Assembly (NCBI GenBank): GCA_001486445.1
Contig: LN908986.1
Location: 195,498 to 259,497 of the forward strand
Direction of reading: 5' to 3'
DNA from: Hugonella massiliensis
Lineage (GTDB): Bacteria > Actinomycetota > Coriobacteriia > Coriobacteriales > Eggerthellaceae
Length of the DNA: 64,000 nucleotides
Translations under genes and position numbers: made by a program
Notes under the pieces: generated by a model
Databases searched by the model: none
The model's input: the letters and a program-made list of their open reading frames with translations, nothing else
What the model was told of the DNA's origin: nothing
Shown: positions 1-64,000 of the stretch, piece after piece
How positions within the stretch are numbered: the stretch's first letter is position 1
Layout of the letters: each line of letters opens with the position of its first letter

Positions 1-274
1 ATTTCACGAAGTACTTGGCCAGGAAGGCCTTGAAGCCCTTGGGGGCCGTGATCGCGGACAGGATGGGCACGATGATGAAGATCGCGCCCACGATGCGATG
101 GCTCATGCGCATGCCCTGGGCCACGTCGGGGAAGGCCGCTGCAAGCGCCGGGACGAACACGAACAGACCGGAAATGGCCAACCAAATGCAGGCGATGGCC
201 ACCGTGCCATGGGTGAGGCGCGTCTGCAGCGAATGACGCTGAATCTCGCGCTCGGGATAGTTCGTACGTGCCAT
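1..274 (-). CDS. fdnI: Formate dehydrogenase cytochrome b subunit (gamma), partial
   Basis: The first 91 codons of a membrane protein that runs off the left edge of the window. The N-terminus has the FdnI/FdoI-type pattern of a cytosolic stretch, RLTHGTVAIACIWLAISGLF (a histidine just before a hydrophobic helix), then a second segment containing SHRIVGAIFIIVPIL. In this family the subunit binds b-type haem and passes electrons from the iron-sulfur subunit to menaquinone while anchoring the complex in the membrane. Its ATG overlaps the stop of the upstream iron-sulfur subunit by one base (TAATG), so the two are translationally coupled. The assignment rests on the helix pattern and on the operon position after fdnG and fdnH; the remaining helices and haem ligands are not visible. 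Confidence 0.82.
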   Translation of the reverse strand, partial: MARTNYPEREIQRHSLQTRLTHGTVAIACIWLAISGLFVFVPALAAAFPDVAQGMRMSHRIVGAIFIIVPILSAITAPKGFKAFLAKYFVK

Positions 275-1173
275 TAGCGCTCACCCTTTTCCTTGTCGAT
301 GTGCTTCACGACTTCGCCGGTATCGACGTCGACTTCGTCGTGCGCCTTCTCGTCGTAGTAGAGGCGGTCGCGCTTGTAGCCCACGCCGGTGAGGAAGGAA
401 AGACCCAGGCCGGCGACGACGCCCACGGCGCCCACCGCAGCGAGCGGCTTCATAACGCCCAGGGCCTCGGTCAGACCGCTCGGGTTAGCGTTTTCGGGCA
501 CGTTGGTGTACATCGAGCGGTCGTACTTGAGCACCATGATGGTGTGGCAGCCACCGCATTCGGTTTCGCCGTAGACGCTCGCGTCCTTGAAACCCTTCTT
601 CTTGAGGACCTCGACGCGCTCGTGCGCCTTGGCGAGCATCTCGCTGCGCGGACCGAAATCGAGCGCGTTAGGCTGGCAGGTCGACACGCAGGCCGGCTTG
701 CGGCCGTTGCGCACGCGGTCGATGCAACCGGTGCACTTGTTGATCTTGATGCCGGCACCCTGAACGCCCACGCCGTTGTGGCGCGGCACATCGAAGGGGC
801 AGCCGCTGCGGCAGTACTGGCAGCCGATGCACTTGTCCTTGTCGTAGATGACCAGGCCCGTGCCGTCGGGGTCGTGATAGAGCGCGCCGCTCGGGCACAC
901 GTTCACGCAACCGGCGTTGGTGCAGTGCATGCAGGAACGGCGACCGAAGGCCCAGTCGACGCCGTAACCGTTTTCGCGCTCGCGTTCGGAAAACGTGATG
1001 ATCAGGCGCGTGTTGGGCTCAAGGTCGGCCGGGTTCTGATAGGAGCCCGTGCAGATGCCCGCGTTGAAGTCGGTCGGAGAGGGAAGCTCGTTCCACACTT
1101 TGCACGCCGCCTGGCAGCCGCGGCAAGCGGTGCACTTGGAAGCGTCGTAGTAGATTGCCATTTCTTCAGACAT
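274..1173 (-). CDS. fdnH: Formate dehydrogenase iron-sulfur subunit (beta)
   Basis: A 299-residue ferredoxin-like subunit with four cysteine groups for [4Fe-4S] clusters: CTACRGCQAAC near residue 15, CMHCTNAGCVNVCP near 81, CIGCQYCRSGCP near 115, and CTGC near 147 together with CVSTC and CGGCH further on. A hydrophobic helix near residues 240-262 (VGAVGVVAGLGLSFLTGVG) matches the single transmembrane anchor of FdnH/FdoH. It carries electrons from the molybdenum/tungsten subunit to the cytochrome b subunit. The gene starts 15 nt after the fdnG stop and overlaps fdnI by one base, so fdnGHI is an operon. An AGGGGAGAT ribosome site precedes the ATG. Length is close to the family norm of about 290 residues. 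Confidence 0.92.
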   Translation of the reverse strand: MSEEMAIYYDASKCTACRGCQAACKVWNELPSPTDFNAGICTGSYQNPADLEPNTRLIITFSERERENGYGVDWAFGRRSCMHCTNAGCVNVCPSGALYHDPDGTGLVIYDKDKCIGCQYCRSGCPFDVPRHNGVGVQGAGIKINKCTGCIDRVRNGRKPACVSTCQPNALDFGPRSEMLAKAHERVEVLKKKGFKDASVYGETECGGCHTIMVLKYDRSMYTNVPENANPSGLTEALGVMKPLAAVGAVGVVAGLGLSFLTGVGYKRDRLYYDEKAHDEVDVDTGEVVKHIDKEKGER

Positions 1174-1188
1174 GCAGATCTCCCCTCC

Positions 1189-4100
1189 TTACGCTTTCTC
1201 GAGGCCCACGAGGAAGGCCTTCGATTCCTGAATGAAACTGGTCGGGTCGCCGACGTTGGGCACCAGGTCGTTGACGATGTCGCCGGTGGTGAACATGTTC
1301 GAATAGCCCCAGTCGTGCACAATGCCGATATGGTACTGCGTCTTGCCGTTGACCTGCAGCGGCGGGATGCGCTTGGTCACGATGGCGGCCACCTTGACCG
1401 ACCCGCGCTTGTTGAAGATGCGCACCGTGTCGCCGTTGTTGATGCCCTTTTCGGCAGCGAGTTCCGCGGGGATTTCCGCGAACTGCTCGGGCATCATCTC
1501 GTTGAGCACGGGAATCGTGTGCGTTTCGGCACCCGAAGACCAGTGCTCGGTGAGCGAGTAGGTCGTTGCGACGTAGGGGTAGTCGTCGACCGAACCCTTG
1601 GTGTCGCGAATCGACGGGTCGTTGGCGAAGAGGATCGCCGGGTTGTGGGCCGAGCCGTTGAGCTGGTTGTCGACGGGAGACTCGTAGGGCTCGTAGTGCT
1701 CGGGAATCGGCATGTCGTTCACGCCCGTGCTGAACAGGCAGGCGTTCTGCTCCCAGCGCATCATGAAGGCCTTGTTGTTGGGCGCCACCGGCGTGGTAGT
1801 GCCGTCGGAAGCCGCCTTGCTCGCCACGAAGTCGGGCACGTCGACGGTGTCCCACTTGGTACCGTTCCAAGAAACGGGCGCCTTGTCGGACTGCCAAGGC
1901 TTGCCCTGCATGTCGCAGGACGCGCGGTTGTAGAGGATGCGGCGATTGGCCGGCCAGCTGAAGGACCACTTGGGGAAGATGTGCAGGTCGCCGTAGTCGG
2001 TGTTGTCGCGACGGCCGGTGTTCTGCTGCGCCGGGTCCAGGGGGGCCTTGGCGTTGCCGTAGTAGCCCGTGTAGATCCAGCAGGCGCTCGCCGTGGAGCC
2101 GTCGGCCTTCAGCTTGCTGAAGGCGTCGAGCAGCTTGGGCGTGTTGTTCTTGAAGTCTTCCGTCGCGCCGTTCGTGCTGTAGCCGTTGAGCTCCCAGGCA
2201 ATCTTGCGATGGTCGGGTTTGCCGTCCGCGCCCTCGTAATCCCACTTGGCGTTGAGAATCGGGTCGGGGAAGGCGCCGCCTTCCTTCTTGTAGAGCTCGA
2301 CGAGCTTCTTATGGATGAGCATGAGCACTTCGGAGTCGGCCTTGGAATTGCCGCGCGTTTCAGTGCACTTGTAGCGCCACTGCATGACGCGGCCGGAGTT
2401 CAGCACCGTGCCGAACTTCTCGAACATGCTCGCGATGGGCAGGAAGTAGCACTCGGTCTTGATTTCCGATTCGCGGCCCTTGTTTTCGGGTGCCTTCCAG
2501 AACTCGGCCGTTTCGGTGTAGTACATGTCGTCGAACACGAGCCAGTCGAGGTTTTCGGCCACGCGGCGGTAGTAGCTGGCGTTGGCCTGGGACTGCATGG
2601 GGTTCTGCCCGAAGAACATGTAGCCCTTGACGATGCCCTGCTCCATGAGGTGCCAAGTGTTCTGCAGCGAACGCTTGCCGGCGTTGTCGACCTTGGGCAG
2701 CCAGTTGTAGCCGTAGTCGTTTTCAGCCGTCGCCGCGTCGCCGAAGAAGGACTTCAGATAGGAGACGAGGAACTTGGGCGTGTTGGACCAGTAGCCGTCA
2801 ACCGCGGTTTCGTTCTCGCAGTACGCGGCGATCGAGGTGTCTTTGCCCTCGACGGGCCACTTCAAGTAGCCGGTCATATCGCCCGGAGAAACGCACATGT
2901 CGGTGCAGCCCTGCACGTTGGGCTCGCCGCGCAGCGCGGCAAGCTGGCCGCCGGGGACGCCGATGTTGCCCAGCAGGAGCTGGACGATCGACATGGAACG
3001 GGTGTTGCCCACGCCGGTGGAGTGCTGGGTCTGGCCCAGGGCGTAGAGGATCGTGCCCGCCTTGTCGGTCGCGCCGGTGGAGGTGTAGATGTCGTAGACC
3101 TGCTCGAGCGCTTCCTTGTTCATGCCGCACACGCTGCAGACCGTGTCGAGGTCGTAGCGCTCGTAGTGCTTCTTCATGATTTGGTAGACGCAGTTGGGAT
3201 CCTGAAGCGTCGGGTCCTTCTTGGGGTTCTTCACCGTGAGCGGCTTGAAGGCCGGCACGCCAGCCTCGGTCATCCAAGCGTAGGCGCCGGTGGCGGAGTT
3301 GTCCCACGTCGTTTCCGACTCGGTCTGGTAGGACCAGGTCGTCTTGTCGTAGGAGCCCTTCTGCGCATCGTAGCCGCTGAAGAAGCCCGTCTCGGGATTG
3401 AAGGAGAATTCGGGGTTGATCAGGTACGACAGGTTGGTGTAGTTCAAGCAGTACTCGTGCTGCCAACGGTCATGCTCGAAGATGTAGTTGATCATGCCGC
3501 CGTAGAAGGCGATGTCCGTGCCGGGGCGAATGGGGCAGTAGATGTCTGCCACCGCGGCGGTACGGGTGAAACGCGGGTCGACGACGATGAACGTGGCGCC
3601 CTTGTCGCGCGCACGATCGACCCAGCGCATGGATGCGGGATGGTTTTCGGCGTTGTTGCAGCCGCAGGTGAGAAGCACGTCAGCGTTGGCGAGATCGCCC
3701 CACTGACCCGTCATCGCGCCTCTACCGAATGTGGGTCCAAGACCGGACACCGTGGAGGAGTGTCAAACGCGGGCTTGGTTGTCGAGGGAAACGGCGCCCA
3801 GCTCGCGGAAGAGCTTGACGATGAAGTACTCTTCTTCGATCGTCATGGACGAACCGCCCAGGCAGGCGATGGCCTCGGTACGGTTGATCGTTTCGCCCTT
3901 GTCGTTGGTTTCCTTGAACGTCGCATCGCGCGTGTCCTTCATGTGGCGCGCGATTTCCTCGATAGCGTCGTCCCAGGAGATGTCTTCCCATTCGGCCGAG
4001 CCGGGGCGACGCACCTTGGGGGTCGTCACGCGCGCGGGGTTCTCCTCGAGCGCGCCGGTTTCAGGGTTGACGATGTATTCCGCATGGAATTCGGCAGCTC

Positions 4101-4365
4101 CCTTGGGGCACAGGCCGCCTTCGCTCACGAAATGGTCGGGGTCACCCTCGACATGGACGAGTTCGCCGTCGCGCACCGACCCGATGAGGCCGCAACCGCA
4201 TGCGCAGTAGCAGCAGATCGTGGTCACTTCTTCGGTGTTCTCGAGCTTCCAAGTTTTCTGGGTGTCGATTGCGAACGCTTTCGACTGCCCAGAGAGCTCG
4301 TAAGCCATCGAGCCCGCGAAGGCGAGAGCGCTGGCCTTGAAAAAGCCACGTCTCGTGATCTCCAT
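1189..4365 (-). CDS. fdnG: Formate dehydrogenase-N catalytic subunit, selenoprotein (UGA at 3763-3765 read as Sec)
   Basis: A molybdopterin (bis-MGD) oxidoreductase of 1058 residues when the internal TGA at 3765-3763 is read as selenocysteine (residue 201). The context NQARV-U-HSSTVSGLGPTFGRGAMT matches the Sec site of E. coli FdnG (Sec196). The start at 4365 is chosen because AAGGAG lies 8 nt upstream and it opens directly with a twin-arginine signal, ITRRGFFKASALAFAGS, so the enzyme is exported folded. A [4Fe-4S] ligand set, CCYCACGCG...CPKG, lies near residues 47-83. It oxidises formate to CO2 in formate respiration. Gene callers that treat TGA as a stop will split it into two frames (1189-3750 and 3763-4449). 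The C-terminus has the molybdopterin-dinucleotide-binding fold (QVNGKTQYHIGIVHDWG). Confidence 0.95.
3721..3765 (-). promoter_or_regulatory. Bacterial SECIS element with UGA codon
   Basis: Immediately 3' of the UGA (complement of 3765-3763) the mRNA can form a hairpin with arm GTCC, apical loop GGTCTT and arm GGAC, followed by CCACA. The loop carries the GGUCU signature recognised by SelB in E. coli fdhF and fdnG, at the expected distance of about 20 nt after the UGA. The stem is short, with a mismatch below it. No selA, selB, selC or selD is in the window. Confidence 0.8.
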
Positions 4366-4391
4366 GTAGATCACTCCTTCTGGTCCTTCTT

Positions 4392-4417
4392 CTCTGCACA
4401 TGGCACCATCTGTGCCA
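4392..4417. repeat. Copy of the 26-bp TGGCAC...TGCAGCA repeat in the fdnG leader
   Basis: On the minus strand this reads TGGCACAGAT, six variable bases, then ATGTGCAG. It matches the first ten bases and the ATnTGCAG end of the repeats at 4657-4880. Within it, TGGCAC-N5-GTGCCA (4401-4417) is a perfect dyad. It sits between the predicted fdnG promoter and the start codon, where it would be transcribed or bound by a regulator. Confidence 0.6.
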
Positions 4418-4428
4418 TACGGTTGATT

Positions 4429-4459
4429 AGTATATGGGAGAAAATTCACTACTGTGAAT
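4429..4459 (-). promoter_or_regulatory. Predicted fdnGHI promoter with overlapping dyad
   Basis: On the minus strand a -35 TTCACA (4458-4453) and a -10 TATACT (4434-4429) are 18 bp apart, about 65 bp upstream of the fdnG start. The -35 lies inside the inverted repeat ATTCAC-TACT-GTGAAT (4444-4459), a candidate operator. The dyad is neither a canonical FNR nor a canonical CRP site, so the regulator is unknown. Confidence 0.55.
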
Positions 4460-4656
4460 ACTCAGACGACTAGAAATAGGGAGTTGCCTATAGTTTTGCC
4501 AACAATTTCCTATTTATGTCTAAATTCTATATCGCCAAGCGTGCCGATTCTTCCCGCGAACGGAACGGTATCCACACTTCGTTGGATAAAGCACGGGCTA
4601 CGCCGTTGGAGGTATGCGCGACTCAGACCGCCCGAGCGACCCCTCGTCCTTCCCAC

Positions 4657-4880
4657 TGGCACGGATGTATCGATGTGCAGCAAAAATTGGAAGTCGCTGG
4701 CACAGATACACCGATATGCAGCACCGCTTTCAGGCGGGAGCCTCTCCAAGCCGCCAATTGTTTGAAAAACATGCTGCACTTCGGTCATTCCGTGCCATTT
4801 CGTCAAAACGCCCTGCTGCACTTCGGTCATTCCGTGCCAGCAGTACGAAAATAATGCTGCACTTCGCGCTATCTGTGCCA
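4657..4880. repeat. Intergenic array of five 26-bp repeats, 41-42 bp period
   Basis: The 610 bp between the fdn promoter and the metallo-beta-lactamase gene holds no convincing gene. It contains five copies of a 26-bp unit. Two are in forward orientation (4657-4682, 4698-4723; TGGCAC.GAT...CGAT.TGCAGCA) and three are inverted (4772-4797, 4814-4839, 4855-4880; TGCTGCACTTCG...TGCCA). Start-to-start spacing within each orientation is 41, 42 and 41 bp, with 15-16 bp unlike spacers. The middle two inverted copies are identical. The arrangement makes the locus a large imperfect inverted repeat. A related cluster lies at 28823-29006 and a single copy at 4392. The short spacers and mixed orientation exclude CRISPR. 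Function unknown. Confidence 0.85.
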
Positions 4881-5071
4881 CCTCGCACGCCGCATACCGC
4901 TCGTGCCAAGCCCCGCGCGACTTTCAGCGCGTGCCCCGCGCCGTTCCCCAATTTGGCCATTCTGACCTGCCCTTTTGATTGCAAGCCCGCTGCGAGCGTG
5001 CGAAAATGGCAGAAACCCGAAACGTCGCCTCTACCGGGCGGCGATTCGCACCCGTCGATGGGAGAAGCGCT

Positions 5072-5758
5072 ATGGAAGCCCGCGTCCAAAAGACACTCGA
5101 CCGCATTTCCGTCCCCGTGCACAGCTGCGTCCGCATCGAATCGCGCCACCCCGGGGTCATCGCCTACGTCGACCCCTTCCGCATCGACGGGGCTCCGCAC
5201 GATGCCGACCTCGTCCTGATCACGCACGACCACTACGACCACTTCTCCCCCGAAGACATCGCCAAGGTCCGCAAACCCGGCACCGCCTTCGTCCTGCCCC
5301 AGGCCATGGACCGGCGCGACCTGCCGATCGACCGCGCGCAGACCGAGGTGCACTTCCTCGCCCCCTACAGCGAGTGCACGGTCTTCGGGATTCCCGTGCA
5401 CACCGTTCCCGCCTACAACGTGGGCAAGGAATTCCACCCCAAGGCCAACCGGTGGATCGGCTACGTGCTCACGGTCGACGGCGTGCGCGTCTACGTGTCG
5501 GGCGACACCGACGACAACCAGGACGTTCGCACGGTTCGCTGCGACATCGCCTGCATCGCCGCGGGCGGCACCTTCACCTGCACCCCGCGCGAGGCGGCCG
5601 AGCTCGCCTGCGCGCTCGCGCCCGCCGTGGCCATCCCCACCCATTACGGGTCGATCGTGGGCAAGCCCGCAGACGGCCGCGCCTTCGAAGCCTTCGTGAA
5701 CGGCCGCGTGCCCGTCTGCCTGAAGATTCCCGACGAGCCGGCCGCCCACCGTCACTAA
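5072..5758 (+). CDS. Metallo-beta-lactamase-fold hydrolase (UlaG-like)
   Basis: A 228-residue protein with the zinc-binding THDHYDH motif (residues 51-57) after an ADLVLI strand, then SGDTDDN near residue 147 and a C-terminal PTHYGS histidine. These are the metal ligands of the metallo-beta-lactamase superfamily, in the compact UlaG/YtkL-like group of metal-dependent hydrolases. Substrate is unknown. The start at 5072 is chosen because GGGAG lies 8 bases upstream and homologues begin near this point; two earlier in-frame ATGs (4979, 5006) would add 22-31 arginine-rich residues without a ribosome site. It ends 8 nt before the esterase gene, so the two are probably co-transcribed. Confidence 0.82.
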   Translation: MEARVQKTLDRISVPVHSCVRIESRHPGVIAYVDPFRIDGAPHDADLVLITHDHYDHFSPEDIAKVRKPGTAFVLPQAMDRRDLPIDRAQTEVHFLAPYSECTVFGIPVHTVPAYNVGKEFHPKANRWIGYVLTVDGVRVYVSGDTDDNQDVRTVRCDIACIAAGGTFTCTPREAAELACALAPAVAIPTHYGSIVGKPADGRAFEAFVNGRVPVCLKIPDEPAAHRH

Positions 5759-5766
5759 GGAGCAGC

Positions 5767-6750
5767 ATGAAGAAATCGACCCCCCTCATCGTCGGCGCCG
5801 GCATCCTCGCCGGCTTCGCCGCCACTTCGCACCTCGCCTTCCATCGGTCGGCTCCCGCCACCCTGCTCGACGGCTACCAGCGCGGCAAGCGCCTGAAATC
5901 GCGCTTCGCCGAGCAAACCGGCTACGACCAATTCCTCCGCCTGCGCGCCGAGGAAAACGAGCGCCCCTACGAGCTGCCCCGCTGCTTCCGCCCCCAGAAC
6001 GCGCTGACGCACGAAATCTCCCAGGGCATGGACGTCATCAGCCTGCGCCCCGCCGAGGCGCGAAAGCTGCGGATCGTCTACCTGCACGGCGGCGCCTACA
6101 TCAACCGCATCGACTCCTACGTGTGGCCCTTCCTCGACCGCATCGCAGCCAAATCCCGCGCGACGATTTCGGTGCCCCTCTACCCGCTCGCCCCCGTGCA
6201 CGGCTGCGCGGAAGCCTTCGAAAAGCTCGCCGCCTACTACCGCGACCTGCGCGCGCGCAACCCGCGCGAGACCATCGTCTTCATGGGCGATTCGGCCGGC
6301 GGCGCCCTCTGCCTTACGCTCGCCATGACGCTTGCCCAGGCGGGCGACGAAGGGCCGGCGGGCATCGTCGCCTTCTCGCCCTGGGTCGACGCAACCCTTG
6401 CCAACCCCGAGATCCTGGAATACGAAGCCTCCGACCCCGTGCTTTCGGCCTACGGGCTCTCCCGCGCCGCGCACAGCTGGGCAGGCGCGCTCGATCGCGC
6501 CGACTGGCGCATCTCGCCGACCAACGGGCCGCTCGAGGTGCTGCCGCCCACGCTCGTGTTCGCGGGCGTCAACGAAATCTTCTATCCCGACCTCGACATC
6601 TTCCGCGAGAAGCTCGCACGCGCCGGCGTTGCCTACACCTTCGTCGCGCGTGAGGGCCTGGGCCACTGCTGGCCCACCTACCCCATCCCCGAGGCGCTCG
6701 CGTCGGACAAGCAGATCTGCGCCTTCCTCGACGAGGTGGCCGCCGACTAG
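5767..6750 (+). CDS. Alpha/beta hydrolase, HSL/steryl-acetyl-hydrolase-like esterase
   Basis: A 327-residue alpha/beta hydrolase. It shows the oxyanion-hole motif HGGAY (His107) and the nucleophile elbow GDSAGG (Ser176), typical of the hormone-sensitive-lipase family. The likely acid and base lie in the C-terminal third, in FYPDLDIF and GLGHCW. The N-terminus (KSTPLIVGAGILAGFAATSHLAF) is hydrophobic and could be a signal anchor, placing the enzyme at the membrane face. AAGGAG lies 5 nt before the ATG, directly after the stop of the upstream metallohydrolase. Substrate is probably a small acyl or acetyl ester, which the sequence does not reveal. Codon use is strongly GC-biased like its neighbours. 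Confidence 0.85.
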   Translation: MKKSTPLIVGAGILAGFAATSHLAFHRSAPATLLDGYQRGKRLKSRFAEQTGYDQFLRLRAEENERPYELPRCFRPQNALTHEISQGMDVISLRPAEARKLRIVYLHGGAYINRIDSYVWPFLDRIAAKSRATISVPLYPLAPVHGCAEAFEKLAAYYRDLRARNPRETIVFMGDSAGGALCLTLAMTLAQAGDEGPAGIVAFSPWVDATLANPEILEYEASDPVLSAYGLSRAAHSWAGALDRADWRISPTNGPLEVLPPTLVFAGVNEIFYPDLDIFREKLARAGVAYTFVAREGLGHCWPTYPIPEALASDKQICAFLDEVAAD

Positions 6751-6760
6751 CGCGGAAACC

Positions 6761-8398
6761 ATGCACCTGAAGATTTCGAAACGCGGGGACCGCCGCTACC
6801 TTTCGGTGGTGCAGAACTACCGCGAGGGGGGCAAGACGAAAACGCGCACGGTCGAATCGATCGGCTACGCCGACGCCTTCGCCGACCGCTACCCCGACCC
6901 GATCGCCCACTTCCGCGCCTACGTCGACGAGCTCAACGAAGCCCAGCGCGCTTCGAAGCAGCCGGTGACCCTGTCCTTCGCGCGCGACGAGCAGATCAAA
7001 GCGCACGGCGAGCCCACGGCCCGCGAGGGTGCCGGCATCGTGCTCGCCTACTTCGACGCGCTCGGGGTGGGCTCCTTCTTCCGCGCGCGCGAACGCGCGA
7101 CCGAAGGAGCACCCCAGGCGGGCCGCGTGTTCGAAATGCTCGCCGTCGAGCGCGCCCAGCACGTGACGTCGAAGCTCGAAACCTGGCAGGCGCGGGCCTC
7201 CTTCCCGCGCACCTGCGATTTCAGCTTCAAAGAAGTCTACGAAGCCCTGCCAGCGATAGCCCAGGCATCGGCGGGGCTCGTCACCCACATGAACCGCGCC
7301 CTGGAAGGCATCCGCGGACCGCGCGATGCGAGCGTGGTCTACCTGGTCTTGCAGTCCTTTTCCTTCGCGACCGCCAACGACGTCGATTCGACCCGCCACC
7401 TGCACGGCAGCGGGAGCGGCCGTCCCCTGGTGGGGCTGGGCATGGCGCTCGACCGCGACGGCATCCCCATCACCTACTGGATCATGCCCGCAACCCCCAC
7501 GCCCGCCGACGTGCGCCGCACGGTCGACCGGCTCAAGCGCGATCTGGGCGCCCACCGCGTGATCGTCGTGGCCGGCCGCACGCCCCACGCCGCCGACATC
7601 GCCCACGACCTGACGCGCACCGGCGACGGCTTCGTGATCAACCGTCCCCTGCGCCCCGACGACGAAGACCGCCGCGCCTGGATCGCCGACCCCGCAGGCT
7701 ATCGGGAGAGCCGGTCGGGCAACTACCGCATCAAATCGCGTATCACCGCCGTGCAGGGAGGTTCCACGTGCGATTCGGTGAAAGACGTCGTGCTCTGGGG
7801 CCGCGATTACACGGCGCGCGCCCGCCGCGCCCGTTCCGAACGGGCGCGGTATTCTTCGGAATGGGCGGCCCTCGCCCAAGAAACGCAGGCGGCCGCCGCC
7901 CCAGGCCCCCACCCCGCCGCGCAGGCAACGCCGCCCGCCGACCTGGACGGCTACGTCTGCGTCGCCTCGAGCGAGGTCGACCTTTCGGAAGCGGCCATCT
8001 TCCACATCTATCGCGAGATTTGGCGCCTGGCGGAGCCCTTTCAGATCATGGAGGCCGACGTGTCGCCGTCGCCGTTCCCCGTGCCGCACGCCGACCACGT
8101 ACGAGCCCATTTCCTCATCTGCTACACGTCGTTTTTCGCCCTGCGCCTGTTGCGCGCCGACATGGGCTGGAGCTACAACGCCGCCCAGGTAGCCCAGGCC
8201 CTGCTCGAAATGCGCGGAGCCCACCTGCGCGACAACTGGTACCTGTTCAGCTACCGCAGCCCGGTAAGCGATGCGATCGAAGAGGCGACGGGCGTGCCGA
8301 TCGCGCGCAAGCTGCGCACCACCGGCGACATGCGCGCGCTCATCAGCACGGCGCGCGTCCACATCGAGCGCGCCGGCAGCCGCAAGGCCAACGCCTAG
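6761..8398 (+). CDS. IS1634-type transposase-derived protein, catalytic aspartates replaced
   Basis: A full-length 545-residue frame that aligns by eye with IS1634/IS4-superfamily transposases. Visible matches are the N-terminal KISKRGDRRYLSVVQNYREG, the core GLGMALDRDGIPITYWIMP, then AHRVIVVAGRT and the late IYREIWRLAEPF...RAHFLICYTSF block. Active transposases of this family carry Asp in (Y)DVT and in VADRG. Here these are Leu195 (VYLVLQ) and Gly272 (VAGRT). The late Glu (residue 425) may survive, but the Lys of the YREK-type motif is Glu. No terminal inverted repeats or target duplications were found: the gene begins 10 nt after the esterase stop and its own stop overlaps the convergent gene's stop. 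It is either a domesticated protein or an inactive remnant kept open. Confidence 0.75.
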   Translation: MHLKISKRGDRRYLSVVQNYREGGKTKTRTVESIGYADAFADRYPDPIAHFRAYVDELNEAQRASKQPVTLSFARDEQIKAHGEPTAREGAGIVLAYFDALGVGSFFRARERATEGAPQAGRVFEMLAVERAQHVTSKLETWQARASFPRTCDFSFKEVYEALPAIAQASAGLVTHMNRALEGIRGPRDASVVYLVLQSFSFATANDVDSTRHLHGSGSGRPLVGLGMALDRDGIPITYWIMPATPTPADVRRTVDRLKRDLGAHRVIVVAGRTPHAADIAHDLTRTGDGFVINRPLRPDDEDRRAWIADPAGYRESRSGNYRIKSRITAVQGGSTCDSVKDVVLWGRDYTARARRARSERARYSSEWAALAQETQAAAAPGPHPAAQATPPADLDGYVCVASSEVDLSEAAIFHIYREIWRLAEPFQIMEADVSPSPFPVPHADHVRAHFLICYTSFFALRLLRADMGWSYNAAQVAQALLEMRGAHLRDNWYLFSYRSPVSDAIEEATGVPIARKLRTTGDMRALISTARVHIERAGSRKANA

Positions 8399-10773
8399 CG
8401 CGACCCCCAGGTGCGCATCCAGGCCCGCAGGTAGTCGATCGCCCCGCGGACGACCTTCCCGTTGGCCATGTTGGCAGCCGCTTCGAGCTCTGCCCGTGGC
8501 AGGCCGAAGGCGAGCAGGGCGCGCAGGGGCGTTTGGGTTTCGTCGATCGCGAACCGCTCGCCGTGCGCAAGCGTGCCCGCAACCCGATCGAGCAGGGAAT
8601 CGCGCATATGCTTGCCCATCTGGGTGCGGCCCAAAGCCGCGATGGGAGATTCGAGCGTGACGGGCGCATCGGGTCGGGGCTCGGGCAAGGGGCCGCCGAA
8701 CAGGGCGTGGAAGGCTTCGTCGGTGAAGCCCGCCCCCACCCGGTAGTAGGGCGAGAGGGCGCGCTTGCGCGCCGGCGCCACCGTAGAGCGCAAGCGCACG
8801 CGCGAGGCCAGCCGGTCGGGACATTCGGTGCGCACGAGCGTGAAGGTCTGGGCCAAGCGCACCGCCCGGCTCGACGTGCCCACCAAGATCTCGTAGGGGC
8901 CTTCTTCGATGACCCACCCGTGCGAGGAAGCGTCCCAGAAGGAGAAGGCCGCATCGTCAAGCTCGATGCGCACCGTTTCGGTTTCGCCCGCTGCCACCGC
9001 GACTTTCGCGAAGCCGGCCAACACCTGATAGGGCTTGAAATGCGACGGCGATTGGGCGTGCACGTAGACCTGCACCGTTTCGACGCCGTCGCGGTCGGAG
9101 GTGTTGCGCACCGCGCATTCCACGACGTAATGGGCTTCGGTGGCGATCAGGCGCATCGAAGGGAAGGCGAAGTGGGCATAGCCCACCCCATGGCCGAAGG
9201 GGAAGGCGACCGGCGCGTTGGCGGTATCGTAGTAGCGGTAGCCCGCAAAGAAGCTCTCGCGATGAACAACCCGCAAATCGGGCGTAACCGCGGGCGTAAA
9301 GGCCTCCGCCTCGTCGCAGGCGGCCGGCCAGGTGAAGGCGAGCCGGCCCGTGGGCTCGGCGTAGCCGGTGAGCAGGTCGGCGAGCGCCTGCCCCGACCCG
9401 CAACCGGCATAGCCCATATAGAGCACCGCCGCACAGCGCCCGCGCCAGGGCAGGTTCGCCGGCCCTTGGCCCACGAGCACGGCCACCGTGCGGTCGTTTG
9501 CCGCGCACACGCGTGCGACCAGGTCGTTAACCGAATCGGAAAGGACACCGCCTGCAGCGGGCAAGTCGACGAAGACCACGGGCACGTCGAGCGCGCGAGC
9601 CGCCCGCTCGGCTTCGGCGATCTGGTCTTCGGTAGCCTCGCCGGTCGTCTCGTCGTAGCCTTCCGCGAAGGCGAGCGAGATGCCCGCCGCCTGTAGAGCG
9701 TCCCAAGCGTTGTCGGCCAGGTAGGGATTGACCGCAGGGCCGTCCGCCGCCTGCATGAGGGGCTCTTTGGCCCGGTTGCCGATGAGGGCCACCGTCGCAC
9801 AGGGGGCCAAGGGCAGCACGCCCCTATTGGCAAGCAAGACCGCGCTTTGCGCCGCGGCCGCGCGCGCAAGTTCGAAATGGGCGTCCATGTCGCAGGTGCA
9901 GGGCAAGGCCGATACCGCTTCGTGACGGGCGGCGATTTCAAGCACGCGGCTGGCCGCGGCGTCGAGGCCCGACGCGTCGAGCGCGCCCGTCGACACGGCG
10001 CGGGACACCGCTTCTGCATGGTCGGCTTGGGGACCGGGCACCACGAGGTCGCAGCCGGCGGCAAGGGCGGCCACGCTGTCGGCGGGACCGTCGTCGACGG
10101 CCACCACCGCCCCTGCAAACCCCCACCTCTCGCGCAGGAGGTCCTGCAGAAGATGGGCGTCTTCGGCGCACTTGACGCCGTTGAGGTAGCCGGGCGCAAC
10201 CGCCACGGCCCACGGCCGCCCCTCGCGCACAGCCACTTCGAAGGCGCGCAGATGGTACTCGCGCAGGGCGCGCTCGTCGACCACGTCGTTACGCAGGTAG
10301 GGCGCCACCCCACCGGGCACGCAGCCCAAGGCGTTGCAGAGGGCGCCGGCGCCCACGCCCTGCACGCCCCAGATCCACGCGGCGGCCATTTTGCCGGCCA
10401 GCAAGGGGTCTTCGGCCACCGATTCGGACGCCGCCGGACGCCAGGGGCCCAGCTGGGGGCCGCCTACCACGGCCGTGTCGTAGGCGCGCGCTTCCTCGCC
10501 CACGGCGCGGCCCACCGCTTCTTCCAAGTCGACGTCGAAGGAGCAGGCGAGCGTGGCAGGCGAAGGAAAGCAGGTAGTCACGGCGCCGGGGTCGATCTCG
10601 CCGTTGAGCGCATCGAAGGCCAGGCCGTGCGAGCCGTGGTCGAAGCGGGCGGGCGCGACCCCGATGCGGTCGATGCCGGCCGTCGCGTAGCCCGCATGAG
10701 CGGCGAGCAGGCTCGCCTTCTCTTCAAGGGTAAGCTGCGCGAGCGCTGCGACGATATCTTGCTGTGCCTGCAT
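8395..10773 (-). CDS. Glycoside hydrolase family 3-like protein with degenerate active-site motifs
   Basis: A 792-residue protein with GH3 architecture: an N-terminal barrel (LTLEEKASLLAAHAGYAT), a middle alpha/beta sandwich (AILLANRGVLPL-like, here AVLLANRGVLPL) and a C-terminal fibronectin-III-like domain (VECAVRNTSDRDGVETVQVYV). GH3 beta-glucosidases have GRNFE, KH, YN.VNG and an SDW nucleophile motif. Here GRNFE is replaced by AASES before AEDP, the KH region reads CNALGCVPG, YN.VNG reads GYLNGV, and the nucleophile strand reads VVAVDDG. An Asp may remain, but the glucose-binding residues are gone, so it may be inactive or act on an unusual substrate. Its stop overlaps that of the convergent transposase-like gene by 3-4 bases. 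AGAGGA precedes the ATG. Confidence 0.75.
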   Translation of the reverse strand: MQAQQDIVAALAQLTLEEKASLLAAHAGYATAGIDRIGVAPARFDHGSHGLAFDALNGEIDPGAVTTCFPSPATLACSFDVDLEEAVGRAVGEEARAYDTAVVGGPQLGPWRPAASESVAEDPLLAGKMAAAWIWGVQGVGAGALCNALGCVPGGVAPYLRNDVVDERALREYHLRAFEVAVREGRPWAVAVAPGYLNGVKCAEDAHLLQDLLRERWGFAGAVVAVDDGPADSVAALAAGCDLVVPGPQADHAEAVSRAVSTGALDASGLDAAASRVLEIAARHEAVSALPCTCDMDAHFELARAAAAQSAVLLANRGVLPLAPCATVALIGNRAKEPLMQAADGPAVNPYLADNAWDALQAAGISLAFAEGYDETTGEATEDQIAEAERAARALDVPVVFVDLPAAGGVLSDSVNDLVARVCAANDRTVAVLVGQGPANLPWRGRCAAVLYMGYAGCGSGQALADLLTGYAEPTGRLAFTWPAACDEAEAFTPAVTPDLRVVHRESFFAGYRYYDTANAPVAFPFGHGVGYAHFAFPSMRLIATEAHYVVECAVRNTSDRDGVETVQVYVHAQSPSHFKPYQVLAGFAKVAVAAGETETVRIELDDAAFSFWDASSHGWVIEEGPYEILVGTSSRAVRLAQTFTLVRTECPDRLASRVRLRSTVAPARKRALSPYYRVGAGFTDEAFHALFGGPLPEPRPDAPVTLESPIAALGRTQMGKHMRDSLLDRVAGTLAHGERFAIDETQTPLRALLAFGLPRAELEAAANMANGKVVRGAIDYLRAWMRTWGSR

Positions 10774-10946
10774 CCTGCGGATCCTCTGGGTTCGACGGCG
10801 CGGCAGAGCCCCTCGCGCCCACCGCGCACCGTTTGGTTCAAGTCACACAATGGTACCGCATTCGGGCCCATCGGCCGTGCAGGCGCCGCGGGTTACACAA
10901 GCCGCCCGCCCCGATGAGTCAAAGAAATCTGGTCCCGTTGACTCAT

Positions 10947-13262
10947 TCAAGCCGCCTGAGCCATGCCGGCCGTCGCGGCGCCTTCCTCAAGCGCAAAGCC
11001 CGGCTTCCACCCACGCAGGCGTAAGGCGTTGCTCACCACGAAGATGGAGCTGAAACCCATGGCGGCCGCCGAGATCATGGGGTTGATCGTGAGCCCCCAG
11101 GCCGAGAAGGCGCCCGCAGCCAGGGGAATGCAGATCACGTTGTAGAAGAGGGCCCAGAAGAGGTTCTGCTTGATGTTGCGCATCGTAGCCCGCGACAGGT
11201 CGAGGGCCACGGCCACGTCCTGCAGATCGCTGCGCATGAGCACGATGTCGGCCGCTTCCATCGCGATGTCGGTGCCGGCGCCGATCGCGACGCCCGTGTC
11301 GGCGCGGGCGAGCGCAGGCGCGTCGTTGACGCCGTCGCCCACCATGGCCGTCTTGCCCTGGGCGCGCAGGGCGCGCACCCGCTCCTCCTTGCCTTCGGGC
11401 AGAACCCCGGCGAAGACCTCGTCGACGCCCACCTGCTCCTGGACCACGCGGGCCGTGCGCTCGTTGTCGCCGGTGAGCATGACCGTGCGGATGCCCATCC
11501 CGTGCAGCTCTTCGATCGCCCGCTTGCTCGTGGGCTTAACCGTGTCGGCGCAGGCGATGATGCCCGCCGGCGCACCGCCTACCGCAAACAGAAGCGGGGT
11601 CTTGCCCTGGGCCGCCAGGCGGTCGGCCTCCTCCTCGAAGGCTTCGGTGGGCACCCCTTCCGCGCGCATGAAGTCAAGGTTGCCCGCCAGGCAGGGCATG
11701 CCCGCCACCGTACCGGCCACGCCGCGCCCGGGAACGGTGCGGAAATCGTCGACGTCGATCGACGTGGTGCCGTCCTCACGCACGCGGTCCATGACCGCCT
11801 GGGCCAGCGGATGCTCCGAGCGGCTCTCGAGCGCGTTGGCCACGTAGAGCACGTCGTCTTCCACGGCTTCACCCAAAGCGATCACGTCGGTCACGCGCGG
11901 GGTGCCCTGGGTGATGGTCCCCGTCTTGTCGAGTACGACGGTCTTGGTTTCGCCGGCCGTTTCGAGCGATTCGGCGCTCTTGATGAGCACGCCGAGCTTG
12001 GCACCGCGGCCGGCACCCACCATGACCGCCGTGGGCGTGGCCAAACCCAAAGCGCAGGGGCAGGAGATCACGAGGACCGACACGGCGTGGTTGACCGCCT
12101 CGCCGAAGGAGCCCACGAAGAGCCAGATCACGAATACCGCAAGAGCGATCGCAATCACCGCGGGCACGAAGATGCCGGCGATCTGGTCGGCCTTGCGTTC
12201 GATGGGCGCCTTGGTGCTCGTGGCATCGTCGACGAGCTTGACGATGCGGGCCAGGGCCGTGTCGGCACCCACGGCCGTGACCTTCATCGTGCACCAGCCC
12301 GACGTGTTCATCGTCGCGCCCGTCACCGCATCGCCCTTGGTCTTTTCGACCGGCATGCTCTCGCCGGTGATGACCGATTCGTCGACCGACACACTGCCTT
12401 CCACCACCTCGCCGTCGGCGGGAATGGCCTGCCCTGCCTTCACCACGAGGAGGTCGCCCACGGCCAGCTGGTCGACGGGAACCTCTTCCTCCACGCCGTC
12501 GACCAGGCGCACAGCGGTCTTGGGCGCCAGATCCATGAGGCTGTTGATTGCGTCGGTGGTTTTGCCCTTGGCGCGCGCTTCGAAGAACTTGCCCATCGTA
12601 ATCAGAGTGAGGATCATCGCCGCACCCTCGAAAGACAGGTCCATGAAAGCGGCATGGGCGGCGTCGAGGTCGAACTGACCCATCCAATAGGCCATGCGGT
12701 AGAGGGCCGCGATGCCGTAGGCGGTCGAAGCCGCCGACCCCAGGGCGATGAGGGCGTCCATGTTGGGAGCGCCGTGGAAGAGGGTCTTGAATCCCGTGCG
12801 GAAGTAGTGCCAATTGACGAAAATCACGGGCACCAAGAGCAGAAGCTCGGTGAGGGCCGTGATGAGCATGTGGTCGTGGCCCAGGAAGATGGCAGGCAGG
12901 GGCCAACCCATCATGTGGCCCATCGACAGGTAGAACAGGGGGACGGTGAAGGCGAGCGAGACGATGAGCTGGCGCTTCTTCTCCTCGATCGCCGCCTGGG
13001 CCCGCTCGGCGGCCGTGGGTCCCGCAGCGGCGGCCGTCTGCGCGGCGCCCACCGCACGGGGAATGGCCCCGTAGCCGGCCTTTTCAACCGCAGCCGAAAC
13101 GGCTCGCAGGGTGTCCGGGTTGCCGTCGTAGTCGACGACCATGCTGTTCTTCAGGAGGTTGACCACGGCCTTATCGACCCCGGCGACCCCTTCGGTCGCC
13201 TTGGTCACGCGCGCCGAGCAGGCCGCGCAGGTCATGCCCGTCACGTCGAATGCTTGTTCCAT
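10947..13262 (-). CDS. copA: Copper-translocating P-type ATPase
   Basis: A P1B-type ATPase of 771 residues. It has an N-terminal heavy-metal-associated domain with GMTCAAC (residues 8-14), a TGES actuator motif, the intramembrane CPC motif in SCPCALGLATP, the phosphorylation motif DKTGT and the hinge GDGVNDAPAL. CPC with a GMTCAAC domain indicates Cu(I) export from the cytoplasm. The start at 13262 follows AAAGGG at 6 nt; an earlier TTG at 13295 lacks support. The csoR-like repressor lies 42 nt upstream on the same strand behind a copper-type operator, so the two form one copper-induced operon. The short run to GH3 (10774-10946) holds no recognised element. Confidence 0.95.
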   Translation of the reverse strand: MEQAFDVTGMTCAACSARVTKATEGVAGVDKAVVNLLKNSMVVDYDGNPDTLRAVSAAVEKAGYGAIPRAVGAAQTAAAAGPTAAERAQAAIEEKKRQLIVSLAFTVPLFYLSMGHMMGWPLPAIFLGHDHMLITALTELLLLVPVIFVNWHYFRTGFKTLFHGAPNMDALIALGSAASTAYGIAALYRMAYWMGQFDLDAAHAAFMDLSFEGAAMILTLITMGKFFEARAKGKTTDAINSLMDLAPKTAVRLVDGVEEEVPVDQLAVGDLLVVKAGQAIPADGEVVEGSVSVDESVITGESMPVEKTKGDAVTGATMNTSGWCTMKVTAVGADTALARIVKLVDDATSTKAPIERKADQIAGIFVPAVIAIALAVFVIWLFVGSFGEAVNHAVSVLVISCPCALGLATPTAVMVGAGRGAKLGVLIKSAESLETAGETKTVVLDKTGTITQGTPRVTDVIALGEAVEDDVLYVANALESRSEHPLAQAVMDRVREDGTTSIDVDDFRTVPGRGVAGTVAGMPCLAGNLDFMRAEGVPTEAFEEEADRLAAQGKTPLLFAVGGAPAGIIACADTVKPTSKRAIEELHGMGIRTVMLTGDNERTARVVQEQVGVDEVFAGVLPEGKEERVRALRAQGKTAMVGDGVNDAPALARADTGVAIGAGTDIAMEAADIVLMRSDLQDVAVALDLSRATMRNIKQNLFWALFYNVICIPLAAGAFSAWGLTINPMISAAAMGFSSIFVVSNALRLRGWKPGFALEEGAATAGMAQAA

Positions 13263-13304
13263 CTTGTGCCCTTTCGCAGCGACGACGCCCTGCAAAGCCG
13301 CAGG

Positions 13305-13646
13305 CTAGCGCGTGATGCGCTTGATAAGCCCCATGGCCTCGTCGATGACCTCGTCGTTGCCGTTGCGGATCTCTTCGGCCACGCAGGTTTTCAGATGGTT
13401 TTCCAAGACGATGCGTTCGATGCTTTGGATGGCGCTCGACGCCGCGGAAAGCTGCACGAGGACGTCGCCGCAGTAGCGGTTGTCGTCGATCATGGCCTTC
13501 ACGCCGTTGAGCTGGCCGATCGCGCGGTTGAGCCTGCGCTGCAGGTCGCGCTGGAGGTCTTCCCCGCGCGGCGTGTGCTTGTAGCGGGCGCAGTGCGGGC
13601 AGGTTCCGGCTTCCTCCGGGTTGGGCGCATCTATCGTCTCGTCCAT
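13305..13646 (-). CDS. csoR: CsoR-type copper-sensing repressor
   Basis: A 113-residue DUF156/CsoR-family protein. It has an N-terminal CPHCARYKHTPR stretch, then the four-helix-bundle sequence with QLNGVKAMIDDNRYCGDVLVQ, and NHLKTC. The Cys-His-Cys set (Cys in RYC, His in NHL, Cys in KTC) is the Cu(I) ligand set of CsoR. The family binds DNA as a tetramer and releases it when copper is bound. Start 13646 follows GAGAGGGG at 5-6 nt; an alternative ATG lies at 13661. It is the first gene of the operon with copA and very probably represses it through the palindrome at 13705-13721. The extra N-terminal CxxC could bind metal too. Confidence 0.92.
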   Translation of the reverse strand: MDETIDAPNPEEAGTCPHCARYKHTPRGEDLQRDLQRRLNRAIGQLNGVKAMIDDNRYCGDVLVQLSAASSAIQSIERIVLENHLKTCVAEEIRNGNDEVIDEAMGLIKRITR

Positions 13647-13699
13647 CCGAGCCCCTCTCATGACGGTTCGATCCGTGCGTGTTCTGTTCTCAGGAGGAG

Positions 13700-13727
13700 A
13701 TTATATACCCCATGGGGGTATTAGCAA
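13700..13727 (-). promoter_or_regulatory. csoR-copA promoter with CsoR operator in the spacer
   Basis: On the minus strand there is a -35 TTGCTA (13727-13722), a 16-bp spacer and a perfect -10 TATAAT (13705-13700). The spacer is filled by the inverted repeat ATACCCC-N3-GGGGTAT (13705-13721), which matches the G-tract dyad pattern of CsoR operators. A bound repressor would cover the promoter. It lies about 55 bp upstream of the csoR start. Confidence 0.8.
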
Positions 13728-13773
13728 GGGGGAGAACAGATGGAAGATAAGCGCCGGCATCTGCCAGGGGCGC

Positions 13774-15048
13774 CTAACCCGCCCGGACGACCGTGCCGGG
13801 CGCGAGGAGCTCGACGAGCACGAAGGTGACGAAGGTCGCCACAAGCGCAAGGCCCCAGCAACGCGCAAGGCCCCGGACCCACGACACCTTCCCCACCAGG
13901 GGAAACGAAGAACGGCGGTCGCCTTTGTAGACGAAGGGCAGCCAGAAGAAGGCCTGGGCGACGCCCATGAAGCCCGCATACTGCACGGCGCGCGCGGCAA
14001 GAGACATCGAGAGGTCGGAAGCGGTGGTGGGCGCAAGGACGTTGCCCGCAGAAGCGACCAGGCTCAAGGAGAACCAGGCGAGCAGGATCGCGTTCCACGC
14101 GATTCCCGCCCAACGGGCACCTCGCGCAGCCCGCGGTGCGCGCGACGGGCGCGTGCGCGGATACGAAGTGGGCGGCAGGTCGGCGGGAGCAGGTCGCGCC
14201 GCGCCATCGGGTGCGCCCATCGCGCGACGGACCCCTTCAAGGGCGCGACGGAAATCGGCGACCGTCGCATACCGGTCGTTCGGATCGAAGGAACAGGCGC
14301 GCGCCACCAGGGGACGCACCGCCTCCGGCACGTCGGCCCCGGCAAAGCCGTCGGCCCGCTCCTGGGAATCGGGCACCCTGCCCGCCAGACAGAAGGCGAG
14401 CACCATCCCAATCGCGTACACGTCGCTTTCCACGCTCGTCTGGCCGTAGCCGTACTGTTCGGGTGGGGCGAAGCCGGGCGTGCCGAACCGGACCGTGTCG
14501 CGTTCGGCACCGGCGCGCCAGACGCGGGCGATGCCCAAATCGATGAGGGTGACGCGATCGCCCTGCACGATCACGTTCGACGGCTTGATGTCGCGATGGA
14601 TGAGGGGGCCGGTGGGAAGAGCATGCAGCTCTTCGGCAGCCCGGCAGATTTCGATTGTCACGTCGAGCGTCCGCGGGGGCGCAAGCGGCCCGGCTTCCAC
14701 GATCTTTTGCAGGGTGGTGCCTTCCACGTAATCGAGGAGGACGAAGCGCGTCGCACCCACCCGGGCCACGGCACGCACGCGCGGCAGGCGGTCGCAGGCG
14801 TAGCCTTCCTTCTGCGCCTTGGCGAGCGCGCGATAGGCAGCGCCCGTCCCTTCGTCCCCTTCGAAGGTCTTGCGGATACCGCGCGCGCCCGAGCCCTCCC
14901 CCGCCCCCGGCAGGCGCACGAGCTCGGTGGTTTCGGGCGGGCCCTGCTTGAGCACGCGCTCGACTTCGCAGGACCCGATAAGGTCGAGCGCATCCAACTC
15001 GCGGCCCAAATCTCCTGCGTCGACGTGTCCCCAGGCCCTATTCCCCAT
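13774..15048 (-). CDS. Membrane-anchored Ser/Thr protein kinase
   Basis: A 424-residue protein with a Hanks-type kinase domain in residues 20-290: candidate ATP-binding Lys60 (GIRKTF), catalytic loop HRDIKPSN at 151-158, DLG in place of DFG at 170-172, and activation-segment GTPGFAPPEQYG near 189-200. A proline/arginine-rich linker follows, then three hydrophobic segments near the C-terminus (AGIAWNAILLAWFSLSLVA, QYAGFMGVAQAFFWLPFV, LALVATFVTFVLVELL), so the kinase domain faces the cytoplasm. No PASTA repeats are present, unlike PknB. The start overlaps the last 11 bases of the upstream HTH gene, so the two are translationally coupled and probably act together. Confidence 0.88.
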   Translation of the reverse strand: MGNRAWGHVDAGDLGRELDALDLIGSCEVERVLKQGPPETTELVRLPGAGEGSGARGIRKTFEGDEGTGAAYRALAKAQKEGYACDRLPRVRAVARVGATRFVLLDYVEGTTLQKIVEAGPLAPPRTLDVTIEICRAAEELHALPTGPLIHRDIKPSNVIVQGDRVTLIDLGIARVWRAGAERDTVRFGTPGFAPPEQYGYGQTSVESDVYAIGMVLAFCLAGRVPDSQERADGFAGADVPEAVRPLVARACSFDPNDRYATVADFRRALEGVRRAMGAPDGAARPAPADLPPTSYPRTRPSRAPRAARGARWAGIAWNAILLAWFSLSLVASAGNVLAPTTASDLSMSLAARAVQYAGFMGVAQAFFWLPFVYKGDRRSSFPLVGKVSWVRGLARCWGLALVATFVTFVLVELLAPGTVVRAG

Positions 15049-15469
15049 GTGGTCCCAGCGTCTTTTCGCCGAACGCGTAGAGAGCGTCGTTGGCCTGGGC
15101 AAGCGTGGCGCCCCGATCGAGACAGTAGAGCACGATCGCATCGCGGCGCACCTTGGGATAGAGCTCGTTGGTTCCCGCAATCTTCAACAGGCGGTTGGTC
15201 TCGCGCACCGAAAGCCCCATCGCGAAAGCCAGCGGGAGCAGGGTATCGCGCGAGGCCCCGCGGGCGCCGGTAAAGATCTGGTAGCCGAAAGTCGCGCCGA
15301 TTCCCGCAGCCTTCACCACGTCCTTGCGCGCGAGTCCCCGGGCGGCCAGCAGCTCGCCCAAATACCCCGCGAGGGTCTTGCCCTCAAGGTTGTGCCGGTC
15401 GATGTAGCTTTCAAGCGAAGGAGCCGCTCGCAGTTCGTCGAGCAGCTCCTCCGTCAACGGTTCTTCCAT
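15038..15469 (-). CDS. Helix-turn-helix protein coupled to the kinase
   Basis: A 143-residue protein. The middle part (KTLAGYLGELLAARGLARKDVVKAAGIGATFGYQIFTG) looks like an Xre/Cro-type helix-turn-helix, followed by GASRDTLLPLAFAMGLSVRETNRLLKIAG, typical of such regulators. The C-terminus (RRDAIVLYCLDRG...YAFGEKTLG) is a small helical extension. GGAGGT lies 5 nt before the ATG. Its 3' end overlaps the Ser/Thr kinase gene by 11 bases. The pairing suggests the HTH protein is a substrate or partner of the kinase, but its DNA target is unknown. Confidence 0.78.
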   Translation of the reverse strand: MEEPLTEELLDELRAAPSLESYIDRHNLEGKTLAGYLGELLAARGLARKDVVKAAGIGATFGYQIFTGARGASRDTLLPLAFAMGLSVRETNRLLKIAGTNELYPKVRRDAIVLYCLDRGATLAQANDALYAFGEKTLGPHGE

Positions 15470-15515
15470 GTGTGACCTCCGCGCTGCGGGCGCTCGCAGA
15501 GGCCCAGCGGGCCGG

Positions 15516-16256
15516 CTAGGAAACCGCCCACGCGATGTTCGAATCGGATTGCACGATGCTCGAGTAATAGTACACCTTGGTGATGTCGCCTTCGAAGGCG
15601 ATAGTCCCGGTCACCGTGCCACCGGCAGAAAGGGTGCCCGAATTGAGGGCGTTTTCCTGCGAAGCGTAGTAGGTCTCATCGCGCTGGGCGCCGTTGGCGT
15701 CGCTGGCCTTCCAGTCGAAGGCATTGAACGAGGCGTTGCTCGACCCGTTGTTCTTGTAGGTCACCGTGACCTGCGTCACCTTCGAGCCGTCGTAGTTGGA
15801 AAGGCCCGCTTCAACCTTGTCAACCGACACGGAAAGACCGTTGTCGAGGTCGACCGACTGGCCCGGCGCCATGTTGCTGTAGTCGGCAGACGACGCCGAA
15901 GATGAGGCGGCGTCGGTGGAAGCGGCCGGGGCGGCCAAGCTCGACGAGGCGTCGGTGGGCTGGGCCCCGTTCGTAACGCTGTCGATCGCCGCGCTGTACA
16001 TGCTCTGGGTGACAAGCACGATGACCAGGGAGAGAATCGCCACGATGAGGCCGGCGACGGCCGTCCCGCGGCCGCGGCGCTTGCCCTTACCCGTCTGCAC
16101 GATGCCGACGATGGCGAACACGGCGCCCACGAGCCCCAGCACGAACGCGCCGTTGTTGACGATCGGGACGAACGAGACGAGCAGCGCGATAATCGCCAGC
16201 ACGAGGCCGACGATGGCGATCACTGACTGAGATTGCCCCTTTTCCTTGTGATCCAT
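15516..16256 (-). CDS. DUF4190/DUF4352-type membrane-anchored surface protein
   Basis: A 246-residue protein. The N-terminal part (SQSVIAIVGLVLAIIALLVSF and GAFVLGLVGAVFAIVGIV) is a two-helix hairpin, followed by a basic GKGKRRGRG loop and a third helix (AVAGLIVAILSLVIVLV). This pattern is typical of DUF4190. A serine/alanine-rich linker follows (about residues 100-130), then a beta-rich extracellular domain (LSVSVDKVEAG...QVTVTYKNNGSSNASFNAFDWKASD) like DUF4352/telomeric-repeat-binding-factor-2-like domains. Start 16256 has AAAGGGGT 5 nt upstream; a longer upstream frame has no ribosome site. It is a predicted surface-exposed protein of unknown function. It lies 47 nt downstream of the HTH-kinase pair on the opposite side from the ABC gene. 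Confidence 0.7.
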   Translation of the reverse strand: MDHKEKGQSQSVIAIVGLVLAIIALLVSFVPIVNNGAFVLGLVGAVFAIVGIVQTGKGKRRGRGTAVAGLIVAILSLVIVLVTQSMYSAAIDSVTNGAQPTDASSSLAAPAASTDAASSSASSADYSNMAPGQSVDLDNGLSVSVDKVEAGLSNYDGSKVTQVTVTYKNNGSSNASFNAFDWKASDANGAQRDETYYASQENALNSGTLSAGGTVTGTIAFEGDITKVYYYSSIVQSDSNIAWAVS

Positions 16257-16400
16257 GAATACCCCTTTGATGATGTGGGGGCGCATCGCTCGGCCGCCGC
16301 GCGGTCCCCATTCCTTCGATACGTGCGACCGGCCCGCCGCGGGCGTCCCCGCAGGGCGTGCCGGCTCGCTATCGATGGTATGGGTTCGTCGCGGCCGTCG

Positions 16401-16419
16401 CATTAGCTGCAAGCTAATG
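16401..16419. promoter_or_regulatory. Perfect inverted repeat, candidate operator
   Basis: CATTAGCT-GCA-AGCTAATG, with 8-bp perfect arms, lies about 145 bp upstream of the DUF4190-type gene and 44 bp past the ABC gene stop. A second small dyad, GGTAT-GCG-ATACC (16441-16453), is adjacent. There is no T-run, so it is more like a binding site than a terminator. The binding protein is unknown. Confidence 0.45.
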
Positions 16420-16462
16420 AATGGCGAACCTAGAGCGTGAGGTATGCGATACCGAACGGCCG

Positions 16463-17290
16463 TTACCACAAATGGAAGATGCCGTCGGCGGTGCGGCTCG
16501 TTTGCACGGGGACGCCGAAAAGGTCGCGCATCCGGTCCTGGGTGACGAGCTCTTCGGTGGGGCCGTCGGCAACCAAGCGGCCGTCCTTCACCAGAAGCGC
16601 GCGCGTGAAGGCCGGCTGGATGTCTTCCACCTGATGGGTGACGAGCAGGATGCTGCGGCCCGTCGCGGCCATCTGCGCAAGCGCCTGGCGCACGTGCCAC
16701 ATGCCTTCGGGGTCGAGCCCGGCGCAGGGCTCGTCGAAGACGACGATTTGCGGGCTGTTCACCAGGGCGCGCGCGAAGAGCACGCGGCGCGCCTGGCCGG
16801 TGGACAGGGTGTGGATCTCGCGCTGGGCCAGCTGGACGCACCCCAGCTCCTCCATGCGGTCGAGGGCAACCTGGCGCTGGCGTTCGGTGACCGTGAAGCG
16901 GGCCGGCACGCCCAGGCTGCCGAAGAAGCCGCCCAACACGATGTCGATCGCCGGCAGATGAACGGCGATCTGGTCTTGCATGCTCGTGGACACCACGCCG
17001 ATTACGCAGCGCATCTCGGCGGTGACCGGGCGGGGGTTGCCGCAGAAGAGCACGGGCGGCTCGTCGCGGTAGAGGGGCACCATCTCGCGCGTGAGCAGTT
17101 TCACGAGCGTCGACTTGCCCGCCCCGTTTGGCCCCAGAATCGCAATCGCCTCGCCGTGGTCGATCGTCAAATCGTCGACGGTGAGAATGTCGCGGCCGTC
17201 GCGGCGCACCACCGCATCCTTCAGCCGCAACAGGGGCACGGAAGGGTCGGCGAGCGCAGCCGCGAAGGCCGGGCTGATTTCGTTGCTCAC
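16463..17290 (-). CDS. ABC transporter ATP-binding protein (orphan)
   Basis: A 275-residue ABC ATPase with Walker A GPNGAGKST (near residue 54), a variant signature LSTGQARR instead of LSGGQ, Walker B IVVFDEP, and switch His in LLVTHQ. No permease or binding-protein gene is adjacent. The downstream gene is the unrelated DUF4190-type protein and the upstream gene is lutC. The sequence resembles single-domain ATPases with a ModF/YbbA-like layout, and its substrate cannot be told. The start is GTG at 17290, with AGAGGAA upstream. It may be co-transcribed with lutABC across a 28-nt gap that contains a 21-bp palindrome. Confidence 0.85.
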   Translation of the reverse strand: MSNEISPAFAAALADPSVPLLRLKDAVVRRDGRDILTVDDLTIDHGEAIAILGPNGAGKSTLVKLLTREMVPLYRDEPPVLFCGNPRPVTAEMRCVIGVVSTSMQDQIAVHLPAIDIVLGGFFGSLGVPARFTVTERQRQVALDRMEELGCVQLAQREIHTLSTGQARRVLFARALVNSPQIVVFDEPCAGLDPEGMWHVRQALAQMAATGRSILLVTHQVEDIQPAFTRALLVKDGRLVADGPTEELVTQDRMRDLFGVPVQTSRTADGIFHLW

Positions 17291-17302
17291 GGGAGTTCCT
17301 CT

Positions 17303-17323
17303 CGTAATCGGTTACCGATTACG
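17303..17323. promoter_or_regulatory. 21-bp palindrome between lutC and the ABC ATPase gene
   Basis: CGTAATCGGT-T-ACCGATTACG has 10-bp perfect arms around one base. It overlaps the lutC stop codon (17321-17319) and ends 13 bp before the ABC ATPase start. The perfect symmetry and absence of a T-run point to a repressor operator rather than a terminator. The regulator is not identified. Confidence 0.55.
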
Positions 17324-18020
17324 CATCGTCCACCACGAGGTAGTGCACCGTCAAGGGGCCGTGCACGCCTTCCACGCGCACGAGCTCGATGTCGGCGGTG
17401 TTCGAAGGTCCCGTGATGAACACGAGCTGGCTGGGCATGGCGTCGAAACGCGCGCGCACGACCTGCATGACGGCCATCATGCTCGGCTCGAGGCGGGAAG
17501 CCGGCACAAGGGCCACATGGACGGCGGGCAGCAGGCTTGTCGAACGGCCGTGTCCGGCGCGCACGACCTGCAGGATCGTACCCGTTTCGGCGATGGCGGC
17601 GTCGGCCACCGTGACGCCCACCTGGGCAGAGGCGGCCGCGTCGATGCAGGCCGCGCGCCCGGCGCCGGCGTCCCAGCGCCATGCGCCCTGGGGAGCCGCG
17701 GCGTCGAGGGCGGTGGCTACCCCCCATTCGTCGAGCAGGGGCTCGTCGTCGAAGACCGCGCTGCCGCCCGCCGTGGCGGCGATGTCGGCCACCGCCTGGG
17801 CAGCGCCGGCGCGATCGGTATGCGACACGTTCACATGCGCGGCGCTCGCTTCGGCGCAGAAGCGCTCCATCCGCTCTTCGGCAGAAAGCGCATCGGAAAG
17901 ATGGGCGGGGATGAGCTCGCAGGTGTCGATCGGCACCACCGTATCGGGCACCGCGGCATGGCCGAGCGCACGGGAAATCGGCGCGAGGAAGTCTTCCAGG
18001 GAAACGTCGTGCTGGCTCAT
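17319..18020 (-). CDS. lutC: Lactate utilization protein C (LUD domain)
   Basis: A 233-residue LUD/LutC-family protein. The conserved C-terminal half is visible: VTVADAAIAETGTILQV, RSTSLLPAVHVALVPASRL and FITGPSNTADIELVRVEGVHGP. These are the strand-loop motifs shared by LutC and the N-terminal part of LutB. LutC is required with LutA and LutB for growth on L-lactate, oxidising it to pyruvate. The ATG overlaps the lutB stop by 4 bases (ATGA), so translation is coupled. The N-terminal 60 residues are variable in the family, as seen here. Confidence 0.9.
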   Translation of the reverse strand: MSQHDVSLEDFLAPISRALGHAAVPDTVVPIDTCELIPAHLSDALSAEERMERFCAEASAAHVNVSHTDRAGAAQAVADIAATAGGSAVFDDEPLLDEWGVATALDAAAPQGAWRWDAGAGRAACIDAAASAQVGVTVADAAIAETGTILQVVRAGHGRSTSLLPAVHVALVPASRLEPSMMAVMQVVRARFDAMPSQLVFITGPSNTADIELVRVEGVHGPLTVHYLVVDDA

Positions 18021-19480
18021 CGGGCGTCCTCTCCCTTCTCGGGCGCATTGCCCTGTTCCTTTTCATGCTTCTTGAACCAATCGCGGAAGCGCTCGTCGGC
18101 CAGACGGTTGAAGTCGCGGTTGCGCGTCCAGGCGCCAAGCACCGGGATCCAGGCCGTCGACGGGCCCAAGCTCTGCCCGTTGTGGGCGAAGGGCTTCATG
18201 CCGCGCGCGGCCACCTTGGTGGCGACGTCGTAGAGGGGGCGGGAGCTCAGCACGTGGCCGGCAGTCTCGAAGGCGCGGCGCTCGATGGGGCCCGCGTATC
18301 CTTGGGCGACCATGTTCACGCGATGCTGGCGGATGAGGTCGTGCAGGGGAATGTCCATAGGGCAGTTGCTCGTGCAGGCCGAACAGAGGCTGCAGGCGTA
18401 GGGCAGTTTGTCGACCTTATCGTAGCCTTCCAGGCAGCACGTCATCACGATGCCCATAGGGCCCGGGTAGATCGACCCGTAGCCATGGCCGGTGATGTGG
18501 CGGTAGACCGGGCAGATGTTCAAGCAGGCGCCGCAACGGATGCAGCGCTCGATCGCGGCGAACTCGGTGCCCAGGATGTCGCTGCGCCCGTTGTCGATCA
18601 TGATGATGTGGACGTCACGGGCGCCGTCGCCCTCGTCGTCTGCCGCCGGGCCGCAGTCGACGGTGAAGTAGGCCGTGAGCTTGCTGCCCACAGCGGAACG
18701 CACCAACAGCGACGTCATCAGGTCGAGCGATTCCAGATCGGGCACGATGCGGTCGATGCCCACCAGGACGATCTGGGTTGCGGGCAGGGTGTCGACCATG
18801 CGGCCGTTGCCCTCGTTGGTCACCAGCGTCGTCGACCCGGTCGAGGCCACGGCGAAGTTGCAGCCGCGCACGCCCACTTCGGCGGCGAGGAACTTCTCGC
18901 GCAGGTGCACGCGCAAGAAGCGGGTGATGTCTTCGGGCACCGAAGAGCCGGCGTAGCCCAGCTCGTCGTGGAACATGCGGGCGATGGCCTCGCGGTCGAG
19001 ATGCAGAGCCGGCACAACGATGTGGGAGGGATGGTCTTTGGCCGTCTGCAGGATGGCTTCGGCGCAGTCGGTCTCGACGACCTCCATGCCGGCTTCCTCG
19101 AGGACCTCGTTCATCCCGATTTCCTCGCTCATCATGCTCTTCGACTTCACGCAGGTCGAGGCATGGGCTTCTTCGAACACGTCGAGAATCTCGCAGAGGG
19201 CGTCTTCGGCCGTGGGCGCGAAGTGCACGTGGGCGCCCGCCGCTTGGGCGTTGCGGGCGAATTCGGCCACGTAGTAATCGAGGTTCTTGTTCACGCGGTT
19301 GCGGATCGCCCGCGCCGCGTGGCGCATGTCTTCCCAGTTGGGAAGCTCGTCGACCACGGCGTTGCGCTTGTCGTAGAAGACGTCTTGGGCACGTTCGACC
19401 GCCTCGTGGGCGAACTCGTCGTCGAGACAGGCATCGACCCGCTCGGCGAGCGTGGTGCCTTCGTTGTAGAGAATGGCCAT
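18017..19480 (-). CDS. lutB: Lactate utilization iron-sulfur protein B
   Basis: A 487-residue protein with an N-terminal LUD domain (KSMMSEEIGMNEVLEEAG, STGSTTLVTNEGNGR) and a ferredoxin-like segment with two cysteine groups, CIRCGACLNICPVY (near residue 315) and CSLCSACTSNCPMDIPL (near 362), for two [4Fe-4S] clusters. A C-terminal LutB domain follows. In the family it moves electrons from lactate oxidation with LutA and LutC. GGAGGCGCACC precedes the ATG at 19480. It lies 10 nt after lutA and overlaps lutC by 4 nt, giving the usual lutABC order. Confidence 0.93.
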   Translation of the reverse strand: MAILYNEGTTLAERVDACLDDEFAHEAVERAQDVFYDKRNAVVDELPNWEDMRHAARAIRNRVNKNLDYYVAEFARNAQAAGAHVHFAPTAEDALCEILDVFEEAHASTCVKSKSMMSEEIGMNEVLEEAGMEVVETDCAEAILQTAKDHPSHIVVPALHLDREAIARMFHDELGYAGSSVPEDITRFLRVHLREKFLAAEVGVRGCNFAVASTGSTTLVTNEGNGRMVDTLPATQIVLVGIDRIVPDLESLDLMTSLLVRSAVGSKLTAYFTVDCGPAADDEGDGARDVHIIMIDNGRSDILGTEFAAIERCIRCGACLNICPVYRHITGHGYGSIYPGPMGIVMTCCLEGYDKVDKLPYACSLCSACTSNCPMDIPLHDLIRQHRVNMVAQGYAGPIERRAFETAGHVLSSRPLYDVATKVAARGMKPFAHNGQSLGPSTAWIPVLGAWTRNRDFNRLADERFRDWFKKHEKEQGNAPEKGEDAR

Positions 19481-19490
19481 GGTGCGCCTC

Positions 19491-20240
19491 CTATCGATTG
19501 TCGAGCACTTCGGCCAGATGCATGCAGCGCACCGCTCGGTCGGTTTCGCCCTCGTCGCGCATGCGGGTCAGCTCGCCCTGCACGTTCAGAAGGCAGGGAG
19601 CGTCTTCGAACACGGCGATGTCGGCGCCTGTGGCCAGGATGGTCTGGGCCTTTTCGCGCACCATCTCACAGGAGATTTCGGGCTCCTTCACGCTGAAGGT
19701 GCCGCCGAAGCCGCAGCAGCGTTCCGCGAAGTTCATCTCGACGTAGTCGATGCCCGCAACTGACTTCAGCAGGTTGATCGGGGCCTCTTCGATGCCGAGC
19801 AAACGGGTGAGGTGGCAGCTCTTGTGGTAGGTTGCGCTCGCCTCGAGCTTGCTGCCGAGCACCGCCGAGGCATCGGTGACGCCCAGGACCCGGTAGATGA
19901 AGTCGGAAAACTCGTAGATGTTGCCGGCCAGACGCTGCTGCTTCTCGAGCAGGGCGGGCTTGTCCTGCAGGTAGGGCGTGTAGTCGTGCTGGATGGCGAA
20001 CATGCACGACCCGGTGAGCGATACGACGCAGTCGTAGTCGGCATAGGCGTTGACCATCTGCTCGATGATGGGCATGGTTTCGGGGGCGTATCCCGAGTTG
20101 AGCAGGGGCTGGCCGCAGCAGATCTGCTTTTCGGGGACGGTGATCTCGCACCCCAGCCGCTCGAGCACGTGCACGGCTGCGATGCCGATGCCCGGATAGA
20201 ACATATCCACCAGGCATCCAGGGAAAAATGCGATGTGCAT
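19491..20240 (-). CDS. lutA: Lactate utilization protein A (cysteine-rich Fe-S subunit)
   Basis: A 249-residue protein with two copies of the CCG domain: ICCGQPLLNSGY near residue 39 and ERCCGFGGTFSVKEPEIS near residue 165, with upstream FPGCLVD and HKSCHLTR cysteines. This is the LutA/GlpC-C-terminal fold, which binds Fe-S and probably works as the electron-transfer partner of LutB. It starts with MHIAFFPGC, after AAGGAG at 10 nt. It is the first gene of lutABC. The 255 bp between it and trpA contains its promoter region, where I see no distinctive operator. Confidence 0.92.
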   Translation of the reverse strand: MHIAFFPGCLVDMFYPGIGIAAVHVLERLGCEITVPEKQICCGQPLLNSGYAPETMPIIEQMVNAYADYDCVVSLTGSCMFAIQHDYTPYLQDKPALLEKQQRLAGNIYEFSDFIYRVLGVTDASAVLGSKLEASATYHKSCHLTRLLGIEEAPINLLKSVAGIDYVEMNFAERCCGFGGTFSVKEPEISCEMVREKAQTILATGADIAVFEDAPCLLNVQGELTRMRDEGETDRAVRCMHLAEVLDNR

Positions 20241-20495
20241 GCTGAATCATCTCCTTCGTCAAACGCGATACCTTACCAGGCGACGAAAAAATACGGACAC
20301 AGATACCGAACATGTGTGAAAACGCGCCGTGAACGGCAAAGGAGCGGCAGCGAACGGCCCGCCCCTTCACATATCCTTCACCGAGGATGATGGGCGGTTG
20401 CGCGACGAGCCCGCCGAAGCCGACGGCCCGCCGCGGCTGGGCACCCGCCACGATGGGACGGCCACCCGCCGCAAAAGGCAGCGTGCAGGCGCCCC

Positions 20496-21272
20496 TTACG
20501 CCCCGTGCACCGCTTCCGCCATGGCGCGGACGTAGTCGCCCACGGGGCCCGCCGCCTGCGCGCCTTGGGCGCCTACGATCCGCACGATGGCCGAGCCGAC
20601 GATCGCGCCGTCGGCCAGGCGGGCCATCCGCGCCGCCTGCTCGGGCGTCGAGATGCCGAAGCCCACGGCGACGGGCACGTCGGTCGTCCGGCGGATGGCG
20701 GCCACGATGCCCTCGAGGTCGGTCGTGATCTGGCTGCGCACGCCGGTGACGCCCAGGCTCGACACCAGGTAGATGAAGCCGCTCGCCTCTTTAGCGATTA
20801 GGGCGATGCGGTCCTCGCTCGTGGGAGCGACCATCGCGATGAGGTCGATGCCGTGGGCGGCGAAGGCGGGCGCGAACTCGTCGCGTTCCTCGAAGGGCAC
20901 GTCGGGCAGGATGATCCCGTCGATCCCCGCTTCCTCGGCCCGTTGGGCGAAGCGCTCGATCCCGTAGGAGAAGATCACGTTGGCGTAGGTCATGAAGACC
21001 AGCGGGATGTCGAGGTCCTGCCGCAAGCGGACCACCATCTCGAAGATCGCGTCGGTCGTGGCGCCGGCCGCCAGCGCCCGGGTCGAGGCCTCCTGGATGA
21101 CCGGCCCCTCGGCCGTGGGGTCGGAAAACGGGATGCCGAGCTCGATGAGGTCGGCGCCGGCGTCCGCCATCGACCGCACGACGGCTTCGGTGGTTTCTAT
21201 TGTCGGGTCCCCGCAGGTTACGAACGGGATGAATGCGTTCCCCTGTGCGAACGCGCGTGCAATCTTGCTCAT
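20496..21272 (-). CDS. trpA: Tryptophan synthase alpha subunit
   Basis: A 258-residue TrpA. Visible landmarks are the N-terminal FIPFVTCGDP, the catalytic Glu in DLIELGIPFSDP (E49-type position), the Asp in GIDGIILPDVPFEE, the YLVSSLGVTG loop and the phosphate-binding VGFGIS...GAIVGSAIV. It cleaves indole-3-glycerol phosphate to indole and glyceraldehyde 3-phosphate and passes the indole through a tunnel to TrpB. Its ATG overlaps the trpB stop by one base (TAATG), so it is co-translated. It is the last gene of the trp operon on this side. No clear terminator is visible before the lut region. Confidence 0.96.
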   Translation of the reverse strand: MSKIARAFAQGNAFIPFVTCGDPTIETTEAVVRSMADAGADLIELGIPFSDPTAEGPVIQEASTRALAAGATTDAIFEMVVRLRQDLDIPLVFMTYANVIFSYGIERFAQRAEEAGIDGIILPDVPFEERDEFAPAFAAHGIDLIAMVAPTSEDRIALIAKEASGFIYLVSSLGVTGVRSQITTDLEGIVAAIRRTTDVPVAVGFGISTPEQAARMARLADGAIVGSAIVRIVGAQGAQAAGPVGDYVRAMAEAVHGA

Positions 21273-22462
21273 TACAGATCGATGTCCTCTCCGCGGTAGC
21301 GGGCGATCGAGGCGCAGTCCTTGTCGCCTCGGCCCGAAATGGTGATCACGATAACCTGGTCCTTGCCCATCGTGGGCGCGAGCTTCATGGCATAGGCCAC
21401 GGCATGGGCGCTTTCGATGGCGGGGATGATGCCCTCCATGCGGCTCATGTACTCGAAGGCGCACACCGCCTCTTCGTCGGTGACGGGCACGTACTGGGCG
21501 CGGCCGATGTCGTGCAGGTAGGCATGCTCGGGGCCGATGCCCGGGTAGTCGAGCCCGGCCGATATGCTGTAGACGGGGGCGATCTGACCGTACTCGTTCT
21601 GGCAGAAATAGCTCTTCATGCCGTGGAAGATCCCCACGCGGCCCGTGTTGATCGTCGCGGCCGTCTCGAGCGTGCCCACCCCGCGACCGGCGGCCTCGCA
21701 GCCGATGAGCTGGACATCGGGATCGTCGATGAAGTGGTAGAAGGTGCCCGCCGCGTTCGAGCCGCCGCCCACGCAGGCGATCACGGCGTCGGGCAGGCGG
21801 CCTTCCGCTTCGAGGATCTGCGCTTTGATCTCCTTGGAGATCACGCTTTGGAAGTCGCGCACGATCGTCGGGAAGGGATGCGGGCCCATCGTCGAGCCGA
21901 TGCAGTAGTGGGTGTCGGCCATGCGGGTCGTCCATTCGCGCATGGCTTCCGACACGGCGTCCTTCAGCGTGCCCGTGCCCGTGTCGACGCTGCGGACCTC
22001 GGCGCCCAGCAGGCGCATCTTGTAGACGTTGAGCGCCTGGCGCTCGATGTCGACCTTGCCCATGAAGACGACGCATTCCATGCCCATGAGCGCAGCGGCG
22101 GTGGCGGTGGCCACCCCGTGCTGGCCGGCGCCCGTTTCGGCGATCAGGCGGGTCTTGCCCATCTTTTTGGCGAGCAGGGCCTGACCGAGCACGTTGTTGA
22201 TCTTGTGGGCGCCCGTATGGTTCAAATCCTCGCGCTTCAGGTAGATCTTGGCACCGCCCAGGTCATCGGTCATCTTCCGGGCGAAGTAGAGCAGGCTCGG
22301 ACGGTTGGCGTAGTTGTTCAGCAGGTCGGCGAGCTCGGCTTGGAAGGCGGGGTCGTCCTTGTAGCGGGCGTAGGCCTCTTCGAGCTCGATGACAGCATTC
22401 ATCAGGGTTTCGGGCATGTACTGCCCGCCGTGAATGCCGAAACGTCCTTCGGGATTGGTCAT
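21272..22462 (-). CDS. trpB: Tryptophan synthase beta subunit
   Basis: A 396-residue PLP enzyme that joins indole and serine. The PLP lysine is in [14 protein letters not shown], the glutamate loop in [10 protein letters not shown] and the phosphate-binding glycines in [10 protein letters not shown]. Start 22462 has AAGGAG 7 nt upstream and opens [19 protein letters not shown], the normal TrpB start, so the coding region is complete. Only about 36 bp of genuine upstream sequence remain before adapter sequence starts at 22499. Its upstream neighbours (rest of trpC, and trpF) are therefore missing from the assembly and its native context cannot be read. Confidence 0.97.
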
Positions 22463-22498
22463 GGGGTAACTCCTTCGGTTGTGGGGAGAGAAGAAACG

Positions 22499-22838
22499 AG
22501 ATCGGAAGAGCACACGTCTGAACTCCAGTCACGCCAATATCTCGTATGCCGTCTTCTGCTTGAAAAAAAAAAAAAAAACACAACCTCCCAATGGTCCCAC
22601 CATCCATCATCCCACTATTGAATCAAAACATCCCACCCATCTATGTCCACCTCTAACACACATCAGCCACATTAACACCCTTATAAACCTACGTTTCTAT
22701 AACAAAGTATGCACGTACGTTATCTGACTCGACCCCTACACTCCCCATCTACACTCTCTCACAATCTTCTAACCTCTACGTCTGACCTACCCATACACAC
22801 CGGTCGGTTAGAGAGTGCTAGGTGTGTATAGGAGGCAG
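22499..22838. other. Assembly artefact: Illumina adapter, poly-A and low-complexity noise inside the trp operon
   Basis: From 22499 the sequence is the TruSeq index adapter: it begins AGATCGGAAGAGC, carries index GCCAAT at about 22533-22538, ends CTTCTGCTTG at 22562, and is followed by 16 A (22563-22578). The next 240 bp are AT-rich, C/T-skewed noise unlike the surrounding high-GC DNA. The last 19 bp (22820-22838) match the Nextera mosaic end at 16 of 19 positions, with all three differences A to G. Real coding sequence (trpC) resumes at 22839. Nothing in this stretch should be treated as genomic, and the small open frames in it are meaningless. Confidence 0.97.
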
Positions 22839-22901
22839 GGCGCGGCGCGCCGCCACGCGGGCTCGGGCCGCATCGGCCAGTTCGTCGAGAACGGTTGCCA
22901 T
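22839..22901 (-). CDS. trpC: Indole-3-glycerol-phosphate synthase, N-terminal fragment cut by artefact
   Basis: The first 21 codons of a gene starting 23 nt after trpD (ATG at 22901, ribosome site AAAGGA). The peptide MATVLDELADAARARVAARR has the character of a TrpC N-terminus (ILD.I...AR.RVA). The frame then runs into the artificial sequence and stops there. The rest of trpC (normally about 260 residues), and trpF if present, should lie between here and trpB but are absent. Identity rests on the short peptide plus position in the trpEGDC order. Confidence 0.7.
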
Positions 22902-22924
22902 GTTCGTCCTTTCCCGCGAAACCG

Positions 22925-23947
22925 CTAGCGGTTCGATTCCGCGACGAAGGCCTCCAGGGTCCGTTCGGCCGCGCCGCTTTCGATCTGATGCGCGGCGAGC
23001 GCGACACCCTCGCCCATGGTTTCGGCCGCGCCAGCCGCATAGAGGGCCAGGCCCGCATTCAGCAGGACCACGTCGCGCTTGGCGCCTTCGAGCCTGCCGG
23101 CGAGAATATCGCGCGTGATCTGGGCGTTTTCGGCCGGCGTGCCGCCCACGATATCGTCTTTGGTTCCGCGGGCGAGCCCGAAGTCCTCCGGCGCAATCGT
23201 CTGGGTGCGGTAGAACCCGTCGCGAATCTCGCACACGGTCGTGGGGGCCGAAATCGATGCTTCGTCAAGGCCGTCCTGGCCGAAAACCACCGCGCCGCGG
23301 CGCACACCCAAGCTGGAGAGCACCTTGGCGAGCGGCTCGACCAGGTAGCCGTCGTAGACGCCCAAAAGGAAAAGCGAGGGCTTGGCCGGGTTGGTGAGCG
23401 GCCCCAGGATGTTGAAGACCGTGCGGATCCCGAGCTCTTTGCGGATGGGGCCCACGTACTTCATGGCCGGATGGTACTTCTGGGCGAACAGGAAGCACAG
23501 GTTGCAGGCTTCGAGTTCCCGGCGGGCCGCCTCCGGGTCCTGGTCGAGGTTGACGCCCAGGGCTTCGAGGCAGTCGGCCGTGCCCGACAGGCTCGAGGCG
23601 GCGCGGTTGCCGTGCTTGGCCACCTTCACGCCCGCGCTCGCCACGATGACCGCCGCCGTGGTGGAGATGTTGAAGCTGTGCGCGTGGTCCCCGCCGGTGC
23701 CCACGATGTCCATCACTTCCATGCCCGGATGCGCTACCGGGGTGGCGAGCTCGCGCATGGCCGCCGCGCTGCCCGATATCTCGTCGAGCGTTTCAGCCTT
23801 GGTACTCTTGGTGGAAAGCGCCGCCAGGTAGGCCGCGTTCTGGGTGGGCGTCGTGGCGCCCGTCATTATCTCGCGCATCACCGCGTAGGCCTCGTCGTAG
23901 TCAAGGTCTTGCTTGTCGACGATCTTCTTGATTGCCTCTTCGATCAT
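22925..23947 (-). CDS. trpD: Anthranilate phosphoribosyltransferase
   Basis: A 340-residue TrpD. It shows the PRPP-binding [15 protein letters not shown] loop (GTGGD), the KHGNRAASS motif near residue 106, the GPLTNPA anthranilate-side motif and the DEASI metal-binding region. It transfers phosphoribose to anthranilate in the second step of tryptophan synthesis. It lies between trpG (84 nt upstream) and trpC (23 nt downstream). Length is normal for the family. AAAGGA precedes the ATG. Confidence 0.97.
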
Positions 23948-24031
23948 GGGGTTCGTTCCTTTCCTATCGTTACGTATCGTTTTGCGTTAGTGCATGCCCG
24001 TGAGCCAAGGGGCTCCGATGAGCCCCTGCGT

Positions 24032-24610
24032 TCACCGCGCCCGGGCGAGGCCGATGAAGTTCGTAAGCATCCGCCCACCTTCGGGCGTCATGATGCTCTC
24101 GGGGTGGAACTGCACCCCGAAGGTGGGATGCTCCACATGGGACACCGCCATCACCTCCCCGTCGTCGGCGCGGGCCGTGACGGCCAGGCAGGCGGGAAGC
24201 GTCGACTCGTCCACGGCGAGCGAATGGTAGCGGGCCACGGGCGTTTGGCTCGGGCAGCCGGCGAAGAGCGCGTTGCGCGCGTCGAGCGTCACGACCGACT
24301 GCTTGCCGTGCATGAGCCCCTTCGCGTAGCCCACCGTGGCGCCGAAGGCCGCGCAGATTGCCTGATGGCCCAGGCACACGCCCAGTAGGGGCACCGTGCC
24401 CGAAAGCTCGCGGACCGCCTCGATGCAGACGCCGGCGTCTTCCGGGCGGTGGGAGCCCGGCGAAAGCACGATGCCCGCCGGATCCAGAGCCGCGATCGCG
24501 TCGACGGAAAGCTCGTCGTTGCGCACCACCCGGACATCGGGCTCGATGCTGCCGATGAGCTGGTAGAGGTTGTAGGAAAAGCTGTCGTAGTTGTCGATGA
24601 GCAGGATCAT
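24032..24610 (-). CDS. trpG: Anthranilate synthase glutamine amidotransferase component
   Basis: A 192-residue class-I glutamine amidotransferase. It has LIDNYDSFSYNL at the start, LSPGSHRPEDAG, the nucleophile Cys in GVCLGHQAI (near residue 79) and the His-Glu pair in FHPES near residue 170. It supplies ammonia from glutamine to TrpE. The start ATG overlaps the trpE stop, so the two are coupled and made in equal amounts. The usual proline of the LSPGPG motif is replaced (SPGSHRP), a modest deviation. It could also serve as PabA for folate synthesis. Confidence 0.95.
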   Translation of the reverse strand: MILLIDNYDSFSYNLYQLIGSIEPDVRVVRNDELSVDAIAALDPAGIVLSPGSHRPEDAGVCIEAVRELSGTVPLLGVCLGHQAICAAFGATVGYAKGLMHGKQSVVTLDARNALFAGCPSQTPVARYHSLAVDESTLPACLAVTARADDGEVMAVSHVEHPTFGVQFHPESIMTPEGGRMLTNFIGLARAR

Positions 24611-26073
24611 CAGCGCAACGCCTCCGCTTCGTCGAGGGCGGCCACCATAGCCGCGGCTTTGTTGATGCATTCGCGGTACTCGCGTTCGGGCACGGAATCG
24701 GCCACGATGCCCGCCCCGCTGCGCACGAACACGCGCCCGTTCTTCTTGTAGGCGAGCCGAATGCCGATGCAGACGTCCAAATCGCCCGTGAAGGACAGAT
24801 AGCCCACCGCGCCGCCGTAGATGCCGCGCTTGTTGCCTTCCAGGTCGTTGATCAGCTGGCAAGCCGCGAGCTTGGGCGCGCCCGAAAGAGTGCCCGCCGG
24901 CAGGACCGCGTCGATGCAGTCGAGGGCGTCCAGGTCGTCGCGGATCTCGCCACGCACGGTCGACCCGATGTGCATGACGTGGGAGTAGCGCAGCACCTCA
25001 TGAAGGCCTTCCACCTCCACGGTGCCGAACTTCGACAGGCGGCCCAGATCGTTGCGGCCCAAATCGACGAGCATGTTGTGCTCGGCGAGCTCCTTGGGGT
25101 CGGCCAGAAGGTCGGCTTCCACGGCGGCGTCTTCGGCGGGCGTGGCGCCGCGCGGGCGGGTGCCCGCCAACGGGAAGGTGTGCAAGACCCCGTTTTCCAG
25201 CTTGACGAGGGTTTCGGGGCTCGCCCCGGCGACTTCCACGTCGGTGCCGGTGAAGTAGAACAGGTAAGGGCTCGGGTTGATCGTGCGCAGGGTGCGGTAG
25301 GCGTTGAGCAGCGTGCCCTCGTACCCGGCTTCCAAGCGGTTGGAGAGCACCACCTGGAAGATGTCGCCTTCGCGGATGTGAGCCTGGGCCGTGCGCACCA
25401 TGTCGCTGTAGGTCGCCTCGTCGAAGAGCTCGCGGGCCGGCGTGGTGAGGTGGCCGGGCTCGTCGGGGGCCATCTCGCCGTCGGCGAGCAAGCGCTCCAT
25501 CTCGTCGAGGTCGCGCAGGGCCTTGCGGTAGCCGGCTTCGCCTTCGCCCAGGTCGGCGTCGACTATCAGCAGGATCTTCTGCTTGCAGTTGTCGAAGACG
25601 ATGACCTTGTCGAAAAGCATGAGGTCGACGTCCTTGAAACCTTCGGTATCCTGCGCGTCGAGGCGCAGGGTGGGCTCGGCATACTTCAGGTAGTCGTAGC
25701 TGAAGTAGCCCACCAGCCCGCCGGTGAAAGGCGGCAGGCCGTCGACGCGCGGCAGACGGTAGGCATCGAGCAGCTGGCGGAGATAGTCGCTGGGGCGGGC
25801 GGCGTCGATCTTCAGGGCGCCGGCTTCCACATGGCCGTTCACGCAGGTGATGCCCAGTGTGGGCTGGTAGCCCAGGAAGGAGTAGCGGCCCCATTCGCGG
25901 CTCTCCCCCGCCACGCTTTCCAGAAGGAAGCAGTGGTCCGACACGTTGCGCAGCATGCGCAGCACGTTGACCGGCGTGTAGGCGTCGCTCATGATCTCGC
26001 GCGCCAGGGGCACGCGCGTGCAGCCTGCGTCCGCGGCGATTTGCACGGCCTCGTCGTAGGTGAAGTTCACCAT
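24610..26073 (-). CDS. trpE: Anthranilate synthase component I
   Basis: A 487-residue chorismate-using enzyme. The C-terminal catalytic core is complete: GDIFQVVLSNRLE, the PSPYLFYF strand, the ASPETLVK loop, AGTRPRG, the DLGRNDLGR Mg/chorismate site, LPAGTLSGAPK and IRLAYKKNGRVFVRSGAGIV. The N-terminal region contains the LLESVAG feedback-site element (LLES, tryptophan-inhibition motif). Start 26073 follows AAAGGA at 8 nt; a longer frame to 26124 would run into the leader terminator and is unlikely. It makes anthranilate from chorismate. The operon is led by a T-box riboswitch and a strong intrinsic terminator directly upstream. Confidence 0.97.
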   Translation of the reverse strand: MVNFTYDEAVQIAADAGCTRVPLAREIMSDAYTPVNVLRMLRNVSDHCFLLESVAGESREWGRYSFLGYQPTLGITCVNGHVEAGALKIDAARPSDYLRQLLDAYRLPRVDGLPPFTGGLVGYFSYDYLKYAEPTLRLDAQDTEGFKDVDLMLFDKVIVFDNCKQKILLIVDADLGEGEAGYRKALRDLDEMERLLADGEMAPDEPGHLTTPARELFDEATYSDMVRTAQAHIREGDIFQVVLSNRLEAGYEGTLLNAYRTLRTINPSPYLFYFTGTDVEVAGASPETLVKLENGVLHTFPLAGTRPRGATPAEDAAVEADLLADPKELAEHNMLVDLGRNDLGRLSKFGTVEVEGLHEVLRYSHVMHIGSTVRGEIRDDLDALDCIDAVLPAGTLSGAPKLAACQLINDLEGNKRGIYGGAVGYLSFTGDLDVCIGIRLAYKKNGRVFVRSGAGIVADSVPEREYRECINKAAAMVAALDEAEALR

Positions 26074-26108
26074 GGCCCTCGTCCTTTCCGACCCGAACGG
26101 GTCTTCGA

Positions 26109-26415
26109 AGGTTCGTCGGGGCATAAAAAAACGCCCTCGACGGAACCTCTTGCAGTTCCCTCAAGGGCGAATCTTCGATCCGCGGTGCCACCTTGATTCA
26201 CGGCTCGCGCCGTGCGCTTAGCGGAATGCCATCACATTCCCGGCTTCTTACGCGAGCCCTACGTCGCGGAATACTTGCACTGCGTGCGTTCCCCGCGCCC
26301 TCTACGGTCCATTTGACAAGTCGTGTTGTGCCCGATTTCCACCATCGCGGGCTCTCTGTGACAGCGTGCGTGCCGTTACTTCCGTATCAACGGTTTGTCG
26401 CTCTTCGGTTGTGAA
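26109..26415 (-). promoter_or_regulatory. T-box riboswitch leader of the trp operon
   Basis: On the minus strand the leader contains the T-box sequence AAGGTGGCACCGCG (26194-26181), the region that pairs with uncharged tRNA acceptor ends. It is followed by an intrinsic terminator. Upstream lie Stem I features, including AGAGAGCC and a GGTGGAAA stretch near 26350. The triplet UGG in AAATGGACC (complement of 26311-26309) is a candidate specifier codon for tRNA-Trp. Uncharged tRNA-Trp would stabilise the antiterminator and switch on trpEGDCFBA. Boundaries are approximate. Confidence 0.9.
26125..26169 (-). terminator. Rho-independent terminator of the trp T-box
   Basis: On the minus strand a CGCCCT...AGGGCG stem with an inner GGAAC/GTTCC pairing is followed by seven U. 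It lies just after the T-box sequence and 52 nt before the trpE start. It competes with the T-box antiterminator. Confidence 0.9.
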
Positions 26416-26422
26416 TGCATGC

Positions 26423-26452
26423 ACTATAGCGCCGATGCTTTACCCGGCGCAA
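26423..26452 (-). promoter_or_regulatory. Predicted trp operon promoter
   Basis: On the minus strand a -35 TTGCGC (26452-26447), an 18-bp spacer and a -10 TATAGT (26428-26423) place the start near 26416, which matches the 5' edge of the T-box leader. The remaining 26453-26669 to the HAD gene carries an A/T-rich tract and no other recognisable element. Confidence 0.6.
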
Positions 26453-26669
26453 GCGGGAATTTGGAATTTTTTTTCGCCCCCGTTGTCATACGGGATGCAG
26501 CCGCGTGGCCAGAGGCAGAGCGCCCGGCAGCTCATCGCCGGCCTGCGGTGTGGCGGAAGCCGCATGCGCAGCGGAAGAACCGTGAGCGTCGGCGGCGTCG
26601 GTTCCCGAACCTGTTTGCCCCAAGCCCTTCGCCGTTATTACCCCCGACCAGCGATGCCAGCCGCGGGTC

Positions 26670-27350
26670 CTAGCAAGCCTGAGCGTCGATCCGCTCCACC
26701 GCGGGCGCAATGTCGGCCGCGCGCTCCACGAGCTCGGTCGCGCCGGCAAGCTCGTCGCGCGTCCCGTAGCCGTAGAGGCAGCCGACGCTCGGCAGAGCAT
26801 GGGCCCGGGCCAGGTTCAGGTCCTTGTAGCGGTCCCCCACCACCGCGTAAGCGCCTGGGAACGCCTGGGCGATGTCCTTGAAAATCTCTTCTTTCGACTT
26901 TCCGGGATTCTCTTCGGCGTTGTAGTAGGCGCTGAAATACGCATCGAGCCCGAAGGCCTTGCGGCTCGCTTCCTGGTAGCTAACCCGGCAATTCGAAAGG
27001 AAGACGAGCGCGTACCCGTCGGCCTTCAAACGCGCGAGCATGTCGGGCACGCCCGGATAGAGGCGCGCCGTGCCGTCTGCGATGAGCTCGTCCATGGCCG
27101 TGCCCACGCGGGCGGCCGCGCGCTCCCAGGCGCCGTCGGGCAGATCGGGAAAGTGCTTCGTCCAGGCTTCTTCGGCCGTAAGCCCGATGAAATCGGCCAG
27201 GTCGTCGCCTGAAAACTCGCGCGGGGGAACGAGCCCCTCGTCGACGAGGACCCTATAGCCCTCGTTGAAGGCGCGCCCGTAGATGTACATGCTGTCGTGC
27301 AGCGTGCCGTCGAAGTCGAACACCACCGTGCGGATCTTTCCGTTGCGCAT
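26670..27350 (-). CDS. HAD-superfamily phosphatase (phosphoglycolate phosphatase-like)
   Basis: A 226-residue HAD hydrolase. Motif I is FDFDGTLHDS near the N-terminus, motif II is FLSNC, motif III is the Lys in NPGKSKEEIF, and motif IV is AVVGDRYKDL. A helical cap (residues 20-85) puts it in subclass I, as in Gph/PpaX. Substrate is not determined. Start 27350 follows GGGAGG; a TTG at 27362 is less likely. It ends near the trp leader. The CDF transporter lies 16 nt upstream on the same strand and may be co-transcribed. Confidence 0.85.
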   Translation of the reverse strand: MRNGKIRTVVFDFDGTLHDSMYIYGRAFNEGYRVLVDEGLVPPREFSGDDLADFIGLTAEEAWTKHFPDLPDGAWERAAARVGTAMDELIADGTARLYPGVPDMLARLKADGYALVFLSNCRVSYQEASRKAFGLDAYFSAYYNAEENPGKSKEEIFKDIAQAFPGAYAVVGDRYKDLNLARAHALPSVGCLYGYGTRDELAGATELVERAADIAPAVERIDAQAC

Positions 27351-27365
27351 GGACCCTCCCAAAGG

Positions 27366-28613
27366 CTAATCTCCCGGACGTTTCGAGATATCGCTCGAAT
27401 CGATGTCGAGCGCCACGTTGAAGGTGAACGCGGGGTACGCGCGCTCGATTTCGTCGCGCACCTCGTGAAAGACCGCGCGACGGTCGGGCGCATCGAAGCT
27501 TACCACGACGTCGAAGCTCGCCTCGTGCGTGTCGAAGTCCACATGGAAGCCGTGCACCTGCAGGACGTGCTCGTGCGCCAGGGCTCGGCGCACGATGTCC
27601 TCGCGCATGGCAACCGCGGCCGGGTCGGTGTTGCGCGCGTAAATGCCCACCGTTCCCATGAGCACGCCCGTTTTCTCATGCACGGCATGTTGGATGCGAC
27701 GCGTGAGGTCGTCGATTCCTTCGGCGGTCATCGTGTCGGGGACCTCGATGTGAATCGATCCCACCGTCATGCTGGGGCCGTAGCTGTGCAGCAGCAGATC
27801 GAAGGCGCCGAGCACGCCGTCTTGCGCCTTCACGACGTCGACGATCTCGTGCGCGCGGTCGCGGTCGACGCGATTGCCCAAAATGTCGTCGACCGATTCG
27901 CGCAGCATATCGATGCCCGCCTTGAGGATGACGATCGAAATGATCACGCCCACATAGGCCTCCAAGCTCACCCCGGTGGCCAGGTACACGATTGCCGCCG
28001 CCAGCACCGATGCCGAAAGGACGGCGTCGAAGAGGGCATCTTTGCCCGAAGCCACGAGCGAGCCCGAATCGACCCGCTTGCCCCGAGCGCTCACATAGCG
28101 GCCCAGCACCAGCTTGACCACCACGGCCGCCGCAATCACGATCAGGGTGACCGCCGAATAGTCGGCGGTTTCGGGCCAGATAATCTTCTTCACCGATTCG
28201 CTGAAGGATTCGAAACCGGCGTAGAGCACGATTGCGGCGATGACCGTCGCCGAAAGGTACTCTATACGCCCGTAGCCCAGAGGATGCTTCTCATCGGGGG
28301 CGCGGCCCGCCAGCTTGGCGCCGACGATCGTGATGACCGACGACAAGGCGTCGGAGAGGTTGTTGACCGCATCGAGGATGACCGCGATCGAGTTCGACGC
28401 GAAGCCCACGAGGGCTTTGAAGGCCGCGAGCAGCACGTTGGCCACGATGCCCACGACGCTCGTGCGGACGATCACCGCCTCCCGCGCCCGGGCGGCGTCC
28501 ATCGCCGACTGACCTGCCGCGGCGTCGCTCACCTCGGTCCGGGCTGCCGCTCCCGCCGCGGCGCCTCCTGTCCTCTTGTCGTTCGCGGCGTCTCTGTTCG
28601 CCTGCAGTTCCAT
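27366..28613 (-). CDS. Cation diffusion facilitator (CDF) family metal exporter
   Basis: A 415-residue CDF protein. It has six hydrophobic segments between residues 45 and 240 and a cytoplasmic C-terminal domain. The metal-site signatures are DAVNNLSD in helix II and SGKDALFDA in helix V, giving the two-fold Asp/Asn set common in Mn/Fe- or Zn-type CDFs; DAVNN favours a manganese or broad-range transporter over a strictly zinc one. A 40-residue alanine-rich N-terminal tail is not conserved. The C-terminal ferredoxin-like dimerisation domain (GIDDLTRRIQHAVHEKT...VHGFHVDFDTHEASFDV) is extended by a second, repeated portion to the end, making it longer than the usual 300 residues. It exports divalent metal in exchange for protons. 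Confidence 0.88.
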   Translation of the reverse strand: MELQANRDAANDKRTGGAAAGAAARTEVSDAAAGQSAMDAARAREAVIVRTSVVGIVANVLLAAFKALVGFASNSIAVILDAVNNLSDALSSVITIVGAKLAGRAPDEKHPLGYGRIEYLSATVIAAIVLYAGFESFSESVKKIIWPETADYSAVTLIVIAAAVVVKLVLGRYVSARGKRVDSGSLVASGKDALFDAVLSASVLAAAIVYLATGVSLEAYVGVIISIVILKAGIDMLRESVDDILGNRVDRDRAHEIVDVVKAQDGVLGAFDLLLHSYGPSMTVGSIHIEVPDTMTAEGIDDLTRRIQHAVHEKTGVLMGTVGIYARNTDPAAVAMREDIVRRALAHEHVLQVHGFHVDFDTHEASFDVVVSFDAPDRRAVFHEVRDEIERAYPAFTFNVALDIDSSDISKRPGD

Positions 28614-28822
28614 TGGTCCCGCCTTTTTCGATTGCGTACAATTGTTTTTCCTATTCTATCCTTAGGGATACCGCGCGCAAAGCGTTATGGAGAAAGCGAG
28701 CAGCTCCCGCTGGGCGTACGCATGGAATCACGAGCGACACGGCAGAAACAAGCGAATCGAGCGCAAGGTTGCTGCGCGGCGGGGACGCGCGGGCATGAAG
28801 AGGGCGTGACTTCGGCAACTAC

Positions 28823-29006
28823 TGGCACGGATATGCCGATGTGCAGTATCCAACACGCAAAAAGAGACGTCCGAGAAAACCGCGACCTGGGGCTTTGTCA
28901 GTGAAAGAGACCTCATCACGCCTCGCCGTCCAAAAGTCATGCTGCACTTCGGTACTTCTCTGCCAGCTCGCCCGAAAAATTACTGCACTTCGGCCTATCT
29001 GTGCCA
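28823..29006. repeat. Second cluster of the 26-bp TGGCAC...TGCAGCA repeat
   Basis: The 596-bp gap between the CDF gene start and the TPR gene end has no convincing gene. It holds one forward copy (28823-28848, TGGCACGGATATGCCGATGT then GCAG) and two inverted copies (28940-28965 and 28981-29006) of the unit seen at 4657-4880. The inverted copies start 41 bp apart, the same period. The order forward-then-inverted is also the same. Confidence 0.8.
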
Positions 29007-29102
29007 GCACGCAGGGCGCGGGGCGGAATGGAGCGCAAAACGGGCGTAGCTCGGGCACGCAGGGCGCGGGGCGGAATGGAGCGCGGAAAACGGGCGTGGA
29101 GC
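29007..29102. repeat. Two-copy 48-bp tandem repeat
   Basis: Two near-identical units start at 29007 and 29055 (GCACGCAGGGCGCGGGGCGG, then AATGGAGCGC and an AAAACGGGCGT end). The second has two extra G. They directly follow the last 26-bp repeat copy. The continuing G/C-rich stretch to 29200 is degenerate and encodes nothing recognisable. Confidence 0.75.
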
Positions 29103-29209
29103 GGGCGCGCCAGGCGCAGGCGAATGCGGCAGCGCGTGCGGAGAGCGGGCGCACGCCAAATGCGCGCCCGACCGCTCGTGACGCGCTCCACGCCCCGTCG
29201 CGCCCTCCC

Positions 29210-31642
29210 CTAGGCGCGGTGAAGCGACTTGGCAGTGGCGATCAACACGTCGCTGCGCCAGAAGGTCGCCAAAGCGCACGCCGGCGCATAGGCCGCTTCG
29301 AAGAAACCGGCATCGACCAGGCCGAGCGTGCAGCGCGCGATCAGGGCGCGCGTCTTCTTGGCGTCGGCGGGCACGCCGGCTGCGACAAGGGTGCGCAGAG
29401 CCTGGCCGAAAGACGGCGCCGCATCGGCCCCCAACGTCTCGAGCACGCGGGCGAGCTCGTCGGCGGGCGCCGGATTGCCTGTTGCAGCCGGGAACACCAC
29501 GTAGCAAGCCAGAGCCTCGTCGATGCGGCCAAGGCTGCGGAAGGCGAACGCCAGATGCGCGTAGAACTGCGCAGCGGACTCGGGGCCGAACGCCGTGGGC
29601 AATCCCTCAGAAAGCGTGCGCAGCGCCTCCTCGACGCGCCCCGCATCGAGCTGCACCTGGGCAAGCAGAAGGTAGCCCGTAGGGCTCGACGGCGCAAGGG
29701 CCACGCACTTGCGCGCCATCGCGAGGGCCCGCTCGTTGTCGTGCATGCCGTGATAGAGCCGGGTCAAATCGGTGCAGGCCTGGAAGATCGCATCGGGAAG
29801 ACGGCGGTAGCGCGCGGTCGTATCGGGCTCGTAGGCATCGATCAGGCATCGTGCCACCTGACTCGCGCAGTAGAGGGGCGCCCGCACATCATCAGGGTGG
29901 CTGTCTTCCCATTGGGACACCTGTTCTTCGAGCGAGGCGCAGGCGAGCAAGGGCGAATCCTGAGCCGTTGCCATGATACGCTGCTCGCATTCGAGCGCAT
30001 CGGCATCGTCGGGCGTCATCACGTCGAGGTCGCCCACGACATCGGCATGCAGCAAGCGGGCCAGTGCGGGCGGCAGCGGGCGCGCATCGCCGGCAAGGGG
30101 CGTATGGGCGCGCATCAGCAGAGGCGCGGGAGCGGACCCGCCCGCCAACATCCCCTCCCCATCGAAGGCGGGAATCTCGCGCGCGAATGAAAGACGCGCC
30201 GCAAGCGTGGCCGGCTTGGCCCAGGCATCGTCGACCGGGACCATCCCCTGATGAACGATTTCGGACAGGCGTTCCTCCCAGGCACCGCGCTCTACCGTCA
30301 CGCGGCCCAGGAAGGCCCCGTCGACCGCATGCGCGCGCAAATCGACGGTCACGCGGTCGACCGCCGTGAGTGAAAAGGCCGCCGCGCACATGAGGATCGC
30401 CAAGCGCAGGCCGTAGGTTTCCGCCGCCGCGCGACGCGCGCCGCCCATGTCCATCCATCCGTCGGACACGGCATTCCACCGCCACGAGGGCATCGCGCAC
30501 TCGGGCGGCAGGGCCACCGAAAAAGCAGCCGCCCGGTCGTTGGCCGAGCAATCCATCCGATAAATCAGCCGAAACGGCAGATGGGCGTACTCGCAGGCAA
30601 ATGCCAGGCGGGTGCGCATGTCCCACTCGCCGCCCGTGCGCGCATGCGCTCCGTCGAGATGAAGCAGGGGGTTGTCGGGGACCTTGTTCGCAGCCGCCAG
30701 CCCCGCCAGGAAGCCCAGATACGAGCTGCAGGCCCATTCGTCGGCAAGCGCCACCTGGGATTCATCGAAATGGGCGAGCAAGCCCCAGCCGCCGTCGAGC
30801 CGGCGCAGATGTAAATCGATCATGATGAGGCGGTTCACGATCGATTCGCAGGTAAGCAGGCAGTCGCGGTCCTCGCCGCTCATGAAGGTGTCGTCGAAGC
30901 CCAGCCACAGCTGGCCGGTGCTCGACAACCACCGCACGTCGACGTTGAAGGATTCGACCACTTCGCGCAGGTGGTCGGCCCCCATCGCGTCGAACAGGCG
31001 CGAGGCGTAGCGCACGTACCCCGACACGCACGAATCGTCTTCGGTGAGTTCGGCGACCTGCACGTCGAAGAGGAGCTTGTCGATCGCATCGGGCAGGGGC
31101 TCGTCGCGCAACTTGGCGAGCACGTCGCTCATGCAGCCGGCAACGTAGCCCGCCGCATGGGTGCTCGTGCGCGGCAGGTAGGAAAAGACCAGGAAGGCGA
31201 CCGCCAAAAACGTCCGGCTGTCCCAACGGCCGTAATAGTAGTCGCCCATATCGGCAACCATGTAGGCGAACTCGTATTCCGAAGCCGAATGCCGCTTGGG
31301 ATGCACAAGGCAGGCCCCCACGAGCAGCAGGTCGTCGTCGGTCTGCTTGGCAAGGACGCGCCCGCCCAACAGATCGGAATCGATGAGCACTTCCACGTCG
31401 GGAGCGGTGCCGGGCAGCGCCGCGAGGGGTTCCGCGCACCGCCACACCGCCCCGTCGATGCTCATGCAGCCCAGAATGCGCGCCCCCGACACGCCGAGGG
31501 ACACCACGTAGCCCAGGCTGCCTTCGGGCAGGGGCACGCCGTCAAAGACCACCCCGAAACGGGCGCCGGCCTCCTGGCCGGGCACGGGAAAAGGCAGCGT
31601 GCGGCTGTTTGCTTCGGTGAGCGTGTCGATGCGATAGGTCAC
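29210..31642 (-). CDS. Large TPR-containing protein of unknown function
   Basis: An 810-residue protein. The N-terminal two thirds is not recognised; it has no clear signal peptide or membrane helix and includes a tyrosine-rich stretch (MVADMGDYYYGRWDSRTFLAVAF). The C-terminal quarter contains tetratricopeptide-like repeats, for example DNERALAMARKCVALAPSS, GYLLLAQVQLDAGRVEEALRTL and YAHLAFAFRSLGRIDEALACY, so it is probably a scaffold or partner-binding protein. The start is a GTG at 31642 whose GTGA overlaps the stop of the upstream HAD gene, with GGAGG 10 nt upstream. A longer upstream frame exists but is the shadow of the HAD gene. Unknown role, perhaps acting with the HAD phosphatase. Confidence 0.75.
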   Translation of the reverse strand: MTYRIDTLTEANSRTLPFPVPGQEAGARFGVVFDGVPLPEGSLGYVVSLGVSGARILGCMSIDGAVWRCAEPLAALPGTAPDVEVLIDSDLLGGRVLAKQTDDDLLLVGACLVHPKRHSASEYEFAYMVADMGDYYYGRWDSRTFLAVAFLVFSYLPRTSTHAAGYVAGCMSDVLAKLRDEPLPDAIDKLLFDVQVAELTEDDSCVSGYVRYASRLFDAMGADHLREVVESFNVDVRWLSSTGQLWLGFDDTFMSGEDRDCLLTCESIVNRLIMIDLHLRRLDGGWGLLAHFDESQVALADEWACSSYLGFLAGLAAANKVPDNPLLHLDGAHARTGGEWDMRTRLAFACEYAHLPFRLIYRMDCSANDRAAAFSVALPPECAMPSWRWNAVSDGWMDMGGARRAAAETYGLRLAILMCAAAFSLTAVDRVTVDLRAHAVDGAFLGRVTVERGAWEERLSEIVHQGMVPVDDAWAKPATLAARLSFAREIPAFDGEGMLAGGSAPAPLLMRAHTPLAGDARPLPPALARLLHADVVGDLDVMTPDDADALECEQRIMATAQDSPLLACASLEEQVSQWEDSHPDDVRAPLYCASQVARCLIDAYEPDTTARYRRLPDAIFQACTDLTRLYHGMHDNERALAMARKCVALAPSSPTGYLLLAQVQLDAGRVEEALRTLSEGLPTAFGPESAAQFYAHLAFAFRSLGRIDEALACYVVFPAATGNPAPADELARVLETLGADAAPSFGQALRTLVAAGVPADAKKTRALIARCTLGLVDAGFFEAAYAPACALATFWRSDVLIATAKSLHRA

Positions 31643-32295
31643 GAGAGCAGATCCTCCAAGGTGAGCACGCAGATGTCGGTGGCGGCGGCCAGCTCTTCGA
31701 TGCTGCCCGCCGTTTCGTCGCAGTCGTAGGCGCCCACGGTGCGCAAGCCCGTGTCGCGCATGACCTTCACCGCGTACAGGGCGTCGTCGACGCCCCAGGT
31801 GTCCTCCAGGCGCGAGCCCATGCGATCGACCGCGTACCGGTAGATGCGCGGGTCCTGCTTGGAAAGCTTCATCGTGTCGGTGGACACGGCTTCGCGGAAG
31901 AGGCCGTCGAATCCGTTGTGGGAAAGGCCCGCATCGATATAGCGCGCCGGACTCGACGAGACCACGGTGCAGGGGACGCCCACGCGAGCGAGCTCCTGCA
32001 CGAAGGCGAGCGCGCCCGGACGCGCCTGCACCTTGGTGCCGTAGAAGGACAGAAGCATGTCGTCGATCAGGGCCAGCACCTCGTCGGCGGTGGGGGCCAC
32101 CCCGTGCGCGGCGAAAATGGCGGCCGCTTGGGTGATGGGCAGGGCGCGCACGTCTTCCACATCCTGCGCGGTCAGAGGCTCGCGGCACATATCCGCCAGC
32201 CGGGCCTCGGTTTCGTTCCATGCCGGCATGCTATCGAGCAGGGTTCCGTCGCAGTCGAAGATGAATCCCGTCGCTGTCGCAAATTCCGAACGCAT
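31639..32295 (-). CDS. HAD-superfamily hydrolase (beta-phosphoglucomutase/PGP-like)
   Basis: A 218-residue HAD enzyme with motif I FIFDCDGTLLDSM, motif II VSSSPARY, motif III Lys in MKLSKQDPRIY and motif IV WGVDDALYAVKVMRDTG. The cap region between residues 25 and 90 is helical (subclass I). It is probably a phosphatase or phosphomutase for a small sugar or glycolate phosphate; the substrate is not determined. It overlaps the TPR gene by 4 nt (GTGA) and lies 28 nt after the pRiA4b-like gene, so the genes from 34.1 kb down to 29.2 kb look like one transcription unit. Confidence 0.86.
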   Translation of the reverse strand: MRSEFATATGFIFDCDGTLLDSMPAWNETEARLADMCREPLTAQDVEDVRALPITQAAAIFAAHGVAPTADEVLALIDDMLLSFYGTKVQARPGALAFVQELARVGVPCTVVSSSPARYIDAGLSHNGFDGLFREAVSTDTMKLSKQDPRIYRYAVDRMGSRLEDTWGVDDALYAVKVMRDTGLRTVGAYDCDETAGSIEELAAATDICVLTLEDLLS

Positions 32296-32323
32296 CGGTT
32301 TCCTTTCGCTGTGGCTGCGGGCG

Positions 32324-33328
32324 CTAGCGCGCGCCGCCCTTGTCGTCGTTCTTCTTGTTGTCTTCGTCGCCCAAGGGCCCTAACAGCGCATCGAGATCGA
32401 AGTCATCGGCCTCGTCCATGCCCGCAAGCAGACCCATGTCGCCCATGCGCTTCATCATCTCGTCGAGCGAGGCGCCCCGGCCGTCTTCGTCGCCGCCCAT
32501 ATCCATGCCCAAGGCGCGTTCGGCCTCGTCGAGCGCGAACAGGTCGTTGGCCACGCCGAAGTCCTCGCCGTTGCGCAGTCCGTTCATGACGTCCTGGTAG
32601 TCGGCGTTGGCCTTGCGCGTGTCTTCCTGGTCAATCGCCGTTTCCACGTCGTTGGAAATCTTGTCGGCCAAAAGGTCGAGGTAGCGGCGCTTGAGCTCTT
32701 CGATGCTCGCGGGGAAGGCCGCGTCGCCCATAGAGGCGAGGGCCTGCCCGGCGAAGGCGACGTTGGCCGGCTTGGGGTCGAAGGCCATGGGGTCGAAATG
32801 GGCGTAGGGGTCGAGCCCCATTTCTGCGAGGATAGGCCCGCGCTGGGCGGCCGGCGTTTCATCGACGCGATCGAGGAAAGATTCGAATCCTTCCAAATCG
32901 CCGGCCTGTTCGGGAGGGTTGGCGCAGTGGCCGGCCGTGCACACCGGCAACAGCGGATAGGGAAAGCTGTCGTCGTTGGGAACCACGGCCTCGGTGCGCA
33001 CCGCCACCTCCCAGGTGCCGTCGTAGGTGTAGGCCGCCTTTGCGTCTACGCGACCCATCACCGCACCCGCATCGACCGTGCGCGCGTCGACGTGGTCGCT
33101 CTCGCCGGCATGCGAAGCGAAGAGGCCCGGATCGTCGTAGGAGGTCCCTTCGACCTCGAGGCTCGCCTGGGCGCTACCGCTCCAGCCGAAGGCCACAGCG
33201 ATAAAAGCGTTCACATCCCACACGCTCGATAACGCTGGCACGTACAGGGTGCGCCACACCACGGGCAGCGACCCGTCCAATTCCACGTGCAACCGCAGTG
33301 CCTGCGCTTCATATGCGGTCGAATCCAT
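32324..33328 (-). CDS. pRiA4b ORF-3-like domain protein
   Basis: A 334-residue protein. Its N-terminal 100 residues (LRLHVELDGSLPVVWRTLYV, then DVNAFIAVAFGWSGSAQASL) match the plasmid pRiA4b ORF-3-like family (PF07929), whose other members start with I.PPIWRRI and AFGW. The family's second conserved block, here CTAGHCANPPEQAGDLEGFE, follows near residue 135. The C-terminal part is acidic, low in complexity and rich in Asp/Met (MDMGGDEDGRGASLDEMMKR), and it looks flexible. The role is unknown; the family is common in bacteria and mobile elements. GAGGGG lies 6 nt before the ATG at 33328. Neighbours are a TatD nuclease and a HAD enzyme. Confidence 0.8.
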   Translation of the reverse strand: MDSTAYEAQALRLHVELDGSLPVVWRTLYVPALSSVWDVNAFIAVAFGWSGSAQASLEVEGTSYDDPGLFASHAGESDHVDARTVDAGAVMGRVDAKAAYTYDGTWEVAVRTEAVVPNDDSFPYPLLPVCTAGHCANPPEQAGDLEGFESFLDRVDETPAAQRGPILAEMGLDPYAHFDPMAFDPKPANVAFAGQALASMGDAAFPASIEELKRRYLDLLADKISNDVETAIDQEDTRKANADYQDVMNGLRNGEDFGVANDLFALDEAERALGMDMGGDEDGRGASLDEMMKRMGDMGLLAGMDEADDFDLDALLGPLGDEDNKKNDDKGGAR

Positions 33329-33341
33329 GTCTATCCCCTCT

Positions 33342-34079
33342 TCACGCCCCGAACAGCAACCGCGCCGTGCGGTCAATCGCAACCCGCGCCTCGGGGCCGC
33401 GCAAGCGGGCGAGCTGTTCGTAGGTATCGGTAAGCTCTTGTGCATAGCTATCATACTCGAGCCGCTCGCCCGCCGTAGATGGCAGGTCGGTTTCAACAAG
33501 GAGACGCTCGAGCGGCATCTGGCTTGCGTAGGCGCGCCCGCGGCGGGTGGCGAGCATGCGGGCGCCTACGGAAAAGTAGCAGCCGGCGCGGCGCGCGCGC
33601 ACAAGCTCTTGGGACGTGCCGGAAAACCAATGGAAGATGCAGGCGCACGAGTCCAGGGCTCCCGTGCGCTCGAGCACGTCGAGCACGGGGGTCGCCGACC
33701 TCACCGCATGGATCGACACCACGTGGAACCCACGGGCAACCGCTTCCATCGCCGCGGAAAACGCAGCCAGCTGGGCGTCGGCGGAATCCACGTGAGCGCG
33801 GCCGAAATCGAGCCCCACCTCACCGATAAAGCGGGCGCCTGCCGCCTGGGCACGGAAGGCGTCGATCTGGCTGGCACCTGCGGAACCCGCCTCGACGAAC
33901 CAGGGATGCAGTCCCAGGCCCACGCGAACGTTGGAGCACGCAGAGAAGGCGTCGCGGTCGACGGCGTAGGCCGTCGGCTCGACCGTGCAGGAAAAGACGC
34001 CCTGGCCCGCTTCGAGCGCGCGTCGCGCGACGGCGACGCCGTTGGGAGCAAATCCCCAATGACCGTGGGCATCGAACAT
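33342..34079 (-). CDS. TatD-family metal-dependent DNase
   Basis: A 245-residue TIM-barrel hydrolase. The metal ligands are placed as in TatD: His-x-His in FDAHGHW, the Glu in IGEVGLDFG, the His in SIHAV, the His in IFHWFSGT and the Asp in LLVETDLPS. TatD proteins are Mg-dependent 3'-5' exonucleases/deoxyribonucleases linked to DNA repair. It starts at 34079, two nt past the corrected flippase stop, with a weak ribosome site; coupling to the upstream gene may drive its translation. At 245 residues it is slightly short but complete. Confidence 0.85.
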   Translation of the reverse strand: MFDAHGHWGFAPNGVAVARRALEAGQGVFSCTVEPTAYAVDRDAFSACSNVRVGLGLHPWFVEAGSAGASQIDAFRAQAAGARFIGEVGLDFGRAHVDSADAQLAAFSAAMEAVARGFHVVSIHAVRSATPVLDVLERTGALDSCACIFHWFSGTSQELVRARRAGCYFSVGARMLATRRGRAYASQMPLERLLVETDLPSTAGERLEYDSYAQELTDTYEQLARLRGPEARVAIDRTARLLFGA

Positions 34080-34081
34080 GG

Positions 34082-35826
34082 CTAGCGCTTCGCGGGGTCG
34101 TCGGATTGGCGCACGTCGCCCGGCCGCACGCGCGTGTCGCCTTCGGTCGCGGGCACGATGCGCGTGCGCGAGGGAGCGCCCGCCGCCTGGGCCCGAGCCG
34201 CGCGCGCCCGGGCCGCCTCGGCGCGCGAGACGCGCGCCGCCGGCTTGGCGGCACCGAGGCCTCGGCCGCCTGGCGGGCGGCAAGGATGGCCTGCAGCTCG
34301 GCGTAGGCCGGGTCGTCTTCGGGGTGCGTGCGGTAGAGCAGACGCACCGACACGTACTCCATCAGCAGCATGGCGAAGAGGATCGTCATCACGATCAGGT
34401 AGCCGAGCACCGCACCGCGCAGGCCGCTCATGCGGATGAGCATGTAGGGGATGAGGATCGAGAGCACGAACACGACCAGGTAGATCCGCGTGACCGACTT
34501 CTGGCGCCGCATGATCGTGATTACCTGGTAGAGGAAGTCGATGCCCGCAATGATGCCGCCCGCCACGACCATGAGCAGGGCGAAGTTGCGGAAGGGTTCG
34601 AAATCGACGCCGTAGAGGAAGCTCATGACGGGCACGCCGATCCAGTTCATGAGAAAGGCCACGGCCGCGGTGATGAGGGCGATTCCCACCAAGAAGACCA
34701 CGATGAACAGATCGAAGCGCTTGCGGCGGTCGGGGTCGACCCAGGCGTGCGCAAGGCGCACGAGCTGGGGCTTGTAGGCGAAGCCCGACATGAGCAGAAT
34801 CGCTTCGGCCGGGAAGTACATCGCGTTGAAGTAGAGCTGGTTGTCATAGGGCAGCGCGCCGTCCATGAGGAACTTGGGCATGTTGTCGATGCAGGCGTAG
34901 AGGAAGAGGGCCACGAACAGGGGCGCGCACTGGCGGAAGAGGTCGGCCACGCCGGCGAGGGAAAGGCGGCCCGACCGCGGCGTTTCGAGCAGGGCAAGGG
35001 GAAGGGTGACCAGCACGAAGGACGCCACGGCGGCGACGGCCATCACGGTCGAGGCGATTCCCAAGCTGCGCGAAACGAATAGGGCCACCGTGAACAGGAC
35101 GAGCACCGAAAGCGACCGGATCATTTGCGAAACGCCCGCCAGATAGAGCTTGTCCATCTGCTGCAGGCGGCCTTCGTAGACGTCGGCCAGACCGTCGATC
35201 ATCTTGTAGACGAAGACGCACATGGCCATGAGGAACATATCGTCGGCATACCCGCGCGCCCGGCAGACCGCCCAGCCCACCACCAGCATGACCGCGCAGG
35301 TGATCCACCGGCTCACCTGGTAGTCGAGGAAGGAATGCTTTTCGTGGATGTCGGAGACCTGGAAGGTGCGCATGCCGAAGTTGGCCAGGATCATGAGCAG
35401 CATGCCCGCCACGAAGGCCAGCGAGAACATGCCGGCCTGCTCGACGCCCACCAGCTGGGTGATGATGATCGTGAGAAGGGGGAAGACCATGCCGAACGAC
35501 GTGACGCCGGCCGTGTTCCACATGTAGTCGAGCGAGGTGCGCCCGGCCTGGTACTCGGCCGCCTGGCCGCTGAAGGTGCGGTCCTTGGCGGCGCCGAGCA
35601 GGCGGCCGCCCCAGTCGTAGACGAGCTGCTTGAGCCTGCCGGGCTTTTTCACCGCTTCGGGACCGCGCTCTTCTTCGATGACGGCGGACCGCTTGAAGAA
35701 GCCGTGCTGGACGTGCCCTTCGGATGCGGCGCCCCTGCGGGCAAGCACGCCCGAAAGGCCGCGCCGGGATGCGCTCCCCCGCGTGGTGCCGCCCGCCTTG
35801 CGTGTTCCCTTCATGTTTCCAGCCAT
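34082..35826 (-). CDS. Polysaccharide/lipid flippase, frameshifted near its 3' end
   Basis: A MATE/Wzx-type membrane protein, about 581 residues if corrected, with at least 12 hydrophobic segments after an N-terminal basic region (TSLDYMWNTAGVTSFGMVFPLL onward). Such proteins flip lipid-linked oligosaccharides across the membrane. The reading frame breaks at about 34257-34265, inside the palindrome CCGAGGCCTCGG. Without a correction it runs antisense-like across the TatD gene to 33820. Restoring one missing base gives a smooth alanine-rich tail ending VRQSDDPAKR with TAG at 34084-34082, two bases before TatD. This is more likely a base-call error than decay. The start is uncertain (35826, 35814 or GTG 35856). 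Confidence 0.72.
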
Positions 35827-36030
35827 AGGTCCCAAGGGGCATGCGCCCCATCTCACCAGCCCTTATGCGTCGCGTGTTCCTGAAGCCTTTATTGTACGCG
35901 CTGCCTCGCGCGCTTCCCGGCGATTGCACACGACGTACAAGCGGCTCTCACACGACGCGCGCACATACCCGATGGCTCGGCGGCGCAATGGGCGGCCGAG
36001 CCGGCCGCCGCGGACACGGGCGCACGGCGC

Positions 36031-36772
36031 TTACGCCGAAAGCGCCGCCCCGATCGCACCCGCGAAACGCGCTTCGCGTGCGCACCGGCGCCCCCAGGGC
36101 AGCCGCCAGGCGCTCGACCACGTAGGCGTTGTCGCAGAGGCCGCCCGTGAGGAAGTAGACGTCGGCGGGCAGCTTGCCGGCAAGCGCAGCCACGCGCGCC
36201 GCGATCGACTCGACGACGCCGCTCGCGATGTTTTCGGCCGGCTCGCCTTGCCCCACGAGCGAGATGACCTCGCTTTCGGCGAAGACCGTGCACATGTTGG
36301 AAATGGGCGCCGGCTCCCCCGTGCGGGCAAGGGCCGCCAAATCGTCCTGGGTCAGGCCCATCCGGTTGGCCATGACCTCGAGGAACTTGCCCGTGCCCGC
36401 CGCGCACTTGTCGTTCATGAGGAACTTGACCACGCGGCCGCCCACGAGCCTGATGACCTTCGTGTCCTGGCCGCCCACGTCGACCACCACGCCGTCGGGG
36501 CCGAACAGGAAGGCCGCGCCGCGGCCGTGGCAGGTGATTTCGGTCACCGTGCGATCGGCGTAGGGCACCGCCACGCGGCCGTAGCCGGTGGCGACCACGG
36601 CATGCTCTGCTGGAGCGAAGCCCCGCCGGACGAGCTCGTCTTTCACATGAGCGGCCGTTTCGGCGCTGTTGAAGCCCGTGGGCAACAGGAGCGTGTCCGC
36701 GAGTTCGTCGCCCTCGAGCACCGCCACCTTGGTTGCCGTCGACCCTATGTCGATTCCGATGCGTGCAGTCAT
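36031..36772 (-). CDS. Acyl-CoA dehydratase activase (BadF/BcrD/HgdC family), frameshifted near C-terminus
   Basis: An ASKHA-fold ATPase, about 246 residues when corrected, with IGIDIGSTATK at the start, the VVDVGGQDTK motif and the two Fe-S ligand regions NDKCAAGTGKF and ISNMCTVFAESE. Dimers bind one [4Fe-4S] cluster and drive an electron into a dehydratase partner using ATP. The frame shifts near 36073-36080: the assembled frame continues as FRGCDRGG, while dropping one base gives FAGAIGAALSA and a stop at 36033-36031, the usual family end. It lies 8 nt downstream of the DUF3343 gene. This is the activator for the dehydratase-like protein at 39140-40414. Confidence 0.85.
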
Positions 36773-36780
36773 CTCTCCCC

Positions 36781-37032
36781 CTATGCGTACAGGTCTACGG
36801 TGAAGACGCCCTCATGGGGCAGGTGCTCGGCCGCAAGGGCTGCGCGCAGGTCGGCCTCCGCCTCGGCGGGCACTGCCCAGGCCATGCCGCAGCCCGCCGA
36901 AATCTCGGAGGGCACGGGGATGATGCGGCCGGGAATCCCCTTGTCGCGGGCGACCATCTCGCATTCGGCCGCGTCGTCAAGCGAGGAAAAGGTCACCACG
37001 ACGTGCGGCTTCTTCACGCGCGCCTTCCTCAT
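36781..37032 (-). CDS. DUF3343 family protein (putative Se/S carrier)
   Basis: An 83-residue protein with the DUF3343 core: KPHVVVTFSSLDDAAECEMV, GRIIPVPSEISAGCGMAWAV and a final hydrophobic strand. The conserved Cys in SAGCG is characteristic of the family, which has been suggested to carry sulfur or selenium. Its ATG overlaps the cysteine desulfurase stop by 4 nt (ATGA), so the two are made together. A second, more divergent copy lies at 38835-39140. The activase gene is 8 nt downstream. Confidence 0.85.
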   Translation of the reverse strand: MRKARVKKPHVVVTFSSLDDAAECEMVARDKGIPGRIIPVPSEISAGCGMAWAVPAEAEADLRAALAAEHLPHEGVFTVDLYA

Positions 37033-38177
37033 AGCAGGTCCCCCGCGATCGCGCGCATCGCTTCTATGCCCGCGTCGATTTCCGCTTCGGTGGTGAACGA
37101 CGAAAAGCTGAAGCGCACGGCACCCTGTTCTTCGGTACCCAGCGCCCGGTGCATGAGCGGCGCGCAATGGGCGCCCGCCCGCACGCAGATGTCCCAGTCG
37201 CGCGCCAGGGCGTCGGCCACGAGGGCCGCATCGACATCGCCCACGTTAAGCGCCACGATGCCGCAACGGTCCTGGGTGGCGTGCCCACCTAAAACGGTGA
37301 CGCCTTCGATGTCGCGCACGCCCGCCTCGAAGCGGGCGGCCAGGGCACCCACCTTTTCGTGCAGGGCTTCCACGCCTATGCCTTCGATATAGGAAAGCCC
37401 CGCCGAAAGGCCGGCGAGCCCATGGGCGTTGGGCGTGCCCGCCTCCAGGTGCTCGGGGTAGAGTTCCGGCTGGCGGCGGTCGTAGCTGTGCACGCCCGTG
37501 CCGCCCTCGCGGTAGGCGGGCAGTTCGACGCCGGGCGCGATCACGGCGCCGCCCGTCCCCTGGGGGCCGTAGAGGCTCTTGTGGCCGGTGAAGCACACCA
37601 CGTCGAGGCCTTCCGCCTGCATGTCGATGGGCACCAAGCCGGCCGTCTGCGCGGCGTCGACCACGAGCAGGGCCCCGTGGGCGTGCGCGATGCGCGCGAG
37701 CGCCGCCACGTCGTAGACGTCGCCGGTGAGGTTGCTCGCGTGCGTGACGACCGCCACCTTGGTAGCGGGCGTGAAGGCAGCCTCGAAAGCAGCCAAATCG
37801 AGGCGCGCATCGGGCGCGATCGGCACGACGGTCACCGCGACCCCCTCCCGGTCCTGCTTGCGGAAGAGGGGGCGCAGCACCGAGTTGTGCGAGGCGGCCG
37901 TCGTCACCGCCGCATCGCCCGGACCCAGAAGCCCGTCGATCACCGCATTCAGGGCGTCGGTCACGTTGAGCCCGAAAACCACGCGCTTGGCGTCGGGCGC
38001 GTTGAAGAGGCGGGCGATCTGCTTGCGCGTGCGGTGGATCGTCATCCCCGCATCGAGCGAGGCCTCATGGGCGCCCCGCCCCGCGCCCCCGAACGAGTCG
38101 ATGGCAGTCGCCACGGCGCGCGCCACCTGGGGCGGCTTGTGCATCGTAGTAGCCGCGTTGTCGAAATAGATGGCCAT
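37029..38177 (-). CDS. Cysteine desulfurase-like class V aminotransferase
   Basis: A 382-residue PLP enzyme. The PLP lysine is in TGHKSLYGPQG (near residue 204), the active-site Cys is in RAGAHCAPLMHR near residue 340, and the N-terminal YFDNAATT substrate motif is intact. The sequence is of the SufS/CsdB-like type found with YedF and DUF3343. It would release sulfur (or selenium from selenocysteine) as an enzyme-bound persulfide for the neighbouring carriers. It sits between yedF (7 nt upstream) and DUF3343 (4-nt overlap), so the operon encodes a complete persulfide relay. Confidence 0.88.
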   Translation of the reverse strand: MAIYFDNAATTMHKPPQVARAVATAIDSFGGAGRGAHEASLDAGMTIHRTRKQIARLFNAPDAKRVVFGLNVTDALNAVIDGLLGPGDAAVTTAASHNSVLRPLFRKQDREGVAVTVVPIAPDARLDLAAFEAAFTPATKVAVVTHASNLTGDVYDVAALARIAHAHGALLVVDAAQTAGLVPIDMQAEGLDVVCFTGHKSLYGPQGTGGAVIAPGVELPAYREGGTGVHSYDRRQPELYPEHLEAGTPNAHGLAGLSAGLSYIEGIGVEALHEKVGALAARFEAGVRDIEGVTVLGGHATQDRCGIVALNVGDVDAALVADALARDWDICVRAGAHCAPLMHRALGTEEQGAVRFSFSSFTTEAEIDAGIEAMRAIAGDLL

Positions 38178-38184
38178 GTCTCCC

Positions 38185-38772
38185 CTACGGACGAACGACG
38201 ACGCCGGCTTCCAGCTGCTTCTGGGCGATCACGTACATGTTGGTGACCTCGCCCACAGCCAGCTTGTCGGTCCAATCATGGAAGGCCAGGCAGGTGCCGC
38301 AGCTCAAGATCTCGACGCCGGCTTCGGCGAGCTTCTTCAAATCGTCGAGCACCGGGGACCCTTCGGTCGTGAGCTTCACGCCGTCGTTGAAGAAGAGCAG
38401 GGTGTCGGGCAGGACGTCCTGTTGGGTGAGCGAGAAGACGAAGGCGTTCATGAGCTTGGCGCCGAGCTCGTCGTTGCCCTCGCCCATAACGGCCTTGCCG
38501 AAGGCGACCACGCGGGTGCCGGCAGATTCGACGGGCGCCGCGGCAGCGGATTCCTCGGTCTTTTTCAGTACCACGCGGAAGGTGCCGTCGCCCGCGTCCT
38601 CAGACGTGACCGCGCACTTCAGGTCGCGGCCCAGGTTCTCAAGGTTATGCACGGCGGTCTCGTTGTCCACGAGCACGGCGACCGTGCCCTCCTCGATCGT
38701 GCCGAGGGCCTTCTTCGCACGGACTACCGGGATCGGGCACTCCTGCCCCTTGGCGTCGATGGTCAATTCCAT
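38185..38772 (-). CDS. yedF: YedF, selenium-metabolism sulfurtransferase-like protein
   Basis: A 195-residue two-domain protein. The N-terminal TusA-like domain has CPIPVVRAKKAL (Cys12), and the C-terminal domain (VVAFGKAVMGEGNDELGAKLMNAFVFSL, LFFNDGVKL, GVEILSCGTCLAFHD) is DsrE-like with a CGTC pair. This layout defines the YedF family that co-occurs with selenium-utilising genes. GGAAG precedes the ATG at 38772. The 62-bp gap to the upstream DUF3343 gene has no visible promoter. Its presence near a selenocysteine formate dehydrogenase supports selenium use. Confidence 0.85.
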   Translation of the reverse strand: MELTIDAKGQECPIPVVRAKKALGTIEEGTVAVLVDNETAVHNLENLGRDLKCAVTSEDAGDGTFRVVLKKTEESAAAAPVESAGTRVVAFGKAVMGEGNDELGAKLMNAFVFSLTQQDVLPDTLLFFNDGVKLTTEGSPVLDDLKKLAEAGVEILSCGTCLAFHDWTDKLAVGEVTNMYVIAQKQLEAGVVVRP

Positions 38773-38834
38773 GGAACTACTTCCTTTCTCTTGAAGCAGG
38801 GCCGCCCGCGATGAGCGGCCCTGTCCGCAGTGTA

Positions 38835-39140
38835 CTAGCAATAGCGGTCGCGCCGGGCGTCAAGCTGGCGCGGCAGGGGGATAACGCCCTCCACCGCGAT
38901 GCCCGCGGCGTGGGCCACCTCGAGCACGGCCCCCACTTCGTCGCGCGCCACGAGCAGCGACACGCCGCAACAGGCCCGCGTCGCGCGGGGCGTGGGCGTG
39001 ATGCGGGCGACAAGCCCCGCCGCCCGGGCCGCTTCGTGCAAATCGAAGGCCGCTTCGTGGTCGGCCATGAGCACGTAGCAGTCGATCGGCTCGCCCGGGT
39101 GGGCTCGGGCGACCTCTGCGATGCGCTCGTCGAGCCCCAC
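38835..39140 (-). CDS. DUF3343-like protein, second copy
   Basis: A 101-residue protein. The core CYVLMADHEAAFDLHEAARAAG, then ARITPTPRATRACCGVSLL, fits DUF3343, with CC in place of the usual GC. A longer N-terminus (GLDERIAEVARAHPGEPI) and a C-terminal LPRQLDARRDRYC tail distinguish it from the copy at 36781. The start is a GTG that shares its G with the TAG stop of the dehydratase-like gene, so the pair is coupled. It is probably a carrier or chaperone dedicated to that protein. Confidence 0.75.
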   Translation of the reverse strand: MGLDERIAEVARAHPGEPIDCYVLMADHEAAFDLHEAARAAGLVARITPTPRATRACCGVSLLVARDEVGAVLEVAHAAGIAVEGVIPLPRQLDARRDRYC

Positions 39141-40414
39141 TAGCCCAACATCTCCACGAAGGCCTCGACGCGCGTGCGCAGCTGGCCGGCGTCGTTGTCG
39201 CTGTAGTCGGTCTCGATGTCGAGCACGGGGATACCCGCCTCTTCCAAGGCCGCTTCAAGCGCCGGCGCTTCGGTCTTGAAGGTGGTGCAGAACTTGAGGT
39301 TGGTGTTGATCACGCCGTCGACCTTATAGTCGCGCGCCAGCTCGAGCACTTCGTCGATGCGGGCGCGGTTGGGCGTGAAGCAGGCGCAGTTGATCTTCAT
39401 GTAGCGCTCGGCCAGGGCCCGGTACTGGCCCTCGAGCGTGGCCTGCGTGTCGTCGACCAGGTTGCGGAAGAACTTGGTGCCCGTGCAGTTCTCCTCGCAA
39501 ACGATCGCAGCGCCGCTCGTCTCTATGATGTGGTGGAGCTTCCAGTTGGGAATGGCGAGCGGCGTGCCCGTGAGCAAGATGCGCTTGGTGCCCGCGGGGA
39601 AGACGCTCACGCCGTCGCGCAGGCGCTCTTCGAGCTCTTCCGCGAGCTTGTTGGCCATCTGGGTGCAGCGTTCGGGGTCATCGAAGAAGGCAATCTGCAT
39701 CATGAGCAGGGCGTCGGTGCCCGAAATGGGGATGACGTCGGGATTCTTGCGCGTCTCGTAGACGCGGGCCAGGGCGCGTCGGCGGGCATTGATCACGTCG
39801 ATGGCGTGGGCGAGCTTTTCGGCCGTGAGGGTCTCGCCCGTAACTTCCTGCACGTTCTGGGCGAAATCGGCAATCTCGCTCGCCCAGAAGTCGATGTCCT
39901 TGGGACGCTTCATTTGGGGCGTTTCCATGATGTGCATGGGAACGTCTGTCGCCATGATCTCGTACATCTTCTTCTTGCCGTCGCAGGTGGTCTCCCCCAC
40001 GATTTCGTCAACGAGGCGGAAGAAGGGGCAGGTGCGGCCCATGCGAGCGCCCAGCGACGCCTTCACCAAGGGGCAGACGTCGTTTTGCAGGTACTTCTCG
40101 CCTTCGGGAACCCAGAATTCCGAACCGCCGCACAGGCCCGTGACGATGCCGTTGCAAGCGATGACCACCTCATCGGGCACGTAGGTGCAGAAGGTGCCGA
40201 AGACCTTGCGGCCCTTCTTCTTCTCTTCCACGAGCTCGGCGGGGCGGATGCCGTGCACGTCGGCGGCCACCATGTCCCAGAAGGCCATGCCTTCGGGGCG
40301 GTTCTTCTGCGTGAGGAAGACATCGCCGAATGCGGCGGGAAGCGCTTCGCACAGCTGGTCGTGCGCTTCGAGGTCCATACCCAGGTCTTTCCACATCGGA
40401 TGACGATCGACCAT
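39140..40414 (-). CDS. 2-hydroxyacyl-CoA dehydratase family / double-cubane cluster-like protein
   Basis: A 424-residue single-subunit member of the HgdB/HgdC family. Cysteines likely to bind Fe-S are visible in FCTYVPDEVVIACNG, NDVCPLVKASLG, CPFF, CEENCTGTKFF and INCACFTPNR. The C-terminal block IETDYSDNDAGQLRTRVEAF is the family signature. A protein alone with a matching activase and no CoA-transferase fits the double-cubane cluster protein type (YjiM-like), which receives low-potential electrons. Substrate unknown. AAGGAG is 6 nt from the ATG. It is the first gene of the minus-strand unit ending in the activase. Confidence 0.82.
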   Translation of the reverse strand: MVDRHPMWKDLGMDLEAHDQLCEALPAAFGDVFLTQKNRPEGMAFWDMVAADVHGIRPAELVEEKKKGRKVFGTFCTYVPDEVVIACNGIVTGLCGGSEFWVPEGEKYLQNDVCPLVKASLGARMGRTCPFFRLVDEIVGETTCDGKKKMYEIMATDVPMHIMETPQMKRPKDIDFWASEIADFAQNVQEVTGETLTAEKLAHAIDVINARRRALARVYETRKNPDVIPISGTDALLMMQIAFFDDPERCTQMANKLAEELEERLRDGVSVFPAGTKRILLTGTPLAIPNWKLHHIIETSGAAIVCEENCTGTKFFRNLVDDTQATLEGQYRALAERYMKINCACFTPNRARIDEVLELARDYKVDGVINTNLKFCTTFKTEAPALEAALEEAGIPVLDIETDYSDNDAGQLRTRVEAFVEMLG

Positions 40415-40772
40415 AACGTTCTCCTTCTCGCGCGTGCCCGAGCGAACCGACGCAGGACAGACCCGAAGCGGCCCGCGCGCACGCGTGCTCTCGTTTGCTC
40501 ACAAGGATGCAGAATGGTGATGCGCGGCGAAGCAGAACGCCGCTTGACGGCGCGGGCAGGGATATGCAGAAGGGCGCGGGGGCAGAATCGCGCGCCGGAA
40601 CCTGCTGGCGCTTTGGACCACTATAGCATGCGCCTCGCCCTCTGCCGCACGTCCAAGGGGTTTCCGCCCGCATCGCCGGCGCGACGGCCGAAAACGTGCG
40701 TTTCGCGAAGGACGCGCGCAGGCTCGCCCGCTTCCGCTACCATGCAAATACTTAGATTATCGAAAGGTTTTC
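40415..40772. other. Divergent intergenic region between the two dehydratase units
   Basis: A 358-bp divergent gap that must hold promoters for both dehydratase units. I see only weak candidates: TATAGT on the minus strand near 40620-40625 and an A/T-rich stretch at 40740-40765 before the plus-strand gene. Several irregular GCAGAA-type words (40509, 40532, 40566, 40582) occur without clean periodicity. No gene is supported. Confidence 0.5.
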
Positions 40773-42056
40773 ATGAACGTCGTTTCCCTCTTCGGTCGGC
40801 TTGTGGGCGAGCAAGCCGCAACCAGCCCAGAAGGCGCCCGCAAGATCCTGCTGGCCGGATACGCCGCCCAGCAGGCAAAGCTCAGCGTCGCCCCCGACCA
40901 TCGCCTACCCAAAAGCCGCCAGCGCATCGCCGTCGACACGATGAAACTCGTGCGACGCGCCCTCGACCACCCCGAAACCGCCGCGGCCACAAGCCTGTTC
41001 GCCCCTACCGAGTTCCTGCACACGGCGGGCGTGACCCCCTATTCGGTCGAGGTCATTTCAGCGTTTCTGGCCGGCACCCAGTGCGAGCAGTACTGGCTGC
41101 GCGACGCCGAGCAGGCGGGCTTCCCCGAAACCTTGTGCAGCTACCACCGCACCTTTCTTGGCGCGCTCGAATCGGGCATCCTCCCCTCGCCCAAGGCAAT
41201 CGTCTACACCAACATCGCCTGCGACGGCAACATGGTCACCTTTCCCCATGCCGAAGAGTCCTTCCACGTGCCCGCCTTCTTCATCGACGTGCCCTGGGAG
41301 CACAGCGAGGATGCGGTAGCCTTCGTCGCCGACCGCCTGCGCCATCTGCCTGAATTCGTGGGCGACGTCTACGGGACCGCCCCCACCGACGACGATTTGT
41401 CCGAATGCCTGGCCCGCGAAGCACGCTGTAAGGCCGACTACCTCCACTATCTCGACCGGCAACCCACGCACCGCTTGCCCAACGACATGACGAGCGAGAT
41501 GTACGCGATGATCGCCCTGCGCGTCATGCTCGGCTCGAAGCTTTCGGAAGATTTCGCCGCCCAGCTGGCCCGCGACGTCGACCAAGCGCCCGCCTCGGAC
41601 GGCCTGCGCCTGGTATGGATGCACGTCATCCCCAACATGCTGCCGCCCGTGGTGTCGGCCCTAAGCTTCACCGACCGCGCCTACATCGCCGCGACCGACA
41701 TCATCGTCGACGGACTCGCCACCCCGATCGACCCCGCCAAGCCCTACGAGACGCTCGCGCGCCGCATGGTCTACAGCGCCTACAACGGCTCGACCGACCT
41801 GCGCATCGAGCGCGCCCTCGACCTGTGCCGCCGTACCCACGCCGACGGCGTCGTCTACTTCGCCCATTGGGGCTGCAAGATGACCCTGGGCGCCGCCCAC
41901 CTGGCCAAAACCGCGATCGAGGACGCCGGCTACCCTTGCCTGGTGCTCGACGGCGACGGCTGCGACCGCGTGAACACGAGCGAGGGCCAGGTCGCCACCC
42001 GGCTTAACGCCTTCCTCGAACTGCTCGAAGCCCGCCGCGCGCAAGAGGAGGCCTAA
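40773..42056 (+). CDS. 2-hydroxyacyl-CoA dehydratase subunit (HgdB/BcrC-like)
   Basis: A 427-residue dehydratase-family subunit. Conserved cysteines are in LAGTQCEQYW, PETLCSYHRTF, TNIACDGN, HWGCKMTLG and DGDGCDRVNTSEGQ. These include the ligands and the C-terminal signature of the BcrB/BcrC and HgdB/HgdC family. It starts with MNVVSLFGRLVG after GAAAGG at 5 nt. It stops at 42056, directly against the start of the next gene (TAAATG), so the two are coupled. It is expected to pair with the short subunit fused to an activase downstream. Substrate unknown. Confidence 0.82.
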   Translation: MNVVSLFGRLVGEQAATSPEGARKILLAGYAAQQAKLSVAPDHRLPKSRQRIAVDTMKLVRRALDHPETAAATSLFAPTEFLHTAGVTPYSVEVISAFLAGTQCEQYWLRDAEQAGFPETLCSYHRTFLGALESGILPSPKAIVYTNIACDGNMVTFPHAEESFHVPAFFIDVPWEHSEDAVAFVADRLRHLPEFVGDVYGTAPTDDDLSECLAREARCKADYLHYLDRQPTHRLPNDMTSEMYAMIALRVMLGSKLSEDFAAQLARDVDQAPASDGLRLVWMHVIPNMLPPVVSALSFTDRAYIAATDIIVDGLATPIDPAKPYETLARRMVYSAYNGSTDLRIERALDLCRRTHADGVVYFAHWGCKMTLGAAHLAKTAIEDAGYPCLVLDGDGCDRVNTSEGQVATRLNAFLELLEARRAQEEA

Positions 42057-43697
42057 ATGACCGTCATCTACACCTGCAAGTACGCCCCCGTCGAGCTGTT
42101 CGCGGGATTCGGCGAGACCTGCGCCCCCTTCGACGACGCGCCCGAAGACTTCGCCGCCGCCGACGAGTTCGTCCACCCCAACCTGTGCGGCTTCGGCAAA
42201 GACGTCGTGCAGAAGGCCCTTTCGGGTTCGATCGACCAGCTCGTGTTGGTGAACTGCTGCGACACCAACCGCCGCGTCTACGACATCGTGAAGGCGTCGG
42301 GGAAGTGCCGCTTCGTCTACCTGCTCGACCTGCCCCACTGCACCGACGCCTGCGCCATCGACCGCTTCGCCTTCGACCTGCGCAAACTTGCGCGCGCCTA
42401 TGAGGATTTCTCGGGGAAGGCCTTCGACGCCGCCGCCTTCCGCCAAGCCTTCGTCCCCCAGCCGCCCGTCGACTACGACTACGTGGGGCTCGTGGGCGTG
42501 CGCGCCAACCATTACACCGAACAGGTGGTGCAGGCCGCTCTGTCGCTGCCCGTGCGCAACCTCACCTGCACAGGCCTGCGCAGCGTGGCGCCGATCGACG
42601 AGGAAGGCGGCGAAGACGCCCTCTTCACCGCTTACGCCGCGGCCCTGCTTGGCCAGATTCCCTGCGCTCGCATGGAACGCACGGGCGGGCGCCGGCAGAT
42701 CCTCGCCGACCCCCATCTGTCCGGCGTCGTCTACCACACGCTGCGCTTCTGCGACTACTACGCCCAGGAAGGCGCGCGCTGGCATCAAGCCGCGCAGGTT
42801 CCCCTCCTGCAGATCGAGAGCGACTACACCAAATCGGGCAGCGAGCAGCTGCGCACGCGCGTCGAAGCCTTCGCCGAAGAGCTCGAGGGCACGCAACAGA
42901 AAGGGCCCGCCATGACCATCACCGAAGACACCCTTGTTGCCGGCATCGATTCCGGCTCCACGTCCACCGACGTCGTCATCATGAACGGAAACCGCAAGAT
43001 CGTAGCGAGCGCGATCATCCCCACGCGCGGCAGCGCGAGCGCGAGCGCCGAGCGCAGTCTGCAGGAGGCCCTCGACCAAGCCGGCATCCCGCGAAAATCG
43101 ATCGCGGCCGTCGTGGCCACCGGCTACGGGCGCGACGCCATCGGCAGCACCGACAGCTCGGTGACCGAAATCACCTGCCACGCCAAGGGCGCCCACTACC
43201 TCAACCCCCAGGTGCGCACGATCGTCGACATCGGCGGCCAGGACAGCAAGGCCATCGCCATCGACGAGCACGGCAACGTGACCTCGTTCGCGATGAACGA
43301 CAAGTGCGCGGCGGGCACGGGCCGCTTCCTGGAAATGATGGCCCGCACCCTGGGCGTCGAGCTGTCCGACATGAGCGTGCTGGCCGCCAAGAGTTCGCAC
43401 GCGACTTCGATTTCGAGCACCTGCTCGGTCTTTGCCGAAAGCGAGGTCGTCTCGCTTGTGGCCAACGACACGCCCCTGCCCGACATCGTCGCCGGGCTCA
43501 ACCGGTCGGTCGCCCGCCGTACCGCCGCGCTCGCCAAGCGCGTGGGCGTACACGACGTCTGTATGATGACGGGCGGCGTAGCCAAAAACGAAGGCGTCGT
43601 GCGCGCGATCGAGGAAGCCCTGGGGCACGCGCTCGTCGTAGACGACCGCGCCCAGCTGGCCGGCGCCATCGGGGCGGCCCTCTTCGCCCTGGCCTAA
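42057..43697 (+). CDS. Fusion: dehydratase subunit plus acyl-CoA dehydratase activase
   Basis: A single 546-codon frame joining two proteins. Residues 1-280 are a short HgdB-type dehydratase subunit (NLCGFGKDVVQ, VNCCDTNRRVYDIV, IESDYTKSGSEQLRTRVEAF). Residues 286-546 are a complete BadF/BcrD activase (AGIDSGSTSTD, DIGGQDSK, NDKCAAGTGRF, STCSVFAESEV, GAIGAALFALA). The link is only a few residues, and an internal ATG at 42912 has AAAGGG 6 nt upstream, so the activase could also be made separately. Fusing the ATP-driven electron donor to its acceptor would fix the 1:1 contact. Family fusions are known with other domain orders; here the activase is at the C-terminus. I saw no frameshift that would make this artificial. 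Confidence 0.85.
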   Translation: MTVIYTCKYAPVELFAGFGETCAPFDDAPEDFAAADEFVHPNLCGFGKDVVQKALSGSIDQLVLVNCCDTNRRVYDIVKASGKCRFVYLLDLPHCTDACAIDRFAFDLRKLARAYEDFSGKAFDAAAFRQAFVPQPPVDYDYVGLVGVRANHYTEQVVQAALSLPVRNLTCTGLRSVAPIDEEGGEDALFTAYAAALLGQIPCARMERTGGRRQILADPHLSGVVYHTLRFCDYYAQEGARWHQAAQVPLLQIESDYTKSGSEQLRTRVEAFAEELEGTQQKGPAMTITEDTLVAGIDSGSTSTDVVIMNGNRKIVASAIIPTRGSASASAERSLQEALDQAGIPRKSIAAVVATGYGRDAIGSTDSSVTEITCHAKGAHYLNPQVRTIVDIGGQDSKAIAIDEHGNVTSFAMNDKCAAGTGRFLEMMARTLGVELSDMSVLAAKSSHATSISSTCSVFAESEVVSLVANDTPLPDIVAGLNRSVARRTAALAKRVGVHDVCMMTGGVAKNEGVVRAIEEALGHALVVDDRAQLAGAIGAALFALA

Positions 43698-43784
43698 CGG
43701 CCGGCCAGCCCCACCCCTCCGGGCAACGGGGCTTCCGACGTCACCCGTTTTTCAGGAGCGCCCGCGCAGGCATACGCCCGCCGG

Positions 43785-44095
43785 GCGCTCGTTTCGCAGA
43801 GCCGATGCGCGACGGGCGCTCGTTTCGCAGGGCTCTTGCAATCCTCTGCTCAATCCGCACGGTGATTGCAGCTTTTCTGCTCAACCTGCACGGTCGTTGC
43901 ACCTGACTGCTCATTTCGCACACGCCTTGCAGCCGATTGAGCGTTCGGCCCTTGGAAACGGACCGCTCTGCTCGTTTCGCACGGAAATGTCACGTCGGGA
44001 GCCGGAATCCCGCTCGTTCTGCACGCTTGTTGCACGGTTCTGCTCAAGATGCACGGCTGCAACACGCATCGGCTGCATTCCCCTTGCAAAACGAG
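43785..44095. repeat. Degenerate tandem array, about 30-bp period (1-kb gene-free region)
   Basis: The 1,016 bp between the fusion gene and nrdD encodes nothing convincing. It carries at least eight degenerate units of the form CTGCTC-N4-CGCACGG with a TTGCA tail. Clear starts are at 43785, 43816, 43846, 43877, 43907, about 43938 (weak), 43968, 44010 and 44040, mostly 30-31 bp apart. The array lies just downstream of the fusion gene stop. Units are not identical, so it is old or under sequence drift. The unit shares no convincing identity with the 26-bp repeats elsewhere. The rest of the gap leads into the nrdD promoter. Confidence 0.65.
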
Positions 44096-44474
44096 TTTTC
44101 AAAGCCCTGATTCTCGTTCGAGCTGCACGGCCCCTGCATTTTGCACAGGCAGCCCGAAATCCTCGACGGAAACGCAAGCGGCGGCTAAACGGACCTGTTG
44201 GAAATCGCCCGCGCCGCCCATCGCGCGCGTGCGCCCCTATCCCTTCCCTCTCGCGGCGGCAACCCCCACATGTAGGTGCGCACCCCTTCTGCGCGAGCAG
44301 GCGTGCACGATGCCCCTACCGCGTTTTCGACCGCCCCGCATGCGGTTATCCACACCCTCCATCCCCGGAGCGCGGGTCGCAAATCGCCCGCTCCAAGAGG
44401 TGCCGTACCGTTTTCGGTACAGCCCCATCCACCCTTTCCACCGTCGTATTGATATGGTTCTTGTTACATTTTCT

Positions 44475-44523
44475 ACCACTATATGTTGTGGTCGCATGAC
44501 TTATGGATTCTATATGTGTGGCG
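44475..44523 (+). promoter_or_regulatory. Tandem NrdR boxes upstream of nrdD
   Basis: Box 1 is ACCACTATATGTTGTGGT (44475-44492), a near-perfect dyad. Box 2 is GATTCTATATGTGTGGCG (44506-44523). The shared CTATATGT cores are exactly 31 bp apart, the three-helical-turn spacing typical of NrdR sites. They lie about 190 bp upstream of nrdD. NrdR, the dATP/ATP-sensing repressor, is encoded elsewhere. Confidence 0.8.
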
Positions 44524-44713
44524 TTTCCCCACTTTCGGGAAAAGGTGGGGGCTTCGAATGTCAAGCCTTGCGCCCCAACTTTTTTCAAGGCATAACAGTA
44601 AGCGAAGAAACGCGGCGCGCGAGTTTCCCCTCGCTGCAAGCCGCACGAACCACCCTTATTTCCCCGCCTTAGGACGCACGCCGCCCCAAGGTACACGACG
44701 CTAAGGAGAGCCG

Positions 44714-46936
44714 ATGAAAGTCATCAAGCGCAACGGGTCCGAAGTCGTCTTCGACGTCACGAAGATCGTCAACGCCATCGCTGCCGCCAACGAAGAAGTC
44801 GTGCCCGAAAACCGCTTGTCCCAGGCCAACATCCTCTCTGCGGCCAACAAGGTCACCAGCCGCTGCGAGGGCCTGGGCCACGCACCCGCGGTCGAAGAGA
44901 TCCAGGACATGGTGGAAGACGAGATCATGGCCCTGGGCTGCTACGAAGTCGCCCGCAAGTACATCATCTACCGCTACGTGCAGAACCAGCTGCGCGCCTC
45001 CAACACCACCGACGACAAGATCCTCTCCCTCATCGAATGCAACAACGAAGAGGTCAAGCAGGAAAACTCCAACAAGAACCCCACCGTCGTGTCGGTGCAG
45101 CGCGACTACATGGCCGGCGAAGTGTCCAAGGACCTGGCCGAGCGCATGCTCCTGCCCGAAGACGTGGTCGAAGCCCACGAAGAGGGCATCATCCACTTCC
45201 ATGACGCCGACTACTACGCCCAGCGCATGCACAACTGCGACCTCGTCAACCTGGAAGACATGCTGCAGAACGGCACGGTGATTTCGGGCACCCTCATCGA
45301 AAAGCCCCACAGCTTCTCGACCGCCTGCAACATCGCCACGCAGATCATCGCCCAGGTGGCCAGCTGCCAGTACGGCGGCCAGTCCATCAGCCTCGCCCAC
45401 CTGGCCCCCTTCGTCGACGTGAGCCGTCAGAAGATTCGCCGCCAGGTCATCGCCGAGATGAACTCCTTCGGCCTCGAGCCTTCGAAGGAAAAGATGGACA
45501 GGATCGTCGAAGAGCGCGTACGCGACGAGATCCGCCGCGGCGTCCAGACCATCCAATACCAGGTGGTCACCCTCATGACGACCAACGGCCAGGCCCCCTT
45601 CATCACCGTGTTCATGTACCTCAACGAGGCCAAAAACGAACAGGAGAAGCGCGACCTCGCCATCTGCATCGAAGAGATGCTGCGCCAGCGCTACCAGGGC
45701 GTGAAGAACGAAAAGGGCGTGTGGATCACTCCGGCCTTCCCCAAGCTGATCTACGTGCTCGAAAGCGACAACATCCACGAAGGCGACCCCTACTTCTACC
45801 TCACCAAGCTGGCGGCCAAGTGCACGGCCAAGCGCATGGTGCCCGACTACATCTCCGAAAAGAAGATGCGCGAGTACAAGCTCTCCAAAGGCGAAGTCGA
45901 AGGCGAAGGCGACGTCTACACCTGCATGGGCTGCCGGTCCTTCCTCACCCCCGACCGCTCGGGCAACGGCTACGACAACGTGGCCCGCGCCAAGAACTGG
46001 GAGCCCAACAAGCCCAAGTACTACGGTCGCTTCAACCAGGGCGTCGTCACGATCAATCTGGTCGACGTGGCCCTGTCGAGCGAAGGCGACGTCGATCGCT
46101 TCTGGGAAATCTTCGATGAACGCCTCGAGCTCTGCCATAAGGCCCTCATGTGCCGCCACAACCGTCTGAAGGGCACCCTGTCCGATGCGGCCCCGATCCT
46201 GTGGCAGTACGGCGCCTTGGCGCGCCTGGAAAAGGGCGAGACGATCGACAAGCTGCTCTACGGCGGCTACTCCACGATCAGCCTGGGCTACGCCGGCCTC
46301 TACGAGTGCGTGAAGTTCATGACGGGCGAATCGCACACCGACCCCGACGCCACCCCCTTCGCGCTTTCGGTCATGCAGCACATGAACGACAAATGCGCCG
46401 AATGGAAGGCCGAGCACGACATCGACTTCAGCCTCTACGGCACCCCGCTCGAATCGACCACCTACAAGTTCGCCAAGGCCCTGCAGCGCCGCTTCGGCAT
46501 CGCCCCCGGCATCACCGACCACGGCTACATCACCAACAGCTATCACGTGAACGTGCGCGAGGACATCGACGCCTTCACCAAGCTCAAGTTCGAAAGCCAG
46601 TTCCAGCGCCTGTCCCCCGGCGGGGCCATCTCCTACGTGGAAGTGCCCAACATGCAGGACAACCTGGAAGCGGTTATCGCCGTCATGCAGTACATCTACG
46701 ACAACATCATGTACGCCGAGCTCAACACCAAGAGCGACTACTGCCAGAAGTGCGGTTACGACGGCGAAATCAAGATTGTCGAAGACGACGGCAAGCTCGT
46801 GTGGGAATGCCCCAGCTGCGGCAACCGCGACCAGAGCACGCTCAACGTCGCCCGTCGCACCTGCGGCTACATCGGCACCCAGTTCTGGAACCAGGGCCGT
46901 ACCGAAGAGATCAAAGACCGCGTGCTGCACCTCTAA
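44714..46936 (+). CDS. nrdD: Anaerobic ribonucleoside-triphosphate reductase
   Basis: A 740-residue class III ribonucleotide reductase. It has an N-terminal ATP-cone (VIKRNGSEVVFDVTKIVNAI), the catalytic core (NCDLVNLEDMLQNGT, GGQSISLAHLAPF), two zinc-binding cysteine pairs near the C-terminus (YCQKCGYDG and WECPSCGN) and the glycyl-radical motif RTCGYIG with Gly718. NrdG makes the radical from SAM, and the enzyme then reduces NTPs to dNTPs with formate as reductant in the usual class III chemistry. AAGGAG lies 7 nt before the ATG. Oxygen-sensitive chemistry fits the rest of the window. Regulation is probably by NrdR through the upstream boxes. Confidence 0.97.
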   Translation: MKVIKRNGSEVVFDVTKIVNAIAAANEEVVPENRLSQANILSAANKVTSRCEGLGHAPAVEEIQDMVEDEIMALGCYEVARKYIIYRYVQNQLRASNTTDDKILSLIECNNEEVKQENSNKNPTVVSVQRDYMAGEVSKDLAERMLLPEDVVEAHEEGIIHFHDADYYAQRMHNCDLVNLEDMLQNGTVISGTLIEKPHSFSTACNIATQIIAQVASCQYGGQSISLAHLAPFVDVSRQKIRRQVIAEMNSFGLEPSKEKMDRIVEERVRDEIRRGVQTIQYQVVTLMTTNGQAPFITVFMYLNEAKNEQEKRDLAICIEEMLRQRYQGVKNEKGVWITPAFPKLIYVLESDNIHEGDPYFYLTKLAAKCTAKRMVPDYISEKKMREYKLSKGEVEGEGDVYTCMGCRSFLTPDRSGNGYDNVARAKNWEPNKPKYYGRFNQGVVTINLVDVALSSEGDVDRFWEIFDERLELCHKALMCRHNRLKGTLSDAAPILWQYGALARLEKGETIDKLLYGGYSTISLGYAGLYECVKFMTGESHTDPDATPFALSVMQHMNDKCAEWKAEHDIDFSLYGTPLESTTYKFAKALQRRFGIAPGITDHGYITNSYHVNVREDIDAFTKLKFESQFQRLSPGGAISYVEVPNMQDNLEAVIAVMQYIYDNIMYAELNTKSDYCQKCGYDGEIKIVEDDGKLVWECPSCGNRDQSTLNVARRTCGYIGTQFWNQGRTEEIKDRVLHL

Positions 46937-46954
46937 GCAGCCCCCGGTAGCCCC

Positions 46955-46999
46955 AAGGCCCGCATCCGCCGCAGCGCGTGCTGCAACGATGCGGGCCTT
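46955..46999 (+). terminator. Perfect 12-bp hairpin between nrdD and nrdG
   Basis: AAGGCCCGCATC...GATGCGGGCCTT pairs perfectly around a 21-nt loop, 19 nt after the nrdD stop and 20 nt before the nrdG start. There is no U-run, so it may slow or attenuate rather than end transcription. Alternatively it could protect nrdD mRNA. Confidence 0.5.
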
Positions 47000-47019
47000 C
47001 TGCTGCAAGGAGACACCTC

Positions 47020-47568
47020 ATGTACTACGGAAACGTCAAATACTCCGATATCGCTAACGGCGAAGGCGTGCGCACCTCCCTGTTCGTGTCGGGCTGCACC
47101 CACCACTGCAAAGAATGCTTCCAACCCGAGACGTGGAACTTCTCCTATGGGCAGGAATTCACCCAAGACGTGGCCGATGCCATCGTCGAAAGCCTGAAGG
47201 CGCCCTGGGTCGAAGGTCTCACCGTGCTCGGCGGCGAACCGATGGAACCGGTCAATCAACAGGGCTTGCTGCCCCTGCTGCGTCGCGTGCGCGCCGAAGT
47301 GCCGGGCAAGAACGTCTGGTGCTACACGGGCGACCATTTCGAAGCCCTCTGCGACCCGAAGAGCCCTCGCCACACCGACGCCACCGACGAGCTGCTCTCG
47401 CTTATCGACGTGCTTGTCGACGGCCCCTTCGAACGCGAGCTCTACGACATCACCCTGCGCTTTAGCGGGTCGTCGAACCAGCGGCTTATCGACGTGCCCG
47501 CCACCCTTTCTACAGGCGAAGTCGTCTTGTGGAAGGGCGACGAAGAGCTCGCGCGCCACAGCATGTAG
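47020..47568 (+). CDS. nrdG: Anaerobic ribonucleotide reductase activating protein (radical SAM)
   Basis: A 182-residue radical-SAM activase. The [4Fe-4S] ligand motif is GCTHHCKECFQPETW (C-x3-C-x2-C), followed by LTVLGGEPMEP, the usual SAM-binding GGEP, and LVDGPF. It abstracts a hydrogen from NrdD glycine 718 to make the glycyl radical. Start 47020 (MYYGNVKYSD) follows AAGGAG; 14 further upstream codons in frame lie in the hairpin loop and are not used. Downstream is a perfect stem at 47579-47616. Confidence 0.95.
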   Translation: MYYGNVKYSDIANGEGVRTSLFVSGCTHHCKECFQPETWNFSYGQEFTQDVADAIVESLKAPWVEGLTVLGGEPMEPVNQQGLLPLLRRVRAEVPGKNVWCYTGDHFEALCDPKSPRHTDATDELLSLIDVLVDGPFERELYDITLRFSGSSNQRLIDVPATLSTGEVVLWKGDEELARHSM

Positions 47569-47578
47569 CCTGCGAAAT

Positions 47579-47616
47579 GCGGGCGCGGCAGCAACGAGCA
47601 CCGCTGCCGCGCCCGC
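47579..47616 (+). terminator. 13-bp hairpin after nrdG
   Basis: GCGGGCGCGGCAG and CTGCCGCGCCCGC pair perfectly around a 12-nt loop 11 nt after the nrdG stop. No U-run follows. It is the likely end of the nrdDG transcript. Confidence 0.5.
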
Positions 47617-47747
47617 CTGGGCCACCTGCACACGAACCCACCGCCCCGCGCGCACTGACCAGAACGCGCGGGATACAACAGGCAATCGCTCTCGTCTCGT
47701 GATATAACTATTTACATAGATTTATCACGACGCCAAGAAAGCGATCC

Positions 47748-49116
47748 ATGCGCGAGCCGCTCTTCACACCCGACCCCTTCTACGATATTCCCGTAGCGTA
47801 CGCGGTCTTCCGCGCGATCATGGACGAAGGGCGCACGCGCTGCGTCGACACGCGCTATGTCTACGTGAACGAGGCCTACTGCGCCATGGTGGACATGACC
47901 CACGACCAACTCGTGGGTCGATCCTTCCTGGAATCGTACGCCGAAGCAGACCCGCGCTGGCTCAACTATTGCTTTCGCGCCGTCACGAGCCGCGAAACCG
48001 TGCACGACGTCATCCTCGCGCCCGAAATCGACCACTGGCTCGATTTCACGGTGAGCCCCCCTGTCTCAGCCCGACCTGGTGGCCTACATCTTCACCAACG
48101 TCGACCACCAGCAGGAACTCAAAATCTCGATCAACCGCATCCGCGTCACCAACGACATCATCCTGCAGATTTCGCGTCTCCTGAGCAACGACGAGGACTA
48201 CGAAACCTGTATGAACCACGCCCTCGCCCAACTGAGCACCTACATCGAGCCCGACCGGCTCTACGTCCTCGAAACTGACGGCATCACCGTGTCCAACACC
48301 TTCGAATGGTGCGCCGAGGGCATAGAACCGGAGCTCGACACCCTGCAGAACCTCAGCTATGACGACTATATCGGCAGCTGGGAGGAATTCCTGAAGTACG
48401 ACAGCAGCGTGCTCATCCCCGATATCGAGATGCTGAAAGCACACGACCCCATCGACTACGCCAACCTCAAGCGTCAGGGCATCAAGCGACTGCTCTGCGC
48501 TCCTTTCTACAGCAAAGGCAAGCTCGTCGGGTACCTGGGCGCCGACAACTATGAGATATCCGACCTGATCAACACGAAGGCCATCCTGGAAGCGGTGTCG
48601 TATTTCATCGGTTCGAAAATCGCCAACCACAAGCTGGTGAGCCAACTCGCATACCTCAGCAAGCATGACAGCCTCACCGAGGTGGGCAACCGTGCCGCCT
48701 TGGCCGAGCGCATCGATGCGCTCTCCCGCAGCTCGGGAAGCGTGGGCGTGGTCTTTGCCGACGTGAACGGGTTGAAAGAGACGAACGACGCGCATGGCCA
48801 TCGGGCCGGCGATAAAACGCTTCAGCAGGCAGCGCGCGTGCTTTCCGGCATTTGGGGCGCGGCAAACGTGTACCGAGACGGCGGCGACGAGTTCGTCGCC
48901 CTCCTCCCGCTCATCTCGCGCAGCGATTTCGAACGCAGCTGTAAAAAGCTCACCAAGATAATAGGCGAAGAAAAACGGCACCGCCTCGCTATCGGCGCCG
49001 TGTGGATCGACGACGCGTCCCGCCTCGACCAAGCCATCACCCAAGCAGATCAGCTCATGTACCGGGACAAAGCCGAATACTACAACCGCGCCAACATCGG
49101 CCGCACCGTGCGCTAG
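47748..49116 (+). CDS. PAS-GAF-GGDEF diguanylate cyclase, frameshifted in a C6 tract
   Basis: Two adjoining frames read as one protein if a C is removed from the six-C run at 48056-48061. The first (from 47748) is a PAS domain (VYVNEAYCAMVDMTHDQLVGRSF), and the joined sequence continues SPLSQPDLVAYIFT into the second. That frame has a GAF-like segment (TYIEPDRLYVLETDG, FYSKGKLVGYLGADNYE) and a GGDEF domain with FADVNGLKETND and the active GGDEF signature in YRDGGDEFV. With the C removed the protein is about 455 residues and should make c-di-GMP. The homopolymer suggests a sequencing error or a contingency tract. No I-site RxxD was seen. Confidence 0.78.
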
Positions 49117-49118
49117 CG

Positions 49119-49153
49119 TGCGTGCGAGGGGCGATGCTCGTCCCTCGCACGCA
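49119..49153 (+). terminator. 12-bp hairpin after the GGDEF gene
   Basis: TGCGTGCGAGGG and CCCTCGCACGCA pair perfectly around 11 nt directly after the gene stop. It is followed by ACATCCTTGT rather than a U-run, so its strength is uncertain. Confidence 0.5.
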
Positions 49154-49240
49154 CATCCTTGTCATACAGCTCCATTGACCGGTGGCAAGCAGGGGTTATC
49201 TGCTCATTTTACAGACCAGATTCCCACCGCCTCCCGCGCA

Positions 49241-49895
49241 TCACGTCCGCATCTTCAGGAAAGCCGTAAGCGCCCCGTACAGGATACCCGCGACCGGCCA
49301 GATGACCCAGGTAATCGCCCAGCCCATGGAAAGGAAGCTCACGAGCAGATACGCTGCCGTCATGACCGCCCAGTAGATGGTGCCGATACGGTTGTTCACC
49401 GCTTTCGCCGCACGGTCGTAATCGCCTTCCTCGAGAAGGACCTTATATCCGCTCTCGATGCAGCAGGCACGCACTATCAGATAGACGCCAACCGCGACGA
49501 AGCAAAGGAGAGCACACACCCCCACGCATTCGTAGAAGTCCCTAAGCGATGCATCGGACGCATCGCCTGCGAGCGTTGCGTTCGTTATGCGCGAGAAAGG
49601 CGCCCGCCTCTTCCATGGAAACAGGCGTAAGCGATGCTCCGTCAAGCATCGCCCGATCCGGTGCGTCACCGCCGACGGCCGCCCCTTCGGCATCGTCCAT
49701 GCCATCCTTCAGCAGGTAGTCGGTGGACACGCCGAAGAGTTCGGACAGAGCCACGATCTTCTTCATGTCGGGCGTCGACTGAGCGCTCTCCCATTTCGAA
49801 ATGGACTGACGGCTCACCCCGAGCTTGCCGGCGAGCTGTTCTTGGGATCATCCGTTTTTCTTCCTAAGGTCGATGATCTTTTCCGCCAGAATCAT
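49241..49895 (-). pseudogene. Decayed XRE-family regulator with C-terminal membrane helices
   Basis: Reading from an ATG at 49895 (AAGGAG 6 nt upstream), the protein begins MILAEKIIDLRKKNG, then TGA at 49850-49848, then [21 protein letters not shown], the exact helix-turn-helix core where homologues have Trp (GWSQEQLA). After [16 protein letters not shown] a frameshift in about 49560-49600 is needed to reach the membrane part (VGVCALLCFVAVGVYLIV and YWAVMTAAYLLVSF, AITWVIWPVAGILY), which ends at 49241. Two independent lesions make real decay more likely than one error. The layout matches XRE regulators with a C-terminal membrane domain. SECIS for the TGA was not found. Confidence 0.75.
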
Positions 49896-50108
49896 GGGAT
49901 GCTCCTTCCCCCTAAGGACATCCTCAGCATGACCGATACGCCCGGTTGCGTCTACCAAGCGCGCTTTACATTCCGCCAACCGCCGGTTGCCAACGGACAC
50001 ATCAAAGTCAATCGCGCCGTCGTTAGAGCAGACGCCGTCTGCAATGCGGGGCACATCGGGGCCGCCCCCTTGCCGCGCCCCATCGTGGCGCAATCCCTCC
50101 CCGCATAC

Positions 50109-50142
50109 AAAAAAGGACCGCGCGGGCAACCCCGTGCGGTCC
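50109..50142 (-). terminator. Intrinsic terminator after rplL
   Basis: On the minus strand GGACCGCACGGG...CCGCGCGGTCC forms a strong stem followed by six U, 40 nt after the rplL stop. It ends the rplJL transcript. The 49896-50108 region between it and the XRE pseudogene has no other recognised element. Confidence 0.88.
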
Positions 50143-50182
50143 TTTGCGCATGCGCAAAACGCGATGATGCAACCGAAGCGAT

Positions 50183-50557
50183 TTACTTCAGGGTTACCGC
50201 AGCACCGGCTTCCTCGAGCTTGGCCTTGATTTCCTCGGCCTCTTCCTTCTTCACGCCTTCCTTGAGCGTGTTCGGAGCAGCCTCGACGGCAGCCTTGGCT
50301 TCCTTCAGGCCCAGGCCGGTGATCTCGCGAACGACCTTGATGACGGCGATCTTGTTGTCGCCGAAGCCCTCGAGCACGACGTCGAAGTCGGTCTTCTCAG
50401 CGGCAGCTTCGCCACCGGCAGCCGGAGCGGCAGCCACGGCAACGGGAGCAGCGGCGGACACGCCGAAGGTCTCCTCGATGTCCTTGACGAGTTCGGAAGC
50501 CTCGAGCAGAGACATCTCCTTCAGAGCCTCAATGATTTCTTCTTTGGTCACAGCCAT
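50183..50557 (-). CDS. rplL: 50S ribosomal protein L7/L12
   Basis: A 124-residue L7/L12. It has the N-terminal dimerisation helix ([25 protein letters not shown]), an alanine-rich hinge ([17 protein letters not shown]) and the C-terminal factor-binding domain ([39 protein letters not shown]). It forms the ribosomal stalk with L10 and recruits translation factors. AAAGGA lies before the ATG. It is second in the operon, 84 nt after rplJ. Confidence 0.98.
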
Positions 50558-50641
50558 GTTAGTTTCCTTTCAAGGGAGCCGCGCTTCTTCGCACGACTCG
50601 AAATGTCAAATGTGCGCGACGCACTGCGCCGCAATGCTGCG

Positions 50642-51163
50642 CTAGGCAGCGGGCTTCTGCTCGGCAACCTGGCTGATTGCCTGCGCCAGACCCTGCGGCA
50701 CGCCGTTGATCGTAACGGCCAGACCGCGCGCAACACCTGCGATAGCAGATGCGATGGAAGCGTAGAGTTCTTCGCGGGAAGGCAGAGAAGCGATAGCCTC
50801 GACCTGCGCTGCGTCGTACTCGACACCGTCCATGATGCCGCCGCGGATCTCGAGGTTCTCGTTATCCTTGGCGAAGGTCTTCAGGGCCTTCGCAGCGGCA
50901 GCAGGATCGCCATCGGCGAACACGAAGGCGTTCGGGCCGTCGAGGATGTCTTCCATCGTCGGCTGGCCGGCTTCGCCGAGAGCCAGCTTCACCAGGGTGT
51001 TCTTGTACACCACCATGTGAGCGCCGGCCTCGCGCACGTCGCGACGGAGCTGCTGGACTTCCTTCACGGTCAGGCCGCGGTAGTCGACAACCCACACCGC
51101 GGAGACACCGTCGAGCTCCCCTTTGATCTTTTCCAGGGTTTCCTTGTTCTGAGCGTTGGGCAT
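50642..51163 (-). CDS. rplJ: 50S ribosomal protein L10
   Basis: A 173-residue L10. Its N-terminal rRNA-binding region has the VVDYRGLTVKEVQQLRRDVREAG motif and KNTLVKLAL, and the C-terminal helix (YASIASAIAGVARGLAVTIN and following) docks L7/L12 dimers. The start at 51163 has GGAGGT 7 nt upstream; eight additional upstream codons in frame are leader. The gene follows an L10 leader and attenuator and so is probably autoregulated by the L10-L12 complex. Upstream rplK/rplA are not in this window. Confidence 0.97.
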   Translation of the reverse strand: MPNAQNKETLEKIKGELDGVSAVWVVDYRGLTVKEVQQLRRDVREAGAHMVVYKNTLVKLALGEAGQPTMEDILDGPNAFVFADGDPAAAAKALKTFAKDNENLEIRGGIMDGVEYDAAQVEAIASLPSREELYASIASAIAGVARGLAVTINGVPQGLAQAISQVAEQKPAA

Positions 51164-51220
51164 GTAGTACACCTCCTTCTTTTCCAAAACGGGTTCCGCC
51201 CCAAGGGAGGATCGCGTCTT

Positions 51221-51260
51221 GAAAAAGAAACGACCTCCTGCCGGACAGCAGGAGGTCGTT
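51221..51260 (-). terminator. Attenuator hairpin upstream of rplJ
   Basis: A perfect 13-bp stem (AACGACCTCCTGC / GCAGGAGGTCGTT) with a 6-nt loop, followed on the minus strand by TTTCTTTTTC. It lies 58 nt before the rplJ start, between the L10 leader and the gene. It should attenuate transcription depending on L10-L12 supply. Confidence 0.8.
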
Positions 51261-51280
51261 CAAAGCTCAAAGCGTTATCT

Positions 51281-51350
51281 GAACCACCTCGGCAGGCCGC
51301 TTGCGCGATTAAACCCGAACGGGTGCCGGCTGTCTTTGGCAGCGGAACTA
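51281..51350 (-). ncRNA. L10 (rplJ) leader RNA
   Basis: On the minus strand the mRNA contains CCGCTGCCAAAGACAGCCGG and, further on, GCCTGCCGAGGTGG. These match the conserved CTGCC.AAGACAGC and CCTGCCGAGG blocks of bacterial L10 leaders, which bind L10-L12. An interior stem (CACCCGTTCGGGT) separates them. Boundaries are approximate. Confidence 0.8.
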
Positions 51351-51384
51351 TTCCACTAACAGGCTGCATTTCTGCAGCCCTGAT

Positions 51385-51413
51385 AGTATGCCAAAGGACA
51401 CGGCCGCTTGCAA
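51385..51413 (-). promoter_or_regulatory. Predicted rplJ promoter
   Basis: On the minus strand TTGCAA (51413-51408), a 17-bp spacer and CATACT (51390-51385) are followed by the L10 leader about 30 nt further on. Confidence 0.6.
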
Positions 51414-51475
51414 GGCGCATGCAACCTGCGCACCGATTCGTCACAGCTTCATCACGGCGCCGGAAAAGAAGCTCC

Positions 51476-53545
51476 CTAGGCGGCTCCACCCGCATTCGTC
51501 GCAGCGGACGCATCGCCCGAAGACGCGGCCGACGACGAGGCCTGGACATCGGACGCCTGAGAGCCGCCGCCCGTCGACGTCGCACCCGCGCCCCCCGCGG
51601 TCGCGGTACCGCCCGCCTGCGACGCGGCCGACTCGATCGATTGCGCCGTGCAGGTTGGGTCGCCGTCGATATAGGTGAAGGCGATACGGTCGCCCACCCC
51701 GTAGCGCGCCACCTCGATCAAGCCCGGCAGGGGGAAGTCGTAGATCCTGCTGTCGCCGTCGAGCGTGAGGTACACGTGCGTGTTGCCGTCGACAACCGCC
51801 TGCAGGACCGTACGGATCTGCCCGTCAGCCGTACCCTGAGCCGACGAATCGACCGCGCTCACCGCCCCGTTGGTCGCCAGCAGGGCCTTGTAGGATTTTT
51901 GGCAATCGGCCACCGTGTCGCCGATAGCGACGTTCTGGTAGCGCTGGATGTCGATCATGGCGAATTTCTTGGCAAGGCCCGCATCATCCTTAAGCGCCAT
52001 GAAATAGGTGGGCTGGCCGTTGATGTTGAGCAGAAGCGGGAAGCTCGCGTGGTAGCCCAAGTTCTGCACCTGGCCCTCGGCGCTCTTCATAGCCGATTCC
52101 TCGGTGGCCCCGGCTACGCTGTAGTAGTGGGTTTCGGCCGTGCGCTGGTTCACCAGCACGAAGCCCACGATCGCGTTGTCGGCCGTGGCGCTCGTCACGC
52201 CTGAATACAGCCAGACATCGTCGTCCTTGGCGATGTAGTTGTAGCCGGCGTTGCCGTCGGTGCCGGGCGTCGTCTGCACCACGCCGCTCTGACCGAGCCA
52301 GCTGTTGAGCCAGCCGCCCTTCAGGCTGCCGTACCAGTTGTACTGCTGCACCACCAAGTCGCTCGGATAGGCCCTATCGACCCACTGGGGCACGTCGCCG
52401 ATCGCGTAGTCCTGCGTCTCGCCGGTGCTCGCGTTTACCAGCACGACCCTCGAAATGGTCTCGCCGCCGAAAAGGCCGATCGTACGGTCCTGCACGGGGC
52501 AGATCCACCAGGGCGTGCCGTCTTCATCGATTTCGAAGCTCTTCTCCTCGAACATGTAGAAGGGGTACTTCAACTGCACGTAGCGGTCGATGTTACGCTC
52601 GAGCGGCTCGGAATCGACGTAGTAGATCGGCTGGTCGAGGCGGACGACCTGGGTATCCTGACTGGCCATGTCGACGAGCACGTAGGCGGGCACGCCCGAA
52701 TCCTTGTTGTAGAACCACTTGAAGAGGTCGGCGTACTCGAGTGGGCTCACGCGCACCGGCCGGCCCTGGTAGTTGATCTGCGAATAGATGTTGGAGATCT
52801 CGAACTGGCTCACGTATTCGGGGATTTCACCAAGCGTGCGGTTGCCCAGCAGCACCGACGATTCCTTGTCGATGACGGGAATCGAGTTGTAATCGACTTC
52901 CTGGATATCGGTCGCGAAATCGCTGTCCTGCACGTTGAGCAGTGACGAGTATTTTTCCGCGTTGCCCGGCCAGATGGAATACGAGGCCACGGCGCCCACG
53001 ACGCCCACGATCGCGACGGCCACAGGAACCCAGGACAGGTACTTGAAGCGGACGGCCTTCTTCTCGCTGCGCTCGCGCTTGCCGTCGCCGGTGGCGTAGG
53101 AGCGGCTGATCGTGCGGAAGGTGATGAAGGCGGGGAGAATCACGAAGATCGCAAGAAAGACCCACAGGTCAGCCGAATGGATGTTGATGGGCGGATGGAA
53201 CCACCAGTAGGCAATTGCGATGATCGCCACGAGCACCGCAATGAGGACGACGAGCGTCTTGCGCGGCAGAGGGGGCACTTCGAAATCGAAGGAGCCGTCG
53301 TCGTGGGAGCCGCCCTCGGACCCGTGGCCCCCGAAGCCCCCGAATCCCCCGAATCCCGCAAAGGGGTTGCCGCCCCCAAAGGGGTTGCCGCCACCGGCAC
53401 CCTTTCCCGCATCGAAGGGGACGCGCTGCCCGTGGGAGCGCTTCTTGCTCCCTTCCGAGCTCGTATGATCCGCAGAACCCGCATCCGCTGACGAGGGGTC
53501 GAACCCCACCATCTTGAAGTAATCTTCCATCTGTTTCTTGTCCAC
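51476..53545 (-). CDS. Large membrane protein with an extracytoplasmic domain, function unknown
   Basis: A 689-residue protein. Residues 1-85 are cytoplasmic and glycine/phenylalanine-rich (GGGNPFGGGNPFAGFGGFGG repeats). Three hydrophobic segments follow (VLIAVLVAIIAIAYWW near 97, DLWVFLAIFVILPAFITF near 127, YLSWVPVAVAIVGVVGAVA near 170), then a beta-rich extracytoplasmic region of about 430 residues with YYYS-type tyrosine motifs (QINYQGRPVRVSPLEYADLF, WWICPVQDRTIGLFGGE). The C-terminal 60 residues are serine/alanine/glycine-rich. I do not recognise the family. It is plausibly a surface or assembly protein. It is bounded by rplJ on one side and acnA on the other and is not obviously in an operon. 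Confidence 0.7.
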   Translation of the reverse strand: MDKKQMEDYFKMVGFDPSSADAGSADHTSSEGSKKRSHGQRVPFDAGKGAGGGNPFGGGNPFAGFGGFGGFGGHGSEGGSHDDGSFDFEVPPLPRKTLVVLIAVLVAIIAIAYWWFHPPINIHSADLWVFLAIFVILPAFITFRTISRSYATGDGKRERSEKKAVRFKYLSWVPVAVAIVGVVGAVASYSIWPGNAEKYSSLLNVQDSDFATDIQEVDYNSIPVIDKESSVLLGNRTLGEIPEYVSQFEISNIYSQINYQGRPVRVSPLEYADLFKWFYNKDSGVPAYVLVDMASQDTQVVRLDQPIYYVDSEPLERNIDRYVQLKYPFYMFEEKSFEIDEDGTPWWICPVQDRTIGLFGGETISRVVLVNASTGETQDYAIGDVPQWVDRAYPSDLVVQQYNWYGSLKGGWLNSWLGQSGVVQTTPGTDGNAGYNYIAKDDDVWLYSGVTSATADNAIVGFVLVNQRTAETHYYSVAGATEESAMKSAEGQVQNLGYHASFPLLLNINGQPTYFMALKDDAGLAKKFAMIDIQRYQNVAIGDTVADCQKSYKALLATNGAVSAVDSSAQGTADGQIRTVLQAVVDGNTHVYLTLDGDSRIYDFPLPGLIEVARYGVGDRIAFTYIDGDPTCTAQSIESAASQAGGTATAGGAGATSTGGGSQASDVQASSSAASSGDASAATNAGGAA

Positions 53546-53603
53546 AGCGTATCCCCCTTCAGGCTGCGCTCTTCGTGGTCGATTTTCGGCACAGTATACA
53601 GGA

Positions 53604-53634
53604 AACGGGCACCGCCCCTTCGGCAGCGCCCGTT
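53604..53634 (-). terminator. Hairpin after acnA
   Basis: On the minus strand AACGGGC...GCCCGTT pairs with a nested GCCGAAGGGGCGG loop, and only a weak T-tract (TTTCCTG) follows. It lies 47 nt past the acnA stop and is plausibly its terminator. Confidence 0.45.
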
Positions 53635-53680
53635 CGTTACGTTCCCATTGACCTCGCCCGAGACGGCGTTGTTCTCCGCC

Positions 53681-56326
53681 CTAGCCCGCAAGGTTACGCA
53701 GCACGTACTGCAGGATGCCCCCGTTGGCGTAGTAGGCGCCTTCGGTGGGCGTGTCGATGCGCACCAGGCAGGTGAAGCCCACGGTCGATCCGTCGCCGCG
53801 CACCGCATGCGCGCGGACGTGCGCCGGCTGCGGTAGGCCGCCAGAAAAGTCGATCGGCTCGATCGAGTAGGTCTCGGTGCCATCGAGTCCCAAGGTCGCC
53901 GCGCTGTCGCCCTCTTCGAATTGCAGGGGCAGGATGCCCATGCCGATGAGGTTGCTGCGATGGATGCGCTCGAAGCTTTCGGCGAAGACGGCCCGCACGC
54001 CCAGCAACATGGGGCCTTTGGCCGCCCAGTCGCGTGAAGAACCGCTCCCGTACATCTTGCCCGCAAGCACCACGAGCGGCACGCCGGCGGCACGGTAGTC
54101 TTCGGACGCGTCGAAGATGAGCTTGATGTTCCCGTCGAGCAAGTCGCGCGTCCAGCCGCCCTTCTTGCCATCCGCCAGGGCATTCGAAAGCTTGACGTTG
54201 GCGAACGTGCCGCGCGCCATGACCTCGTGGTTGCCGCGACGGCTGCCGTAAGTGTTGAACTCGGCATCGGCCACGCCGCCCTCGCGCAGGTAGCGCGCCG
54301 CCGCCGAATCGGGAGCGATCGCGCCGGCCGGCGAAATGTGGTCGGTCGTGATGAAGTCGCCGAGCGCAACCAAAGCGCGCGCACCCTCGATCGGCGCCGG
54401 GGCTGCCACTTCCTTGGTCATCCCGTCGAAGTAGGTGGCACGGCGCACGTAGGTAGACGAGGCATCCCAATCGAAGACATCGCTTGCCGGGCGATCGAGG
54501 GCATCCCACGCCGCATCGCCCTCGAAGAGGCCCTTTCCGCCCTCTTCGAAGAGGGCGCGGTCGACCACCTGTGCCTGCAGGGCAGCCACGTCGGCGTTGG
54601 TCGGCCAAATGTCGCGCAGGTAGACCGGCTGTCCCTGGGCGTCGGCCCCCAGCGGCTCGGTTTCGAAATCGAAGTCCATCGTTCCGGCAAGGGCGTAGGC
54701 GATTACGCCGGCGGGAGCGCTCAGATAGTTCTGGGCGACGTCGGGCGAGATGCGGCCTTCGAAGTTACGGTTGCCCGAAAGGACGCTGGCGAGCTCGATC
54801 TCGTCGGCGACCTCGTGCAGCTGGGGCAGCACCGGACCCGAGTTGCCGATGCAGCTCATGCATCCGAACCCGCAGGTATAGAAACCGAGTTTCTGCAGGC
54901 CATCGATGAGGCCCGCACGCTCGAGCAAGAGCTCGGTCGCCTTGCTGCCCGGTGCCAGAATGGTCTTCACCCAAGGCTTGGGAGCAAGCCCGCGTTCGGC
55001 CGCGTTGCGGGCGAGCAGGCCGCAGGCGAGCATCATGGCCGGGTCGGTCGCTGTCGTGCAGCTCGTCACCGCGGCAATCGCGATCGCGCCCGACGCAAGC
55101 TCGTAGGACGCCCCGTCGATGGTAACCGTGGCGCGTTCACCACCGACGCCGCGATCGGCGCAAATCCCCTCGAAAGCCCGCTTGGCTCCCGCGCAGGAAA
55201 TGCGGTCGTGGGGGCGGCTCGGGCCGGCGATGCTGCGCTCCACCGTGCCCAAATCGAGATGAAGCACCTTGGCGTAGGTGCGCGGCGACCCGTCGTTCCA
55301 CAGGCCCTGGGCCTTCGCGTAGGCTTCCACCAGCGCGATGCGCTCCTCGCTGCGGCCCGTGAGGCGCAGATAGTCGATCGTCTGCTCGTCAACGGGAAAC
55401 AAGGTGCAGGTGCTGCCGTATTCGGGCGTCATGTTGGAAATACAGGCGCGCTGGGTAGCCGTGAGGTTGCCCACGCCTTCCCCGAAGCATTCGACGAAGC
55501 AGCCGACAACTCCCTCTTCGCGCAGCATCTGGGCGAAGCGCAGCGACACATCCATAGCCGCAACGCCTTCGGGCAGCTTGCCGGTGAGCTCGACGCCGAT
55601 CACGCGCGGCACGAGCTGGGTGATCGGCTGGCCCAGAGCCGCCGCTTCGGCTTCGATGCCGCCCACACCCCAGCCGAGCACGCCGATGCCGTTGGCGGTA
55701 GGGGTATGACTGTCGGTGCCCACCAGGGTGTCGAAATAGGCCGTGGTACCCTCGTCGGTTTCGGCCGTCATGACCACCTGGGCGAAGCGCTCGATGTTGA
55801 GCTGGTGGCAAATGCCCTGTCCGGGCGGCACGATGCTCACGTTCTGGAAGGAATGCTGGGCCCACTTCAGGAAATCATAGCGCTCGCGATTGCGGTGGAA
55901 TTCGGTCGCCATGTTGTCGGCGAGGGCCGCCGCGCACCCGTATTCATCGGCAATGACCGAATGGTCGATCACAAGGTTGCAGGGCACCTGGGGATTGATC
56001 GTGCGCGGGTCGCCGCCAAGCGCCTTGCAGGCTTCGCGCATAACGGCGAAATCAACGAAGACGGGCACGCCGGTGAAATCCTGGAAGAGCACGCGCGCTG
56101 GAGAAAAGGCCACTTCCCCGCCGGCCTCGCCGGCAAGCCCCGCTTCGAGAAGGCGATCGGCCAGCGTGCGCGCCTGCGCCGGGTCGGGCACGTTGCGCAG
56201 GATGTTTTCGAGCAGGACCGTAAGGGAATACGGCAGTTTTTCAGCCCCGGGCAAGGCGCGCACCGGATAGTAGCGATAGGTCGATCCGCCCACTTCGAGC
56301 GTTGCTAGATTCTTAGTACCAGCCAT
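53681..56326 (-). CDS. acnA: Aconitate hydratase
   Basis: An 881-residue aconitase. It has the N-terminal swivel-free order of AcnA-type enzymes, with SHTPTANGIGVLGWGVGGIEAEA, the Fe-S ligand regions AVTSCTTATDPAM and FGCMSCIGNSGP, and the C-terminal GDFITTDHISPAG, KMYGSGSSRDWAAKGP and FERIHRSNLIGMGILPLQF. It interconverts citrate and isocitrate, providing isocitrate for Icd about 0.9 kb upstream on the same strand. Length is normal for AcnA (about 890). The intervening 94 bp to the HEAT-like gene shows no strong feature. Confidence 0.97.
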   Translation of the reverse strand: MAGTKNLATLEVGGSTYRYYPVRALPGAEKLPYSLTVLLENILRNVPDPAQARTLADRLLEAGLAGEAGGEVAFSPARVLFQDFTGVPVFVDFAVMREACKALGGDPRTINPQVPCNLVIDHSVIADEYGCAAALADNMATEFHRNRERYDFLKWAQHSFQNVSIVPPGQGICHQLNIERFAQVVMTAETDEGTTAYFDTLVGTDSHTPTANGIGVLGWGVGGIEAEAAALGQPITQLVPRVIGVELTGKLPEGVAAMDVSLRFAQMLREEGVVGCFVECFGEGVGNLTATQRACISNMTPEYGSTCTLFPVDEQTIDYLRLTGRSEERIALVEAYAKAQGLWNDGSPRTYAKVLHLDLGTVERSIAGPSRPHDRISCAGAKRAFEGICADRGVGGERATVTIDGASYELASGAIAIAAVTSCTTATDPAMMLACGLLARNAAERGLAPKPWVKTILAPGSKATELLLERAGLIDGLQKLGFYTCGFGCMSCIGNSGPVLPQLHEVADEIELASVLSGNRNFEGRISPDVAQNYLSAPAGVIAYALAGTMDFDFETEPLGADAQGQPVYLRDIWPTNADVAALQAQVVDRALFEEGGKGLFEGDAAWDALDRPASDVFDWDASSTYVRRATYFDGMTKEVAAPAPIEGARALVALGDFITTDHISPAGAIAPDSAAARYLREGGVADAEFNTYGSRRGNHEVMARGTFANVKLSNALADGKKGGWTRDLLDGNIKLIFDASEDYRAAGVPLVVLAGKMYGSGSSRDWAAKGPMLLGVRAVFAESFERIHRSNLIGMGILPLQFEEGDSAATLGLDGTETYSIEPIDFSGGLPQPAHVRAHAVRGDGSTVGFTCLVRIDTPTEGAYYANGGILQYVLRNLAG

Positions 56327-56419
56327 TCGGCTGCCCCTCTCGACGGTACACAGGGGCCGCGGAAACCGACCGCTCGAGCCGGCGCCGCGGCCACGCTGCG
56401 CACATGATGTACCTACTGA

Positions 56420-57061
56420 TTAGTTGGAAAGGTTTTCGATAATCTGACTGGCACGCGCCTTTAAGGCGCCCTTGCCGTTCTTGGCATCGAAGGCCATGCG
56501 CTCTTTGAGCTCCTGCTTCACCTGATCGGAAAGCTTGCCCTCAGAAAAACCGATGACCGCATTGAGCATCTCTTGGAAGCCCAAGTCGCCGTGATAGCAC
56601 TGGATGCCCTCGTCGATGAGAGGCCAGGTCTTTTCGGACCGGTTTTCCGTCGTGGCACCCAGCCGGCAAAGGAAGCGCATAGCCGAAAGGCGCACCATAC
56701 TGTTCGACTCGTCGAACAGGGAGGCTTCAGCCCCCGGAATGGCCTTGTCGCATGCCCGTGAATCGACGGCCACGATTTCGGTAAGGGCGTCGAGGCATTC
56801 CCAGCGCGTTTGCGCCTCAGGGCGATTGAGGGCGTCGACCAAATCGTCGGCATAGGGCACGAGCACTTCGGGCTTCTGCTTGGCAACGCCGCCGATCACG
56901 TGCGCTGCCGTCTGACGGGCGCGGCGGGACGAACCCTGCAGTTCGCCGATGATCTTCTGCCGCAGGCCGTCTTTGATAATCACCGATTTGACGAGCTTTT
57001 CCATCGTCTCGTTATCTGTCACGAGCACCAATCCTTCACTCAAACTCTCTGCGAAGCGCAT
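56420..57061 (-). CDS. HEAT-like alpha-helical repeat protein
   Basis: A 213-residue all-helical protein. Repeating paired helices appear as ARQTAAHVIGGVAKQKPEVLVPYADDLVDALNR, RWECLDALTEIVAVDSRACDKAIPGAEASLFDE and VRLSAMRFLCRLG, typical HEAT/ARM repeats. Similar proteins act as partner-binding scaffolds. The start is uncertain: the ATG at 57061 has no clear ribosome site, and a TTG lies at 57073. It lies between acnA and icd, so it may be part of the same set. Function unknown. Confidence 0.6.
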   Translation of the reverse strand: MRFAESLSEGLVLVTDNETMEKLVKSVIIKDGLRQKIIGELQGSSRRARQTAAHVIGGVAKQKPEVLVPYADDLVDALNRPEAQTRWECLDALTEIVAVDSRACDKAIPGAEASLFDESNSMVRLSAMRFLCRLGATTENRSEKTWPLIDEGIQCYHGDLGFQEMLNAVIGFSEGKLSDQVKQELKERMAFDAKNGKGALKARASQIIENLSN

Positions 57062-57144
57062 CCAATGGTCCAATGAAAGTATACTTCATCCAACTAAAGC
57101 AAGCCCCTGAACAGCCCCAAGAGCGCGAATTGCGCACATGAGCG

Positions 57145-57186
57145 GAAAGCCCGCCCGCCCCCAAAGGGTCGCGGGCGGGCTTCTTT
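57145..57186. terminator. Bidirectional terminator between icd and the HEAT-like gene
   Basis: GCCCGCCCGC (57149-57158) and GCGGGCGGGC (57171-57180) form a strong stem. T-rich ends are present on both strands (CTTCTTTG on plus; CTTTCC on minus). It lies right after the icd stop. Confidence 0.7.
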
Positions 57187-57187
57187 G

Positions 57188-58390
57188 TTAGGCGAGACGA
57201 CGGGCGATCGCTGCAATGAAGTCCTCGGTGTTGAGCTGACGCGGATGTTCAAACGTCGTGATCCGGGCAAGGTCTCCAGTCATCTCACCCGCTTCGATCG
57301 TATCGATCGTCGCCTTTTCGAGCCGGTCGGCAAAGGACACCAGGTCGGGCAGGTCGTCGAGCTGGCCGCGCTTGCGGAAGGCTCCTGACCAGGCGAAGAT
57401 CGTCGCCACCGGGTTGGTGGAGGTCTCCTCGCCCTTCAGATATTTGTAGTAGTGGCGCTGCACGGTGCCGTGAGCGGCCTCGTATTCCCAGTACCCATGG
57501 GGAGAAACGAGGACCGAAGTCATCATGGCGAGCGACCCGAACGCCGTGGACACCATGTCGCTCATCACGTCGCCGTCGTAGTTCTTGCAGGCCCAAATGA
57601 AACCGCCCTCGCTGCGCACCACGCGGGCCACGGCATCATCAATAAGCGTATAAAAGTACTCGATACCCGCCTCTTCGAAACGCGTCCGATACTCGGCTTC
57701 ATAGAGGTCGGCAAAAATGTCTTTGAACCGATGGTCATAGGTTTTGGAAATGGTGTCCTTGGTGGCAAACCAAAGGTCCTGTTTGGTTTCGAGCGCATAG
57801 TTAAAGCAAGCTCGCGCAAAGCCCTCGATCGAGGCATCGATGTTGTGCATACCCTCGACGATACCCGCACCGTCGAACTCATGCACGGTAACGCGCTGTT
57901 CGTCGCCCCCGTCGGCAGGCGTGTACACGAGCTCAACCTTGCCGGGACCCGGAACCTTCATCTCGACATCGCGATAAAGATCGCCATAGGCATGACGTGC
58001 GATGGTAATCGGGGCCTTCCAGGTAGGGATATAGGGCTCAATTCCCTTGACGATAATGGGGGCGCGAAAGACCGTGCCATCGAGAAGAGCGCGAATGGTG
58101 CCGTTGGGGCTCTTCCAAATCTCGTCGAGATGGTATTCCTCTTTGCGAGCGGCATTGGGCGTGATAGTGGCGCACTTCACCGCAACCCCGTACTTCTTGG
58201 TGGCCATCGATGCGTCGATCGTCACCTGGTCGCGGGTTTCATTGCGATGTTCCAGCCCCAGATCGAAGTAGGCGGTCTTCAAGTCGACAAAAGGCTCGAT
58301 AAGCTCATCTTTAATCAGTTTCCAGAGCACGCGCGTCATTTCGTCGCCGTCCATCTCGACCAACGGCGTCTTCATTGCGATTTTTCCCAT
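57188..58390 (-). CDS. icd: Isocitrate dehydrogenase (NADP, eukaryotic-type II)
   Basis: A 400-residue NADP-isocitrate dehydrogenase of the IDH1/IDH2-like class. Motifs include the N-terminal [34 protein letters not shown], the isocitrate/metal site [22 protein letters not shown] and [29 protein letters not shown]. It makes 2-oxoglutarate and NADPH. Start 58390 has AGGAG upstream. Codon use here is visibly more A/T-rich than in neighbouring genes, so transfer from another lineage is possible, but this was not measured. With AcnA it supports 2-oxoglutarate synthesis in an otherwise incomplete cycle. Confidence 0.96.
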
Positions 58391-58607
58391 AGTCTCTCCT
58401 GTTCGCAGGCTCACGTCCGCACTGATTGATCTCAGTTCTTCAGTAGTGTACCCCAGCTCGAAGGCGAGACGAGGTCAACGGTGTTTCGGGAAATTTAAAA
58501 CCAAGTGGAAAGATGCACGAGATACGCGGATTGGGAAAACCCCTCCATATACGGAAAGGGGGCCGCCCCCTCGGGCGGCCCCCGCGCAAAGAAAAAGCGC
58601 CCTCCGC

Positions 58608-58722
58608 GAGCGCGACGCCCTATCCTCCCACGGGCTTCCCCCGCAGTACTTTCGGCGATGCGGGGCTTAACTGCCGGGTTCGGAATGGGTCCGGGTGATC
58701 CCCCGCTCCATGGTCGCGCTCG
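58608..58722 (-). rRNA. rrf: 5S ribosomal RNA
   Basis: The minus-strand sequence contains GGATCACCCGGACCCATTCC and GAACCCGGCAGTTAAGC, the conserved 5S core, with terminal stem GCGCGACC/GGCGTCGCGC. It is the last RNA of the operon. A strong GGGGCCGCCC hairpin lies downstream at 58559-58584 but has a weak T-run. Ends are approximate. Confidence 0.9.
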
Positions 58723-58854
58723 CGGGGGGCGCTCCCCCGCGAGGTCCTGGTTAGGATCTCTCTAGGTTTTCCAAGGCGGCTTCGGGCCGACCCTGGGGGT
58801 TGCATGGCGCTCACGGAAACCTCACGGACCGTCAGATACGGGTGCGAATTGAGA

Positions 58855-63728
<4,874 letters not shown>

Positions 63729-63937
63729 GCGCGGCCCCCGAGGGGGCCGACAGTCTCTCTTCCAACGGATCTGTGAGATCTCTGTTTCGTTTTCCGTCTT
63801 CCCGCGGCCTCGTTGGAGGCTGCCGCGGAACGACGGGGTTCGTCTAGCTTGAATTCTCTCGTTCGCAGTATCCGGTTCTCAAGGTCCTCCCGCGCCCCCG
63901 CTGGGGGGGCGGGCGCCGCTTCAAGCGGCAAGAAGAT

Positions 63938-63966
63938 ATAATACGCGGCCGCCCCCCTCGGGGCAA
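63938..63966 (-). promoter_or_regulatory. Predicted rRNA operon promoter
   Basis: On the minus strand TTGCCC (63966-63961), a 17-bp spacer and TATTAT (63943-63938) lie about 210 bp upstream of the 16S gene. The 63729-63937 leader carries GAGAACCGGATACTGCG and a GCCGCTT/AAGCGGC hairpin, as expected for a processed rRNA leader. Confidence 0.6.
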
Positions 63967-64000
63967 GCGCGGGGGCCCTTCTCCACGGTTCGCACACAAC

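Follow-up and report, generated by a model that had tools for sequence, protein, structure and literature searches.

Does the trp operon of this Hugonella massiliensis assembly truly lack trpC and trpF, or were these genes lost between the reads and the scaffold? The question is raised by 340 nt that separate trpB from the beginning of trpC, at positions 22499-22838 of the window (the entire 64,000-nt stretch of DNA analyzed here, C9:195498-259497 of an assembly of 2,090,771 bases in 9 contigs). This stretch is non-genomic, with an adapter at either end; it is an artefact of the laboratory and has no biological meaning. The features assigned in and around it are the following.

20496-21275, minus strand: trpA, intact (TIGR00262, 280.4 bits)
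21272-22462, minus strand: trpB, intact, bordering the gap on the left (TIGR00263, 640.2 bits)
22499-22562, plus strand: TruSeq index adapter read-through, index GCCAAT (exact match; the 13-nt core has one other exact copy genome-wide)
22563-22578, plus strand: 16 A, base calls beyond the adapter end (the second adapter site likewise has an A run, of 13)
22579-22819, no strand: non-genomic read tail, 241 nt (composition; no relatives found)
22820-22838, minus strand: one half of the mate-pair junction adapter, the Nextera mosaic end, mismatched at 3 of 19 positions (49 matches genome-wide, none with the pattern reversed)
22839-22901, minus strand: trpC remnant, first 21 codons (similar to the beginning of trpC in G001, a genome of the same genus)
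22925-23947, minus strand: trpD, intact, bordering the gap on the right (TIGR01245, 407.7 bits; 91% identical to G001)
24032-24610, minus strand: trpG, intact (TIGR00566, 198.5 bits, over the cut-off)
24610-26124, minus strand: trpE, intact open frame (best match TIGR00564 trpE_most, 482.8 bits, below the cut-off of 517.7; operon position)

Sequence of the 340-nt stretch

Positions 22499-22562 are identical, at 64 of 64 nt including the leading A, to the string AGATCGGAAGAGCACACGTCTGAACTCCAGTCAC-GCCAAT-ATCTCGTATGCCGTCTTCTGCTTG, the TruSeq index adapter with GCCAAT as the index; exactly 16 A follow directly after it (22563-22578). An exact 64-mer is not a product of chance. The 13-nt core of the adapter has only 2 exact copies in the 2.09-Mb genome, one at this site and the other at C9:189259, which also sits in sequencing adapter. 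Allowing 2 mismatches brought the core down to the chance level: the window then had 1 match where 1.75 would be expected, and the genome had 31, counting both exact copies, compared to 30 for the reversed control. It is therefore the exact 64-mer that carries the argument. The initial annotation, which had identified the exact TruSeq adapter, its index and the 16 A at 22499-22578 and had interpreted them as library sequence rather than biology, was correct to the base.

The artefact is, nevertheless, larger than the 80 nt then delimited: positions 22579-22819 are non-genomic, too, and the right border is formed by a second adapter. These 241 nt (70 A, 90 C, 22 G and 59 T) are C-rich and G-poor, with a GC fraction of 0.46 compared to 0.647 for the window. 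In a search of 21 genomes, they matched only themselves, with nothing detected in the 20 relatives, and they had no match in the phage or the plasmid collection that was searched. A degraded adapter within the 241 nt was considered and rejected: in local alignments with 3 adapters in both orientations, 30 to 270 of 300 shuffled sequences aligned equally well. At the right border, the minus strand of 22820-22838 reads CTGCCTCCTATACACACCT; this mosaic end, which deviates at 3 of 19 positions, directly adjoins the trpC remnant at 22839. No recognizable mate sequence was found at this site. The scaffold is continuous around it, with no N.

The artefact also affects the predicted open reading frames. 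In the mechanical list of such frames, a plus-strand frame (21233-22621) renders the adapter as a peptide followed by a run of K, and the minus-strand frame of trpB (21272-22513) starts inside the adapter, at 22513, where the trpB start could be placed by a gene caller. No paper on the adapter-derived peptide EEHTSELQS turned up in a literature search.

The trp operon in relatives

The stretch cuts trpC down to 21 codons. Apart from this remnant, trpC (PF00218) was not found over the cut-off in the whole assembly, and neither was trpF (PF00697), for which there was no match at E 1; each of these searches was positive in 14 of 14 control genomes. A single 11.5-bit match (E 0.14) was the one candidate for a relocated trpC and was disregarded against the cut-off of 27. 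Thus, the earlier expectation that both genes would be missing holds for the entire assembly. The borders proposed earlier, 22498 and 22839, agree with the alignment to the same-genus genome, where similarity ends at 22478 and resumes at 22840.

In G001, the operon is intact, in the order trpE-G-D-C-F-B-A, as deduced from open frames along with family and protein matches; trpE runs off the stretch compared. The window and G001 are 90.6% identical in the left flank and 87.7% identical in the right flank, and between the aligned blocks there are 1402 nt in G001 compared to 361 in the window. Both flanks are collinear with G001, which indicates that the scaffold link is right. Judging from this alignment, gene order and orientation across the join are correct, whereas the bridge is false. 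The initial annotation had considered the join false and synteny unsafe; this assessment stands for the 340-nt bridge and for the apparent loss of about 1.4 kb, which are both false, but not for the order of the genes.

Among the 21 genomes (the assembly under study included), trpD, trpC and trpF were matched in 6 each. In each of the 5 further genomes where trpD was matched, trpC and trpF are present as well, so that trpD without these two genes occurs only in the assembly under study; one genome (G019) matches trpC and trpF but not trpD, and 14 of the 21 have no match to any of the three. The suggestion that the pathway is probably complete in the organism gains support from the intact operon of G001 and from the 5 of 5 trpD-carrying genomes, and trpC and trpF are probably present in the living bacterium.

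Mate-pair junctions across the assembly

The mosaic end was searched for in the assembly with up to 3 mismatches in 19 positions, the reversed pattern serving as the control. This search yielded 49 matches in 2.09 Mb, including the site in the window, against 0 for the reversed pattern. After merging matches within 60 nt, 30 sites remained, 18 of which have both halves head to head with a 19-nt offset; the site in the window is among the 12 that do not. The mosaic end joined to its reverse complement makes a 38-mer, the junction adapter of the Nextera Mate Pair kit. This 38-mer is exact at C7:116809, and another 13 of the junctions examined carry it with 1-5 mismatches. It is printed as a fragment-circularizing adapter in an excerpt of PMC7357533. 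The mosaic-end sites are untrimmed reads of a mate-pair library. Their 79 mismatches in all (among them 22 T>G, 18 T>C and 18 A>C) are consistent with low-quality base calls. Runs of 201 N at C6:54720-54920 and C9:169880-170080, each no more than 230 nt from a mosaic-end site, suggest partly filled scaffold gaps.

If these sites derive from mate-pair fragments, the sequence past a junction is predicted to belong to the opposite fragment end and so to have its origin on the same strand, kilobases upstream. This prediction was examined at 14 of the 18 head-to-head junctions. The site C9:189180 consists of the junction, 41 nt, the TruSeq universal adapter, an A run and noise; these 41 nt are identical to C9:186083-186123, on the same strand and 3.1 kb upstream, as mate-pair chemistry predicts. 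At C9:1159328, the 49 nt past the junction match sequence 2.2 kb upstream (96%), and at C9:1189492, 400 nt match 4.5 kb upstream (99.5%), but inside a duplicated block. The match at C5:34334 (53 nt, 94%) lies 9.1 kb upstream, but starts only 53 nt past the junction. There was no upstream match after the junction at the other 10 of the 14, where contig ends may have been joined on shared adapter, or the mates may lie outside the stretches compared.

Several other places in the assembly drew attention. About 6 kb before the window, C9:189178-189558 forms a second adapter bridge, made up of a junction, the 41-nt mate, the TruSeq universal adapter, 13 A and C/T-rich noise; it spans 381 nt compared to 100 nt at the same place in G001. 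A 2.7-kb block occurs twice (C9:1184946-1187640 and 1189530-1192223, 99.4% identity) and has one place only in G001. Each copy has a mate-pair junction a short way inside its right end, and a further junction immediately precedes the second copy, so the repeat is probably a false duplication. Two 16S rRNA genes in opposite orientation, about 450 nt apart (window 62216-63726, that is, C9:257713-259223, and C9:259673-261183), may be real or a further assembly error. Self-comparison of the window also revealed an inverted pair of about 0.36 kb with 68% identity (36253-36601 and 43107-43461).

Origin of the artefact

Trimming of junction adapters is the usual remedy for such adapters. In the part of PMC6298255 available, it was done with NxTrim. 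The Hugonella massiliensis AT8 draft is reported in PMC5552949, cited here from extracts, to comprise 2,091,845 bp in nine scaffolds with six 16S genes and a G+C content of 63.46%. According to these extracts, a barcoded Nextera Mate Pair library was prepared without size selection (fragments of 1.5-11 kb) and sequenced on a MiSeq at 2 x 251, trimmed and untrimmed data were both assembled, and GapCloser was used. The reads are described there as trimmed before assembly, so the step that admitted the adapters is undocumented in the extracts of PMC5552949. The assembly under study also has six 16S genes and appears to be the published AT8 draft, the two being 1,074 bases apart, with a G+C content of 65.0% (263 kb of the assembly) compared to 63.46%.

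The 340-nt stretch is almost certainly an assembly artefact of a Nextera Mate Pair library sequenced on an Illumina instrument, probably produced when a gap was filled with untrimmed reads. In the proposed scenario, mate pairs would have linked the contig with trpA and trpB to the contig with trpC and trpD, and the gap between them would have been filled by reads with untrimmed adapters. On the left, a read would have continued past the end of its fragment into the TruSeq index adapter, followed by A calls and, after these, noise; on the right, a read would have left trpC for the mate-pair junction adapter and then noise, and the two noisy tails would have met somewhere inside 22579-22819. Judging by G001, about 1.4 kb, encompassing most of trpC and all of trpF, would thus have been replaced by 340 non-genomic nt. 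We infer that the bridge was made by gap filling rather than by the primary assembly.

One alternative is that trpC and trpF were truly deleted in the strain and the adapter bridge merely sits at the deletion point. No trpC or trpF was detected over the cut-off although the assembly is estimated to be 99.89% complete, and pathway loss is common in the order, with none of trpC, trpF and trpD matched in 14 of the 21 genomes. A deletion joint, however, requires genomic sequence on either side, whereas both joints here are adapter; trpC and trpF are kept in every one of the 5 further genomes where trpD was matched; and the second adapter bridge, too, is found where the relative has sequence of its own (100 nt in G001 against 381). 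We consider a true deletion very unlikely, and likewise give little credence to its corollary, a strain without trpC and trpF that needs outside tryptophan or indole and carries a half-decayed operon in a lineage in which the pathway has been lost from most of the relatives searched. That the bridge is a real DNA insert in the chromosome is suggested by its position inside a continuous scaffold without N; with commercial adapters at both ends and a middle part without relatives in the 20 other genomes, phages and plasmids searched, the probability of such an insert is practically nil.

The remaining alternatives accept an artefact and differ on its kind or source. A chimeric misjoin of non-neighboring places could be invoked given that the bridge itself is false and that a structural error is likely elsewhere, at the 2.7-kb near-identical repeat. 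The flanks, however, belong to one operon in the order and orientation of G001, with 90.6% and 87.7% identity, which makes a misjoin extremely improbable. Mate-pair kits ligate TruSeq adapters. The presence of two kinds of adapters at the borders of the stretch could still reflect two libraries, TruSeq paired-end and Nextera, instead of one mate-pair library, a distinction that concerns the source of the artefact and not its nature. At C9:189180, however, the 41 nt of a genuine mate separate the junction from the TruSeq universal adapter, as would be seen within a single read, and the extracts of PMC5552949 name one mate-pair library, so that two libraries are unlikely. Gap filling with untrimmed mate-pair reads remains the explanation that we favor.

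The case calls for caution in that a draft scored as 99.89% complete would nonetheless be read as devoid of two tryptophan genes. With 30 mosaic-end sites and a likely false 2.7-kb duplication in the same draft, the problem is genome-wide.

Comparison with known adapter sequences

The Nextera Mate Pair junction adapter is 38 nt long and contains both halves, whereas the site in the window retains only one recognizable 19-nt half, with 3 mismatches. The left border, in contrast, has direct counterparts in public assemblies, in the form of the same full TruSeq adapter, with any index, left untrimmed. At least 120 stretches of this adapter were detected in species-representative genomes, indicating that adapter left in public genomes is not rare. 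Among the matches listed (80), most come from two metagenome-assembled genomes and a few from isolates, such as Corynebacterium sp. SN15. The setting differs: in 78 of the 80 matches listed, the adapter lies, as judged by eye, within about 200 nt of an apparent contig end, whereas here it is inside a 1.48-Mb scaffold, where it bridges a gap in an operon.
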